Shown here piece by piece: positions 1 to 52,025 of a stretch of 52,025 nt of DNA. Below the pieces are notes generated by a model, which had not been told where the DNA came from, ran no database searches, and saw only the letters and a program-made list of their open reading frames with translations. Within the stretch, counting starts at the first letter, position 1. Every line of letters begins with the position of its first letter. This DNA comes from a virus, in IMG/VR virus record IMGVR_UViG_3300046804_005538, positions 1 to 52,025 of that record; one strand, 5' to 3'. Both the position numbers and the translations under genes were made by a program.

Positions 1-932
1 TGGCATTTATTGCTGCTCCTCCCGTTGATATTGACGGGATTCGTGAACCAGTTGCTGGTTCTCTTATGTACGGAAACAACATCATTTCAGGTGCTGTAGT
101 TCCTTCAAGCAACGCCATCGGCTTGCACTTTTACCCCATCTGGGAAGCTGCTTCTCTTGATGAGTGGCTCTATAATGGTGGACCTTTCCAACTGATTGTG
201 TTCCACTTCCTTATCGGCATCTATGCTTATATGGGTCGTGAATGGGAACTCTCCTACCGCCTAGGTATGCGTCCTTGGATCTGCGTTGCTTACAGTGCTC
301 CTGTTGCTGCTGCATCTGCTGTATTCCTGGTCTATCCTTTTGGTCAAGGTTCTTTCTCTGATGCGATGCCTCTGGGTATCTCTGGTACGTTCAACTATAT
401 GCTTGTATTCCAGGCAGAACATAATATCCTGATGCACCCCTTCCATATGCTTGGAGTTGCTGGTGTGTTCGGTGGTTCACTCTTCAGTGCTATGCACGGT
501 TCTCTGGTTACTTCCTCACTGGTTCGTGAAACTACTGAAAATGAGTCGCAGAACTATGGTTACAAGTTCGGTCAAGAAGAAGAGACTTATAACATCGTTG
601 CTGCTCACGGGTATTTTGGACGCCTTATTTTCCAATATGCTTCGTTCAATAACTCCCGTTCGCTGCACTTCTTCCTTGCTGCTTGGCCTGTTGTAGGCAT
701 CTGGTTTACTGCTCTTGGTGTTTCTACGATGGCATTCAATCTGAATGGTTTCAACTTCAATCAGTCGATTACTGATAGTCAGAACCGTGTCATTCCTACT
801 TGGGCTGATATTCTGAATCGTGCTAATCTTGGGTTTGAAGTAATTCACGAAAGAAACGCACATAACTTCCCTCTTGATCTTGCTGCTGTTGAGAACACTC
901 CTGTTGCTCTTACTGCTCCTGCAATTGGTTGA
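1..932 (+). CDS. psbA: Photosystem II D1 protein, 5'-truncated by the window start
   Basis: The reading frame is open from base 3 and runs to TGA at 930-932; the N-terminal part lies outside the window. The protein is the PSII reaction-centre D1 subunit, a thylakoid membrane protein that binds P680, pheophytin, QB and the Mn cluster. Visible hallmarks are GREWELSYR (the Glu-130 type, seen in high-light D1 forms), the [10 protein letters not shown] segment holding Tyr[15 protein letters not shown] with the chlorophyll and iron ligands, and [13 protein letters not shown] carrying the C-terminal Mn ligands and the Ala-344 processing site. No frameshift or intron is seen in the visible part. Cyanophages carry psbA to replace the rapidly turned-over host D1 during infection. 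Base composition is less AT-rich than in the tail genes, as expected for a gene of host origin. Confidence 0.98.
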
Positions 933-957
933 TATTAAACTGAATATATGATATAAT
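929..957 (+). promoter_or_regulatory. Sigma70-type promoter overlapping the psbA stop codon
   Basis: TTGATA at 929-934 and a perfect TATAAT at 952-957 are separated by 17 bases. Transcription would start near 964, inside the 5' arm of the following hairpin. A transcript made from here could therefore not form the terminator that stops psbA mRNA. It would serve the ORF at 984. Prediction from sequence only. Confidence 0.5.
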
Positions 958-958
958 T

Positions 959-983
959 AGAGGGTGTAACAACCCTCTTTTTT
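959..983 (+). terminator. Intrinsic terminator of psbA
   Basis: A seven-pair stem (AGAGGGT with ACCCTCT, six-base loop) is followed directly by a run of T up to 983. It lies 27 bases after the psbA stop codon. Confidence 0.85.
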
Positions 984-1106
984 ATGTCTCATAATCCTCA
1001 ACACGAACCTATGGAACCTTGGGTAATCTGGGCAGGCGTAGGAATTATGATGTTCACATTTATCATATTTGTCATATTCACTCTTTCAGTAATTTATTGG
1101 GGATAA
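984..1106 (+). CDS. Small single-span membrane protein, 40 aa
   Basis: This ORF begins right after the T-run of the psbA terminator. It encodes a polar, His/Pro/Glu-containing head of about 12 residues followed by one strongly hydrophobic segment (about residues 13-39, rich in Ile, Phe, Met, with Trp at both ends). The shape is that of a one-helix membrane peptide. I do not recognise a photosystem family such as PsbN, PetN or Hli, and no chlorophyll-binding Hli motif is present. There is no clear Shine-Dalgarno sequence, which lowers confidence. The candidate promoter at 929-957 would give it a leader of about 20 bases. Being next to psbA, it may act in the thylakoid membrane, but that is inference. 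Confidence 0.4.
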   Translation: MSHNPQHEPMEPWVIWAGVGIMMFTFIIFVIFTLSVIYWG

Positions 1107-1129
1107 TATGTTCAATCCATAACATTTTG

Positions 1130-1157
1130 ATGACAGTAAAAAAGAACTCCTTATAAT
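1130..1157 (+). promoter_or_regulatory. Sigma70-type promoter for the talC-zwf-gnd operon
   Basis: ATGACA (1130-1135), a 16-base spacer and a perfect TATAAT (1152-1157). The -10 box lies in the loop of the hairpin at 1140-1174. The predicted start near 1164 leaves a short leader before the talC ATG at 1181. Confidence 0.5.
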
Positions 1158-1174
1158 TACTAATGAGTTCTTTT
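1140..1174 (+). terminator. Hairpin terminator overlapping the talC promoter
   Basis: A ten-pair stem AAAAGAACTC (1140-1149) with GAGTTCTTTT (1165-1174), 15-base loop. The 3' arm ends in four T. It would stop transcripts arriving from the psbA side. Transcripts initiated at the overlapping promoter lack the 5' arm and escape. Confidence 0.6.
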
Positions 1175-1180
1175 ACTTAT

Positions 1181-1846
1181 ATGAAGATCTTTTTAGACAC
1201 AGCAGATGTTTCAATGATTGGTCCAGCATATGAGACTGGATTGTTAGATGGAGTCACCACAAATCCCACTTTGATTCTTAAAAGTGGTAGGCAACTCCAA
1301 GAAGTTATTAGTGAAATCGGAAAAATATTTCCAGAGTTAGAAAGCATTTCGGCAGAAGTCGTTGCAGATACGGCAGAGGAAATGCTATCCGAAGCAAAAA
1401 ATTATTATACAATCGCACCAGCAGTTACAATCAAAGTTCCTTGTACCGTAGAAGGATTGAAGGCTTGTAAGGCACTCTCTAAACTTGGTATTAAAACAAA
1501 TGTAACTCTTGTGTTCTCAGTAGCACAGGCAATCCTGGCATCAAAGGCAGGAGCAACATTCGTCTCACCATTCGTAGGTCGTTGGATGGATAATTCTGTG
1601 GATGGTATTGAACTCATCAAGAATATCCGTAAGGCATTTGATTACTCAGGAACCAGCACACAGATTCTTGCTGCATCTCTTCGTGATGTAAGGCAGGTAG
1701 AACAAGCCGCACTCTACGGTGCTGATGTTGTTACAATCCCTCCAGTCGTATTCTGGGCAATGTATAAGAACATTCTAACTGAGAAGGGACTGGAGTTATT
1801 CCAGAAGGATTGGGAGGAAGTTCTGAAGAGTAAAGAGGGTAAATGA
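1181..1846 (+). CDS. talC: TalC: transaldolase / fructose-6-phosphate aldolase-like protein
   Basis: 221 aa, beginning MKIFLDTAD as in the short TalC/FSA family. I reject the in-frame ATG at 1163, which lies in the terminator hairpin and adds six non-conserved residues. Family marks are DGVTTNPTL near residue 27, the Schiff-base lysine in IKVPCT (Lys85, the same position as in E. coli FSA), and the SPFVGR segment. The enzyme acts in the non-oxidative pentose phosphate pathway, exchanging three-carbon units between sugar phosphates. It is the first gene of an operon with zwf (ATGA overlap) and gnd. Phage talC is a known cyanophage auxiliary metabolic gene and would help make ribose phosphate for nucleotides. 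Confidence 0.95.
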   Translation: MKIFLDTADVSMIGPAYETGLLDGVTTNPTLILKSGRQLQEVISEIGKIFPELESISAEVVADTAEEMLSEAKNYYTIAPAVTIKVPCTVEGLKACKALSKLGIKTNVTLVFSVAQAILASKAGATFVSPFVGRWMDNSVDGIELIKNIRKAFDYSGTSTQILAASLRDVRQVEQAALYGADVVTIPPVVFWAMYKNILTEKGLELFQKDWEEVLKSKEGK

Positions 1847-3174
1847 AATCTATAGTTATATTCGGAGCAACTGGGGATCTTTGTAAAAAGAAACTGATTC
1901 CAGCACTTTATACTCTTCATAAGAAAAATCTTCTACCAAAAGGGTTGAAGATTATTGGTGCTTCCAGAACTCAACACAGTAAAGATAGTTGGGTTGAAGT
2001 ACTTGGACACTATTCTCAAGAGTTCATCAAAAGACTTAATTATGTTCCTTGTGATTTAAGTGATGCCGAATCTCTTAAGATGCTGGAGAATTATGAAGAC
2101 ACAACTTATTTTCTATCAGTTCCTCCAGAACGATATGCTGATGCTATTACAAACCTAAAAGAAGCAGGTAAGTTAGATGACGCAGAAAAATCAAGAGTTA
2201 TTATTGAGAAACCTTTTGGCACCGATCTTCAATCTGCTAATTATTTACAATCTGTGGTGGCTGGATATCTACGCGAAAAACAAGTATATCGCATTGACCA
2301 TTATCTCGGCAAAGATACTGTTAATAACATTCTTGCCACTCGTTTTAGCAATATACTTTTGGAACCACTTTGGAACAGAAACTTTGTAGAAGAAGTTCAA
2401 ATCTTCGCAACTGAAACGATTGGATGTGAAGGTCGTGCTCAGTATTATGATACTGCTGGTGCCGTAAGAGATATGCTTCAAAACCATATGCTTCAGGTTC
2501 TAGCACTAATGGCAATGGAACCACCTTGTAAAAATGATGCTAAAGAAATTCGTAGAGAAAAGGTAAAGGTTCTGGCAGCAACCAGACTAGGTGATAATGT
2601 AATTCTTGGACAGTATGATGGATATAAGAATGAAGAAGGTGTAAACCCAGATTCACAAACACCAACTTTTGTTGCTGGTGATCTTTATATTGATAACTGG
2701 AGATGGAAAGGAGTTCCTTTTCACTTTATGACTGGTAAGAAAATGCCCGTGAATTGTGTTGAGGTTGTAATTAAATTTAAGTCACCTCCACAGCAATTAT
2801 TTGAAGGACACGAATGTAACGATAGAATTGTAATGAGATTGCAACCAGACCCACATCTGGATATGCGTATTGATATTAAATCGCCAGGACTGAATGATAA
2901 GGTAGAACCAGCACTTCTCCAGTATCATTATCCTGTGGAGAAAGCAATTGACGGATATGTAAAACTTTTTTATGATGCTATTAATGAAGATCAATCACAC
3001 TTTGTTCACGCAGATGAAGTGTTGGAATCTTGGAGAATTGTCGATGATCTCTTATGTACTGGAGATCACTGCCGTATTATGACTATGCCATATCTTTATA
3101 ATGAAGGTGTTTGGGGTCCTTGGCAAAAGACAGAACTTATTACTAAATGGGATTATCCGTTAAAACTAAAGTAG
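1843..3174 (+). CDS. zwf: Glucose-6-phosphate dehydrogenase
   Basis: 443 aa. The NADP-binding motif GATGDLCKKKL is at residues 8-18, IIEKPFG follows mid-domain, and the signature RIDHYLGK contains the active-site His (about residue 153). The C-terminal half holds the usual MTGKKM substrate-binding region. It is slightly shorter than the roughly 490-510 aa of bacterial enzymes but has no visible gap in the catalytic core. It oxidises glucose-6-phosphate to 6-phosphogluconolactone with production of NADPH, the entry step of the oxidative pentose phosphate pathway. The start overlaps the talC stop by ATGA and gnd follows after 10 bases, so the three genes are one operon. No 6-phosphogluconolactonase gene is visible nearby. 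Confidence 0.96.
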   Translation: MKSIVIFGATGDLCKKKLIPALYTLHKKNLLPKGLKIIGASRTQHSKDSWVEVLGHYSQEFIKRLNYVPCDLSDAESLKMLENYEDTTYFLSVPPERYADAITNLKEAGKLDDAEKSRVIIEKPFGTDLQSANYLQSVVAGYLREKQVYRIDHYLGKDTVNNILATRFSNILLEPLWNRNFVEEVQIFATETIGCEGRAQYYDTAGAVRDMLQNHMLQVLALMAMEPPCKNDAKEIRREKVKVLAATRLGDNVILGQYDGYKNEEGVNPDSQTPTFVAGDLYIDNWRWKGVPFHFMTGKKMPVNCVEVVIKFKSPPQQLFEGHECNDRIVMRLQPDPHLDMRIDIKSPGLNDKVEPALLQYHYPVEKAIDGYVKLFYDAINEDQSHFVHADEVLESWRIVDDLLCTGDHCRIMTMPYLYNEGVWGPWQKTELITKWDYPLKLK

Positions 3175-3184
3175 GAGAGAGGTT

Positions 3185-4228
3185 ATGCGAGTAGGATTAA
3201 TCGGACTGGGACGGATGGGAGAAGGAATGTCCCGTCGTATGATGAAAGCAGGTATTGAGGTTTGGGGTTATAGAAGGAACTATGAAAAAGCAAAAGAAGC
3301 ATATGAAAAAGGATATGTTAACGGTGTTACAACTTCTATACAAACTCTTGCTCAAGTAGTTAAGCACGTTCAAAGTGGCGTAGCGGACAAATATGGTCCG
3401 GGAATTTTTATGATGGTTGTACCGGCAGAAAACGTAGAGGAGACGATCAATGAGTTACTACCATTTTGTGACCCTGGAGATATTATTATTGATCATGGCA
3501 ATAGCAATTTTAAAGACAGTCGGAAAAGAGCAGAACGTTTGGCAAAGATGGGTATCCAATATATTGATTGTGGCACTAGCGGGGGTGTTTATGGTCTGGA
3601 TCGTGGATACTGTCTTATGGTTGGCGGTGGAGATACTGCAGTCGCCACTTGTAAAAGCATTTTTAATGCCCTTGCCCCAGGAGTCGATGCTGCCCCGAGG
3701 ACTGAGTTTGACACACCTGTAACCTCCGCAGAATACGGTTGGTTACATTGTGGTGGTCCTGGTGCTGGACATTTTGTGAAGATGGTTCATAATGGCATTG
3801 AGTATGGTATAATGCAAGCATATGCAGAGGGATTCAACATTATCAAGAATGCTAACAACGGAGCACAATATGTCAGAGAAGGAGACGCCGAGGTTGCGCC
3901 AATGGCAGACCCAGAATCCTACTGCTATGATATTGATGTTGCTGAAGTTGCTGAGTTATGGCGTCGCGGTAGCGTTGTTGGTAGCTGGTTACTTGATCTT
4001 ACTGCTGATGTGTTGCGCCGCAGCCCACAGCTTTCTAACTTCTCTGGAGGGGTATCCGACAGCGGTGAAGGTAGGTGGACGGTTAATGCTGCTGTGGATC
4101 TGGGGGTTCCCGCTCCTGTCATCACCACTGCTCTTTATGAAAGATTTAATTCACGCAATTTGGGCACTTTCGCTGCCAAGATTCTAAATGGTATGAGATA
4201 TATGTTCGGGGGACACCACGTTAGATGA
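3185..4228 (+). CDS. gnd: 6-phosphogluconate dehydrogenase, decarboxylating, short form
   Basis: 347 aa. N-terminal Rossmann motif GLGRMG at residues 7-12, the DHGNSNFKDS segment, GTSGGVYGLDRGYCLMVGG, and the catalytic GGPGAGHFVKMVHNGIEYG with the conserved Lys near residue 199. The length matches the short class rather than the approximately 470-aa long class. It converts 6-phosphogluconate to ribulose-5-phosphate and CO2 with reduction of NAD(P). A good Shine-Dalgarno (AGGAGAGG) precedes the ATG. It completes the talC-zwf-gnd operon. The stop overlaps the start of a small ORF by ATGA. Confidence 0.95.
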   Translation: MRVGLIGLGRMGEGMSRRMMKAGIEVWGYRRNYEKAKEAYEKGYVNGVTTSIQTLAQVVKHVQSGVADKYGPGIFMMVVPAENVEETINELLPFCDPGDIIIDHGNSNFKDSRKRAERLAKMGIQYIDCGTSGGVYGLDRGYCLMVGGGDTAVATCKSIFNALAPGVDAAPRTEFDTPVTSAEYGWLHCGGPGAGHFVKMVHNGIEYGIMQAYAEGFNIIKNANNGAQYVREGDAEVAPMADPESYCYDIDVAEVAELWRRGSVVGSWLLDLTADVLRRSPQLSNFSGGVSDSGEGRWTVNAAVDLGVPAPVITTALYERFNSRNLGTFAAKILNGMRYMFGGHHVR

Positions 4229-4374
4229 TTAGTTCAGAAACACCTTATAAACTGGCTGAGATCATTCGTGATACTTGGCCAGGTCTTTATAGACTTCCTG
4301 AAAAACGAATATATATGAATAGTAATGAATTAAATAAGAATAAGATTTATGATAGAACAATATTATTGGAATGA
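4225..4374 (+). CDS. Small ORF translationally coupled to gnd, 49 aa
   Basis: It starts at the ATGA overlap with the gnd stop and runs 49 codons, ending 26 bases inside the next gene. The product begins MISSETPYKLAEIIRDTWPG and is polar and basic with no clear membrane segment. I do not recognise it. Support is the ATGA coupling and the lack of any other use for the roughly 120 bases between gnd and the next gene. Against it is the short length and the overlap with the downstream start. A regulatory or vestigial role cannot be excluded. Confidence 0.45.
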   Translation: MISSETPYKLAEIIRDTWPGLYRLPEKRIYMNSNELNKNKIYDRTILLE

Positions 4375-6691
4375 TGAAATTTTCGGAGAAAATTGGTTTT
4401 CATATCCAGATCTTTATAAACAAGTAGTAGAAGAATTCCCCAGTGGTAGTAAATTTGTTGAAGTTGGTTCTTGGAAAGGAAGATCTTCTTCCTTTCTTGC
4501 TGTTGAAATAGCTAATTCTGGGAAGGATATTGATTTTTACTGCGTCGATACTTGGGAGGGTGGTCCTGATCATCAGGGGTGGGAAGGATTAGATAAACTT
4601 TATGATATTTTTTTGGAAAATATGAAACCTGTTGAAGGTTACTATTTTCCCCTAAAAGTAACTTCTGAAGAAGCATCAAAGAAATTTGAAGATAAATCTT
4701 TAGATTTTGTTTTTCTAGATGCTTCTCATGAATATGAAGATATAAAATCAGATATTCAAAATTGGCTTCCTAAGGTAAAACCTGGAGGGATTATTGCGGG
4801 ACATGATTATTATGTTGATGGATATGATTGGTTCCCTGGAGTTAAGCAAGCAGTCAATGAGGAATTGGTGGGATTTGAAGCAAGAGAAAATTGTTTCGTT
4901 TATAGAGTTCCTTTTATCCAAGAAAAAGAAGATCTTAAAATATTATTTTTCGGAAGAAGTTGTAGAGAAGATGTTTGGGAATATGATTTTATATTAAACG
5001 AAATTCTTCCTCAAGATAAAAATCATATAGTTAAATTTTTATCTTTAGATGAAGTTAGATCTAGTGATGAAAAGTTTGATATTTTTATTTACAGTTGCAG
5101 AGACCCAAGCAATTATTCTTGGGGATATATGCCAACTTATAATGAAGCTTTAGAATGTGTTTTAAAGACTAGTCCGAAAATCATAATTCAATTGTCGGAT
5201 GAATTTGAACACGAATATTTGCAAAATCATAATGATTTGGCGAATTATTGTGAGTTATTTTTAAGACAACATCATCATTCAAATTACACTTATCACCCAA
5301 ACACAGTTCATATTCCTCTTGGATATTATAATGATTTCTCTTCAATGAATGGTGAGAAAATTTTCCCTGTTAAGGATAGAATTTTGAATTGGTCTCTTGT
5401 TGGTTTTGAAAAAGAAAATAGAAGAGAGTGTGTCGAAAAACTGTCAGAAATAGACAATCATTATTTTTATTTGCAACCACTTCAAGAGGGGTGGATAAAA
5501 ACTGTTGGTCCACTTATAAGTAAACAAAAAATTAGAAATTTATATCTAAACAGTATATTTGTTCCTGGTACTAGGGGATGGACTACTATTGAAACAAATA
5601 GAATGTATGAGTCTTCTATGACTGGAGCAATACCGGTAGTTTTTTGCCCTAAAGAAGAATTTGGAGAAAAATTTAAGCATTTGCAAAATCCTCCTTGGAT
5701 TGTTGAAGAATCTTGGGATGATATTGTAAGTACCTGTAAAGATTTGTTGAATGATTTAGATAGACTGCAAGAAATTCAAAATGATGTTTTGTCTTGGTGG
5801 AATAATCTAATGACTAACATTCAGACAAAAGTAAAGGAATGTTTGGAAAGAGATTCAATACTGCGTGAATGTAGAAATAAGTTAAAGAATTTCCCATCAA
5901 TCAATTTTATAAGTGTATCTAATTCCGAAGAAAGGAGAAATCTTTTATATGAAAAGTTTAATGATTATGGATTAACTAATATTATTCCTCATATTTTTGA
6001 AAGTTATGATGATAGCCAACATAACTTTGTTGGAGAAGCAATCAATACTTTACATGGAGTTGGAAGAGGTCCTACAACTTCACATCTAAAGGCAATTAGA
6101 GATTGGTATTGTAATACAGACGAAGAATATGGATTCTTTTGTGAGGATGATATTAGTTTTGAAACTGTTAAATACTGGAATTTTACTTGGGAAGAGTTTC
6201 TTAGTCGCGTTCCAGAAGATTGGGGTTGCATACAATTGTCTTGGGTTAGAGAAGAAATATTCAGATTTTCTATAGAAGGTGTAAAAATTAGACATAGGTG
6301 TTGGTGTGATTGGTCTGCATGTGCCTATTTGATGAGAAGGTCTCATGCTGAGAAGATACTCAATCACTACTATGATGGAGAAACTTTTAATTTGGATTAC
6401 ATTGGAAATGATTCTCACGTTAGACCTTATTGGGCTCTTAGACCAACCGCAGAAACAATAATTTTTTCTTTTGTAAATCCTGTTTATGGATTCCCTTTAT
6501 TTGTTGAAGATGTAGTAAACTGCAAATCAACTTTAAATCTTAGCAATATTGATTTCCAATATCCACTTAGCGATGATATTTTGAATAATATTCCTTTAAA
6601 TGAATATAAGTATCTTAACTTGGTATCATATAGAGAAATAATTAATTGGTGGAAAACTACAGGAAAAAATTTAAAATACTCTGATATATGA
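4349..6691 (+). CDS. Three-domain fusion: methyltransferase, exostosin-like and family-25-like glycosyltransferases
   Basis: 780 aa. Residues 1-190 look like a class I SAM-dependent methyltransferase of the Methyltransf_24 type: motif VEVGSWKGRSS at 38-48, then LDASHEYEDIKSD at about 123-135 and GGIIAGHDY. Residues about 195-515 resemble exostosin-type glycosyltransferases (HIPLGYYND, FVPGTRGWTTIETNRMYE, GAIPVVFCPKEEF). Residues about 520-780 resemble glycosyltransferase family 25 (LPS biosynthesis): FISVSNSEERR at the start, an EDD acidic triad at 599-601, and a CDWSACAYLMRRSHAEKIL segment. No signal peptide or membrane helix is visible. It could modify a glycan on virion proteins, on DNA, or on the host surface. 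The gene is more AT-rich than the operon before it, suggesting separate acquisition. The fold assignments are by motif only. Confidence 0.7.
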   Translation: MIEQYYWNDEIFGENWFSYPDLYKQVVEEFPSGSKFVEVGSWKGRSSSFLAVEIANSGKDIDFYCVDTWEGGPDHQGWEGLDKLYDIFLENMKPVEGYYFPLKVTSEEASKKFEDKSLDFVFLDASHEYEDIKSDIQNWLPKVKPGGIIAGHDYYVDGYDWFPGVKQAVNEELVGFEARENCFVYRVPFIQEKEDLKILFFGRSCREDVWEYDFILNEILPQDKNHIVKFLSLDEVRSSDEKFDIFIYSCRDPSNYSWGYMPTYNEALECVLKTSPKIIIQLSDEFEHEYLQNHNDLANYCELFLRQHHHSNYTYHPNTVHIPLGYYNDFSSMNGEKIFPVKDRILNWSLVGFEKENRRECVEKLSEIDNHYFYLQPLQEGWIKTVGPLISKQKIRNLYLNSIFVPGTRGWTTIETNRMYESSMTGAIPVVFCPKEEFGEKFKHLQNPPWIVEESWDDIVSTCKDLLNDLDRLQEIQNDVLSWWNNLMTNIQTKVKECLERDSILRECRNKLKNFPSINFISVSNSEERRNLLYEKFNDYGLTNIIPHIFESYDDSQHNFVGEAINTLHGVGRGPTTSHLKAIRDWYCNTDEEYGFFCEDDISFETVKYWNFTWEEFLSRVPEDWGCIQLSWVREEIFRFSIEGVKIRHRCWCDWSACAYLMRRSHAEKILNHYYDGETFNLDYIGNDSHVRPYWALRPTAETIIFSFVNPVYGFPLFVEDVVNCKSTLNLSNIDFQYPLSDDILNNIPLNEYKYLNLVSYREIINWWKTTGKNLKYSDI

Positions 6692-6720
6692 TTTACTTTT
6701 TTTATTAAATACATTATACT
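6692..6720 (+). promoter_or_regulatory. Candidate sigma70-type promoter before grx
   Basis: TTTACT (6692-6697), 17-base spacer and TATACT (6715-6720) in the short gap after the fusion gene. Predicted start about 18 bases before the ATG at 6745. AT-rich DNA makes chance matches possible. Confidence 0.35.
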
Positions 6721-6744
6721 TAACTATATTAAATTAGTAGAATT

Positions 6745-6984
6745 ATGAAATTTACAGTTTACTCTAAAAATGGATGTCCATATTGTACCAAAATTGAACA
6801 GGTCTTAGAATTATCAAACCTGGAACATAAAGTCTATAAACTAGATGAAGATTTTACTAGGGATCAATTCTATTCTGAATTTGGACAAGGATCGACTTTT
6901 CCTCAAGTAATCTTGAATGACCAAGAACATATTGGGGGATGTAGCGATACTGTTCAATACCTTAAAAACCAAAATTTAGTTTAA
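6745..6984 (+). CDS. grx: Glutaredoxin
   Basis: 79 aa, a single glutaredoxin domain with the active-site CPYC at residues 11-14 and the downstream TFPQVILND (cis-Pro) and GGCSD segments. It reduces disulfides or supplies electrons, most likely to ribonucleotide reductase, as T4 NrdC does. Cyanomyoviruses commonly encode such a protein; no nrd gene lies in this window. It is followed after 9 bases by the next small gene. Confidence 0.92.
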   Translation: MKFTVYSKNGCPYCTKIEQVLELSNLEHKVYKLDEDFTRDQFYSEFGQGSTFPQVILNDQEHIGGCSDTVQYLKNQNLV

Positions 6985-6993
6985 TTAAATTTA

Positions 6994-7221
6994 ATGAGTG
7001 AAAAATCCAAAAATTTTCACAATAAAAATGAAAATGAAAGAAAAAAACTAAATAATTCAGCGCCTCAAATTAATAGAGGTGTTGAATTAATGCTAAGAAA
7101 TAGAAAGAGGAGGGAATCAAAACCAAAAACTTTTCAAGTTAAATTTGGTAAAATGATTTCTCTCTTTCGCAGAGAGTTTCATTTTTACATAGAATTTCAC
7201 TTTGATATTAGGAAAAAATAA
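6994..7221 (+). CDS. Conserved small basic cyanophage protein, unknown function
   Basis: 75 aa, highly basic with many Lys, Arg and Asn. The central INRGVELMLRNRKRRESKPKT portion and the FQVKFGKMISLFRREFHFYIEFHFDI tail look like a conserved cyanomyovirus family that I recognise only as hypothetical. It starts nine bases after grx. An in-gene inverted repeat (7160-7176, CTCTCT with AGAGAG) followed by a T-rich stretch could weakly attenuate transcription. No enzyme motif is visible; the charge would suit nucleic acid binding, but that is speculation. Confidence 0.7.
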   Translation: MSEKSKNFHNKNENERKKLNNSAPQINRGVELMLRNRKRRESKPKTFQVKFGKMISLFRREFHFYIEFHFDIRKK

Positions 7222-7240
7222 ACTCTCTGGAGAAAGGAAA

Positions 7241-7468
7241 ATGGAAACAGCATATGTAATAACATTCTCAGTAATGTTCACGTTGCTCTTTTTTATGACA
7301 GGAGGTATAATAGGTTGGTTAACTTATAGGCATTTACTTGAATCAAGACCTCCATATTTACATCCAGAGTTCTTTGACGAAAATGGACAAGTAATACCAG
7401 ACGAAATAGTATCTGTACGATTTGAAAACGATTATGACTACAACGACGAAGACGAAGAAGAAGGCTGA
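7241..7468 (+). CDS. Small membrane-anchored protein with acidic tail
   Basis: 75 aa. I choose ATG 7241 (METAYVITF), with the Shine-Dalgarno-like GAGAAAGG just upstream, over the upstream in-frame start at 7202 that overlaps the previous gene. Residues about 5-27 form one hydrophobic transmembrane helix, followed by a polar region and a very acidic C-terminus (NDEDEEEG). The topology suggests an inner-membrane or thylakoid anchor with a cytoplasmic acidic tail. Function is not known to me. The 3' end overlaps the next gene by 35 bases in another frame. Confidence 0.65.
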   Translation: METAYVITFSVMFTLLFFMTGGIIGWLTYRHLLESRPPYLHPEFFDENGQVIPDEIVSVRFENDYDYNDEDEEEG

Positions 7469-8009
7469 AACTTTATCCCAAGAGCTTCCAACAAATCCTT
7501 TTGCATTTGAAGTTTTATCTCTTGTATCAAAACAAAGAACAAATGCAAAAAAAGTTGAGATTCTTAAGCAATATGAAGATCCTTCACTTAAAACAATTTT
7601 TATTTGGAACTTTGACGAATCTATAATTTCTCTTTTACCTCAAGGAGAGGTTCCATACGCGAGTACTGGAGAACAAACTTCTTATAGTGGAACTTTGACG
7701 GAAAAAATTGATGACGCTGTTACAAAAATGGAAGAGTTGAATTCAAATTCTCTTGGTTCTATGGATCAGGGAAGATCTTCAATTCGTAAAGAATATCAAA
7801 TGTTTTATAATTTTGTGCGTGGAGGTAACGATAGTTTAAGTTCTCTTCGCAGAGAAACTATGTTTATTAATATCCTTCAAGGTCTTCATCCTCTTGAAGC
7901 AGAAATTCTATGTCTTGTCAAGGATAAAAAACTACAAACTAAATATAAAATTACTAAAGAAATTGTAAGTGAAGCTTATCCCGATATTCAATGGGGCAAC
8001 CGCTCATGA
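7434..8009 (+). CDS. Conserved T4-like cyanophage protein of unknown function, 191 aa
   Basis: I prefer ATG 7434 (MTTTTKTKKKAE) to the TTG at 7422. The product is soluble and mixed alpha/beta in composition. It has a recognisable conserved core in marine T4-like phages: NPFAFEVLSLVSKQRTNAKKV near the start and EAEILCLVKDKKLQTKYKIT near the end, finishing PDIQWGNRS. I know this family only as a hypothetical (possibly the one called DUF6433). It overlaps the previous gene and is ATGA-coupled to the next, so it belongs to a tight run of small genes. Confidence 0.75.
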   Translation: MTTTTKTKKKAETLSQELPTNPFAFEVLSLVSKQRTNAKKVEILKQYEDPSLKTIFIWNFDESIISLLPQGEVPYASTGEQTSYSGTLTEKIDDAVTKMEELNSNSLGSMDQGRSSIRKEYQMFYNFVRGGNDSLSSLRRETMFINILQGLHPLEAEILCLVKDKKLQTKYKITKEIVSEAYPDIQWGNRS

Positions 8010-8359
8010 GTAAACTTCATGATGTTGTAAAAAAAACGCAGGGAGAAATTATGGCAGAATCTTCAAAAAAAGAAAAAACTATTCTGCCTTATGAATATGG
8101 GTGTGAAGTCTTACTTGAAAAGACTACTTTGGATAAAGTTAAAGACCCCTCTTTTCCTAATGACGCTTATTTAATTTGGTATGTAGAAGAAGATAAAACA
8201 TATATGGATCTTACAAGATGCCCTAAGATGGTTAATCTTTTTGATATGTATTATGATAAGTATGGTCCTGGTTCAGTTAAAAAAATTGATTTTGGATATG
8301 GAAGAGTAAGTCCCAAACTTTGGGGATATCAAAAACCAGAAAAAAAGAAAAGAAAATGA
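8006..8359 (+). CDS. Conserved cyanophage hypothetical protein, 117 aa
   Basis: ATG 8006 overlaps the previous stop by ATGA, which favours it over an in-frame ATG at 7991. The protein has a charged N-terminus, a central YLIWYVEEDKTYMDLTRCPKM stretch and a basic tail ending KPEKKKRK. No catalytic motif is recognised. It is coupled at its 3' end to the next ORF by another ATGA. Confidence 0.7.
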   Translation: MSKLHDVVKKTQGEIMAESSKKEKTILPYEYGCEVLLEKTTLDKVKDPSFPNDAYLIWYVEEDKTYMDLTRCPKMVNLFDMYYDKYGPGSVKKIDFGYGRVSPKLWGYQKPEKKKRK

Positions 8360-8574
8360 GTGGTGGATTTAAAGGAGATGTTTCTCCCAAAAAAGATAAA
8401 GAATTTAGACTTTATATTAAAAATAGAGAAGTTGACAAATTAATCAAAGAATATAAAAAACTTAAAAAATATCAAAAATCTTCTATTTTTGAAATAGAAA
8501 AACTTTCTGGACAAGAAACAAAAATAGATAAACTAATTAACAAATACGGGATAGATCCTGAAGCAATTGAATAA
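8356..8574 (+). CDS. Small Lys-rich coiled-coil-like protein, 72 aa
   Basis: ATG 8356 (MSGGFKGDVSPKKDKEF) is set by the ATGA overlap; the upstream in-frame ATG at 8320 would overlap the preceding gene by 40 bases. The middle of the protein is almost entirely Lys, Glu, Leu and Ile in a helical pattern. It is followed by speD through a TAATG overlap. Unknown function. Confidence 0.65.
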   Translation: MSGGFKGDVSPKKDKEFRLYIKNREVDKLIKEYKKLKKYQKSSIFEIEKLSGQETKIDKLINKYGIDPEAIE

Positions 8575-8900
8575 TGGGAAAGCACTATCTACTTAACTTG
8601 TATGGATGCTCGTTTGTTCTTTTGGACGACGAGCGTTGTCTTATAGATTTACTAGAAAACGCAGCAGCAGCAAGTGGTGCTACTGTAGTTCAGACTATTT
8701 CAAAGAAGTTTGATCCGCAGGGAGTTACTGTGATTTGTTTGTTGTCTGAAAGTCATATCAGTATTCATACTTGGCCAGAGGAAGGTAAGGCAGCAGTAGA
8801 TGTTTATACTTGTGGTGATTGTAACCCTAAGATTGGTTGTGATATAATTATTCAGCAGTTATATGCAGCTAACCATACGTTAAGTTACATAGAACGGTAA
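8574..8900 (+). CDS. speD: S-adenosylmethionine decarboxylase proenzyme
   Basis: 108 aa, the bacterial class 1B AdoMetDC length. The self-cleavage site is LLSES at 57-60/61 (cleavage between Glu59 and Ser60, giving the pyruvoyl group), followed by HISIHTWPE with the conserved His and by VYTCGDC with the active-site Cys near residue 80. The enzyme makes decarboxylated SAM, the aminopropyl donor for spermidine. It is a recurring cyanophage auxiliary gene. No spermidine synthase is visible here, so the host enzyme must use the product. The start overlaps the preceding stop (TAATG). Confidence 0.95.
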   Translation: MGKHYLLNLYGCSFVLLDDERCLIDLLENAAAASGATVVQTISKKFDPQGVTVICLLSESHISIHTWPEEGKAAVDVYTCGDCNPKIGCDIIIQQLYAANHTLSYIER

Positions 8901-8921
8901 CAAATATTACAAAGCAAAACT

Positions 8922-8929
8922 AATAAATA
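8922..8929 (+). promoter_or_regulatory. Late promoter octamer AATAAATA
   Basis: Exact match to the NATAAATA late motif of T4-like cyanophages, 22 bases after speD and 7 bases before the structured leader at 8936. It would start transcripts almost exactly at the riboswitch. Confidence 0.7.
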
Positions 8930-8935
8930 TCCACA

Positions 8936-9031
8936 CGTTCATCCCTTTTGGGACGGAAGTAGGCTAACGCGGAACGGATCGTTCATTCGCTATTCGCAAA
9001 TAGCGAACGCAAACGTTGAGCTAAAGGAACG
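8936..9031 (+). promoter_or_regulatory. Glutamine riboswitch, Downstream-peptide class (glnA/DP motif)
   Basis: Seen: P1 pairs CGTTC (8936-8940) with GAACG (9027-9031). P2 pairs TCCC (8942-8945) with GGGA (8950-8953). The junction CGGAAGTAGG (8954-8963) matches the conserved E-loop strand of glnA/DP RNAs. P3 pairs GGCTAACG (8962-8969) with CGTT-G-AGCT (9014-9022, one bulge), and the conserved AAAGGAACGCAC closes the motif. An extra perfect nine-pair hairpin (8986-8994 with 8999-9007) is inserted in the P3 region. Known: this RNA class binds L-glutamine in cyanobacteria and sits before short ORFs. The assignment is from memory of the consensus, not a covariance search. Confidence 0.8.
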
Positions 9032-9062
9032 CACCAATACCAAAAGTAAAGGAGCAAAACCA

Positions 9063-9149
9063 ATGGCACTTATTCTTATTAAACAAAAAATGCTGAAAGA
9101 ACAGCGTCTACGCGAAGCACAACTTTATATGGCATCAAAGCCAATGTGA
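9063..9149 (+). CDS. 28-aa downstream peptide controlled by the glutamine riboswitch
   Basis: ATG 9063 has an ideal Shine-Dalgarno, AAAGGAG at 9048-9054, eight bases upstream. The product starts MALILIKQKMLKEQRLREAQ, is basic and amphipathic-helical, and ends ASKPM. It is the only ORF between the riboswitch and the strong terminator at 9154. In cyanobacteria, glutamine riboswitches precede small inhibitors of glutamine synthetase (for example IF17). This peptide is far shorter, and sequence alone does not show that it belongs to that group. Its function is unknown to me. A role in host nitrogen metabolism is an inference from the riboswitch. Confidence 0.75.
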   Translation: MALILIKQKMLKEQRLREAQLYMASKPM

Positions 9150-9153
9150 TTGT

Positions 9154-9183
9154 AGAGAGGGACTTGACTCCCTCTCTTTTTTT
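9154..9183 (+). terminator. Strong intrinsic terminator of the riboswitch/peptide unit
   Basis: Perfect nine-pair stem AGAGAGGGA (9154-9162) with TCCCTCTCT (9169-9177), six-base loop, and T from 9177 to 9183. It starts five bases after the peptide stop codon. Confidence 0.93.
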
Positions 9184-9192
9184 ATGTAAAAT
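9164..9192 (+). promoter_or_regulatory. Sigma70-type promoter embedded in the terminator
   Basis: TTGACT (9164-9169) lies in the loop and first base of the 3' arm of the terminator. After 17 bases comes TAAAAT (9187-9192). The predicted start near 9199 precedes the ATG at 9216. Confidence 0.5.
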
Positions 9193-9215
9193 AACCTTTG
9201 TGAGGGTTAATCAAG

Positions 9216-9449
9216 ATGGATAAAGAAAAGCTTAAGTTAATCATCAAAAACCTTGAATCTCTTGTAGATTGTTTGAAATCAGAAATCTATTCTGAGACTG
9301 ATGTATATAAACCTCAATATGAAGAAATTGCTTCTTATATTGGTGATTATGATGAAGTCTTTTATGATGAAGAAGACGATGATGTATTTGGATCGATAAA
9401 AGTAAATAAAAAATATAAACTAACAAACAACAGTGGAGATGAACTGTGA
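9216..9449 (+). CDS. Acidic hypothetical protein, 77 aa
   Basis: The N-terminal part ([20 protein letters not shown]) is helical. The middle is very acidic ([16 protein letters not shown]). No known motif is seen. It follows the promoter at 9164-9192 and its stop overlaps the GTG start of thyX, so it is probably co-transcribed with thyX. Unknown function. Confidence 0.6.
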
Positions 9450-10168
9450 AGGAGATGTTTGAAGAATTTGAATTCATGAAACCAGAAGTAAAACTGGTGT
9501 CGGTAACACCAGACGCAGAGAAACATATGGCGTATTGTGCGCGTGTTTCTAATCCAAAGAATCAAGACAATCAGAGTTTTGATGGATTGCTTAAGTACTG
9601 TATTAAGCATCAGCATTGGAGTATCTTTGAGCAAGCAAGTTTGACTGTAGAGATTAATACTACAAGAGGTATTGCAGCTCAAATCCTTCGTCATAGGTCA
9701 TTTACATTTCAAGAGTTTTCTCAAAGGTATGCTGATACTAATCTACTGAATCAGACTATTCCTCTTCCAGAACTTCGTCGTCAAGATGATAAGAATCGTC
9801 AGAACAGTATTGATGATCTTCCTGACTATCTCAGACTCACTCTGCTAGAAGATATTAGAATGCATTTTGAGCACTCTCAGAGACTCTACAACCGCCTTCT
9901 AGAGAAAGGAGTGGCAAAGGAGTGTGCAAGGTTCGTATTGCCATTAGCGACGCCTACACGCCTCTATATGACGGGTTCTGTGAGGTCTTGGATTCATTAC
10001 ATTGATTTACGTTCGGCTCATGGTACACAGAAGGAACATATGGACATTGCTGAGGCAGTTCGTTGTATTTTTACTTGTCAATTCCCAGCAGTTTCTACTG
10101 CTCTTGGTTGGACTCGGGATAACTGTGATGATTGTGAAAACATTCAACCATCAATTCGTATAGACTAA
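9446..10168 (+). CDS. thyX: Flavin-dependent thymidylate synthase
   Basis: 240 aa from GTG 9446, which overlaps the previous stop (GTGA). ATG 9455 is an alternative start three codons later. The ThyX signature RHRxxSxxxxSxR is present as [14 protein letters not shown] at about residues 82-95, and the C-terminal [15 protein letters not shown] segment carries further conserved dUMP/FAD-binding residues. The enzyme methylates dUMP to dTMP using methylenetetrahydrofolate and FAD, in the cytoplasm. It is common in T4-like cyanophages, which replace T4 Td by ThyX. It sits with other nucleotide and DNA metabolism genes. Confidence 0.96.
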
Positions 10169-10197
10169 ATATTGACACATAGAATGGAGGACTAGAT

Positions 10198-10446
10198 TTG
10201 GCAACTTATCCCGTTATTAATAAACAAACTGGTGAACAAAAAGAAGTTACAATGAGTATCTATGATTGGAATCAGTGGAAAAAAGATAATCCAGAATGGG
10301 ACAGAGATTGGTCTGATCCATCTACTTGTCCTGCTTCAGGAGAGGTTGGTGAAATTTACGATAGGTTAAAAAAATCTCATCCAGGTTGGAACGATGTACT
10401 TTACAAGGCATCAAAGGCTCCAGGATCAAAAGTAAAACCAATTTAA
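10198..10446 (+). CDS. Conserved cyanophage small protein, TTG start
   Basis: 82 aa. The start is TTG 10198, supported by GGAGG about eight bases upstream and by the protein beginning with the expected MATYPVINKQTGE. The pattern of a TGE turn, VTMSIYDWNQWKKDNPEW and RDWSDPST is conserved among cyanophages in my recollection, but the function is unknown. A TTGACA at 10172-10177 lies upstream with no well-spaced -10 box. phoH follows after seven bases. Confidence 0.65.
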   Translation: MATYPVINKQTGEQKEVTMSIYDWNQWKKDNPEWDRDWSDPSTCPASGEVGEIYDRLKKSHPGWNDVLYKASKAPGSKVKPI

Positions 10447-10453
10447 TTTTTAT

Positions 10454-11206
10454 ATGGCAAGAAGAAGAAGAGAGGAACAACCGATTGGTGTTGGAATGAC
10501 CGCTAAACAAATGAAGCGTAAAAAACCAATCAACTTGGACTTGATGAGAGATATTGAACCTCTTACAGAAAACCAAAAAGTACTTTATAAAGCATACGAT
10601 AGTAATCAAAATATTGTTGCTTATGGATGTGCAGGAACGGGTAAAACTTTCATCACACTTTACAATGCTCTGCAAGATGTTTTAGATGAAAGAAGTCCTT
10701 ATGAGAAAATCTATATTGTAAGGTCTCTTGTAGCTACCCGTGAGATTGGATTTCTTCCAGGAGATCATGAGGACAAGTCTTCGCTTTATCAAATTCCTTA
10801 TAAGAATATGGTAAAGTTTATGTTCCAACTTCCCACAGATGCAGATTTTGAAATGCTCTATGGAAACCTCAAACAGCAAGGTACGATTAGTTTTTGGAGT
10901 ACTTCTTTTATTCGCGGAACTACTCTGGACAATTCAATCATTATCGTAGACGAATTTCAGAATCTTAACTTCCACGAATTAGATTCAATCATTACCCGTG
11001 TTGGTGAAAACAGTAAGATTATGTTCTGTGGTGATGCTACTCAGAGCGATTTGATTAAAACTAATGAGAAGAATGGTATCATTGATTTTATGAAGATTCT
11101 TCGTGTAATGCCTTCAGTTGATATTATCGAATTTGGTGTTGAAGATATTGTACGTTCTGGTCTTGTTAAGGAATACATTGTTGCCAAGATGGAGAGTAAT
11201 TTATGA
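10454..11206 (+). CDS. phoH: PhoH-like P-loop ATPase
   Basis: 250 aa. Walker A is GCAGTGKT at residues 58-65, Walker B is IIIVDEFQNL, and sensor-like MFCGDATQSD follows, as in the PhoH domain. The N-terminus is short and basic. PhoH is related to the nucleotide-binding half of superfamily I helicases. In cyanophages it is nearly universal, and its role is uncertain despite the phosphate-starvation name. No obvious pho box is seen upstream. Its stop overlaps the next gene by ATGA. Confidence 0.95.
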   Translation: MARRRREEQPIGVGMTAKQMKRKKPINLDLMRDIEPLTENQKVLYKAYDSNQNIVAYGCAGTGKTFITLYNALQDVLDERSPYEKIYIVRSLVATREIGFLPGDHEDKSSLYQIPYKNMVKFMFQLPTDADFEMLYGNLKQQGTISFWSTSFIRGTTLDNSIIIVDEFQNLNFHELDSIITRVGENSKIMFCGDATQSDLIKTNEKNGIIDFMKILRVMPSVDIIEFGVEDIVRSGLVKEYIVAKMESNL

Positions 11207-12138
11207 TATTTGTGACTGGTGGATGTGGATTTATTGGTAGTAATTTTGTTCATTTTTTAAAAGAAAAAACTGAAGAACCAATTGTGGTTCTAGACAAATT
11301 TACATATGCCTCAAGTTTGAATAATTTAAATCCACTTGAAGTTGAAGTTGTAAAGGTTGATCTAGCAGATAAATCATCTTTATCAGAAGTTTTTTCTGCT
11401 TACAAACCTTCAAAGATTTTTCATTTTGCTGCAGAGAGTCACGTAGATAGTTCAATAGAAGATGTAATGCCATTTGTAGATTCTAATGTTATTGGATCTA
11501 TTAATCTTCTTAAACTTTCTTGTGACTATAATGTAGAGTTGTTTCATCACATATCTACAGATGAAGTTTATGGATCTCTGCAGTATGATGAAAAATCTTT
11601 TACAGAAAAAACCCCATACAATCCATTAAATCCATATTCAGCATCTAAAGCTGCCAGCGATCATTTTGTAATGTCGTTTCATAATACCTATGGACTTCCT
11701 GTAAAAATAACTAATTGTTCTAATAATTACGGTCCAAGGCAGCATAAAGAAAAACTAATACCAAAAACCATTTTAAATGCTATTCGCGGCGATAAAATTC
11801 CCGTGTATGGAAATGGTGAAAATATTCGTGATTGGATTTATGTTGAAGATCATTGTCGTGCTGTATATGAAGTTTTTATGAATGGAAAAGTTGGTGAGAA
11901 ATATAATATTGGTGGTGAAAGTGAATTCAAGAATATTGATATTGTAAAAAATATATTGAATATTTTGAATAGAGATTATGATTTAATTGAGTATGTGCAA
12001 GATCGTCCAGGTCATGACTTGAGATATTCGATTAATAATGCTAAAATTAAAAGAGAACTTAATTGGAGCCCAAAATATTCTCTTCAAGAAGGTTTAGAAA
12101 AAACTATTAAATGGTATTATGAGCTTTATTCATCATAA
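11203..12138 (+). CDS. NAD-dependent sugar-nucleotide epimerase/dehydratase (RmlB-like)
   Basis: 311 aa. Extended SDR features are present: the NAD motif GGCGFIGS at 6-13, the TDE triad at 119-121 typical of dTDP-glucose 4,6-dehydratases, the catalytic YSASK at 145-149, and the PRQHKEKLIPK region. The best guess is dTDP-glucose 4,6-dehydratase (rfbB/rmlB), although related UDP-sugar dehydratases share these motifs. It may supply a deoxysugar for the glycosyltransferase fusion at 4349-6691 or alter host surface polysaccharide. It is coupled to phoH by ATGA and overlaps the next gene by 20 bases. Confidence 0.85.
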   Translation: MIFVTGGCGFIGSNFVHFLKEKTEEPIVVLDKFTYASSLNNLNPLEVEVVKVDLADKSSLSEVFSAYKPSKIFHFAAESHVDSSIEDVMPFVDSNVIGSINLLKLSCDYNVELFHHISTDEVYGSLQYDEKSFTEKTPYNPLNPYSASKAASDHFVMSFHNTYGLPVKITNCSNNYGPRQHKEKLIPKTILNAIRGDKIPVYGNGENIRDWIYVEDHCRAVYEVFMNGKVGEKYNIGGESEFKNIDIVKNILNILNRDYDLIEYVQDRPGHDLRYSINNAKIKRELNWSPKYSLQEGLEKTIKWYYELYSS

Positions 12139-12799
12139 TTTTTTAGGTGATATTGAATTAGAAAAGAAAGAAACAAATGGCATTCGCCTTTATCACCTTC
12201 CTGATGGACAGTGGGTTCCTTCTATTACTTCAGTCACTTCATTTTATAATCGTCAGATTTTTATTAATTGGCGAAAAAGAGTGGGACTTGAAGAAGCAAA
12301 TCGTATTACTAAAAGAGCAACTGCTAGAGGTACTGATTTTCACCAAGTCTGCCAAGATTATTTGGAAAATAAAGAATTGAATTGGGAGGATTATCAACCT
12401 TTAACGAAACATATGTTCTATCATGCAAAGATGGAACTTGATAAGATAAATAATATTCATGCAATTGAAAGAACTCTCTACTCACAATACTTTGGACTTG
12501 CTGGACGAGTTGATTGTATTGCCGAATATGAAGGAGAACTTGCAGTTATAGACTTTAAAACTTCAGATAAAATTAAACCAGAAGAGTGGATTGAGAACTA
12601 TTTTGTTCAAGAGATGTTTTATGCATCTGCTTACTATGAAATGACTGGAAAACCTATTAAAAAACTTATTACTTTAATGGTTACTCCTGGTGGAGAAGTG
12701 AAAGTATTTGACAAAAGAAACAAAGGGGACTATATTAAGTTATTAGTTCGTTATATTAAAGAATTTGTATCTCACAATACTAGGCCAGATGGAGAATGA
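12119..12799 (+). CDS. PD-(D/E)XK exonuclease
   Basis: 226 aa. The core has GRVDCIAEYEGELAVIDFKTS (the D...DxK catalytic pattern) followed by QEMFYASAYYEMTG, the QxxxY helix of RecB/MGME1-type nucleases. The family is usually annotated as exonuclease in T4-like cyanophages and probably degrades host DNA or processes recombination ends. It overlaps the previous gene by 20 bases and the next by 11 bases. No helicase domain is attached. Confidence 0.85.
   Translation: MSFIHHNFLGDIELEKKETNGIRLYHLPDGQWVPSITSVTSFYNRQIFINWRKRVGLEEANRITKRATARGTDFHQVCQDYLENKELNWEDYQPLTKHMFYHAKMELDKINNIHAIERTLYSQYFGLAGRVDCIAEYEGELAVIDFKTSDKIKPEEWIENYFVQEMFYASAYYEMTGKPIKKLITLMVTPGGEVKVFDKRNKGDYIKLLVRYIKEFVSHNTRPDGE
12708..12736 (+). 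promoter_or_regulatory. Candidate internal sigma70-type promoter before gp33
   Basis: TTGACA (12708-12713), 17-base spacer and TATATT (12731-12736), inside the 3' end of the exonuclease gene and about 53 bases before the gp33 start. It is inside coding DNA, so a chance match is possible. Confidence 0.35.
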
Positions 12800-13046
12800 A
12801 TTAGAGAAAGTATTAGAAAGTAAGTTTTTTTGTCCATCCAGATTTGCACAAGAAATAGAAAATCTTGTAAAACACAATCCGGAAATGAATTATATTGATG
12901 CGGTAATTTATTTCTGCGAGCAGAATAATATTGATTTGGAATCGGTTCCAAAACTGATTCCAAAACCACTAAAAGAAAAAATTAAGTATGAAGCGATGGA
13001 ACTCAACTTCTTAAAAAAAAGTTCCCGAGCAAAATTACCTCTTTGA
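12789..13046 (+). CDS. 33: Gp33-like late transcription coactivator
   Basis: 85 aa. I choose ATG 12789 (MENELEKVLESKFF) over the TTG at 12765. The sequence has the gp33-like run FAQEIENLV, YIDAVIYFCEQNNIDLE, and VPKLIPKPLKEKIKYEAMELNFLK. In T4, gp33 links the gp45 sliding clamp to RNA polymerase for transcription from late promoters. Here it sits next to gp59 and gp32, as in T4, which supports the call. It overlaps the exonuclease gene by 11 bases. Confidence 0.7.
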   Translation: MENELEKVLESKFFCPSRFAQEIENLVKHNPEMNYIDAVIYFCEQNNIDLESVPKLIPKPLKEKIKYEAMELNFLKKSSRAKLPL

Positions 13047-13072
13047 CGTTTTTATATAAATAATTATACAAT
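13043..13072 (+). promoter_or_regulatory. Overlapping sigma70-type and late promoters
   Basis: TTGACG (13043-13048), an 18-base spacer and TACAAT (13067-13072) enclose a perfect late octamer TATAAATA at 13055-13062. The two systems would start within a few bases of each other, before the micro-ORF at 13086 and gp59. Confidence 0.5.
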
Positions 13073-13085
13073 TTTCTTGAATAAA

Positions 13086-13148
13086 ATGAGTTGGACCAAA
13101 GAACAGCAGGCTGAATATATGCGTAATTATCGTATGAAAACAAAATAA
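13086..13148 (+). CDS. Micro-ORF 1 between gp33 and gp59, 20 aa
   Basis: First ATG after the dual promoter. The product is MSWTKEQQAEYMRNYRMKTK, basic and helical. Its stop overlaps the next micro-ORF start (TAATG). No strong Shine-Dalgarno is visible. It might be a leader peptide or a fragment of a lost gene. Confidence 0.35.
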   Translation: MSWTKEQQAEYMRNYRMKTK

Positions 13149-13231
13149 TGAGAAAGTATTGGTTAGAAAATGTTGATCTCGAAACAAGGAGAAAATTAAT
13201 TAATGAGCAGTTGCAAAGTGACTCCATTTGA
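13148..13231 (+). CDS. Micro-ORF 2 overlapping gp59, 27 aa
   Basis: It starts in the TAATG overlap with micro-ORF 1 and ends 29 bases inside gp59. The product begins MRKYWLENVDLETRRKL and is charged. Support is the coupled arrangement only; no family is recognised. Confidence 0.35.
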   Translation: MRKYWLENVDLETRRKLINEQLQSDSI

Positions 13232-13814
13232 AACATATAAATCATATCTCTCTTTAAAGAATCATTTCACTAAAGATAGTTATGATTATTTTAAATATTG
13301 TGGTAAATCAAGATCTACAATAAAATCTTTCTATCAAAGACGTGATAGAATGTGGTTTGAGAAAGTTTCAAGACAAAAAACAGATCAAGAAGTTGTAGAT
13401 TTTTTTGTTGCAAATTTTGTATCCTGTAATGATCCAGAAACTCTTTGGATTGGTGAAATGATCCGAGAGGGTGAAGGTAGATATCAAAATTGGCAAAAGA
13501 AAATTCAATCACTTTCCTATGTCTTTAAAGAAGAATCTCAAAGTCTTTTTGAAGAAAATGCCTTTGAAGATGTGTTTAATTGTTCTAAAGGACACCCTGT
13601 ACTTCTCAAAAAATTTCTAAATGACAAAATTAGTTTAGAAACGTTAGTCATATACAATAAAATTTTTCTGTTTGGAAATACTTTTGATAAAAAACTTCAA
13701 GATCCTGTCTGGACAACTGTAAGTCGTAGAGTTAAAAAATATAATCCATTTCTAAATATTGATGTATTTCGTTTTCGCAAAATCTTGAAAGAGATTATTC
13801 TGGAGGACTCATGA
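13203..13814 (+). CDS. 59: Gp59 loader of the replicative helicase
   Basis: 203 aa, near the 217 aa of T4 gp59. Recognisable features are FETYKSYLSLKNHF near the start, the RRDRMWFEKVS segment (T4: KRRDKYFFQKLSE), the VDFFVANFVS and WIGEM strands, and a C-terminal KYNPFLNIDVFRFRKI helix. Gp59 loads gp41 helicase on gp32-coated DNA during origin and recombination-dependent replication. AAGGAG lies about 13 bases before the ATG. It precedes the DUF1825-like gene by an ATGA overlap, and gp32 follows that. Confidence 0.88.
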   Translation: MSSCKVTPFETYKSYLSLKNHFTKDSYDYFKYCGKSRSTIKSFYQRRDRMWFEKVSRQKTDQEVVDFFVANFVSCNDPETLWIGEMIREGEGRYQNWQKKIQSLSYVFKEESQSLFEENAFEDVFNCSKGHPVLLKKFLNDKISLETLVIYNKIFLFGNTFDKKLQDPVWTTVSRRVKKYNPFLNIDVFRFRKILKEIILEDS

Positions 13815-14152
13815 GTTTTTTTAAGTCCGAAGTTGTCCGTGCAGAGATGGCTGAAATTGTTGAGTTGCAAGAAGATGTTTATTCAAATATCTTTAAGTTT
13901 CCTACAATGACCAAAGAAGAACGACTTAATCACGTTGCTCTTCTTGAACGTCTTTTAGACAAACAAAAAGTTCTCTATACGAGAATGAGTTTATCTGATG
14001 ATCCAGAAGCTCAGGAAATGAAGGACCGTGTTGTGCAATCTGCAATGATGATGGGTATGCCTCCTGGCACCGATATGAATATCATTCTCAATAATATGTC
14101 TAAAATGCTTGACTTTATGAAAAATCAGATTGACAAGAACGATCCAGACTAG
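13811..14152 (+). CDS. DUF1825-like cyanobacterial/cyanophage protein
   Basis: 113 aa, helical, starting MSFFKSEVVRAEMAEIVELQ. It resembles the DUF1825 family found in cyanobacteria and their myoviruses: an FFxSE start, an LxxQKVLYTRMSLS middle and an MPPGTDMNIILNNM segment. Function is unknown. It lies between gp59 and gp32, where T4 has no counterpart, and is ATGA-coupled to gp59. A role near the replisome is plausible but unproven. The gp32 promoter begins inside its 3' end. Confidence 0.75.
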   Translation: MSFFKSEVVRAEMAEIVELQEDVYSNIFKFPTMTKEERLNHVALLERLLDKQKVLYTRMSLSDDPEAQEMKDRVVQSAMMMGMPPGTDMNIILNNMSKMLDFMKNQIDKNDPD

Positions 14153-14158
14153 TAGAAT
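14130..14158 (+). promoter_or_regulatory. Sigma70-type promoter for gp32
   Basis: Perfect TTGACA (14130-14135), 17-base spacer, TAGAAT (14153-14158). It gives a leader of about 40 bases to gp32, which needs high expression. Confidence 0.65.
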
Positions 14159-14203
14159 AACGAAGTACACAAAAGCCAAATCCTATTAATCCGAGGTAAT
14201 CCA

Positions 14204-15151
14204 ATGTCTTTTGCAGATCTTAAAAAACAATCCAAAATTGGTTCTCTCACCGAAAAACTGGTGAAAGAAGTTGAAAAAATGAATACTTCTACAGGTAGCG
14301 GAGAAGATGATCGTCTATGGAAACCTGAAGTTGACAAAGCTGGTAATGGTTTTGCAGTAATTCGTTTTCTTCCTGCTCCTGAGGGAGAAGATGTTCCTTG
14401 GGCAAAAATGTATTCTCACGGATTCCAAGGTCCTGGTGGGTGGTACATTGAGAATTCATTGACCACTCTTGGTCAACGAGATCCTATTTCAGAGTATAAT
14501 CGGAAACTTTGGAATAGTGGTAGCGAAAAAGATAAGGAAATTGTTCGTAAGCAGAAGCGTAAACTGTCATATTACTCCAACATTTATGTTGTAAAAGATC
14601 CTACGAATCCTCAAAATGAGGGAAAAGTATTTCTTTTTAAGTATGGCAAAAAAATCTTTGATAAGATTATGGAAGCTATGCAACCTGAATTTGAAGATGA
14701 AACTCCTATCAATCCTTTTGATTTTTGGCAAGGTGCTAACTTCAAACTGAAAATCGTCAAGAAAGATGGTTATTGGAATTATGACAAGTCAGAATTCGGT
14801 ACTGTCGAACCTCTTCTGAGTGATGATGATGCTCTTGAAGCAATCTGGAAAAAAGAGCATTCACTTGCTGCTGTAACTGCACCTGATCAATTTAAGACGT
14901 ATGAAGAACTTGAAGTTCGTATGAATTCTGTTCTTGGTCTTAAAACATCTGCTTCTCGTTCGCGTGCCGTGATGGAAGAAGAAGAACAATATGAATCTTA
15001 TGTTGATAAGTCTTCTGCAGAAAATCGGGTAGTTGAAGAACTTGAACAGTCCTATGCTCGTTCTAAGTCTCCTTCGCTTCCTAAGATCACTCAAGAAGAT
15101 GAGGATGAAGATGATGCACTTTCATATTTTCAGCGTCTTGCTGAAGAGTGA
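14204..15151 (+). CDS. 32: Gp32 single-stranded DNA-binding protein, without zinc-ligand cysteines
   Basis: 315 aa (T4: 301). The N-terminal basic region (SFADLKKQSKIGSLTEKL) fits the cooperativity domain. The OB core begins near WKPEVDKAGNGFAVIRFLPAP and includes WAKMYSHGFQGPGGWYIENS and FWQGANFKLKIVKK. The C-terminal domain is very acidic (EDEDEDDALSYF), as needed for contacts with gp59 and polymerase. In T4 a zinc site uses one His and three Cys; here the whole protein contains no Cys, so that site is absent. Gp32 coats ssDNA in replication, repair and recombination. It is preceded by a GAGGTAA Shine-Dalgarno and its own promoter. The stop abuts the minus-strand gp53 stop. Confidence 0.95.
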   Translation: MSFADLKKQSKIGSLTEKLVKEVEKMNTSTGSGEDDRLWKPEVDKAGNGFAVIRFLPAPEGEDVPWAKMYSHGFQGPGGWYIENSLTTLGQRDPISEYNRKLWNSGSEKDKEIVRKQKRKLSYYSNIYVVKDPTNPQNEGKVFLFKYGKKIFDKIMEAMQPEFEDETPINPFDFWQGANFKLKIVKKDGYWNYDKSEFGTVEPLLSDDDALEAIWKKEHSLAAVTAPDQFKTYEELEVRMNSVLGLKTSASRSRAVMEEEEQYESYVDKSSAENRVVEELEQSYARSKSPSLPKITQEDEDEDDALSYFQRLAEE

Positions 15152-15820
15152 TTAAGAATAAAGTCTGATATTATCAGCTGTTTTAAGGGTCTCAGTCTTA
15201 TATTGACTGGACCCTTCTTTATATGGCATAATTTCTTTCATATCATTTAAAACAATATTTAAATATTGTGATTTAAGTATCCAAATATTTCTTTTATCGT
15301 TTTCTATTTTTTCTTCATATTCATAATATGTAACTGGTATTGCAATATTTCTTATCTCGTTTTGAGAATCTGTAAAATAATCATAATAACTTACTGAATA
15401 ATCTGGATCAACAAAAAGTCCTTTTGGAACTATTACAACTCCTTGACTATTTCTAATTTCAGTAGTTTCGTAGTGATGGATTCCATTGTATAGAGTATTA
15501 TAGTCTCCGTATTTGTTTAATAGAAATGCATCAAAATCATTTTGGTCCAATGGCCATTCCGTTTGAATATTAATGATATTATTGCATAGAAGAACTAACC
15601 AGTCTAAAGTGGAATCATTGTAGACTTGATATGCAACGTTATCTGGTCTATCGTTTCCTTTAATTTTATATTTTGTAAAGAAGGCTAGATTTTGAAAAAT
15701 ATCTTCTCTAAGTTTTCCTTTTTTGAAAAGATTTTTTACTTGAATATAATCACCTATTTTAGCATCAGGAAGTCTGCTAACATATTCAAAATCTGGAACT
15801 TGGCGGAAATAACTTGGCAT
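15152..15820 (-). CDS. 53: Gp53 baseplate wedge subunit
   Basis: 222 aa. Start ATG at 15820 (MPSYFRQVPDFEYV), one base after the gp48 stop; the longer in-frame extension overlaps gp48. The family mark is the gp53/lysM-like segment DNVAYQVYNDSTLDWLVLLC, close to T4's VYNDKTLDWLVLLSN, followed by NNIINIQTEWPL. In T4, gp53 joins neighbouring wedges in the baseplate. It is the last gene of the minus-strand cassette. Its 3' coding end carries, on the plus strand, a hairpin that looks like the gp32 terminator. Confidence 0.85.
   Translation of the reverse strand: MPSYFRQVPDFEYVSRLPDAKIGDYIQVKNLFKKGKLREDIFQNLAFFTKYKIKGNDRPDNVAYQVYNDSTLDWLVLLCNNIINIQTEWPLDQNDFDAFLLNKYGDYNTLYNGIHHYETTEIRNSQGVVIVPKGLFVDPDYSVSYYDYFTDSQNEIRNIAIPVTYYEYEEKIENDKRNIWILKSQYLNIVLNDMKEIMPYKEGSSQYKTETLKTADNIRLYS
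15185..15222 (+). terminator. Plus-strand terminator of gp32 inside antisense gp53
   Basis: AAGGGTC (15185-15191) pairs with GACCCTT (15210-15216). Continuing inward, CAGTC (15193-15197) pairs with GACTG (15205-15209), with one bulged T and a seven-base loop. A T-rich CTTTATAT follows. There is no T-run on the minus-strand side, so it points to gp32, 34 bases upstream. Confidence 0.65.
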
Positions 15821-15821
15821 C

Positions 15822-17261
15822 TTAGTAACCCATATTAGTGTAACCATCGCCATAATCATCATCATAAAGAGGTTCTAGCTCTTGGAATTGCAAATCAAGT
15901 TGGTAAGAAACCATAGATGGTTGATTTGAATCATCAAATGCCATATAGTTTCCTTCTGGTGTGTAGTTCACGTTGCAACTTGTTAAAGCACACTCTTTAA
16001 ATCTATTTAAATATGGATGTTGTTTGTTTTGGAAAATATAAGAAATTGCAAATGTATGTGGAGATTGTAATAAAAAAGATGACTCCGATCTTTTTGGTGA
16101 CATTGCCTGTTTGAAATTTCTTATAATTTTTCTAACTTCTTCTGCTTCTTTTGAAGATCTTGGAGATAGTTTAAAACTAAAACTAAATGTGCGAAGATAT
16201 GGTGAACTGAATAATAATTCTGTATTGGGATTTATTATTGTTCCAAATTGTCTTTGCATTAAACCACCTTGACCTATTGCTGCTTCTGTTAATTTTGATA
16301 TTATTGCAGTCCTCACTCCACTTCCTGGTTTTGCTGCTTCTTCTGCAGATTTTTGTGCGCTTCCTGCAACATTACCACCTGTTATTCCAGTTTGAGCTAA
16401 ATCTCCAAATGCTTTTTGAATATCATTGAGATCTGTCCCTGACCAATTCACTTGGTTCCCATCTTGTATTCCACCTGGTATTGGTAAAACTATTGTTGCA
16501 AGTATTTCTCTTGTGCCTATTTTTGGTCTTCCTTTTTGCGATTCATCAACTTCAACTATTCTCAATCCTTTTGATTTTGGTCCAAATCCTTCAAGTCCAG
16601 ATTGTTGATATTTTACAACTGAAAATTTTATACAGTCTTGATATTCTGATTGCAAATTTAGTGGATACTTTGCACTTTCGTAATTTTGTCTTTGATTTGT
16701 TTTAATGCTCTCCAATTGTTTGTTAAAATCATCAACTTCTTCTTTTGATAGTGGTTTGGATCCTTCTTGATCTGTAGGATTTGCTGGATCTGTGGGAGCG
16801 TTTGGATCTGCTGCTCCTCCTTGGTTTGGCACTGTTTGTTGTGTTCCTAGAACTGCTTGAGTTTGTCCTACAGTATTTCCTGCCTTTATTGAAGATTTTG
16901 AAATTGTATTTCTAGTTTCTTTACTTATTTGTCCATCATATGTTTGTAATGATAATGCTGCAGTAGGTCCAAGAACAGAATTGTCTGGTTGTAAGTATTG
17001 TGTTATCCCTAGACTAAAAGCTTGCTCTGGTGTATACTTTAATAAAGTCCAATTATTTGATTGACCGTTTATTTCTGTTGTTGTTGCGGATGGTATGTAA
17101 TTTGAACCATTTGGACTATAAAGAACTGTATGTAAAGATGATCCTCTTATTGGATTTCCATTTGTATCTGTATTATACGTTGTTTCTGTTTTAAAATAGA
17201 GAGGAGAACCTCCAGGTAACGTTACTGTATATGGTTCGCTGGTTATCTTTTTTTGTGCCAT
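15822..17261 (-). CDS. 48: Gp48-like baseplate tail tube cap protein
   Basis: 479 aa. Start ATG 17261 (MAQKKITSEPYTV) with a GGGAGGGAG Shine-Dalgarno; the TTG one codon earlier is less likely. The C-terminal half has the gp48-type pattern NPNTELLFSSPYLRTFSFSFKL, QSPHTFAISYIF and CNVNYTPEGNYMAF. The N-terminal 200 residues include a Pro/Ala/Asn-rich linker (about 150-175). T4 gp48 caps the baseplate and starts tube assembly with gp54. The protein is longer than T4's 364 aa. Gp54 and gp48 share ancestry, so the two labels could be exchanged, but the size and the following gp53 favour gp48. Confidence 0.75.
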   Translation of the reverse strand: MAQKKITSEPYTVTLPGGSPLYFKTETTYNTDTNGNPIRGSSLHTVLYSPNGSNYIPSATTTEINGQSNNWTLLKYTPEQAFSLGITQYLQPDNSVLGPTAALSLQTYDGQISKETRNTISKSSIKAGNTVGQTQAVLGTQQTVPNQGGAADPNAPTDPANPTDQEGSKPLSKEEVDDFNKQLESIKTNQRQNYESAKYPLNLQSEYQDCIKFSVVKYQQSGLEGFGPKSKGLRIVEVDESQKGRPKIGTREILATIVLPIPGGIQDGNQVNWSGTDLNDIQKAFGDLAQTGITGGNVAGSAQKSAEEAAKPGSGVRTAIISKLTEAAIGQGGLMQRQFGTIINPNTELLFSSPYLRTFSFSFKLSPRSSKEAEEVRKIIRNFKQAMSPKRSESSFLLQSPHTFAISYIFQNKQHPYLNRFKECALTSCNVNYTPEGNYMAFDDSNQPSMVSYQLDLQFQELEPLYDDDYGDGYTNMGY

Positions 17262-17334
17262 CAAACTCCCTCCCTACTAAGAGGATAAACAATCTCAATT
17301 TTTTGTAGAGTATGAGACATTGATGAGAGGGGTT

Positions 17335-17727
17335 TTATTTATTTAGACGGAATTTTGCATATGGAATGGAAAGCATTTCATCAAGTTCATCGTATTTAAT
17401 TACGTGAAGTTTTCCTAAAACTTCTTCCCAAGTATATTGTCTCGATTTTCTCCAGTGAAAATTGATTGCTTTAAACCCCCATTTTTCTAAAGATGTGCAA
17501 GCAATTAGTGGGTGTTGGTCATATTCTATATCTGGAGTTTTTGGGGAGTATAAAAATGTATAAAACTTTCCTGGTTCTGGATATAATACTTCTTCCTTTA
17601 ATACATCCATTATAATCAGCATCAAATCTTCTGCATCTGTTGCATTTGATTGAATTATTCTTTTTTTGAGTTCTTTTATTCTTGGAGGAGTACTATTTTT
17701 AATATAGTTTCCAAAACCTTCTGCCAT
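17335..17727 (-). CDS. Conserved T4-like marine phage protein, unknown, 130 aa
   Basis: The protein has a helical N-terminal half and a mixed C-terminal half with KFYTFLYSPKTPDIEYDQH and KWGFKAINFHWRKSRQYTW. I recognise it as conserved in marine T4-like phages but know no function. It lies between gp4 and gp48 on the minus strand and overlaps the gp4 stop (TAATG). Position suggests a virion or assembly protein. A 73-base gap separates it from gp48. Confidence 0.65.
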   Translation of the reverse strand: MAEGFGNYIKNSTPPRIKELKKRIIQSNATDAEDLMLIIMDVLKEEVLYPEPGKFYTFLYSPKTPDIEYDQHPLIACTSLEKWGFKAINFHWRKSRQYTWEEVLGKLHVIKYDELDEMLSIPYAKFRLNK

Positions 17728-18170
17728 TATTTAATACCCAATTCTTTTTCTGTAATAACAACAAATTCAAGCATTCTATCAGCACACCACTCTTTTGCCG
17801 CTTTCCATTTTGCTTGATTTACTGCATATGTAGCACATTCGTGAATATATGATTTTGTTACTTTACTCTTTGGTTGTGGAGGAATAGTTTGTTTTGCTGG
17901 TTTTACCTCAACGATATATGTTTTAATCTTCCCCGTTTCTTCTTTTACTTTAATTATAAAGTCTGGAAAATATCTACAAACTCTTTCTTTTGCTGGATTG
18001 TAGTATGGAATAAAAAATTCTTCACTTCCCCATTCAATAATACTTTCATTTAAATCACACCAGTGGCAGAAACGTCTTTCCCAACTACTTCTACAAATAA
18101 TATTGTTGGGATCTCCTTTATATTTTTTGGGAAATGATGGTTTGTATTTACTTTTTATGCTTTCTGCCAT
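17727..18170 (-). CDS. 4: Gp4 head completion protein
   Basis: 147 aa (T4 gp4 about 150). SSWERRFCHWCDLNESIIEW, IPYYNP and RYFPDFIIKV are family hallmarks. The PDF Asp with the later YIVEVKP gives a PD-(D/E)XK/TnsA-like nuclease pattern. In T4 gp4 (gp50/65) is needed to complete DNA-filled heads before tail joining. It is the first gene of the minus-strand cassette and lies 34 bases from a minus-strand late promoter. Confidence 0.88.
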   Translation of the reverse strand: MAESIKSKYKPSFPKKYKGDPNNIICRSSWERRFCHWCDLNESIIEWGSEEFFIPYYNPAKERVCRYFPDFIIKVKEETGKIKTYIVEVKPAKQTIPPQPKSKVTKSYIHECATYAVNQAKWKAAKEWCADRMLEFVVITEKELGIK

Positions 18171-18203
18171 TATCCTTACTACATAATATATACCAGATAA
18201 AAA

Positions 18204-18211
18204 TATTTATA
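18204..18211 (-). promoter_or_regulatory. Minus-strand late promoter TATAAATA for gp4-gp48-gp53
   Basis: The plus strand reads TATTTATA, so the minus strand has a perfect late octamer. It is the only such element seen on this strand and precedes gp4 by 33 bases. Confidence 0.7.
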
Positions 18212-18212
18212 A

Positions 18213-19121
18213 ATGCCTACGCCAACGTCATTATCTGTTATAAAATCTAATATTCTTAGACCCGCTCTAACTTCTCATTTTGAAGTTCAAGTTCCTATAC
18301 CGGATAAGATACAGAAAAATGTAATAGAAAATGTAGGAATAAATCTGGGATCATTGGATCAAAATAAATTAAATTTATTATGCTCTGAAGTTTCTTTACC
18401 CGGATCGTCGTTGGCAACTTTGGAAATTAATAATGATTATACCGGTGTTACGGAAAGACACGCTCATAGAAGAATTTATGATGATAGAATAGATTTTACT
18501 TTTTATGTGGATGCTGAAAAATATTTACCTATTGTTGTTTTTGAATCTTGGATGAAATATATTGCAGGAGAATCTGTTACTCCAGATGAGAAAATGAGAG
18601 GAGGTATTGGAGTGAAGAGTCCTTCTTATTTTTATAGAGTTAGATATCCAGATAGCTATGTTTCGGATCAAGGATTAAAAGTCATTAAATTTGAAAGGGA
18701 TTATAAGAGTCGTTTGGAATATGAATTTATCAGAGCATATCCAATTAGTCTGTCTTCTATGCCTGTTTCATATGATTCATCTTCTCTATTGAAATGCACT
18801 GTATCTATGACATATATTAGATATATTTTATCTGCTCTTCCATTTTCTCCAGCTGATCCCAAATCTGTTGCTGAGCAAGGTACTCCTCAACAACAAGCAG
18901 ATATTAATAGCAATTTATCTGGAATAGGAGCTTTATCGTCAAATATCCCAGGATTTTCTGTTGGTGGAATTCCTGCTTCTGCTGCAAACTCTTCTGGAAA
19001 TGCTGCCGCAAATTATTTGACCGATCAAAATAGGGCATTTGAATTTGCTGCTTCTAGCAGTGGAGGTTCTTTTAATGACAGAGGACTTTTTAATACCCCA
19101 TCAAGAACAATACAGCAGTAA
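18213..19121 (+). CDS. 54: Gp54-like baseplate tail tube initiator
   Basis: 302 aa (T4 gp54: 320). It has a tube-protein type core: LCSEVSLPGSSLATLEIN, DYTGVTERHAHRRIYDD, DFTFYVD and YPISLSSMPVSYDSS, resembling gp54 and gp19. The C-terminal 80 residues are low-complexity Ala/Ser/Gly/Asn. It would sit on gp48 and nucleate the tail tube. The start is two bases from the divergent promoter region, so its own promoter is not obvious. gp48 is on the opposite strand just upstream. Confidence 0.72.
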   Translation: MPTPTSLSVIKSNILRPALTSHFEVQVPIPDKIQKNVIENVGINLGSLDQNKLNLLCSEVSLPGSSLATLEINNDYTGVTERHAHRRIYDDRIDFTFYVDAEKYLPIVVFESWMKYIAGESVTPDEKMRGGIGVKSPSYFYRVRYPDSYVSDQGLKVIKFERDYKSRLEYEFIRAYPISLSSMPVSYDSSSLLKCTVSMTYIRYILSALPFSPADPKSVAEQGTPQQQADINSNLSGIGALSSNIPGFSVGGIPASAANSSGNAAANYLTDQNRAFEFAASSSGGSFNDRGLFNTPSRTIQQ

Positions 19122-19141
19122 CTGACAACCTTAATGTAAGT

Positions 19142-19149
19142 CATAAATA
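19142..19149 (+). promoter_or_regulatory. Late promoter CATAAATA before gp26
   Basis: Exact NATAAATA match in the gap between the gp54-like gene and gp26, 28 bases before the ATG. Confidence 0.7.
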
Positions 19150-19177
19150 ATCACACTGAATCATTCTATAGGTCATT

Positions 19178-19897
19178 ATGCCTTTACCAAAGATCTCTAC
19201 ACCAACATATGAGTTGGAATTGCCTTCAACTGGACAAACCATACATTATAGACCATTTCTAGTAAAAGAAGAAAAGGTTCTAGTCATTGCATTAGAAAGT
19301 GAGGATACAAAACAAATTACTAATGCAATTAAAAATGTTATTAAAAATTGTATTCTATCAAAAGGAATTAAAGTAGAATCTTTACCAACTTTTGATATTG
19401 AATATTTGTTTCTCAACATTCGTGGAAAGTCTGTTGGCGAAGAAATTGAAGTTAATATTATTTGCCCAGATGATGAAACGACAACAACTAAAGTAACTTT
19501 GAATCTTGATGATATCAGAGTTCAAAAAACTGGCGATCATACGAATAGAATTAAAGTAGATTCTAATATTATGATGGAAATGAAGTATCCATCTCTAGAT
19601 CAATTTATTAAAAATAATTTTGATTTTAGTGATGCTAATACTATGGATCAATCTTTTGATTTGATTGCATCTTGTATTGATAAGATTTATACTGAAGATG
19701 AAGTTTGGTCTACTTCTGATGTCACTAAGAAAGAACTTGTTGATTTCTTAGAGCAAATGAATTCTTCACAGTTTAAAGAGATTGAAAAGTTCTTTGAAAC
19801 GATGCCAAAACTTTCTCACAAATTAAAAGTTACTAATCCAAACACAAAAGTTGAGAGTGAAGTGGTACTAGAAGGGTTAGCATCTTTTTTCGCATAG
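19178..19897 (+). CDS. 26: Gp26 baseplate hub subunit
   Basis: 239 aa. The N-terminus YELELPSTGQTIHYRPFLVKEEKVLVIALES is typical of the T4-like gp26/T4_baseplate family, followed by NIRGKSVGEEIEVNIICP. The rest is helical and acidic. In T4, gp26 is a hub component or assembly factor (208 aa). It is preceded by a late promoter and followed by gp51, the usual cyanophage arrangement. Confidence 0.88.
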   Translation: MPLPKISTPTYELELPSTGQTIHYRPFLVKEEKVLVIALESEDTKQITNAIKNVIKNCILSKGIKVESLPTFDIEYLFLNIRGKSVGEEIEVNIICPDDETTTTKVTLNLDDIRVQKTGDHTNRIKVDSNIMMEMKYPSLDQFIKNNFDFSDANTMDQSFDLIASCIDKIYTEDEVWSTSDVTKKELVDFLEQMNSSQFKEIEKFFETMPKLSHKLKVTNPNTKVESEVVLEGLASFFA

Positions 19898-19908
19898 GTC
19901 TAGTCCAT

Positions 19909-20088
19909 ATGGACTTGGAAAGTTATTTTCGACTTAATTTTGCCCTAATGCAGTATCATAAATACTCTTTGACAGAGATTGAAAATATGGTTCCTTGGGA
20001 AAGGGACATTTATGTTTCTTTATTGCAACAGCATCTTGAAGAAGAAAAATTAAAACAGCAACAGTCGAATGGCAATCAGTTCTTCTAG
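19909..20088 (+). CDS. 51: Gp51-like baseplate hub assembly protein, 59 aa
   Basis: ATG 19909, 11 bases after gp26. The product begins MDLESYFRLNFALMQYHKYS, continues LTEIENMVPWERDIYVSLL and ends in a Gln-rich tail. This matches the small cyanophage protein annotated as hub assembly gp51. In T4 gp51 is a catalytic factor for hub assembly. Its end overlaps the next gene by 20 bases. It contains a late promoter octamer. Confidence 0.72.
   Translation: MDLESYFRLNFALMQYHKYSLTEIENMVPWERDIYVSLLQQHLEEEKLKQQQSNGNQFF
19957..19964 (+). promoter_or_regulatory. Late promoter CATAAATA inside gp51
   Basis: Exact NATAAATA match within gp51 coding DNA, 105 bases before the tape-measure-like gene. Could boost that gene, or be a chance match. 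Confidence 0.45.
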
Positions 20089-22282
20089 TATTGTAAAAAC
20101 AGCAAAAGCGAAGAATGGTCGTGCCTTAGTAGACGAAAAAATAGATGAAAGGATATTACGAATTATTGGTTTAGAAGATGTTTTTGATATTGATTATGAT
20201 ACCTATGCTTCTCTCTTAAGAGAGAGAATGGCTTCTGCAAGGATGACAAAACAAACTCTTCCTACAGAAGAAATTGAAATTATTACAAATGAATGGAAGA
20301 GGGTAAAGGGTAAAAAAGGTAGATTTAAAGTTAAAAAAATTAATGCAACAAGCTTTAAAAGGGGTACTGCTGTTGATATTAATTTAGGAAAACAGAAATT
20401 ACTTCCTGGAATTAAGCGACTTGCTTTACCACCTTCCGTTGGTAAAATGTCTGGGGGAGATGATCTTTCTGAAATTAAAAATCTCCTTGCAGAAATTATT
20501 AAAAATTTAACTCAGCAAAATAAAACACAAAAGGAAGCGACTGATAGGTCAAGAAAAGAAGATGAAAATGCAAGAAGAGCACTTGCTGAATCAAAATTAG
20601 AGAAGGGTTTTAAAGTTGCAATTAAAGCTGCTGAAAAAATAATTGCCCCAATAAAATCTTTTTTGAGAAGAATTATTGATTTCTTTATGGCAATCTTTTG
20701 GGGAAAAGTATTCCTCAAACTTTTGGATTGGTTTGCTGATCCAGCAAATAAGAAAAAAATTGATTCTCTATTCAGATTTCTTGGCGATCATTGGCCAAAA
20801 CTTTTAGCACTTTATTTGAGATTTGGTACTGGTCTTGGTAAGTTTGTTGGCGGATTTACGAAGTTAGTATTCTTCGGCACAAGAAAATTACTTCAAGTTG
20901 TTGCTCAAATGCTTGGAGCAAAGGCAGCAGCAAGATTTCTTGGTGGGCGTGGTGGAAGATTAGTTTCGGCAGGATTGCAAGTTGCTACAACTGTCGGAAC
21001 CACAATGGCATTAAGTGGTGGTATTGAAAATTTTGTTGGTGGTAATGAAAAGGATGAGAAACCTAAAACGCCAAGATTTTCTGGTGGTGGATTAGCAAAT
21101 CTTAAAAAGATGTTCGGATTTTTTGGTGGAGGTCCAGGACATGTAAGTGGTCAAAAAGGAGTTGACAAGATACCTGCAATGTTGAGTGATGGTGAATTTG
21201 TTATGTCTCGCGGAGCAGTTCAAAAGTATGGAGTTGGTACATTAGAGGCAATGAATGCTGCCGGTGGTGGAACTAATAGACCACGGATGATAAGTGGAAT
21301 ACCTCACGCCGCCGGTGGTGGATTAATGTCCTCAAATCCTTTTTCTGGATTGTTAAGAGTTGGATCTTCAATTGCATCTTTGGTAACAAAACCATTTTCA
21401 AAACCTACACAATCTTCATCTGCAAGTAGACCAATACCATTTGATAGTAGAGCATATACTTCATCATTAACATCATCAGCTTCTAGAATGATGAATGAGA
21501 GGTGGAGTTATGCTTCTCAGGGTGGTGATGCATCAAATGGATGTGCTCCTGCAATTAATGAGGTTTATAGGAGAGCTGGTTTATCAATACCTTGGAAATC
21601 TGTTAAAAGAATAAATTATGTTCCGGACATTTATCGTTCTTTGAATGGAAGTTTTCCTAGAGTTAGTGAAAATCAAAGAACCCCCGGTGATATTGTAATC
21701 TGGAAAGATACTGGATATCCTGCAGGTAGCGGTAAAGATCCATATGGGCATATTGGAATTGTTATGCCAGGTGGTAAAATTGCAAATAATTCTTTCGGAA
21801 AAGGAACTTTTACAAATTTAAACACTCCTGATGAAGCTAGATCTTGGTGGCCTCATACTAAAGAATTGATTTATTTTAGGCATCCTCAAGTTCAACAATC
21901 TCTTGTTGCAGCAAAACCCAAACCCAAACCAAATTCGCAAACTTCACCTTCAACTTCTACTCAAACTGCATCAAGACCAAGACAACCTTCTCTTGTTGAG
22001 AGATTTACTTCAGTTTTTATTCCACCAGCTCAGGCAAAAGAACCTAGATACGCAAAAGGTGGGATGGTTGGATCTCCAGTCAAACTATCAAAATCTTCAA
22101 GATTAAATAATATTTCTCCCCCATCAAGACCTCAGTTGATTGTCACAACTTTCAATGAAACTAAGACTGCGAATATGCCATCTTCAGCAACTCCAGGATC
22201 ACCAAAAGTTCCTTCTTTTAGTACTAAACATCCTGATACTACTGCTTATATTAGAAGATTGAAGATATCTGGAATAGCATAA
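20069..22282 (+). CDS. Tape-measure-like tail protein with NlpC/P60- or CHAP-like peptidase domain
   Basis: 737 aa. Residues 1-110 are charged. About 125-180 is a helical coiled-coil-like region (SEIKNLLAEIIKNLTQQNK). About 185-330 is hydrophobic/amphipathic. About 340-410 is Gly-rich with the tape-measure motif VDKIPAMLSDGEFVMSRGAVQKYG. About 480-615 forms a CHAP/NlpC-like domain: catalytic Cys492 in NGCAPAINEVYRRAG, PGDIVIW, and His561 in GHIGIVMPGGKIANNS. The tail is Pro/Ser-rich. It likely combines a length-determining or hub role (place of T4 gp29/gp28) with a cell-wall-cutting domain. It overlaps gp51 and is followed after nine bases by a longer protein of the same type. Confidence 0.75.
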   Translation: MAISSSSIVKTAKAKNGRALVDEKIDERILRIIGLEDVFDIDYDTYASLLRERMASARMTKQTLPTEEIEIITNEWKRVKGKKGRFKVKKINATSFKRGTAVDINLGKQKLLPGIKRLALPPSVGKMSGGDDLSEIKNLLAEIIKNLTQQNKTQKEATDRSRKEDENARRALAESKLEKGFKVAIKAAEKIIAPIKSFLRRIIDFFMAIFWGKVFLKLLDWFADPANKKKIDSLFRFLGDHWPKLLALYLRFGTGLGKFVGGFTKLVFFGTRKLLQVVAQMLGAKAAARFLGGRGGRLVSAGLQVATTVGTTMALSGGIENFVGGNEKDEKPKTPRFSGGGLANLKKMFGFFGGGPGHVSGQKGVDKIPAMLSDGEFVMSRGAVQKYGVGTLEAMNAAGGGTNRPRMISGIPHAAGGGLMSSNPFSGLLRVGSSIASLVTKPFSKPTQSSSASRPIPFDSRAYTSSLTSSASRMMNERWSYASQGGDASNGCAPAINEVYRRAGLSIPWKSVKRINYVPDIYRSLNGSFPRVSENQRTPGDIVIWKDTGYPAGSGKDPYGHIGIVMPGGKIANNSFGKGTFTNLNTPDEARSWWPHTKELIYFRHPQVQQSLVAAKPKPKPNSQTSPSTSTQTASRPRQPSLVERFTSVFIPPAQAKEPRYAKGGMVGSPVKLSKSSRLNNISPPSRPQLIVTTFNETKTANMPSSATPGSPKVPSFSTKHPDTTAYIRRLKISGIA

Positions 22283-22291
22283 TAAAAATAT

Positions 22292-25200
22292 ATGAAACCA
22301 AAAGCACTTCCTCCAGCAAAAATAAATCCAACCAAACTTTTAGGTGGTAGTGGTGGTTCTTTAACAACCACTATCAAAAAGATAAGTTCTAAATCAATTT
22401 TGGATGATAGAAATTTTCTTGGTATTTCTATCATTAAAAAACAAGTTATTCATATTAATAACTTAGTTAAAACAAATACCTTATTGAAAGTAAAGGAAGA
22501 AGAAAGAAAGAGAAAACTTTCGGAGCAAAAAAGATTTGGCGAAAAGGAACAAAAACTTGAAGAACCGAAAGGTAAAGAAAATAAAATACCATCATTACCC
22601 GGATTGCCAAAACTTGGATTTCTAGAAAGAATTAAAAACTTTTTGTTTAATGTTTTTCTTGGATATATTTCTCTCCGTCTACTTCCGTATCTTCCGAAAC
22701 TTGCTGGTGTTGTTGATACGATTATAAAAGTCCAGGATACTATTATTGATATTTCTGGTAAGATATTAAATGGATTGGTTTCCTTTGTTGATAAAGCATA
22801 TGAGGTTCACGATAAAACCAGAAAGTTTATAGGTAATCTTGGAGGTGATGGTTTCACTAAGACTTTTGATGGTTTTATTGGTGCAATGGATAAAGTGATT
22901 GAAGCATCTATTATTGCTGCGATTGCTTTCGGAGAACTTCGTGATACTGGTGGGGGAGTAGGTGGTGGTCCTGGTGGACGTAGAGGTGGTTTTAGTGGAA
23001 GTGGTAGAACTTATTCCGGAGGAAGACAAAGAGGTTTTATTGGAAATCAGGGGTCAACTTTAGCTGAACAAAGAGTATTGAGTGGTGGGTCTAGAGGATT
23101 TTATTTTGAAAATTCCAATCGTGATATAATGAAACGCTACTTCCAGAAATATGGAAGACAAGCAGCAATCGAAAGATTTGGTGAAGAAGGCGTTAGATCT
23201 TTAGGTGGAAGATATGCAAGATCAGGAATTACAAACCTTGCAAGAAGAGGATTGGTTGGTGCTCTTGGTAGAGGTGGAACAAAAACCGCATTAAGAATTG
23301 TAAGACCTTTGGTTAAAAATTTACCACTGATAGGTGGTATTATGGAGTTTGTTCTTTCTTGGATGTCTGGAGATCCTGTTGGTAAGGCAGCATTTAGGGG
23401 TGTTGGTGCTGGTCTTGGAACTTGGGTTGGTGGTGCTATCGGAAGTTTAATACCTATTCCCGGTGTTGGAACTGCGATTGGTATGTGGTTGGGTAGTGAG
23501 GGTGGTTCTGCCTTGGGCGGTCTCTTATATGATAAGATTTTCAATAATAAAGATCCAAAGGAGCAAAAAATTGAAGGTCGTGCTCAGGGCGGTCCAATTA
23601 CTAGGGGTGGTAGGTTAAGTGGTCCAGCAAAAAGAATAGTACAAAAACCAAAACCAAAAAGAACATTAAAGGTACAAGTAACTGAAGTAAAACCGGGACA
23701 ATCTGTTGGTGGTAAAGAAAATATTAAAAAAGTTTTTCCTGAAGCTGAAACCAAAGAAAGGGGAAAAACTGTAAATCCACTTGGATATATGAAGAGTTCT
23801 TATAAAACAGCATCTTCTATTCCTGGATTGGGTGGATTAGCAACAATTTTTATAAAGGGTCAAATGGGAGAAAAACCTTCCAGTACTGATTATCAAAATG
23901 CCGCTAGTGGATTATCTGCTTGGATGCAAACAATATACGGTACAGGAATTCAGAGAACGGGCGCTGCTTTTGCTGAAGGGGGGAAGGTTGATGTAAGTAT
24001 GTTTAGTGATGATATTGTGATAAAAAATGCATTATCAAAAGCAATTCAAGATACAGTTTCTCCAAAAGTTGATGAGATGATAAATGATTTGAGAAAACAA
24101 GTTGGATTGAAAAGTATTACTGCTACAAGAATTTTAGAAAATGCTCCACCAGAGCAACTTCAACCTGAAGGAGAATATGATCTTGGAGAAGGTGCTGGCG
24201 GATCTCCTGAGTTGAGAAGAGAAGTTGCAAAAGCAGCCGCAGAACTTGGAGTTCCTGCTCCTGATTTATTGGGATGTATTTTAGCTGAAAGTGGTGGTAT
24301 TTCTTCTAGAACAAATCAATTTGGGTGTACTGGATTAATTCAATTTTGCCCAGATGTTAGTGGAGGTTCTTATAAGACAATAGGAGGACGAAGAGTTTCA
24401 TTATCATCTTTAAGATCTATGAGTATTGCTCAACAAATGCCTTACGTTGTTCAATACTTAAAGGATGCTGGAGTTAAACCTGGAATGAATGGGTATGATA
24501 TTTACTCTGCAATTCATGCAGGTAGTCCCGGAGGAAATGTTGTAGATGCTAATGGAGTTAGTACTAGAGGATTTTTTGCTAGTAATGTTGAGCCTCTTAT
24601 TAGAAGAGCAAGGGAAAATAGTAGATTGACTGCTGGTAGTGGAGGTGGATCTGCAAGTTCTCTTGCGGAAGCTGCAAAAATGATGAAAGGATTTTCTAGT
24701 GCTTCTGGACCTGAGGGTGGAAATCTCGCTTGCGTTTGGGCAGTAAATCAAGTTTATAAAAAGGCTGGTATTAGACCTCCTTGGGGATCTTCTAACTATG
24801 TTCCTGATGCAGAATCCGCTATGGTTAGATCTGGTTATCAGAGAATTCGCAGTGGTCAACAAAGACCTGGAGACGTTTATATTGCACCTGGACAAAGCCA
24901 TATTGGTATTGTTTTACCTAACGGTAATATTATATCTAATTCATCTAGCGGTGCTAAATTTAGTTGGGAAGCATCCTTATCCGATTACAATAATTATTAT
25001 GGTGGATCTGGAACTTTTTATAGGATGCCAGTATCAAGAGGTAATAATAGGAGACCTTCTGGAACTACAGTTTTTGTTGGCGATAGTATTGCTAGAGGTT
25101 TATCTGGAAATCCGGGAAGAGGATCAAATGCAGATCTTCAACAATGGGGAAGAAGTTCTAGTGATGTTCTTTCTGTTATTAGAGCGAATAAAGACTCCTT

Positions 25201-25786
25201 AAAAAATAAAAATGTTATTCTTTCGTCTGGGATTCTTAATAGTCCTAGCGATGAGCGTAGTGTTTCTTCACAATTACAACATCTGAAAGATATTGGTGCA
25301 GGTGTTAAATTGGTTGGAGCTCCGACTAATAATCGAAGATATTCTTATTTAAATGATAAATTAAGATCAATAGCTTCTAGATACAATACTACTTTTTTGG
25401 GTGGATATTCTGCTGGTTCTGATGGTTTGCATCCAAATTCATATAGCGGATTATATCGTTTTTCTAAAGGTGGAAAAGTTCACGGGTTCACTAGAGCAAT
25501 TATTGGTGAAAGGGGACCTGAGTTTGTAATAGATGCGGATTCTACTAGAGCATTAGAGGAAAACTATCCTGGATTTTTAAATGCATTAAATAAAGCAAAT
25601 TATAATGATGCAATAAAAGTTCTAAGATCTTATGCAGAATACGAACAAGGAGCAACAATTCGCGCTATGGTTAATGAAAAAATGATTCCAGTTCCTATTC
25701 CAGTTGCTTCTCCTCAACAATCTTTTGTTGTTATTTCTTCTTTTGGAGAATCTGATGATTATATGTCTTCTAGTTATAAAGGTTAA
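22292..25786 (+). CDS. Giant tape-measure-like protein with transglycosylase, CHAP/NlpC-like and SGNH hydrolase domains
   Basis: 1164 aa. Residues 60-110 are a Lys/Glu-rich helix. About 110-420 are hydrophobic and Gly-rich, as in tape-measure proteins. About 640-790 resembles a lytic transglycosylase: CILAESGG with Glu666 and GCTGLIQF. About 800-920 is CHAP/NlpC-like: Cys814 in ACVWAVNQVYKKAG, PGDVYIAPG, and His870 in SHIGIVLPNG. About 925-1060 has SGNH blocks: GDS with Ser932, and SDGLHPN with Asp1044 and His1047. The end has GERGPEFVIDADSTRALEE, another tape-measure mark. Such a protein could cut glycan strands and peptides and remove acyl groups during DNA entry. Catalytic assignments are by motif only. 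Confidence 0.75.
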   Translation: MKPKALPPAKINPTKLLGGSGGSLTTTIKKISSKSILDDRNFLGISIIKKQVIHINNLVKTNTLLKVKEEERKRKLSEQKRFGEKEQKLEEPKGKENKIPSLPGLPKLGFLERIKNFLFNVFLGYISLRLLPYLPKLAGVVDTIIKVQDTIIDISGKILNGLVSFVDKAYEVHDKTRKFIGNLGGDGFTKTFDGFIGAMDKVIEASIIAAIAFGELRDTGGGVGGGPGGRRGGFSGSGRTYSGGRQRGFIGNQGSTLAEQRVLSGGSRGFYFENSNRDIMKRYFQKYGRQAAIERFGEEGVRSLGGRYARSGITNLARRGLVGALGRGGTKTALRIVRPLVKNLPLIGGIMEFVLSWMSGDPVGKAAFRGVGAGLGTWVGGAIGSLIPIPGVGTAIGMWLGSEGGSALGGLLYDKIFNNKDPKEQKIEGRAQGGPITRGGRLSGPAKRIVQKPKPKRTLKVQVTEVKPGQSVGGKENIKKVFPEAETKERGKTVNPLGYMKSSYKTASSIPGLGGLATIFIKGQMGEKPSSTDYQNAASGLSAWMQTIYGTGIQRTGAAFAEGGKVDVSMFSDDIVIKNALSKAIQDTVSPKVDEMINDLRKQVGLKSITATRILENAPPEQLQPEGEYDLGEGAGGSPELRREVAKAAAELGVPAPDLLGCILAESGGISSRTNQFGCTGLIQFCPDVSGGSYKTIGGRRVSLSSLRSMSIAQQMPYVVQYLKDAGVKPGMNGYDIYSAIHAGSPGGNVVDANGVSTRGFFASNVEPLIRRARENSRLTAGSGGGSASSLAEAAKMMKGFSSASGPEGGNLACVWAVNQVYKKAGIRPPWGSSNYVPDAESAMVRSGYQRIRSGQQRPGDVYIAPGQSHIGIVLPNGNIISNSSSGAKFSWEASLSDYNNYYGGSGTFYRMPVSRGNNRRPSGTTVFVGDSIARGLSGNPGRGSNADLQQWGRSSSDVLSVIRANKDSLKNKNVILSSGILNSPSDERSVSSQLQHLKDIGAGVKLVGAPTNNRRYSYLNDKLRSIASRYNTTFLGGYSAGSDGLHPNSYSGLYRFSKGGKVHGFTRAIIGERGPEFVIDADSTRALEENYPGFLNALNKANYNDAIKVLRSYAEYEQGATIRAMVNEKMIPVPIPVASPQQSFVVISSFGESDDYMSSSYKG

Positions 25787-25810
25787 ATAAGTTATTAAGA
25801 GTTTTTTTAA

Positions 25811-27175
25811 ATGCAAGAGAGTCCAAGGAATTATTCTATTAATAAATTCTTAATCAATCCTTCAAAAGGTAGGAATACTTCTCCTATTGATTTGGGTGCA
25901 AATGGAACAACTATTAGTGATTTTTATTATTATGAAAGTATTTTAAGTGAAACTTTAAAATGCAGTGTTACTTATAGTGATATTGGCAAATATTCTGCCG
26001 GAGATGGAGTTACGAAAACTATCATTGAAGGAATGCCTCTGGAGGGTGGTGAAGATGTGAGTATTAGTTTTAAAGATATGAATCACGATGTTACATTAGA
26101 TATAAAAATGAATGTAAGATCTATTAATTCAATATCTAGAGATACTACAAAATCATTAGCATCTTTAGATTTAGTTTCTGAAGAAGCAATAATAAATTAT
26201 AAAAAAGTTGTAAATAAAAAATATAGTGGAAAAATATCAGATTCCGTAGATAAAATATGCAAAGAAGTTTTGAGTACCAAGAAAAAATTAGATATAGAAA
26301 AAACTGTCAATGAATATAATTTTATAGGAAATAATAAACATCCATTTTATATTATTCATTGGATATCTAATAGATCTGTTCCAAGTCTTCAGAATGCTAA
26401 AGGAAATACTGCAGGATTTTTCTTTTTTGAAACTTCGGATGGATTTAAATTTAAATCTATAGATTCAATGTTTGATACATCAAATAAAAAAACTGTTAAA
26501 AAGTTTGTTTATAATCAAACAGTAAATCTTCCTGCGGACTATGATGCAAAAATACTTGAACTAGAACCACCAAATCCAAGTGGAGATGTTTTAAAGAAGT
26601 TGGAAGCAGGTACTTTTTCCACTAGAACTATTTTATTTGATCCATTTACCTGTTATTATGAAGTAGTTACTCCAAATTCTCAAGGATCTAAAAATGAATT
26701 TGGATCAGAAAAAAATTTACAGAAAGGTGGAAAAAATCTCCCTAAAATAAATCCAAAATTTAATGTTGAGGGAAATAAGAAAGACTTTTCAAAAACAAAA
26801 TATTACTTATTAGATACTGGATCTTTACCTTCGGGCGATACTAAACAGCAAATTTCCAAATCAAAGACAATAAATTTTGATCCAAAGAATGTTTTGAATC
26901 AATCTTCTATGAGGTATAATCAATTATTTTTATCAAAAACTACAATTACTATTTTTGGTGATTTTAGTCTTCACGCCGGCGATCTGATTTGGATTGATCC
27001 TCCTGAGTTGTCTAATAAAGAAACTAAAACTATGGATGAACATCTTGGTGGATATTATATAATTGCTGATTTATGTCATTATTATAATTTAACGCACGGA
27101 TGTTTTACGAAAATTACTGCTGTAAGAGACTCTACCGGTAAGAAAGGAAATCCAACTTATAGTTCTGCAGTATAA
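25811..27175 (+). CDS. 27: Gp27-like baseplate hub protein
   Basis: 454 aa (T4 gp27: 391). The start NYSINKFLINPSKGRNTSPIDLG and DFYYYESILSETLKCSVTYSD match the gp27/VgrG-type hub pattern, with HPFYIIHWISNRS mid-protein. The C-terminal TTITIFGDFSLHAGDLIWIDPPE, then GGYYIIADLCHYYNLTHG, is also typical of this fold. It forms the trimeric ring holding gp5. The two genes before it and gp5 after it keep the hub gene order, with the CP12-like gene inserted. Confidence 0.8.
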   Translation: MQESPRNYSINKFLINPSKGRNTSPIDLGANGTTISDFYYYESILSETLKCSVTYSDIGKYSAGDGVTKTIIEGMPLEGGEDVSISFKDMNHDVTLDIKMNVRSINSISRDTTKSLASLDLVSEEAIINYKKVVNKKYSGKISDSVDKICKEVLSTKKKLDIEKTVNEYNFIGNNKHPFYIIHWISNRSVPSLQNAKGNTAGFFFFETSDGFKFKSIDSMFDTSNKKTVKKFVYNQTVNLPADYDAKILELEPPNPSGDVLKKLEAGTFSTRTILFDPFTCYYEVVTPNSQGSKNEFGSEKNLQKGGKNLPKINPKFNVEGNKKDFSKTKYYLLDTGSLPSGDTKQQISKSKTINFDPKNVLNQSSMRYNQLFLSKTTITIFGDFSLHAGDLIWIDPPELSNKETKTMDEHLGGYYIIADLCHYYNLTHGCFTKITAVRDSTGKKGNPTYSSAV

Positions 27176-27211
27176 AGTTGTTAAATAGTAATAATAATTA
27201 TACGCACTATT

Positions 27212-27424
27212 ATGGAAAGCGTAGAAAAGCACATAGAGCACGATAAAAAAATTCTTGACGATCCATTGGTTTCTGCTCAAGCAAGAAGGCACACCGAGGA
27301 TGAATTGAATTCGCTTGAAAGATGGGTTACATCTCATCCAAACGATCATCACGATCCAACTTCACTGGAGTTGTATTGTAATGATAATCCAGATGCACTA
27401 GAATGTAGGGTATACGAAGACTGA
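27212..27424 (+). CDS. cp12: CP12-like protein, C-terminal module only
   Basis: 70 aa. The last 20 residues, starting SLELYCNDNPDALECRV, match the CP12 C-terminus: Cys56 and Cys65 in the C-x8-C pair and the acidic YED end. CP12 bridges GAPDH and phosphoribulokinase and switches off the Calvin cycle. The N-terminal cysteine pair of many CP12 proteins is absent; that half (MESVEKHIEHDKKILDDPL) is helical and charged. This shortened form fits known cyanophage CP12. With talC, zwf and gnd it would favour the pentose phosphate pathway over carbon fixation. The gene sits between gp27 and gp5 and overlaps gp5 by one base (TGATG), an odd place for a metabolic gene. Confidence 0.82.
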   Translation: MESVEKHIEHDKKILDDPLVSAQARRHTEDELNSLERWVTSHPNDHHDPTSLELYCNDNPDALECRVYED

Positions 27425-29151
27425 TGAGTTTATATAATTCTGGTTTTTTGGGTGAGCAATTTAATTGGTGGATTGGGCAGATTGCTGATGATTCTACCTG
27501 GAGAGATAATGCTTTATCTGGGAAATTTCAAGATCCAAATTCCATTCCTGGATGGGGTCGTAGATATAGAGTAAGAATCATTGGACTTCACGATAAAGAA
27601 GAGGAATCTCTTAAGTCTGATGAACTTCCCTGGGCTCAGGTGATGTATCCCATCACTGCTGGTGGTGGTCAGACAGGATCTTCTCAAACTCCTTCTTTGC
27701 GACAGGGAAATTTTGTATTTGGGTTTTTCCTTGATGGGCAGGATCAGCAAGTTCCTGTGATTATGGGTGTTTTGGGTAATAATGCTCAGACACAATTAAA
27801 AACTAAAATAGGAAATAATGATTCTAACTTTGCGGGAACAAGTGGATTTGCGGAAGGAAAAGATCCTCCAGTTGGATCAGCTAAACCAAAAGTTCCTGAT
27901 GATAGACTTATAACCCAAAAACCAAAACCAAAAGAACAATCTGAAGAATGTGCTCCCCCTCCACCTGGAGTACCTGTGAACGAATTTGGATTGCGTTCTG
28001 ATAAGGCTTTAACTTCTCAGCAATTTGCTGATCAGCAACGTGCTATCGAGGAAGCAGAAGCAAGAAAATTAACTGGAGCTGAGAGAAGTAATTTCATACA
28101 GAAAAAAGTTGCAGATCAAATAAAAGCCAGATGTAATGAAGCGAATTCTACAAATTCTCCATCACAACCTGGAGCTGCGATTGAAAATCCTGATGCAAAT
28201 CATTTACTTTGTAATGCTGATGTTAAAAGAAATGATTTATATTTGAAAAAAAGAATATTGATGAGTCCTTGTGATATTGTTTCTTCTGCAATGAAAGCTA
28301 TTTCTATTTTATTAGAAACTCTGACAAAAGAAATTGATAAAGTATTACAAGCAGCTCAAAGTTATATTGATGCAGCATCTAGAATTTTGTCTGATATTCA
28401 AGCACTTATTTCTAATTTTGCTTGTTTGATTGCAAAATATATGAAAATTATTATGAATAAAGTTCTTGAATACATTCTGAAACAAATTAATAAAGCAATA
28501 TCCCCAACCGTAAGTACGATGTTTCCTAATCAAAGGCATTTATTTTTGGATATAAAGGAAAAAATAACCGAATTGATTAATTGTATTTTTAGTAAAATAA
28601 CTAATAATTTGTGTGGACAAATCCAAGGAGCTTTGAATAAAATCTTAAATACAAAAACCCCATCTAACGATAGAGACCCAAGCACTGGATATCCCGGAGA
28701 TGCTCCATTTGTTCCTATGTGTTCGGTTGAAGAATTTACTGCCAATATTTTTGCAGAAAATCAAGATGCAATTAACGGTGGTGTAGATTCTATTTTGGAT
28801 ATTATTAATTCATTTTTATCCGACATTCAAAAGGGACTTGCTTTAGCTAGTGGTGCTCTATCGGATGTTTCGGGTGCTGTTTCTTCAATATCAAGTAGCA
28901 TAACTTCTGCATTAAACTTTGAAAATATTAAATTAAATATTTTTGGATGCGATTTAAAACCAAGTTGTCCTGTTTCGGATCATTATACCTTACAAAGCGG
29001 TGGAGGCGCCTCCGAAGATTCTCAACAACCAAACTTTACTTCTATTGCCAAAAACTTACAATTTGCCAATAAGATATCACCGCCACCACTTCCCGATTTT
29101 GCTTTGCCATCAAAATCTCTTGATGATCTTGTTACTAATATTCAGCTATAA
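27424..29151 (+). CDS. 5: Gp5-like baseplate hub protein with OB fold, without lysozyme domain
   Basis: 575 aa. Residues 1-130 have the gp5 OB-domain pattern: PNSIPGWGRRYRVRIIGLHD, LPWAQVMYPIT and FFLDGQDQQVPVIMGVLGNN. The lysozyme domain that follows in T4 gp5 is not recognisable; instead there is a Pro/Lys-rich linker (about 150-260) and a helical, hydrophobic stretch (about 280-400). The C-terminal T4 spike beta-helix is also missing. It overlaps the CP12-like gene. The cutting activity may have moved to the two tape-measure-like proteins, and the spike to the gene at 33982. Confidence 0.78.
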   Translation: MSLYNSGFLGEQFNWWIGQIADDSTWRDNALSGKFQDPNSIPGWGRRYRVRIIGLHDKEEESLKSDELPWAQVMYPITAGGGQTGSSQTPSLRQGNFVFGFFLDGQDQQVPVIMGVLGNNAQTQLKTKIGNNDSNFAGTSGFAEGKDPPVGSAKPKVPDDRLITQKPKPKEQSEECAPPPPGVPVNEFGLRSDKALTSQQFADQQRAIEEAEARKLTGAERSNFIQKKVADQIKARCNEANSTNSPSQPGAAIENPDANHLLCNADVKRNDLYLKKRILMSPCDIVSSAMKAISILLETLTKEIDKVLQAAQSYIDAASRILSDIQALISNFACLIAKYMKIIMNKVLEYILKQINKAISPTVSTMFPNQRHLFLDIKEKITELINCIFSKITNNLCGQIQGALNKILNTKTPSNDRDPSTGYPGDAPFVPMCSVEEFTANIFAENQDAINGGVDSILDIINSFLSDIQKGLALASGALSDVSGAVSSISSSITSALNFENIKLNIFGCDLKPSCPVSDHYTLQSGGGASEDSQQPNFTSIAKNLQFANKISPPPLPDFALPSKSLDDLVTNIQL

Positions 29152-29154
29152 ATA
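29147..29154 (+). promoter_or_regulatory. Late promoter TATAAATA before the PA14-repeat gene
   Basis: Perfect T4-type octamer overlapping the gp5 stop codon, 42 bases before the next ATG. Confidence 0.72.
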
Positions 29155-29196
29155 TTCACACGAATTATATGAAATATAATATTTAATATATACGGG

Positions 29197-32100
29197 ATGT
29201 CAAGTAACTTATTTGGTCAACCTTCTAAAAATGATATTAAAGTTGGATATGTAGATCCTCAGTTGGGCTATGTTTCTGGTGTTAGTATTTGCGAAGCAAA
29301 TGAATATGGCAAACTAAACCCCGGAACTACTTTTGTATTTAAAAATGGTAGTAATGTATTACAATATCTTACTTTAAATGAAGTTAATAAATTAACTCCT
29401 ACAGATTTGGAGTCTAATAAAAAATGTGAAGGAATAAATCAAAAGAAACTTTGCGGTCCTCCGAATATTCAAATTTATGGTGGCGGTGGAATCGGTGCTC
29501 AGGCAAATCCAGTAATTGGTTTAGATGGATCTTTATTGGCTGTTGACGTTGTTCGTGGTGGTCACGGATACGAATATGCACCACAAGTATCTGCAAACGA
29601 TAATTGTAATTATGGAAGTGGATCTGTTTTAGTATCTACTATCGGAGAAACTTCTGAGCAGTTTGAAACCTATACTGAAGAAGATGATTTTGAGGAATAT
29701 GAATTATGCGATCCAGATGATGTTGGATTTGGAAGAAGGTATGGTCCTAACGGAGAGGATTTGGGTCCTTGGGAACCTAGTTCCTATACTAGAATTGGTG
29801 GTGATCCTATAAAAAATGAAATTGCAAAATATGAAAAAGTTATAAGAGATTTAGCAAGAACTCCTTTTTGGGATACTAGAAAAAAAAGACCTAATAAAAT
29901 ATCTAGTAGTGATCCCAATAGAATTATACCCTCCAGCGTATATAATGTAACTGATGTTGGGTTTGTAGATTATCAGAAAAAGAATGGATCCACTAATCCA
30001 GCTGGGTGGAGTGAGTATATGAATAAGTATGCTATATCTCCAGTCTCTCCTTCTAGCGTAAGAGGAAGTGATTATGCTGCTGTTCTTTTTACAATGGAGT
30101 GGTATGAAGATTTTCCTGCAACTGGCGAATATATTTTTAGTGGGCAATGCGATAACTCTGCACAATTGTATATTGATAATGAAATAGTATTGAATTTAAA
30201 TAGTGGAGTTGTTTTATCTAATGGCGTTTCTGCTCCAATAAAACCTGCTAGAAAAACCATTTCTGAAGGTGTTCATAATATTCGTGTTGACCTTTTGAAT
30301 GTACCAGTTGAAAAAACTGTAATTAAATCCGTAGAACAAGATCTTGTAGATGTTGATTTTACAGTTTATGGGCAAGGTGCATTTGAAGATTTGTCGTTTA
30401 GTTTTATTTCCGAAGATGGTAAAGATTCTTTTACTATTCCTGGAGTAAAAAAAGATAAAAAAGCAAGAAAAGATAGAATTAATATAAGACCAAATACAAC
30501 TTATAAAGTTATTGCAAAAGAAGACTCCTCAAAGTATAAATCTGTTGAGCAAGGTTTAATTCAAAAAGGAAAGAAAGATAAAGAAGGAGGCCCAGGTACT
30601 TCCAATAAAATTTTTGCGGACTATATTGGATCTCAAAATGATAACGATGATATTCAAATAACTGCTTCTTCTGGAACTTTTACAAGTTTAAATAAAAGAA
30701 GAGTGAAGTATAGTGGTAGAAACACTTATGATTTAACCTTCAAGGTTAATTCCACATCTCAAAAAAATTCACAATCTAGTTCATCTAGTTCATCAAGTTC
30801 ATCAGCACTTAATATCAAAACAGTTTTTAATACATTAGATTATATTAATAAAGCAGATAGAAAATTGTGGAGAACTAATCCATTATCAGGCCCTAATTCT
30901 GATTTTATGGGAAAATATGGGGTTTCTCCTTTTGATACAACAACTAAAGAAGCAAAAACTGATAGTTTTGCTGGTATTCATAGAATTCGTTGGGATAATA
31001 TTAAATTTCCGGTAGACGGAAATTATAATATTGACATTATGGTTGATGATAATGTTAAACTTTATATTGGCAATTCTTCTTCTGGTGGAAAAATTAATGA
31101 TGGTTCCGGATTTAAAGATGAAATTTTAATTACAAAAGTGGGTTTTAGATCGCCCGGCAAAAGCACTGGAAAAACAACAGAATCGAGATTTTTTAAAGCG
31201 GGAACTTATAGACTTCGTGCGGAACTTGAACAGATATCAGGAAAACCTCTTGCCAAAGGTAATCCAATGTCTCTTGCGATTAATATTGATGTGGTTACTA
31301 CCGAAACTAAAGTGATATCTCCAAAGTCTTGGATTGAAAATCCTATGGGAGTTTCTGTAACTATTGATGCGCCAAAAGTAGAACCACTTCCTCCACAAGA
31401 AGCGGTTCCTCCTCAGGAGGGGAGATGTCCAAATAATCCTATCTGGACTACAAGATTTCCTCCAACTGGTTCTAAATGGTATCCTGTAAATTTTCCTGGA
31501 CCTAGAAAAATTACAGAGACTATTACTACGGATTCTTTAACAGTTACTAATGAGCAAAAGGAAGTTGATTTTAGTGTTTATGGTCAGGGAGCATTCGCGG
31601 ATTTAGCTTTTGTTTTTACTGCTGTTGATGGATCACATACGTTTACTGTATATGGTGTTGATAAAAATAAAAAAACAAGAAAAGAAAAAATTAGAATAAC
31701 ACCAAATCTAAATTATGTAGTAGCAGCAAAAGAATATTCTTCAAAATATAATTCAGTTGAACAGGGATTGACGGTAGGTGGGAGAAAAGCAAAGGAGATT
31801 GGTGCTGGCGAATCTTCAAATACAATATTTGCGGATTATACTAAGACTCAAAATGATAACGATGACATTCAAATAACCGTTTCTTCTGGAACTTTTACAA
31901 GCTCAAATAAAAGAAGAGCAAAAAATAGTACTAGAAATACCTATGATTTAACTTATAGGTTAAATGCTTCCCCTGGAACTAAAAATACAGTAACAACATC
32001 TTCAAGAACTTATGATGCTCCTGGATGGAGTAAATTTATGAATCGTTATGCAATTTCTCCGGTTAAACCTTTAGATACTCCTGGAAGTGATACTTCTGGA

Positions 32101-33948
32101 ATTACTTATTCTACTTATTGGAATATTGATATTCCTTATGATGGGTTTTATGGTGTTCGTGGAACGAGGGATAATAGAGGTAGAATTCTAATAGATAATA
32201 CTGAAATTTCTAAACTTGATGGATTTAATGTAGAAAGTCCCAATTTAGTAAAGACCTTTTTAAGAAAGGGAAGGCATACTATTACCGCTGAAGTTTATAA
32301 TCAACCTGTTACAACTTCAAAAGTAATAAATCAAAAAATATTTTCTACCAAAGATTGGCAAGTTAGTGGTACTTCAAAAACAACTACAACTACAACGACA
32401 TCTGCAATAAAACCAAAATTTATTCAAAAGGGCAAATCTTATTTTCTTGAGGTTGCTGGGTCTGGATCTGGTAAAGTTTCTTTTGTAATGGATGTTAATG
32501 ATGCTTTTTATATAGCTGGTCTTGCTGCTAAAGAAATTATCATACCTTCTGATAGTGGTAAAGTGAAATTTTCTAGAAAATCTAGTCTTCCTAAAGAAGA
32601 AACTATTAAAAACTCTGGTACTTTTACTGGAGGTAAAACTTATGGTCCTATTGAAATTATAGGAGCTTCTGCTGGAGTATCTCCTCCAAAAGCAAGTGAT
32701 AATAAAATGAGTTTTTATGACGCTCAAGGTCTTGATATTAATATAAAACTATCTATTGCTGGTATTACTAATGCCTCCAGTTCAAGCTCTTCAGTTTCTA
32801 GTAGTGGTTCTTTGGCTGGAGGAACATCTAAGGATGGTGTAGTTTATGATGGGCCCGCACTATTTCATTATAATGATGTAAGATGGGGAGATTATATGAA
32901 TAGTTATTCAGTTTCTCCCTTTTTACCACCATTAGATACTTCAAATGCTAAAATTAATGGTGTTAAAAAGTACACTTGGAAGAGTGTTAAATTTCCTGAG
33001 TCTGGTCAGTATAAGATTCGTTTTCAGGCAGATAATATAGGAACTCTTTATATTAATGGAGTAAAATCTTTAACAACAACTGATTTTGTTGGAGTGCCTC
33101 AATATTCTGAGGTTAGTGTTGGATCTGGAACTTATGATATTGTTGTTGAAGTTGATAATGTTAAAGATAATACTGATGTATTTCTGAATAATCCTTGCGG
33201 ATTTGCTTTAGAAATTACTAAAGATATTACTTTGACAAGTCAGAATGAAACTCCTTGGTCTTCTAATCCAATGGGAATTTCTGCAATTCTTATACCACCA
33301 CCTTGTCCCAAAAAAATCAGTGGTAGAGGTGTGGTTACTAAGATCGATGTCATAGATCCTGGAAATGGGTATTTGCCACCTTCGGGTAGTGGATCTTATC
33401 CAGTTTCTTTGGTGTTGGAGAGTGTTCTTATAACTGATCCTGGAATTAATTATAGTTGTGGTGAAGATAAGATACAAATTACTCCAAGTAATGGTTCTGT
33501 TTTAGACTATGTTTGTGATCCTTTTGGAAAAATTAAAGAAGTTAAGGTATTAAATCCTGGATTTGGATTTACTGAATATCCAAATATAACTATTCCTTCC
33601 GAAACTGGAGTAAATGCTTCTTTTAGACCACAATTTAGAGTAGTAAGAGACCCTATTGCTGCACCGGAAAAAATAATTCAAGTTACTGATCTGGTTGGTC
33701 TTAAGCAGAATGGATACATTGAAGGTAGAGCATATTATGGTGCTGTCTTCTATAAGGAAGGAGTTAGATATGCTGGATTCTATGAAACTCCAGGAAAACT
33801 TGTTCAAGTATATGATACTTTACAAGAAAGCGTAGATGCTCAAGTTGTTACTCGCGCAAGTGCAATTCAGAGGTCTGGAACTGATACTGAACTTAGTTCT
33901 AACAATCCAAAACTTAATATTCCCAATACTCCGGAGAATTTAATTTAA
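29197..33948 (+). CDS. Very large structural protein with four PA14-like repeats
   Basis: 1583 aa. Four related units start with a YMNKYAISP-type motif near residues 273, 569, 946 and 1232 and continue into a YxFxxxxDNxxxLYIDN strand pair, like PA14 carbohydrate-binding folds. A separate module with VYGQGAF...NTYDLTF occurs twice (about 386-518 and 790-923). Ser-rich linkers are found near residues 526-537 and 1194-1206. N- and C-terminal parts have GGxGY-type strands seen in phage baseplate or fibre proteins. No enzyme site is recognised. It probably binds host surface sugars or decorates the baseplate. It follows a late promoter. Confidence 0.72.
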   Translation: MSSNLFGQPSKNDIKVGYVDPQLGYVSGVSICEANEYGKLNPGTTFVFKNGSNVLQYLTLNEVNKLTPTDLESNKKCEGINQKKLCGPPNIQIYGGGGIGAQANPVIGLDGSLLAVDVVRGGHGYEYAPQVSANDNCNYGSGSVLVSTIGETSEQFETYTEEDDFEEYELCDPDDVGFGRRYGPNGEDLGPWEPSSYTRIGGDPIKNEIAKYEKVIRDLARTPFWDTRKKRPNKISSSDPNRIIPSSVYNVTDVGFVDYQKKNGSTNPAGWSEYMNKYAISPVSPSSVRGSDYAAVLFTMEWYEDFPATGEYIFSGQCDNSAQLYIDNEIVLNLNSGVVLSNGVSAPIKPARKTISEGVHNIRVDLLNVPVEKTVIKSVEQDLVDVDFTVYGQGAFEDLSFSFISEDGKDSFTIPGVKKDKKARKDRINIRPNTTYKVIAKEDSSKYKSVEQGLIQKGKKDKEGGPGTSNKIFADYIGSQNDNDDIQITASSGTFTSLNKRRVKYSGRNTYDLTFKVNSTSQKNSQSSSSSSSSSSALNIKTVFNTLDYINKADRKLWRTNPLSGPNSDFMGKYGVSPFDTTTKEAKTDSFAGIHRIRWDNIKFPVDGNYNIDIMVDDNVKLYIGNSSSGGKINDGSGFKDEILITKVGFRSPGKSTGKTTESRFFKAGTYRLRAELEQISGKPLAKGNPMSLAINIDVVTTETKVISPKSWIENPMGVSVTIDAPKVEPLPPQEAVPPQEGRCPNNPIWTTRFPPTGSKWYPVNFPGPRKITETITTDSLTVTNEQKEVDFSVYGQGAFADLAFVFTAVDGSHTFTVYGVDKNKKTRKEKIRITPNLNYVVAAKEYSSKYNSVEQGLTVGGRKAKEIGAGESSNTIFADYTKTQNDNDDIQITVSSGTFTSSNKRRAKNSTRNTYDLTYRLNASPGTKNTVTTSSRTYDAPGWSKFMNRYAISPVKPLDTPGSDTSGITYSTYWNIDIPYDGFYGVRGTRDNRGRILIDNTEISKLDGFNVESPNLVKTFLRKGRHTITAEVYNQPVTTSKVINQKIFSTKDWQVSGTSKTTTTTTTSAIKPKFIQKGKSYFLEVAGSGSGKVSFVMDVNDAFYIAGLAAKEIIIPSDSGKVKFSRKSSLPKEETIKNSGTFTGGKTYGPIEIIGASAGVSPPKASDNKMSFYDAQGLDINIKLSIAGITNASSSSSSVSSSGSLAGGTSKDGVVYDGPALFHYNDVRWGDYMNSYSVSPFLPPLDTSNAKINGVKKYTWKSVKFPESGQYKIRFQADNIGTLYINGVKSLTTTDFVGVPQYSEVSVGSGTYDIVVEVDNVKDNTDVFLNNPCGFALEITKDITLTSQNETPWSSNPMGISAILIPPPCPKKISGRGVVTKIDVIDPGNGYLPPSGSGSYPVSLVLESVLITDPGINYSCGEDKIQITPSNGSVLDYVCDPFGKIKEVKVLNPGFGFTEYPNITIPSETGVNASFRPQFRVVRDPIAAPEKIIQVTDLVGLKQNGYIEGRAYYGAVFYKEGVRYAGFYETPGKLVQVYDTLQESVDAQVVTRASAIQRSGTDTELSSNNPKLNIPNTPENLI
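30352..30750 (+). repeat. Intragenic repeat copy A (VYGQGAF module)
   Basis: About 133 codons. Shares VYGQGAF, KARK/KTRK, SVEQGL, NDNDDIQIT and NTYDLT with copy B at 31564-31965; one codon of length difference between the paired landmarks. Confidence 0.85.
31564..31965 (+). repeat. Intragenic repeat copy B (VYGQGAF module)
   Basis: Second copy of the module at 30352-30750, offset about 1212 bases. Protein identity is clear but DNA has diverged, so the duplication is not recent. Confidence 0.85.
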
Positions 33949-33981
33949 TTTGATTAAATAGTGTATATTAGATTATAATAG

Positions 33982-34644
33982 ATGGCAACTTCTCAAAACA
34001 GAATTAATACTAGAGTAGGAGCACCAAAAAGTGCTGCTTATGCTACGGGATCTCTTCCAGAAAATAATACATCTGTAAAAAATTACACAGGACTTCGTTA
34101 TGGAAATGATCACGGATCTATAAACTTTGGTCATATTCATAAAATGGCTGATTGTACTGCCGATGTTTTACTGCAAGCATCTGACGGCAGACATTCAATT
34201 TCTTTAGATAAAGATGGTCAAAGAAAAGGTTGCACTCAAGTAACTGCTCCAGGAAGAATATCGATTGAATCTGGTGAAGATAGAACTGAAACTGAAGATA
34301 CTTTATTCATACACGCATTTAACGGCAACATTAATATTGTTGCTAGTAATGGAAAACTTAGATTGCAAGGAACTGATATTGAATTAATTGCTGTAGGTGA
34401 GGGAGGTTCTAAAGGTAACATACAAATTCTTGCTCCAACTGGGTTGGTAAATATTGATGGAAGCAAAGTATTAGTTAATGGAAAAGTTAATTGCAAAATT
34501 GCTAGTCCTGGCACTATGGAAATAGCTGCAAATAGTTGTATGAGCATTTATAGCTCTGTCATACGTGGAGTAACTGATGCTTGTGCAGTTAAGGATTCTA
34601 AAGTTGGTGGAAGAAAATTCCAAGTGCTCCAAGCTTTATTTTAA
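33982..34644 (+). CDS. Spike-like beta-helix protein (gp5 C-terminal/VgrG-tip type)
   Basis: 220 aa. After a 50-residue lead, regular short beta repeats follow: DVLLQASDGRHSISLDKDGQ, ISIESGEDRTETEDTLFIHA, GNINIVASNGKLRLQGTDI, GNIQILAPTGLVNIDG and GTMEIAANSCMSIYSS. This resembles the triangular beta-helix of the T4 gp5 needle and VgrG tips. Cys residues are several, unusual for a needle. Since the gp5-like protein here lacks its own beta-helix, this gene may encode the separate central spike. Function is inferred from composition and place. Confidence 0.6.
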   Translation: MATSQNRINTRVGAPKSAAYATGSLPENNTSVKNYTGLRYGNDHGSINFGHIHKMADCTADVLLQASDGRHSISLDKDGQRKGCTQVTAPGRISIESGEDRTETEDTLFIHAFNGNINIVASNGKLRLQGTDIELIAVGEGGSKGNIQILAPTGLVNIDGSKVLVNGKVNCKIASPGTMEIAANSCMSIYSSVIRGVTDACAVKDSKVGGRKFQVLQALF

Positions 34645-34656
34645 GGAGGTATAAAA

Positions 34657-35316
34657 ATGTCTTTTTGTCAAGATGATGTTGCTGTTGGTGGTCAGTTGAT
34701 GGTTGGTTCTGGAACACCTCCTATGATGGGAGTAGGTCCAGCAAAAGTTAATGGTTCTGCTTTTGTTGAAGGTCCAATGCAGGTTGGAGCTGCGCTGCAA
34801 TATGGAAAAGTTGATGCAACATTAATGGTTGGTCAAACTTTTAATGAAGATTCTATGGCACCATTATACTCTTTATGGTGCAAATTCTTTGCAAGATTTC
34901 AAAGTTTTGTTAGAATTGATTTGCTACTTAAAGCTAGATTTATAGAAGCTAAAATTGTAAGAACTCAAATTCTTCAGGCTTCAATTAAAAATTTTGTTAT
35001 TGGTCATCCAACAAAACCCGGTAAAAAGTTGGTTCATACTTGTCTTGAAGGACCTGAAAATGGAGTTTATGTTCGTGGAAGAGTGTTGAATAGAGATTTC
35101 ATAGAACTTCCTGAGTATTGGACTGGTCTTGTGGATGAAACAACTATCAGTGTTTCATTAACACCTATAGGAGCCCATCAGGATGTAATAGTTAAGCGAA
35201 TTGGTGACAATAAAATTTATTTACAATCCAAAGGAGGAATGCCAATAAATTGTTATTTTCATATTTTTGGTACAAGAAAAGATGTTGAAAGATTAGTAAC
35301 GGAGATTGATGAGTAA
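34657..35316 (+). CDS. Structural protein with shared C-terminal virion domain (paralogue 1)
   Basis: 219 aa. An excellent AAGGAGGT Shine-Dalgarno lies ten bases before the ATG. The N-terminal 65 residues are hydrophobic/Gly-rich. The C-terminal domain (about 110-215) has GHPTKPGKKLVHTCLEGPENGVYVRG, FIELPEYWTGLVDETTISVSL and TPIGAHQDVIVKRI. The same domain is in the next gene. It is common in cyanophage virion proteins; exact role unknown. TAATG overlap with the next gene shows co-expression. Confidence 0.68.
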   Translation: MSFCQDDVAVGGQLMVGSGTPPMMGVGPAKVNGSAFVEGPMQVGAALQYGKVDATLMVGQTFNEDSMAPLYSLWCKFFARFQSFVRIDLLLKARFIEAKIVRTQILQASIKNFVIGHPTKPGKKLVHTCLEGPENGVYVRGRVLNRDFIELPEYWTGLVDETTISVSLTPIGAHQDVIVKRIGDNKIYLQSKGGMPINCYFHIFGTRKDVERLVTEIDE

Positions 35317-36089
35317 TGGCATTTAATTTTGAAAAATACGGAACTTTTGCTGGCCCAGGCACTCCATTTGAATTTAGAGACAATGATGATTTTGATGTAA
35401 GCTCTTATGAGGGTGATCCTTTCAATCTCACCGATGTCTCTATGGTTTTGGTCAATACTACATCTTCTCCTGCAGATTATGTTTATATGCACTTGGAAGG
35501 AACTAGTACTGCTGAAGTTACTTTAGAGAGAAGTACGGGACCAATTCCAATATTTAATGTTCAAGCAACTTTAACAAACTTTAGTAATAATGTATACATT
35601 GAAAATAACTTAACGGTAAATAATAATTTGATATGTAATGGTAGTATTAGTGGACCAACTATTACAGATATAAGAAGCGATATTAGCTCTAAAAAGGGAT
35701 TTGATATTCCACATCCAATTAAAAAGGATCATAGACTTAGGTATATCTGTATTGAAGGTCCTTCAGCAGAAGTTTATCTTCGCGGGAAATTGGAAAATGA
35801 GTCTGTAATAAAATTACCAGACTATTGGAGAAATCTTGTTGATGCAGAAACTATTGCTGTAACGTTGACCCCAATAGGACATTATCAAGAATTATTTGTG
35901 GAGAAGATTGAATGGGGTAGTCAGATTATTGTTAAAAACAATTCTGCTACTGCAATTAATTGTAGTTTTGTTGTTTTTGCTGAAAGAAAAGATACTTCTA
36001 AAAATATCGCAGAATATCAGGGCTTGACACCAGCAGACTATCCAGGAGATAATAGTGAGTATGTAATTAATGGAAAACCAGATTTGTGA
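35316..36089 (+). CDS. Structural protein with shared C-terminal virion domain (paralogue 2)
   Basis: 257 aa. The C-terminal domain aligns with the previous protein: IPHPIKKDHRLRYICIEGPSAEVYLRG, VIKLPDYWRNLVDAETIAVTL and TPIGHYQELFVEKIEWGSQI. The N-terminal half differs and has short fibre-like strands (NNLTVNNNLICNGSISGP). It may be a small fibre or decoration protein that pairs with paralogue 1. The start is coupled by TAATG and the stop overlaps the oxygenase gene by four bases (GTGA-type frame change). Confidence 0.68.
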   Translation: MAFNFEKYGTFAGPGTPFEFRDNDDFDVSSYEGDPFNLTDVSMVLVNTTSSPADYVYMHLEGTSTAEVTLERSTGPIPIFNVQATLTNFSNNVYIENNLTVNNNLICNGSISGPTITDIRSDISSKKGFDIPHPIKKDHRLRYICIEGPSAEVYLRGKLENESVIKLPDYWRNLVDAETIAVTLTPIGHYQELFVEKIEWGSQIIVKNNSATAINCSFVVFAERKDTSKNIAEYQGLTPADYPGDNSEYVINGKPDL

Positions 36090-36763
36090 ATAAAATTCAT
36101 GAAATGTTTCCTCTTATCGTTTATCAAGGTGCGGTAGAAGGACACGAAGAATTTAAAAAAAATAATCTAGAATCTTTAAAAGATTATTGGTTTAATGGGT
36201 ATGAAAATGAAAGTCCAGAATTTTCTGGAAAGATTTTTGTTCATCAGCAGGAAAGATATAAACCTTTCTTTAATTCGTTAAAGAAAAATCTTGATGAGTA
36301 TATGAAGCATTTGAATGTTAATCATACACTATTGAGTTATCATATTATTAAAGCTTGGGTAGGATGCCATTTGGATGATACTACCCCTTCAATTACTCCG
36401 CATTACCATAATGAATCGAATATCAGTTTCGTTTATTATTTAAAAACAGACGAAACTTCAGACAAATTTTGCATAAATCAAAAAAATAATCGCAATGAAG
36501 TTGCTGGTGGTTTATTTGAAACTGCGGATAAAAGAAATACATTATTGGGATTTAATCGTTATAATTGTAACTATTATACAATTACTCCAACTGAGGGTAC
36601 TGTGATATTGTTTCCAAGCAATACCTATCATTTTACTCAAAAGTTTACTGAAAGAAAGGGTGAAAGAATTGTCATACCTGGAGACATTCGTATCACTCTT
36701 AAAGAGAGTAATCCAGATTATCATCAGGGATCTACGCACCCATCTCAGTGGTTGGAGTTGTAA
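36086..36763 (+). CDS. 2OG-Fe(II) oxygenase-like protein
   Basis: 225 aa. TTG or GTG start; the first codon at 36086 overlaps the previous stop. The pattern PHYHNESNISFVYYLKT, then TPTEGTVILFPSNTYHFTQ and ERIVIPGDIRITL, is that of phage 2OG-Fe(II) oxygenases (Pfam 2OG-FeII_Oxy_5): proximal His motif, distal His, and Arg that holds 2-oxoglutarate. Such proteins are numerous in cyanophages, with substrates mostly unknown; 2-oxoglutarate is also the host's nitrogen signal. The gene closes the late tail block; a host-type promoter follows seven bases later. Confidence 0.78.
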   Translation: MNKIHEMFPLIVYQGAVEGHEEFKKNNLESLKDYWFNGYENESPEFSGKIFVHQQERYKPFFNSLKKNLDEYMKHLNVNHTLLSYHIIKAWVGCHLDDTTPSITPHYHNESNISFVYYLKTDETSDKFCINQKNNRNEVAGGLFETADKRNTLLGFNRYNCNYYTITPTEGTVILFPSNTYHFTQKFTERKGERIVIPGDIRITLKESNPDYHQGSTHPSQWLEL

Positions 36764-36769
36764 AGGCAC

Positions 36770-36798
36770 TTGACACGGGCATCTGGCAGTGCTATGAT
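36770..36798 (+). promoter_or_regulatory. Strong sigma70-type promoter opening the tRNA/Mom island
   Basis: Perfect TTGACA (36770-36775), ideal 17-base spacer and TATGAT (36793-36798). It is the best host-type promoter in the window and lies between coding regions. Start predicted near 36805. Confidence 0.8.
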
Positions 36799-36824
36799 AC
36801 GTGGGTAATCAAGAAACGAACCGA

Positions 36825-37007
36825 ATGCAAGATGAGTACCTGGCACGATGCGTCGTTGACCCACTGAAGCGAACCGTGTATCTTTACTCCAATGAGGGGT
36901 CAGAAAAACAAGTGTCCTGTGATACGGTTGAAGAGTTTATGAGTGTGTTGGACTTTGTTCGTAAGACAGTTGATGAGGAGACACTCTCATACGCAAATCC
37001 ACTTTAA
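36825..37007 (+). CDS. Conserved cyanophage small protein, 60 aa
   Basis: I choose ATG 36825 (MQDEYLARCVVDPLKRTVYL), since the upstream GTG 36801 lies before the predicted transcription start. The pattern YLYSNEGSEKQVSCDTVEEF and LSYANPL at the end is well conserved in cyanomyoviruses in my memory, with no known function. It is the first gene after the 36770 promoter. Confidence 0.7.
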   Translation: MQDEYLARCVVDPLKRTVYLYSNEGSEKQVSCDTVEEFMSVLDFVRKTVDEETLSYANPL

Positions 37008-37065
37008 AATCCATTTTTGGTCGAAAAAAATCCCGGTAAATTTTTGCCCTTATTACTTTTTTCAG

Positions 37066-37245
37066 ATGCGTCCAGAAACAAAAGAATCAATGGAAATGCT
37101 GTTCGCAGCAAAATGGAATGTTCCAAAAGCAGCAGCAAACTGTAATCTTACAAACAAAGAAATGAAGATTACGTTTAATGAATACTGCACTTTACATCCT
37201 CCGACTTATACGGTAGAATTTGATAGTCAACTCAGTCTTCTCTGA
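37066..37245 (+). CDS. Conserved cyanophage small protein, 59 aa
   Basis: ATG 37066 gives MRPETKESMEMLFAAKWNVP followed by KAAANCNLTNKEMKITFNEYC, a helix-turn-helix-like composition conserved in cyanophages. The longer frame from 36943 overlaps the previous gene and is rejected. Its stop codon lies within the terminator hairpin. Unknown function; DNA binding is possible but unproven. Confidence 0.68.
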   Translation: MRPETKESMEMLFAAKWNVPKAAANCNLTNKEMKITFNEYCTLHPPTYTVEFDSQLSLL

Positions 37246-37253
37246 GTTTTTTT
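37229..37253 (+). terminator. Intrinsic terminator abutting tRNA-Leu
   Basis: AACTCAG (37229-37235) pairs with CTGAGTT (37242-37248), six-base loop, T-run through 37253. The tRNA begins at the next base. Confidence 0.8.
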
Positions 37254-37337
37254 GGGGCGGTGGTGGAATCGGTAGACACACCAGACTTAAAATCTGTTGG
37301 GCGTATGCCCGTGGGAGTTCAAGTCTCCCTCGCCCTA
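37254..37337 (+). tRNA. tRNA-Leu (anticodon UAA)
   Basis: Complete cloverleaf of 84 bases with acceptor GGGGCGG/TCGCCCT, D-arm, anticodon loop CTTAAAA with TAA at 37288-37290, a long variable arm (TTGGGCGTATGCCCG) as expected for Leu, T-arm GGGAG/CTCCC with TTCAAGT, and discriminator A. CCA is not encoded. It would read UUA and UUG, codons frequent in the AT-rich phage genes. Confidence 0.96.
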
Positions 37338-37381
37338 TGAGGTTTAACCTCTAAATAAACAAAAGTATAAGGAACTATTCT

Positions 37382-37651
37382 ATGAAATACAGAATAGATG
37401 CCAGGTATGTTTGGTACAACAAAGGAACACAACTTGTTCTGATGTACTTCATACAGAGTATTCCTTTTACTTTTGATGATGTTCCAGATAGTCTCATGTA
37501 TGATTTGGAACTCATAGAACTAGCAGACAACGAAAGACGATTTGAACCAGAGGACTTGTATCAATCTTCTTATTACCTTATAATGGAAGAATGTCATCCT
37601 CTAATGTTTGAGTTAGAACTGGAAAATCCAGAAATGATGCCTGCTGATTAA
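37382..37651 (+). CDS. Conserved cyanophage hypothetical protein, 89 aa
   Basis: Acidic protein starting MKYRIDARYVWYNKGTQLVL and ending ELELENPEMMPAD. It lies between the two tRNA genes with AAGGAAC before the ATG. The tRNA-Thr starts two bases after the stop. No motif is recognised. Confidence 0.65.
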   Translation: MKYRIDARYVWYNKGTQLVLMYFIQSIPFTFDDVPDSLMYDLELIELADNERRFEPEDLYQSSYYLIMEECHPLMFELELENPEMMPAD

Positions 37652-37652
37652 T

Positions 37653-37724
37653 GCCCTTGTAGCTCAGTGGTAGAGCAACGGTTTTGTAAACCGTTGGTCG
37701 CTGGTTCAAATCCGGTCGGGGGCT
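37653..37724 (+). tRNA. tRNA-Thr (anticodon UGU)
   Basis: Complete 72-base cloverleaf: acceptor GCCCTTG/CGGGGGC, D-arm AGCTC...GAGC, anticodon stem ACGGT/ACCGT with loop TTTGTAA (TGT), T-arm with TTCAAAT, discriminator T. It would read ACA and similar codons. Confidence 0.95.
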
Positions 37725-37744
37725 CTTAAAACCTAAGTTTTAAA

Positions 37745-37915
37745 ATGAAAATCAATCTCTGGTATTGCAAAGATATGCAACAGTGGCGTTGGACTCTTAC
37801 CGACGATTCAAGACCTATTCTTAAGCAAGAATCGGGTCAGCAACCATTCCTTAGAGATGCTATGAATGATGTTGCCACAACTGTAGAATATATGATGAAA
37901 TCCTCACAGGAATGA
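37745..37915 (+). CDS. Conserved cyanophage small protein, 56 aa
   Basis: ATG 37745. The product starts MKINLWYCKDMQQWRWTLTD and has ESGQQPFLRDAMNDVATTVEY, a pattern I recall from many cyanomyoviruses as hypothetical. The stop overlaps the Mom-like start by ATGA, so the two are coupled. Confidence 0.65.
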   Translation: MKINLWYCKDMQQWRWTLTDDSRPILKQESGQQPFLRDAMNDVATTVEYMMKSSQE

Positions 37916-38547
37916 GTAAAAATACTCAGTACTTTATAGATAGAGTAAGTAAAGAAGAAATCAAAAATCTTCTCTATACTTATCATTACCTTAAAGACGA
38001 ATCAAAGGATTTTAAGAGTGGATACAACTACGGTTTATTCAAATCCAGTATTTCTGATGTTATGCACATCGGTGACTGTCTCGCTGCTTGTGTTTTTACT
38101 AAAATCCCCGTCCCAGAAATAGCAGTTGGGGCATTTGGGTTGCAGAGACACGAACAGGATGGACTTTATGAACTTTCAAGACTTTGTGTTCATCCTGATA
38201 TTCAAAAAACAGAGTACAATATTACCTCTTGGTTCGTTAGTCGTTGTATAAAGAGGTTCCGAAAAGATGCCAATGTTCGTGCTATTCTTAGTTATGCTGA
38301 CTCTAATCACCACTCTGGAGTTATATACAGAGCTTGTAATTTTACTTACTACGGTTTAACAGACCCTAAGAAAGACTTCTATTATACTGATGGTACAAAG
38401 CATTCAAGAGGAAGTGTTAGGGGTGCTGAAGGTGAATGGAGAGAGAGAAGTCGTAAGCATAGATATTTGATGATATTTGATAAGCATCTTAAAGAAAGCT
38501 TGACTTGGAAAGAGGAAAAGTGGTATAATAATCAAGGCGATACTTAA
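37912..38547 (+). CDS. Mom-like GNAT-fold DNA modification protein
   Basis: 211 aa. The core YELSRLCVHPDIQKTEYNITSW, then SRCIKRFRKDANVRAILSYADSNHHSGVIYRACNF and YGLTDPKKDFYYTDG, matches the phage Mu Mom family. Mom converts adenine to a carbamoylmethyl form and protects phage DNA from restriction. The N-terminal part has TYHYLKD, also seen in the family. Mu Mom needs the Com activator; no com gene is seen here. The gene lies in an island with a host-type promoter, which would allow early expression before genome packaging. Assignment by motif, not by search. Confidence 0.78.
   Translation: MSKNTQYFIDRVSKEEIKNLLYTYHYLKDESKDFKSGYNYGLFKSSISDVMHIGDCLAACVFTKIPVPEIAVGAFGLQRHEQDGLYELSRLCVHPDIQKTEYNITSWFVSRCIKRFRKDANVRAILSYADSNHHSGVIYRACNFTYYGLTDPKKDFYYTDGTKHSRGSVRGAEGEWRERSRKHRYLMIFDKHLKESLTWKEEKWYNNQGDT
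38500..38529 (+). promoter_or_regulatory. Candidate sigma70-type promoter at the end of the Mom-like gene
   Basis: TTGACT (38500-38505), 18-base spacer and perfect TATAAT (38524-38529) inside coding DNA. A start near 38536 would be followed by the terminator at 38572, giving an RNA of about 60 bases. Confidence 0.4.
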
Positions 38548-38571
38548 TCAAACTCCTTCCGTGTGCTTCAG

Positions 38572-38594
38572 AACCCTCTTCGGAGGGTTTTGTT
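38572..38594 (+). terminator. UUCG-tetraloop intrinsic terminator
   Basis: AACCCTC (38572-38578) pairs with GAGGGTT (38583-38589) around a TTCG loop, followed by a T-rich TTGTTGT stretch. It closes the island 25 bases after the Mom-like stop. Confidence 0.85.
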
Positions 38595-38598
38595 GTAT

Positions 38599-38606
38599 GA
38601 TAAATA
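38599..38606 (+). promoter_or_regulatory. Late promoter GATAAATA before the 1945-aa structural gene
   Basis: Exact NATAAATA match, directly after the terminator and 30 bases before the ATG at 38637. Confidence 0.72.
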
Positions 38607-38636
38607 ATCCATAACGGAACTATAAGTATTAATAAG

Positions 38637-41600
38637 ATGGGTCTCTCACGCCTCGATAATTTTCTGAAGTCAGTAAGAGGAACGATTCTTTATGTTAATC
38701 CAAATGACTTAGATGCAACAGATAGTATTGAAAATCAAGGAAATTCTCTTACTCGTCCATTCAAGACAATTCAAAGGGCGCTTATTGAGGCATCAAGATT
38801 TTCATATCAAAAAGGATTAAGTAACGATAGATTTAATAAAACTACAATTCTTCTTTATCCTGGAGATCATATTGTAGATAACCGTCCAGGGTGGATACCT
38901 GATGGTATGAATAATTTTAGATTAAGAGAGGGAACTATTTCTTCAAATTTTCCTCCCTTTGATTTAGTCTCTAATTTTGATTTAAGTACAGGAGATAACG
39001 AACTTTATAAATTAAACAGTGTTTATGGTGGCGTTATTATTCCAAGAGGAACTTCTATTGTTGGACTAGATTTACGTAAAACAAAAATTCGTCCAAAGTA
39101 TGTACCAGATCCAACTAACGATGATATTGAAAGATCTGCTATTTTTAGAATTACTGGTGGATGTTATTTTTGGCAATTTTCTATCTTTGATGCTGATCCA
39201 AATGGTCAGTGTTATATCAATTATGCTTCAAATATATCAGTTCCAAATTTTTCTCATCATAAATTAACTTGTTTTGAATATGCTGATGGTGTTAATAATG
39301 TTAAAATTAATGATGCGTTTATTAACGTTGAATATGACAGAACTGATCTTGATATGTACTATGAAAAGGTTGGTTTAGCCTATGGACAATCTTCAGGTCG
39401 TCCAATAGAACCAGATTATCCAAGTTCTGGACTGGATATTCAACCAAAAATTGATGAATATAGAATTGTTGGATCTGTAGGACAAACTGTAGGCATATCT
39501 ACCATTATTTCTGGTGATGGAACAATCCCTTCTTCAATAATTACCGTCACAACTGATACTATTGTTCCTGGTTTGGATGTTGATACTCCTTTTAGAGTCG
39601 AAGGAGTAACGGTTGATGAGTATAATGGGCAATTTGTTGTAACTGAAAAAGTATCTGATTATCAGATAAAGTATCAGGTTCAGGATGTTCCTTCTCTTGC
39701 CAATCCATCCACAGAAGGAGCAACTCTTTCTTTACAATCTGATACTGTAACTTCATCTTCTCCATACATTTTTAATGTTTCAATGCGTTCTGTTTATGGA
39801 ATGTGTGGAGCTCTTGCTGATGGTGATAAAGCAAGTGGATTTAAATCAATGGTTATTGCTCAGTTTACTGGAATAGGACTGCAGAAAGATGATAGAGCTT
39901 TTGTAATTTTTGATGAAGATACTGGTTTATATCAAGATAGTAATGTTTATGGAAATCAAAATTTAAGTAATAACTCAAGATCGGTTTTTAAACCAACTTG
40001 GAAAAATTTCCATATTAAAGCAACCAATGATGCTTTTATACAAAATGTTTCTGTTTTTGCTATTGGATTTGCTGAACATTTTGCGACAGAAAACGGTGGT
40101 GATATGTCTATCACCAATTCCAATTCCAATTTTGGTTCTAAGGCTCTTGTTTCATCTGGATTTAGAAGAAATGCTTTCCCTCAAGATGATCTTGGATATA
40201 TTACTCACATAATTCCTCCAAAAGAAATTCCTCTTGAAGAAGTTACTGTAGAATTTAATGCTATAGATGTTGCAAATGTAGTTGCATATGGTTCTACTGG
40301 ACATTTATATTTGTACAATCAAAATAATTCTGATATTCCTCCCGAAAATGTTATTGAGGGATATAGAATTGGTGCGAGAAGGAATGATACTATTAATGTT
40401 TTAGTTTCTTATGGTGGAACTTCGACTGAATATTCTTCAAGAATTGTTATGCAAAATTCTGAAGTTAGTTCAGAAAAGTCGTTCAATGTTGTAAGTAATA
40501 CTGGAAATAATATTCTTACTTTTAGCAGTGCTGGACATAAATTCTTAAACGGAGAATCGATTAGATTTTTCAGTGATACTGGAAAAATACCAGACGGTCT
40601 TTTAAATAATCAAGTTTACTATGCTATTACTAGCACAAATGATATTGGAATCACTACAACTCAAATAAAAGTTGCAAAAACTTTAAATGATGCTTTAACA
40701 CATACATCAACCAATTCTAAAAATATATCTTTCAATACTAAGGGTGGGAATTTAAAAGTTGTAAGTAGAGTATCTGATAAAAATTCTGGTGATATTGGAC
40801 ACCCAATCCAATATGATTCTAGTTTAGGGCAGTGGTATGTCAAAGTTTCTTCAGCAAGTACTGAAAACGGAATTTATAATATAATTGCTGGGATAGGATC
40901 AACATCTTTAGGACTTGCTACTCCAAGATCTTATATTAAGCGTAAGCAGGATAATAGAAGTTCTACTGATAAAACTTATAGAGTCAGGTATGTAATACCA
41001 AAAGAAACTTCAGGAATAAATGCAAGAATTCCTAGCGATGGATATATTGTTCAAGAATCGAATACTTCTATTGGAGCTACAACCACCGAAATTCAAACTT
41101 ATTTTGGATCTGGATCAATTAATCTAGATCAACAAAGGAATTTTAGGTTTATTTCGGATGCAACTTGGTCTGGAAATATTGCCAATATTAATACAGAAAT
41201 TCCGCACAATCTTTCTGTTGGATCTCAAGTTGAGGTTTTAAATGTCTTAACATCCACAAATACTACTGGAGTTGGTGATTCTGGATTTAATGGCACTTTT
41301 GTTGTTAGTGGTATTAGTAGTGCTAAACAGTTTTCTTTTGAATTGTCAGAGGATCCTGGAACTTTTAGTAATAATACTAGTCTAAGGACAACCTCTTTAC
41401 CTTACTTTAAGAGAAAGAAATATAAAGATACTTACTACATTTTTAGAAATGAAGAAGCTAAAAAATATATACCAGAAGAACAAGATGGTGTTTACTACTT
41501 AACTTTAGTAAATTCTTCAGTAACTCCCACAGTAAATTATTTTTCGGAAGAGAAGTTTTCTCAACCAGTTAAAGAATTATATCCTCAAACTGATAGAGAT

Positions 41601-44474
41601 AATCCAGATTCGGATCCTGATGAATCTAAATCTTTTGCACAATCTTCTGTTATTGGAGAAGTTTTAATTGATGATGTTCGTAAAAGTCTTACGAAAGAAA
41701 CTATACTGAAGACTTTTTCTGATACAAATGTGGGAGTTGGTGTTCAAAATATTGTTTCAAGTAGTTCAACTGATCATATAATTTATACTTCAATAGACCA
41801 CGGATTTAATAGAATCACTAAAGTTGCTATTGGTGCTCCTGGATCTGGTTATGGATTTGGATCATCTGGAGATCTTTATAATGCTCGTCTTGTTGGAGCA
41901 ACTGGAAAGAATGCAACTGCTAAAATAACGGTAGATTCTTCTGGAAGTTTGACCGATGTTGTCATTATGGATGGAGGAAGCTCTTATAGTGTTGGCGATG
42001 TTTTATCTGTTGTTGGTGTTGCAACAACTTCGGGATATTCTTTGGCTCAAGTTGATGTCACTGCAATCTATAATAATGTTGGAGATACTGTTCGTGTTTC
42101 TGGAGTTTCTTCTGAAACTTATTCGGCATTTAATAACCTTTATAGGATCACTGAAGTTGCTGTTGGTGCTGCAACTAGTTTTAGAGTGCAGTCCGCTACA
42201 GAAATACCATATTGGAACTCTAGTTCTGGTATAGGACAGACAGTTACTTCCAATGCACTTGTTTATTTGAGTGGGGAATCGATAAGAATTACTTCTTTAG
42301 ATTATGATAATACTATTGGTATTGCTACAGTAACAACTCAAAACGAACACGGATTAAAAATAGATTCAAAAATTAAAATTGTTGGAGCTAATGAATCTTT
42401 ATTTAATGGCGATTTTATTATAACTGAGAATGTAAGTGCAAATATTTTCAAAATAAAAGTTGGAATAAATGATTCTCCACAAACAGCTACAGGAACTTTA
42501 TATGCTTATCGTGAAGGTTTATCATCCAATTCTGGAGTCATCACTGTTGATAATGAAAATCTTAATGGAAGAATGATTCCAAATTATGCTGGAATTACTA
42601 CAACTCTTTATTCAGCAATTTCGGATCCATTTACCGATCAAATAACTTTGAAAGGTATTGATAAACTCGATATTAAAATTGGCGATTATTTGACTATTGA
42701 TGATGAAATTGTGAGGGTTAAGAGTACAGTTCCAAGTGGTATTTCGGCAGGAAGTCCTATTTCAGTTTTTCGTGGTGTTCTTGGATCAAAACCAACTCAA
42801 CACGAAAATAATTCGGTTGTTAGGAGAATTCTTCCACAACCAGTTGAACTTAGAAGACATTCCATTTCTCGCGCATCTGGACATACTTTTGAATATGTTG
42901 GTTATGGTCCCGGAAATTATTCCACAGCGTTGCCTGAAAGACAAGACAGACAAATTTCTGCTCAAGAAGAGCTTCTTTCCCAGTCAACTAGAAAAGATGG
43001 TGGAATTAACTTCTATACCGGAATGAATGATAAGGGAATTTCTTATTCTGGTAATAAAAAACTTAGTACAGTAACAGGTCAAGAAGAAATTTTTGATACT
43101 CCTATTCAAACGATTACTGGAGAAGATATTGGATCTCTTCCAAGTATTAATGTTATTACTCCTATTGAAGGATATTTTGGACGTACCATTCGTGTTGATG
43201 GTGGAGTCGATGGTAAAGCAACATCACAATTTAATGGACCTGTTATTTTTACAAATAAATTAACATCAACATCTTCTAAAGGTATTGAAGCAAATTCTTT
43301 ATATTTACAAGGAGATTCTGTAGTTTCAAGAAAATATACTGTTGGAATTTCTACACCAACTTCAGCAGGAAATCCTGGAGATATTGTTTATTATGAAAAT
43401 CCTTCAAGAAGTGGATATGTTGGTTGGATATATACCGCTGAAAATGATTGGTATAGATTTGGTAATATAAGCATTTCCAAAAATTCTAATTTAGCTATTT
43501 TTGATCAAGTTGGAATTGCAACAATATCTCCTGAAGATAATCTACTATTAATAAATTCAGATTTAACTCAAGTTTCTGTCAATAATTCTGGTGATGTTGG
43601 TATTGCTACAACTGCTAATGGATTTAAATTAAATGTTAATGGTAATGTTAATATTTCTGGAACTTGTTATGCTGGGTATCTGTCTGGTGATGGAAGTCAG
43701 ATATTTAATTTAAGTTTACCTGCTAGTGGATGGACGTTAATCTCTGGTGGTCTTTATAATACTTATTTGACTAATGTTGGTATAGGAACTTCTTTACCAT
43801 CTTACAATCTTGAAGTTGGTACTCCTGGAACTGGTAATACTGATCTTTATGTTCATAATGAAGCTAGATTTGCTGGAATAATTAATGCAAATAATGTTTC
43901 TATAAGTGGAATATTAACGTCAACTTCTTTCAATTTAAATAGTTCTTCCGGTCAGATAATATCTGGTATAGTAACTTCTACTAATCTTGTAGTTGGTACT
44001 GCTGGCACAGTCTTCAAAACTGTCAATTCAAATATCGGCATTGGAACTTTATCTCCAAGAGCAAAATTAGATATTGAAGGGTCGGTAAGATTTAAAACTT
44101 ATTCTGAAGAAGTTGGATTAGCAACAATCACTGCAAATGTAGTTACATTGGATCTTTCCAGAGCACAAAATTTTGATATTCTTCTGTTTAATAATATTAG
44201 TTACTTTAAGATTGTAAATCCACCTACAGATTCTACCACATTCACAGTTAAAATAACTCAAAATTCTGATGGTGGATATTTAGCAAATTTAGAAGACTTT
44301 AGAGATATTGGATTAAATTCCATTCCAATTCGTTGGCCTGGAGGAAATGTTGCTCCTATAGTAACTTCTACAGCAAATAGAACTGATATATATTCATTCA
44401 GAATATTTAAAGGTAGTTCTTTGGCTACATCTGGCATATATGCTGTAGTCGTCGGTCAAAACTTTATTGAATGA
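38637..44474 (+). CDS. Giant virion structural/tail fibre protein, 1945 aa
   Basis: The N-terminal MGLSRLDNFLKSVRGTILYV, then NPNDLDATDSIENQGNSLTRPFKTIQRALIEASRFSYQKG, is strongly conserved at the start of a large cyanomyovirus structural protein, probably the baseplate- or virion-attached end. The remaining protein is beta-rich and Ser/Thr/Gly/Asn-rich. GIGT-type strand repeats appear toward the C-terminus (NVGIGTSLPSYNLEVG, NIGIGTLSPRAKLDIEG), a pattern of trimeric fibre shafts. The last 110 residues form a separate compact domain ending YAVVVGQNFIE. No S74 chaperone is present. The long gene follows a late promoter and precedes the next adhesin by 11 bases. Confidence 0.8.
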   Translation: MGLSRLDNFLKSVRGTILYVNPNDLDATDSIENQGNSLTRPFKTIQRALIEASRFSYQKGLSNDRFNKTTILLYPGDHIVDNRPGWIPDGMNNFRLREGTISSNFPPFDLVSNFDLSTGDNELYKLNSVYGGVIIPRGTSIVGLDLRKTKIRPKYVPDPTNDDIERSAIFRITGGCYFWQFSIFDADPNGQCYINYASNISVPNFSHHKLTCFEYADGVNNVKINDAFINVEYDRTDLDMYYEKVGLAYGQSSGRPIEPDYPSSGLDIQPKIDEYRIVGSVGQTVGISTIISGDGTIPSSIITVTTDTIVPGLDVDTPFRVEGVTVDEYNGQFVVTEKVSDYQIKYQVQDVPSLANPSTEGATLSLQSDTVTSSSPYIFNVSMRSVYGMCGALADGDKASGFKSMVIAQFTGIGLQKDDRAFVIFDEDTGLYQDSNVYGNQNLSNNSRSVFKPTWKNFHIKATNDAFIQNVSVFAIGFAEHFATENGGDMSITNSNSNFGSKALVSSGFRRNAFPQDDLGYITHIIPPKEIPLEEVTVEFNAIDVANVVAYGSTGHLYLYNQNNSDIPPENVIEGYRIGARRNDTINVLVSYGGTSTEYSSRIVMQNSEVSSEKSFNVVSNTGNNILTFSSAGHKFLNGESIRFFSDTGKIPDGLLNNQVYYAITSTNDIGITTTQIKVAKTLNDALTHTSTNSKNISFNTKGGNLKVVSRVSDKNSGDIGHPIQYDSSLGQWYVKVSSASTENGIYNIIAGIGSTSLGLATPRSYIKRKQDNRSSTDKTYRVRYVIPKETSGINARIPSDGYIVQESNTSIGATTTEIQTYFGSGSINLDQQRNFRFISDATWSGNIANINTEIPHNLSVGSQVEVLNVLTSTNTTGVGDSGFNGTFVVSGISSAKQFSFELSEDPGTFSNNTSLRTTSLPYFKRKKYKDTYYIFRNEEAKKYIPEEQDGVYYLTLVNSSVTPTVNYFSEEKFSQPVKELYPQTDRDNPDSDPDESKSFAQSSVIGEVLIDDVRKSLTKETILKTFSDTNVGVGVQNIVSSSSTDHIIYTSIDHGFNRITKVAIGAPGSGYGFGSSGDLYNARLVGATGKNATAKITVDSSGSLTDVVIMDGGSSYSVGDVLSVVGVATTSGYSLAQVDVTAIYNNVGDTVRVSGVSSETYSAFNNLYRITEVAVGAATSFRVQSATEIPYWNSSSGIGQTVTSNALVYLSGESIRITSLDYDNTIGIATVTTQNEHGLKIDSKIKIVGANESLFNGDFIITENVSANIFKIKVGINDSPQTATGTLYAYREGLSSNSGVITVDNENLNGRMIPNYAGITTTLYSAISDPFTDQITLKGIDKLDIKIGDYLTIDDEIVRVKSTVPSGISAGSPISVFRGVLGSKPTQHENNSVVRRILPQPVELRRHSISRASGHTFEYVGYGPGNYSTALPERQDRQISAQEELLSQSTRKDGGINFYTGMNDKGISYSGNKKLSTVTGQEEIFDTPIQTITGEDIGSLPSINVITPIEGYFGRTIRVDGGVDGKATSQFNGPVIFTNKLTSTSSKGIEANSLYLQGDSVVSRKYTVGISTPTSAGNPGDIVYYENPSRSGYVGWIYTAENDWYRFGNISISKNSNLAIFDQVGIATISPEDNLLLINSDLTQVSVNNSGDVGIATTANGFKLNVNGNVNISGTCYAGYLSGDGSQIFNLSLPASGWTLISGGLYNTYLTNVGIGTSLPSYNLEVGTPGTGNTDLYVHNEARFAGIINANNVSISGILTSTSFNLNSSSGQIISGIVTSTNLVVGTAGTVFKTVNSNIGIGTLSPRAKLDIEGSVRFKTYSEEVGLATITANVVTLDLSRAQNFDILLFNNISYFKIVNPPTDSTTFTVKITQNSDGGYLANLEDFRDIGLNSIPIRWPGGNVAPIVTSTANRTDIYSFRIFKGSSLATSGIYAVVVGQNFIE

Positions 44475-44485
44475 GGTAAAAAGTA

Positions 44486-47400
44486 ATGCCAATTTCTATC
44501 AATAAGCAAACTACTTTAGACCTTAATGGGCCTATTCTATCTTTTATTCAGCAACCATCATCTACTTCTGCTTGTACAAATAGCAGTGTACAATTTGTAG
44601 GGATTGCAACAGCATATTTTCCAACACAAAATCCTGGAAATCCTGCAATACCAACTGGTCATATTTCCTATAAGTGGTATCTTGATGGTTATGGGGAGCT
44701 TAATGATGGAAATTTTAATGGAACTGTAATTACTGGTTCAGCATCAACAACACTAACTCTTAGTGGAATTTCCAGTGCAGTTTTATTTAATAATACTCAA
44801 TTTTTCCTAAGAGCTGATTATGTTCCTTCAGCTTATTCTTTATCCGGACTTGATGTAGATGCAATTACTTCAAGATCTACTGGAAATGCTATAAATGAAC
44901 CAAAAGATTCTGATGTTGCTACTTTAAGTGTATATCCTGATATTGTAATTACACGACAACCTGAAAATGAAAGTGTAGAGTTATCAAAACCAATCAACTC
45001 TAGTGGAACAGTAACACATTCTTTTAATAATGATATAGATGTTACATTGTCGTTAACATATAATGGAGCAATTATTAATGTAGTTCCACAATCTTTAAAT
45101 GCTATCGATTATTTGATATCAACCTCCAATAATGCGAAGCATTATCTAATATATACTGACATTGAGTATGATAATATTAGTGTTGAACCTGGTGATTATG
45201 CTGCTGGTGGTAAATATGATCCGGGAATATATGTTGCGCGTATTTTAAAAGTAGATTCAAAGTCATATAGAATTTGGTTTAATAGGTCTAATGGATATAA
45301 TACTTTTATTAGTACTTTTACTGTATACTTATCTAATAATAAACCGGCAATTCAAGATTTTGTTGGAAATTTTAGCACTAGTGCAACTACAACTGATTCT
45401 TCTCAGGGTGAAGTTTCTTATCAGTGGCAACTAAATGAGGTGGATTTGATTGATGGAATAAACACCATTCAAATACCAAAAAATAATCAAGATTACTCTA
45501 CTAATGCTTTATTAAGGTTGCCATTGTGGAATAAAAATAGTGGTTCATCTATAGATTTAACGGATCTTACCAATATTCCAAATACTATTACAAATACTAA
45601 TGTATCTTGGATAAGTGGTGGAGGTAAATTTTATGATGGATATGCATATTTTAATGGAAATTCTCATTTGGAGATAAGTCCTGCTTCTGATTTTAATTTT
45701 CGACTTGGAGATTTTACTGTAGAAAGTTGGGTATATTTTACGCAAACTGGGATAAAGGATATTTTTTCAACAGGTCCATATAAATCTCCTATTGAATATG
45801 CTCCTCTTCAAGCAAAATCTTCTCAAAATAGTTCTGGACCCGATAATTCTTACGGATGGCATACTAGAACTGCTGATTCTACTTCAGATCCCTATGGAGG
45901 TAGACAATTGGTTATTAGATGGAATGGCCAAACTCTTTATAGTGGATCTAGTGTTTCTAGTGGTGGAATAACGATTGGTAATTATATTTACTATCCATCA
46001 ACATACAGAACTCCATCACAATATGGTTGGTCTGGACCTGGTGGAGGTGATTATAATAATGCTTTTGATGTTTACCGCGAATCTTTGTTGCCATCTCAAT
46101 TTTCCATTAGAAAAAGTTCTAGTGAAAAACTTGAACTACTTTCTGGAAATAGTACTATTGCTGTCGGTGGAGCATTTAATCTTAATACTTGGCATCATAT
46201 TGCAGTTTCTAGACAAAATGGTCTCCTTAGATTGTTTATTGATGGTACACAAGTTTCAACTAAAGATTGGAATTATGAGATAGGCTCTTCTATCCCGTGT
46301 ATGATAGGAAAAACTTTTGGAAATGAAAATCCTATGATTGGTAGAATTCAGGATTTTCAAGTTTATGGTATTTGTAAATATAACTCAAGTTTTATTCCAT
46401 CTACAGTTGCTATTGTTGATAAAAGATTAGTTTTGTCTCTTCCTTTGTGGGACAATGGAAATGGAACTTTACTTTTAACCGATCTATCTGCTAACAAGAA
46501 AGCAATTACATCTGGATCTCTTTGGGGAGGATCACCTACTTGGAAAAGTGGTATAGGTAAGTTTTATGGAGGTGCTGCGTATTTTAGTGGAAATTCTTAT
46601 TTAAATGTTGCTGGAAATTCGGATTTTAACTTTGGTACTGGAGATTTTACTATTGAGTGTTGGGTTAATTTTCAATCAGGATCTAATCCATATCCAACTG
46701 GACCATATGAAGTTTTAATTAATGTTGGTGGTGGTTATTATGGTGATGGTGGAACTTGGTTTGCTTTTGTAAGAAATGGTTATGGTGGAGCAACATTTTA
46801 TATTGCTAATGTTAGTGGATATGCTTCTATTGGTGTAGTCAATGACTTAAAAATTGGAACTTGGAGGCACCTTGCGGTTTCCAAGGAAGGATCTAACGTC
46901 AGGTTTTTTGTTGATGGTCAATATATCGGACAGAGAATTGATAATTCTGCTTATGGTGGAAACGCTGATGGTTATATTGGTTTGGAACACGCAACTTTTC
47001 ATAATCAGGGATATTATTTTCCATTCTGTTATATCCAAGATATTAATATTTACAAAGGTGTTTCAAAATATATTTCAAATTTCACTCCAACATCAACATC
47101 AATAATCAGTAATTATTCAGAATATATAACGGTATCAAGTAAAGTTTCTGGATCAAAAACACCAAATCTTACAATATCTTTGCAAAATGTTTCTCAGAAC
47201 ATATTGCGAGCAAAAATTAGTCATCCAACTGCGTGCAATTCTCCTTTATATTCCAATAGCGTTCAATTTAATGTAGTTTCGCCAATCGATAATGGTGTTA
47301 TTGAAATAGAAGCTTATCAACCAAATTCAAGTGTAGCAGTTCTTACTGAAATTGATTTGAAAAGTTCAGAATATCTTATAAATTCTACAATTTTAGATTC

Positions 47401-48700
47401 TGATACAATTTGCTTGTATGCAAAATATAGAGATCTATCCGTTGAAATGGAATTATTTGGTGCAAAAGGTTCAGACTATGCTAATAATTCTGGTGGAGAG
47501 GGTGGATATTCTAAAATAAGATTTACAATGAAAAAAAATGAAGAGTTTATTTTAAAAGGTATCAAGTCAAAAACTGCACTTTATCTTTATAGGAAGGCGC
47601 AATTAATTGCATGTGTTGGTCAAGGTGGATCTGCTGGTTATTATGGAAATGGTGGACGAGGTGGTGGAGTAGGAGTTTCTGGTGAAAATGGCTATTATAA
47701 GTTTGGTGGATCTGGTGGAATTTGTATTGCTTCTGGACAACTATCTGGAAATGGAATATTTGGATCTTCATCTTCAACTACGTTAATATACCCAGAAGAT
47801 TCAAAGGCAACTGAAAATATTGGTGGAAGAACAATATCTTGCACAAAAGGATCTTACTGGAAACAGCAAGGAAAAACTGCCTGTTCTGATTTGGGCGATA
47901 TTAAATTTAGATTATCTGATGGAACAGAAGTTTCTAATAGTGCTTCTATATCCAGAGGATTTAAGGATGGATATTCTATAAATCAAACTGCAGGAATAAA
48001 TCTAACAGGAAAAATTGCTGGGGGTATTGGTGGCAATGGTGCAACTGGTGGTAATGGTGGAATTGGTGGAGGAGGAGGTGGTGGTGGATCTGGATATACA
48101 GACACTTCAGTTACCGTTGTAAATACATCTCTTGGAGGAAATAATTCGACAGAAACAAAAGTTATTTTTAGACTTTATGAAGTTCCTCAGGACTTTTATA
48201 TTGATTCTGCTGGAAGAATATTAATATTATCTGCAGCAACGGCAGGTAAAGATCCAAGAAAACTTTCAAAGACTACGGGAAGAGTCCTTCCGGGAACAGA
48301 TTCTTGTATAGATGATGCAAGATGGCAAAATTTTATAGAACTTGCAAAAACCCAAAATTATCGTATTACTGCAACATTGGACGGAAGATCTACTCCAGTC
48401 ACCAAAGCCACAGATTTTAATATAAGGAGAATGATTAACTCCAATTATATTCCATTGAGACAAAGTTTAACCGATTGGCAATATGTTGCATATTCATATC
48501 CTTTTTATTGTCTTGCTTGGGATGAAAATAAGATAGATCCTGGTTATGGATCAGATTATTCAATTCTTTCTTGGGGTGGAACTACTTACTATTATGGGTA
48601 TTATGGACAATCTTCAAATTCATTCTTCTCCCAAACAACATATAGCAATACTACTGCAAATTGGTGGATTCTTCCTCCAGGAGTTCCTGATTTTCCATAA
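44486..48700 (+). CDS. Adhesin-like tail protein with two LamG domains and a Gly-rich domain
   Basis: 1404 aa. About 1-350: Ig-like strands (YKWYLDGYGELNDG, SYQWQLNEVDLIDG). About 370-650 and 655-890: two LamG/concanavalin-like units, each with a FNGNSHLEI/FSGNSYLNV strand, DFTVESWV/DFTIECWV, WHHIAVSRQNGLLRLFIDG/WRHLAVSKEGSNVRFFVDG and IQDFQVYG/IQDINIYK. About 975-1240: Gly-rich domain with a run of eight Gly-dominated residues. The C-terminus is Tyr/Trp-rich. It is a likely receptor-binding protein for host surface sugars. Located in the fibre block next to a S74-terminated fibre. Confidence 0.78.
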   Translation: MPISINKQTTLDLNGPILSFIQQPSSTSACTNSSVQFVGIATAYFPTQNPGNPAIPTGHISYKWYLDGYGELNDGNFNGTVITGSASTTLTLSGISSAVLFNNTQFFLRADYVPSAYSLSGLDVDAITSRSTGNAINEPKDSDVATLSVYPDIVITRQPENESVELSKPINSSGTVTHSFNNDIDVTLSLTYNGAIINVVPQSLNAIDYLISTSNNAKHYLIYTDIEYDNISVEPGDYAAGGKYDPGIYVARILKVDSKSYRIWFNRSNGYNTFISTFTVYLSNNKPAIQDFVGNFSTSATTTDSSQGEVSYQWQLNEVDLIDGINTIQIPKNNQDYSTNALLRLPLWNKNSGSSIDLTDLTNIPNTITNTNVSWISGGGKFYDGYAYFNGNSHLEISPASDFNFRLGDFTVESWVYFTQTGIKDIFSTGPYKSPIEYAPLQAKSSQNSSGPDNSYGWHTRTADSTSDPYGGRQLVIRWNGQTLYSGSSVSSGGITIGNYIYYPSTYRTPSQYGWSGPGGGDYNNAFDVYRESLLPSQFSIRKSSSEKLELLSGNSTIAVGGAFNLNTWHHIAVSRQNGLLRLFIDGTQVSTKDWNYEIGSSIPCMIGKTFGNENPMIGRIQDFQVYGICKYNSSFIPSTVAIVDKRLVLSLPLWDNGNGTLLLTDLSANKKAITSGSLWGGSPTWKSGIGKFYGGAAYFSGNSYLNVAGNSDFNFGTGDFTIECWVNFQSGSNPYPTGPYEVLINVGGGYYGDGGTWFAFVRNGYGGATFYIANVSGYASIGVVNDLKIGTWRHLAVSKEGSNVRFFVDGQYIGQRIDNSAYGGNADGYIGLEHATFHNQGYYFPFCYIQDINIYKGVSKYISNFTPTSTSIISNYSEYITVSSKVSGSKTPNLTISLQNVSQNILRAKISHPTACNSPLYSNSVQFNVVSPIDNGVIEIEAYQPNSSVAVLTEIDLKSSEYLINSTILDSDTICLYAKYRDLSVEMELFGAKGSDYANNSGGEGGYSKIRFTMKKNEEFILKGIKSKTALYLYRKAQLIACVGQGGSAGYYGNGGRGGGVGVSGENGYYKFGGSGGICIASGQLSGNGIFGSSSSTTLIYPEDSKATENIGGRTISCTKGSYWKQQGKTACSDLGDIKFRLSDGTEVSNSASISRGFKDGYSINQTAGINLTGKIAGGIGGNGATGGNGGIGGGGGGGGSGYTDTSVTVVNTSLGGNNSTETKVIFRLYEVPQDFYIDSAGRILILSAATAGKDPRKLSKTTGRVLPGTDSCIDDARWQNFIELAKTQNYRITATLDGRSTPVTKATDFNIRRMINSNYIPLRQSLTDWQYVAYSYPFYCLAWDENKIDPGYGSDYSILSWGGTTYYYGYYGQSSNSFFSQTTYSNTTANWWILPPGVPDFP

Positions 48701-48708
48701 TTTTTAAT

Positions 48709-48716
48709 TATAAATA
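48709..48716 (+). promoter_or_regulatory. Late promoter TATAAATA before the S74 fibre gene
   Basis: Perfect octamer, eight bases after the adhesin stop and 29 bases before the next ATG; a GGAGAG Shine-Dalgarno follows. Confidence 0.72.
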
Positions 48717-48745
48717 GTAAAAAATGGGGTGGAGAGTGAAACCCA

Positions 48746-50467
48746 ATGACAGTCAATAAGAATTTTGTTGTCAAAAACGGATTTGAAGTTAACAACAACC
48801 TTATACTCGCAAATGCATCATCCAAACGAGTAGGTATAGGTACATCAAATCCAAAATACACTTTGGACGTAATTGGTGGAATTGGTGCAACAAATCTTAA
48901 TGTTGTTGGAACCGGCACAATTGCAACATTAAGAAGCACTAGTGGAATAATAAACACTCTTTCTGGAACTGGAAATATAAGTTATAGTGGTATTGGTACT
49001 ATCACCACATTCAATAGTACCAATGCTAATATTACAAATCTTTCTGGAAATGGAAACATAAGTTATGCTAGTGGTATTGGTACTATTGGTAATATTAAAA
49101 TAGGTAATGGTAGTATTCTTGCCATTTCAGGTGTTGTTACTTATTATGGAGATGGTTCTGGTCTTTATGGAATTCCTCTTGGAACTCCTGCTGGTTCTGA
49201 TGGTCAGATACAGTATAATAGTGCCGGTTCTCTTTCTGCATCGGCAAATCTTACTTTTAATGGAAGTGATTTAAGAGTTTCTGGAGTTTCTTCTGCTAGA
49301 GAGTTTGTTGGAACTGCTTTTTCTGGTCTTAGATTAAGGGTTGCTGGTGTTTCTACTTTTGTAAGTGGTCCAGTTTTAATTGGAGGAGGAACTTCAACAG
49401 GAACGTCTTCTCAAGTACTTCAAGTTGTTGGAGTTAATAGTGCTGTTTATATTGGTGGGAATATTGGAATTGGATCTACAAGGCCAACTTCTAAACTTTC
49501 TGTCGAAGGAAATGTATTTATTTCCGGAATATCTACTATTGGTAATTTTAAAATATTCCCTGCATCTGTAGGATCTGGAGCTACTGTTGGTGGTATTGGA
49601 ATTACTTATTATGGAGATGGATCTCAGTTACTTAATGTTGCAGCTACTACCTTATCAATATCTACCGATACTAGTAATAAAACTCAGTATTTAACTTACG
49701 TTTCTTCTGCATCTACAAATAATTTAGGAATTACTTCCTCAACTTTGACTTTTAATCCATTTACAGTTAGGTTGGGTATTGGTACTTCATTGCCATCAAA
49801 TACTTTAACCGTAGTTGGTAGTGGTACATCAACTACTCAACTCTATGTTTCTGGAGTATCTACATTAGGTTTTGTTACATCTTCATCTTTATATGTTTCT
49901 GGGGTTACTACTTCTGGTGGAGTTAATTTAACAACAGGAAATGATTACAAAATTAATGGCAATTCTGTATTAGATAGTACTACTTTAGGAACTGCCATTG
50001 TCAATTCATCTTTGACAAGTCTTGGTACTTTAAATCAACTTAATGTTTCTGGAGTAACTACAACTGCATTATTTAATATTGGTATTGGTGGAACTATTTT
50101 GATTACAACTGGATCCGGATACATTGGTATAGGAACACAAAATCCATCAACAATACTTCACGTTAATGGTGCAGTAACAGCTCAAGATTTTGATTCTTTG
50201 TCGGATGAAAATTATAAAACGGACATATCCTCTATAGAACATTCTTTAGATTTGATATCAAATTTAAATGGAGTTAAATTTACTTGGAAAGAAACAGGTC
50301 AACCTTCCTATGGTGTAATAGCTCAACAAATAGAAAAATATTTACCTGAATTAGTACATACTTCAAGCCAAAAAACAGTTAATTATAATGGTATCATTGC
50401 AATTTTAATTGAATCTATAAAAGAACTTAAAAAAGAAATAGACGAATTGAAGCAAAAAATCAACTAA
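48746..50467 (+). CDS. Tail fibre protein with C-terminal S74 intramolecular chaperone
   Basis: 573 aa. It starts with MTVNKNFVVKNGFEVNNNLI, typical of cyanophage fibres. GIGT/VSG strand repeats run through most of the shaft. From about residue 480 the peptidase S74 domain begins: DSLSDENYKTDI holds the Ser486/Lys491 dyad, GVIAQQIEKYLPELV is the conserved helix, and a C-terminal coiled coil (KELKKEIDELKQKIN) ends it. By analogy with endosialidase chaperones, the fibre trimerises, then cuts itself before Ser486 and releases an 88-residue chaperone. Confidence 0.9.
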   Translation: MTVNKNFVVKNGFEVNNNLILANASSKRVGIGTSNPKYTLDVIGGIGATNLNVVGTGTIATLRSTSGIINTLSGTGNISYSGIGTITTFNSTNANITNLSGNGNISYASGIGTIGNIKIGNGSILAISGVVTYYGDGSGLYGIPLGTPAGSDGQIQYNSAGSLSASANLTFNGSDLRVSGVSSAREFVGTAFSGLRLRVAGVSTFVSGPVLIGGGTSTGTSSQVLQVVGVNSAVYIGGNIGIGSTRPTSKLSVEGNVFISGISTIGNFKIFPASVGSGATVGGIGITYYGDGSQLLNVAATTLSISTDTSNKTQYLTYVSSASTNNLGITSSTLTFNPFTVRLGIGTSLPSNTLTVVGSGTSTTQLYVSGVSTLGFVTSSSLYVSGVTTSGGVNLTTGNDYKINGNSVLDSTTLGTAIVNSSLTSLGTLNQLNVSGVTTTALFNIGIGGTILITTGSGYIGIGTQNPSTILHVNGAVTAQDFDSLSDENYKTDISSIEHSLDLISNLNGVKFTWKETGQPSYGVIAQQIEKYLPELVHTSSQKTVNYNGIIAILIESIKELKKEIDELKQKIN

Positions 50468-50490
50468 AAATAAAATAGAGATTTTTGAAA

Positions 50491-50498
50491 AATAAATA
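50491..50498 (+). promoter_or_regulatory. Late promoter AATAAATA before the last fibre gene
   Basis: Exact NATAAATA match 28 bases before ATG 50527. Confidence 0.68.
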
Positions 50499-50526
50499 AT
50501 AAAAACCGCCGAGTGCTTACACGAAG

Positions 50527-52025
50527 ATGGCTATCAAAATCTCAGGAAATACTATAATTGATGATGGTAGAAATATATACACCCCAGGAATTTCTACATT
50601 TGTTAATGGTCCAGTTATTATTGGGTCAGGGGCATCTACAGGAACTTTTGAACAAGAACTTCAAGTTGGTATTGGAACTGCTGGTGGTGCGTTTATCGCA
50701 GGAAATCTTGGTTTAGGTGTTACAAATCCAACAGTAAAAATTGATGTTGCTGGAGACGCAAAACTTCGTGGAAGAATTATAGACGCAAATAATACTGTTG
50801 GTACTGCTGGGTCTGTTCTTTCTGCAACTTCAACTGGATGGCAATGGATTGCTCAGAGTGGAGCAACCGGAGCAACTGGAGTTGCTGGATCAACTGCTCA
50901 AATTAGTGCTACTGATACTACCGATACTACTACTTATTATCCTGTATTTGTTGTTTCTACGGGATCTAATCAAACTGCAAGAGCTAGAAGTACTGGTATT
51001 CCTTTATCTTATAGACCTTCTGATGGTAGACTTGAGATTGGAAGTAATACTACTACAGGAAATTTTGGTATCGGATATCAAGTATTTAATTCATTGACTA
51101 GTGGTACTTTCAATCATATGATCGGATATCAGTCTGGGGATTCCATTAATACTGGTGTAGGTAATATTGGAATTGGATATAGAACTCTTCGTGGTATTAC
51201 TAATGGTTCTTATAATACTGCTATAGGATATCAAGCACTTAACGCTTATTCTGGAAGTGGTAGTTTTGCTATTGGATATGGTGTTTTATCTGCTGCTACT
51301 GGTACTGGAAACTTAGGAATTGGTTATCTTGCTTCAGATAGCGTAACTAGTGGAACTTATAATTTTGCTATTGGTGAAGAAGCTTTAGGTTTTGTTACAA
51401 GTGCTTCTTATAATACTGCTATTGGTTACAGAGCTCTTTATAGTACTACTGGTGCTAGTAACTTAGCAATTGGTTATCTTGCTGGATTCAGTAATACCAC
51501 TGGAATTAATAATGTTTGTATTGGTCAAGAATCTAATTATACTACTAGTGGAACTAATTATGCTGTAATGATTGGTTATAGAGCATCTTTTAATGGTAGT
51601 GCTACTGGAGTTATTTCTATTGGTAATAATGCTGGATCTGGTGTTACTGGAAGTAACTCTACTGGAACTATTGCTATTGGATATGAAGCACTAGCTAGAG
51701 TTTCTGGTGCAGGTAACTTAGCAATTGGTTATCAAGCAGGAACTAATATTACTTCAGGAACCTATAATACTTTAATTGGTTATAATGCTGGAATAAACAT
51801 TACCTCAGGAACTTATAATGAGTTGCAAGGATATCAGTCTGGGGATTCCATTAATACTGGTACTGGTAATATTGCAATGGGGTATAGAACTCTTCGTGGT
51901 ATTACTAATGGTTCTTATAATACTGCTATAGGATATCAAGCACTTAACGCTTATTCTGGAAGTGGTAGTTTTGCTATTGGATATGCTGCTTTATCTGCTG
52001 CTACTGGTACTGGAAACTTAGGAAT
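50527..52025 (+). CDS. Tail fibre-like protein with YadA/Hep_Hag-like repeats, 3'-truncated by the window end
   Basis: The frame from ATG 50527 (MAIKISGNTIIDDGRNIYTP) is open for 499 codons to the last base, so the gene continues beyond the window. The N-terminal part has fibre strands and a short Gly-Ala-Thr repeat (GATGATG) near residue 118. From about residue 185 there are some 18 repeats of 16-17 residues built on AIGYxAL, as in the head domain of trimeric autotransporters (YadA/Hep_Hag). They probably form a long trimeric beta-roll. Two 197-base segments are 96 percent identical. It follows a late promoter. Confidence 0.82.
   Translation, partial: MAIKISGNTIIDDGRNIYTPGISTFVNGPVIIGSGASTGTFEQELQVGIGTAGGAFIAGNLGLGVTNPTVKIDVAGDAKLRGRIIDANNTVGTAGSVLSATSTGWQWIAQSGATGATGVAGSTAQISATDTTDTTTYYPVFVVSTGSNQTARARSTGIPLSYRPSDGRLEIGSNTTTGNFGIGYQVFNSLTSGTFNHMIGYQSGDSINTGVGNIGIGYRTLRGITNGSYNTAIGYQALNAYSGSGSFAIGYGVLSAATGTGNLGIGYLASDSVTSGTYNFAIGEEALGFVTSASYNTAIGYRALYSTTGASNLAIGYLAGFSNTTGINNVCIGQESNYTTSGTNYAVMIGYRASFNGSATGVISIGNNAGSGVTGSNSTGTIAIGYEALARVSGAGNLAIGYQAGTNITSGTYNTLIGYNAGINITSGTYNELQGYQSGDSINTGTGNIAMGYRTLRGITNGSYNTAIGYQALNAYSGSGSFAIGYAALSAATGTGNLG
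51124..51320 (+). repeat. Near-exact direct repeat, copy 1
   Basis: 197 bases that recur at 51829-52025 with eight substitutions and no gap (offset 705 bases, 235 codons, in frame). Encodes four AIGY repeats. Confidence 0.95.
51829..52025 (+). repeat. Near-exact direct repeat, copy 2 (runs to window end)
   Basis: Second copy; the match continues to the last base, so the true repeat is probably longer. The differences fall in three small clusters. Confidence 0.95.

Follow-up and report, generated by a model that had tools for sequence, protein, structure and literature searches.

The window, by which we mean the whole 52,025-base stretch of IMGVR_UViG_3300046804_005538, encodes a psbA-type Photo_RC protein, talC, zwf, gnd, speD, thyX, phoH, and T4-like tail genes, and judging from this gene content its source is a T4-like cyanophage. 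The riboswitch unit is flanked by speD (8574-8900) on one side and, on the other, by a small ORF at 9216 that lies ahead of thyX (9446-10168). The same RNA is found at the same place in Synechococcus phage S-PM2, between speD and thymidylate synthase/PhoH. As the initial annotation had described, the unit is self-contained, with octamer, aptamer, Shine-Dalgarno sequence, conserved ORF, and terminator all present, and its octamer, P1, P2, GGAAGTAGG, Shine-Dalgarno sequence, 28-codon ORF, and terminator each lie where that annotation placed them (Table 1).

Table 1. Features of the riboswitch unit, in window positions
Feature	Position	Strand	Remark
Late-promoter-like octamer AATAAATA	8922-8929	+	
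Outer P1, 5' strand CGTTC	8936-8940	+	
Outer P2 hairpin TCCC-TTTT-GGGA	8942-8953	+	Stem 8942-8945/8950-8953
Outer J2/3 CGGAAGTAGG	8954-8963	+	GGAAGTAGG is 8955-8963; G8955 is the counterpart of ligand-contact G22, and G8956, paired long-range with C9032, that of G23
Shared helix P3, 5' strand	8962-8969	+	Pairs with 9014-9022
Inner P1', 3'-type strand GAACG	8972-8976	+	Pairs with 8980-8984; G8977 long-range to C9010
Inner P1', 5'-type strand CGTTC	8980-8984	+	
Inner P2' hairpin TTCGCTATT-CGCA-AATAGCGAA	8986-9007	+	
Inner J2/3' CGCAAA	9008-9013	+	Lacks AGUA strand of E-loop; C9010 is long-range partner of G8977
Shared helix P3, 3' strand	9014-9022	+	A9019 or G9018 bulged
Outer J3/1 AAAG, P1 3' strand GAACG (9027-9031), and C9032	9023-9032	+	C9032 is long-range partner of G8956
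Shine-Dalgarno AAAGGAG	9048-9054	+	
ORF, ATG start, 28 aa, MALILIKQKMLKEQRLREAQLYMASKPM	9063-9149	+	
Intrinsic terminator, 9 bp and T run	9154-9183	+	

At Rfam curated cut-offs, no riboswitch is reported in the window. Under permissive settings, the covariance-model search proposed with the initial annotation does match glutamine-I/glnA (RF01739) twice, at 8978-9035 (31.7 bits, E = 3e-5 for the stretch) and 8936-8976 (28.4 bits, E = 3e-4), both below the gathering score of 35, and neither match describes the real structure of 8936-9032. Some relatives do pass the threshold; L128, for example, scores 41.1 bits with RF01739 across the nested form described below. Our own covariance model, built from 28 relatives with the window and its sister contig L019 left out, matches window positions 8936-9032 with 80.4 bits (E = 1.8e-18). 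Glutamine-II (RF01704, Downstream-peptide), also named in the initial annotation, was rejected at 20 bits against a cut-off of 33.

The outer junction is a P1/P2/P3 three-way junction with the conserved CGUUCA, GGAAGUA, and GAAGGAACG, in which AAAG replaces GAAG, a change that also occurs in relatives. Glutamine-I aptamers contact their ligand through C1:G59, G22, and C58, and the crystal structure has a long-range pair, G23-C60, that forms in the ligand-bound state (PMC5393176, PMC6698751). The equivalents of these contacts are present in the window (8936, 8955, 9030, and 9031), as is the long-range pair, G8956-C9032, which covaries in relatives. The proposed membership in the glutamine-riboswitch class is upheld by this outer junction of glutamine-I type with every ligand-contact letter, and by analogy with known members the RNA switch very probably senses glutamine.

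The stretch that the initial annotation called P3 contains more than an ordinary loop: 8972-9010 form a second copy of the aptamer core, which had been missed. Two three-way junctions are predicted to face each other across the common helix P3, the outer formed by 8936-8963 with 9022-9032 and the inner by 8972-9010; the inner unit is an aptamer core with its 3' strand first, joined head to head with the outer unit through P3. Relatives were collected from IMG/VR and a phage collection, and 128 distinct RNAs were compared. Their elements run in the order CGTTCA-P2-CG[S1]AAGTARG (part A), P3 5' strand, GGAACG[S2]A (part B), CGTTCA-P2'-CG[S3]AAA (part C), P3 3' strand, and RAAGGAACG[S4] (part D), where S1 to S4 mark the equivalents of G23-C60. 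If the junctions are nested, S1 pairs with S4 and S3 with S2 (A with D, B with C); if the RNA is instead two ordinary, degenerate glutamine-I aptamers in tandem, with Rfam's two matches as the two units, S1 pairs with S2 and S3 with S4.

The tandem arrangement would account for the two separate Rfam matches and for P1 strand sequences that are interchangeable, and it has precedents both in known glnA RNAs (PMC2864571) and in seven true tandems that we met in viral contigs, yet its pairing fails in 34 of the 128 relatives (both long-range pairs complementary in 94/128), as against one failure for the nested arrangement. There, the outer pair is complementary in 128/128 and the inner in 127/128, with four main state combinations; these counts are of distinct relatives, and 128/128 overstates the number of independent events because swaps were not counted on a tree. 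In an alignment of 35 hairpin-type RNAs, the two nested pairs are kept in 35/35 and show 10 and 4 two-sided swaps; the tandem pairs are kept in 21/35 (60%) and show none. The window itself has S1 = G8956, S4 = C9032, S2 = G8977, and S3 = C9010, so that all are paired in the nested form and would be G-G and C-C in tandem. A tandem 3' unit would also lack GGAAGUA and a 5' unit GAAG, and closure of the units by their own P1 in cis was not found. P3, which joins A to D and thereby connects both halves, shows compensated variation at several pairs in the 35-RNA alignment; in its long, 8-pair form two positions are usually A-C mismatches, conserved in most. P1 gives no covariation signal because it never varies. 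Energy minimization folds the window aptamer into the nested form, although its folding energy lies only 1.66 sd below shuffles, and in 37/37 RNAs the tandem fold is the less stable of the two. Comparative evidence and minimum-energy folding thus both support the nested fold, and tandem aptamers, rejected on the long-range pair in the aligned set and among the 128 relatives, are very unlikely. We consider it likely that 8936-9032 form a phage-type glutamine-I riboswitch variant that has a second, circularly permuted core in P3 and that would bind glutamine and switch on a micro-peptide.

The two junctions of this nested RNA are not equally complete. The outer one has, besides all contacts, both strands of the E-loop (AGUA, and AAA replacing GAA) and would, from what is known of the riboswitch family, bind L-glutamine. 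The inner one keeps C1:G59, G2:C58, G22, and the long-range pair and lacks both E-loop strands; its role may be to bind a second glutamine or simply to brace the fold. Perhaps, although we give this somewhat less than an even chance, the nested fold contains a single, outer glutamine-I aptamer, and the inner junction holds no ligand and only stiffens or spaces P3. The missing E-loop strands would fit such a role, as would the inner-slot hairpins, which vary freely and give way to ORFs, whereas CGTTCA, CG[CG], and GGAACG[CG] never change in the inner junction and its long-range pair shows compensated swaps (127/128), which a plain spacer would not need. A nested RNA with the full glutamine-I consensus letters in both junctions occurs in single-cell contig AG-365-F14 (L373) and is possibly an ancestral or fully two-site form. 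In addition, the hairpin TTCGCTATTCGCAAATAGCGAA (window 8986-9007) is found in both P2 slots across phages, which suggests exchange between the two halves. The idea that TTCGCTATT...AATAGCGAA is a mobile palindrome was rejected, since 27 of its 28 copies in the collected loci follow CGTTCA and it therefore belongs to riboswitch slots.

The P2 loops of many relatives are long enough to hold genes. Loops of more than 90 bases occur at the inner P2' in 74/128 and at the outer P2 in 22/128 (both in 11, neither in 43); the window has no gene in either. Within an earlier set of 87 RNAs, 50 inner loops can be read as ORFs of 49-66 codons; their ATG lies within P2' or beside it, and nearly all of them end at a TGA or TAA in J3/1. 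All 10 outer loops examined contain ORFs of about 60-75 codons whose N-termini are often hydrophobic. Small loop ORFs are present in L134, L165, L167, L182, L377, L429, and others, many of them with stops in the conserved junction letters; L429 combines a 28-mer one residue off that of the window with a 68-codon ORF in outer P2. Several loop ORFs match PHROGs of unknown function: phrog_504 at the inner site, phrog_6471 at the outer, and phrog_13397 for the inner-slot ORF of L134, to which an outer-slot ORF of L165 is almost identical. The sequence of the P1' loop is GGAG, which is Shine-Dalgarno-like, in 40 of the 74 inner-insert carriers and 0 of the 54 others, counts that are uncorrected for kinship. 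To our knowledge, no riboswitch with genes inside its aptamer loops has been described. A bolder and rather doubtful proposal is that phages invented a two-site glutamine switch that binds two glutamines cooperatively through the common helix and that, where loop ORFs are present, acts as an either/or gene switch. At low glutamine, ribosomes translating the loop gene would run through the aptamer and unfold it; at high glutamine, the aptamer would fold and the downstream YRG/helix peptide would be turned on.

Glutamine-II switches turn genes on with glutamine, likely at the level of translation (PMC6698751), and a comparable mechanism may operate here. Without glutamine, the 3' strand of the aptamer (GCUAAAGGAACGCACC) would pair across the Shine-Dalgarno sequence and start codon; with glutamine, it would be held in P1/J3-1, the ribosome could load, and translation would be on. 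In a marine group of 83 relatives, J3/1 CTRAAG is complementary to CTTYAG beside the Shine-Dalgarno sequence (6/6 pairs in 42/83; the variable position has A opposite T in 29 and G opposite C in 20, counted over all 83), and ligand binding should therefore free the Shine-Dalgarno sequence. This anti-Shine-Dalgarno pairing of CTRAAG with CTTYAG is absent from the window. In the full-leader fold of the window, the 3' strand of the aptamer pairs with the Shine-Dalgarno sequence and start codon, so that the window platform may follow the logic of the marine group by other pairs, as modelled by energy folding of near-identical relatives, which show no covariation. In single-sequence folds the Shine-Dalgarno sequence is freer in the nested fold in 26/35, the computed change in exposure is small (0.12 to 0.23), and when the whole leader is folded, the calculation favours the free fold over the nested one.

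With the spacing of T4 late promoters, transcription would start at about 8935, immediately ahead of the first aptamer base. The window has fewer copies of ATAAATA than expected (12 against 28.7), and many of these lie just upstream of virion genes, which makes the octamer copy ending 6 bases before the aptamer credible as a promoter. The late character assigned to the unit in the initial annotation has a single exact octamer behind it in the window and does not extend to the relatives: the octamer is degenerate in L019, late-type octamers stand at the promoter site in five of the 128 rows only, including L463, the near-duplicate of the window, and 106/128 have sigma-70-like promoters. The latter nearly always end 7-11 bases before the aptamer, and transcripts should therefore begin at the aptamer. 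Late expression is thus plausible for the phage of the window on the strength of its promoter letters and is no trait of the riboswitch family. The conserved upstream motif GGTAWCA..WTACAAA was rejected as a middle promoter, as its GGTAA is the end of speD and the remainder is inconsistent. Downstream, the terminator loop region contains TTGACT, the -35 element of a sigma-70-like promoter that precedes the next ORF; its -10 element is TAAAAT at 9187-9192, and the overlap with the terminator (9154-9192) is kept in L019.

The reading frame of the micro-peptide is conserved, as had been expected, with 6 synonymous and 0 replacement changes over the first 25 codons between the window and L019. A search in other cyanophages, also suggested with the initial annotation, found that the peptide aligns with helices of the peptides behind the same riboswitch in S-CREM1, S-PM2, DSL-LC03, and Bellamy, with a consensus of roughly LxxI[KR]xQ[IM]xKxx[RAK]LxxAQ. 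In those four phages the helix stands before, after, or beside YRGxxY, and the window peptide is the helix alone. The phrog_545 profile matches residues 3-24 of the window peptide weakly (E = 0.023; 2.6e-7 for the S-CREM1 relative). Peptides of phrog_545 usually also carry the YRG motif of DUF4278, and on these alignments the window peptide is classed as a putative helix-only relative of them. A protein search with the 28-mer alone gave one weak phage match only (E = 4), and the window peptide has no YRG motif or Pfam PF14105 match.

The initial annotation further proposed that the peptide mimics a glutamine synthetase inactivating factor. The peptide is indeed small and basic, and YRG motifs of sister peptides behind the same riboswitch give weak matches to DUF4278 (PF14105), the domain at the N-terminus of IF17, an inhibitor of glutamine synthetase (PMC6316151); however, comparison of its helix with the IF7-like, glutamine synthetase-binding region of IF17 by hhalign returned a probability of 0.4% and no similarity, profile comparison with other C-terminal regions of DUF4278 proteins found none either, and there was no match in the PDB. 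Homology to an inactivating factor was rejected on these results, a sequence link of this peptide to glutamine synthetase is not supported, which leaves the indirect one through the sister peptides, and mimicry is improbable. Direct action on glutamine synthetase is a guess, given the lack of profile similarity to the IF7-like or DUF4278 C-terminal regions, and it is likewise a guess that the product, a short basic helix, probably has a host protein of nitrogen metabolism as its binding partner. The terminator directly after the ORF might instead mark the ORF as a regulatory leader, or as untranslated, with read-through to the 9216 ORF and thyX as the real target, but this is highly improbable given the purely synonymous changes over 25 codons, the good Shine-Dalgarno sequence, the resemblance to peptides behind the same riboswitch in other phages, the promoter-like site of the next gene itself, and a terminator with no visible link to the aptamer.

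The full form appears viral in view of its scarcity in scans of cyanobacterial and other genomes. It occurs once in 292 cyanobacterial genomes, in a Prochlorococcus single-cell contig (L377) whose neighbouring genes look like phage genes, and the other six matches span 55-57 bases, as a plain glnA aptamer does. When 84,980 genomes were scanned for the pattern, eight stretches emerged, mostly marine metagenome or single-cell contigs and including at least one chance match.

With glutamine-I (RF01739) this RNA shares CGUUCA, P2, CGGAAGUAGG, P3, and AAAGGAACGC of the outer junction, as well as the three-way topology, the long-range pair, and the E-loop strands of that junction; it differs in the second, permuted junction held in P3, in an Rfam score below the cut-off, and in the ORFs in P2 loops of relatives. 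Tandem glnA aptamers likewise have two copies of the conserved core in one leader, but there each copy is closed on its own, with a linker between them (L009, L044, and others), whereas the copies in the window are nested with a common P3. Glutamine-II (RF01704) also has small downstream peptides with YRG/DUF4278 motifs in marine picocyanobacteria, and the inner junction of the window type resembles it in lacking an E-loop and in a long-range pair that is mostly C-G; the window-type RNA lacks the pseudoknot hairpin and scores 20 bits against 33. Glutamine riboswitches in cyanophages are already on record, and in the available text of the reports found they appear as Rfam matches only (PMC9964418, PMC9602691). 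For example, the glnA element of S-CREM1 is a nested RNA of the same family, 82% identical to that of the window, followed by a peptide of 48 aa with a C-terminal helix similar to the window peptide; the element was published only as a glnA Rfam match, and the double architecture and peptide are not discussed in the text available (PMC9964418).

What the locus holds is therefore a real, conserved glutamine riboswitch variant together with a conserved micro-peptide, known in kind and new in form; we found no earlier description of the nested form in the glutamine-riboswitch literature, where a prior mention is possible. A double form that is widespread, seems specific to viruses, and has ordered slots for genes in its loops offers a testable case of a virus reading the nitrogen status of its host, a case of aptamer evolution by insertion and permutation, and a case of possible cooperativity in a low-affinity amino-acid switch. 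It also connects nitrogen sensing in cyanophages with several PHROGs of unknown function, and its split, sub-threshold matches show why standard Rfam scans miss the nested form.

Other arrangements of the glutamine aptamer were also observed in viral contigs. The true tandem glutamine-I aptamers (L009, L044, L047, L053, L055, L062, and L093) lie upstream of other basic micro-peptides. Five contigs (L028, L032, L038, L046, and L083) have a glutamine aptamer with an insert of about 60 bases in P3 (GAAAACCTCCC...GGGGAAAGCAAGTA) reminiscent of the association with tmRNA reported for phage Melnitz (PMC9004378); reading them as aptamer-tmRNA fusions was rejected, as ARAGORN called no tmRNA there. 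Finally, plain glutamine-I riboswitches are present in many viral contigs (e.g., L017, L022, L033, and L110), where they precede several seemingly unrelated short-peptide families, a wider class of glutamine-controlled phage micro-peptides.
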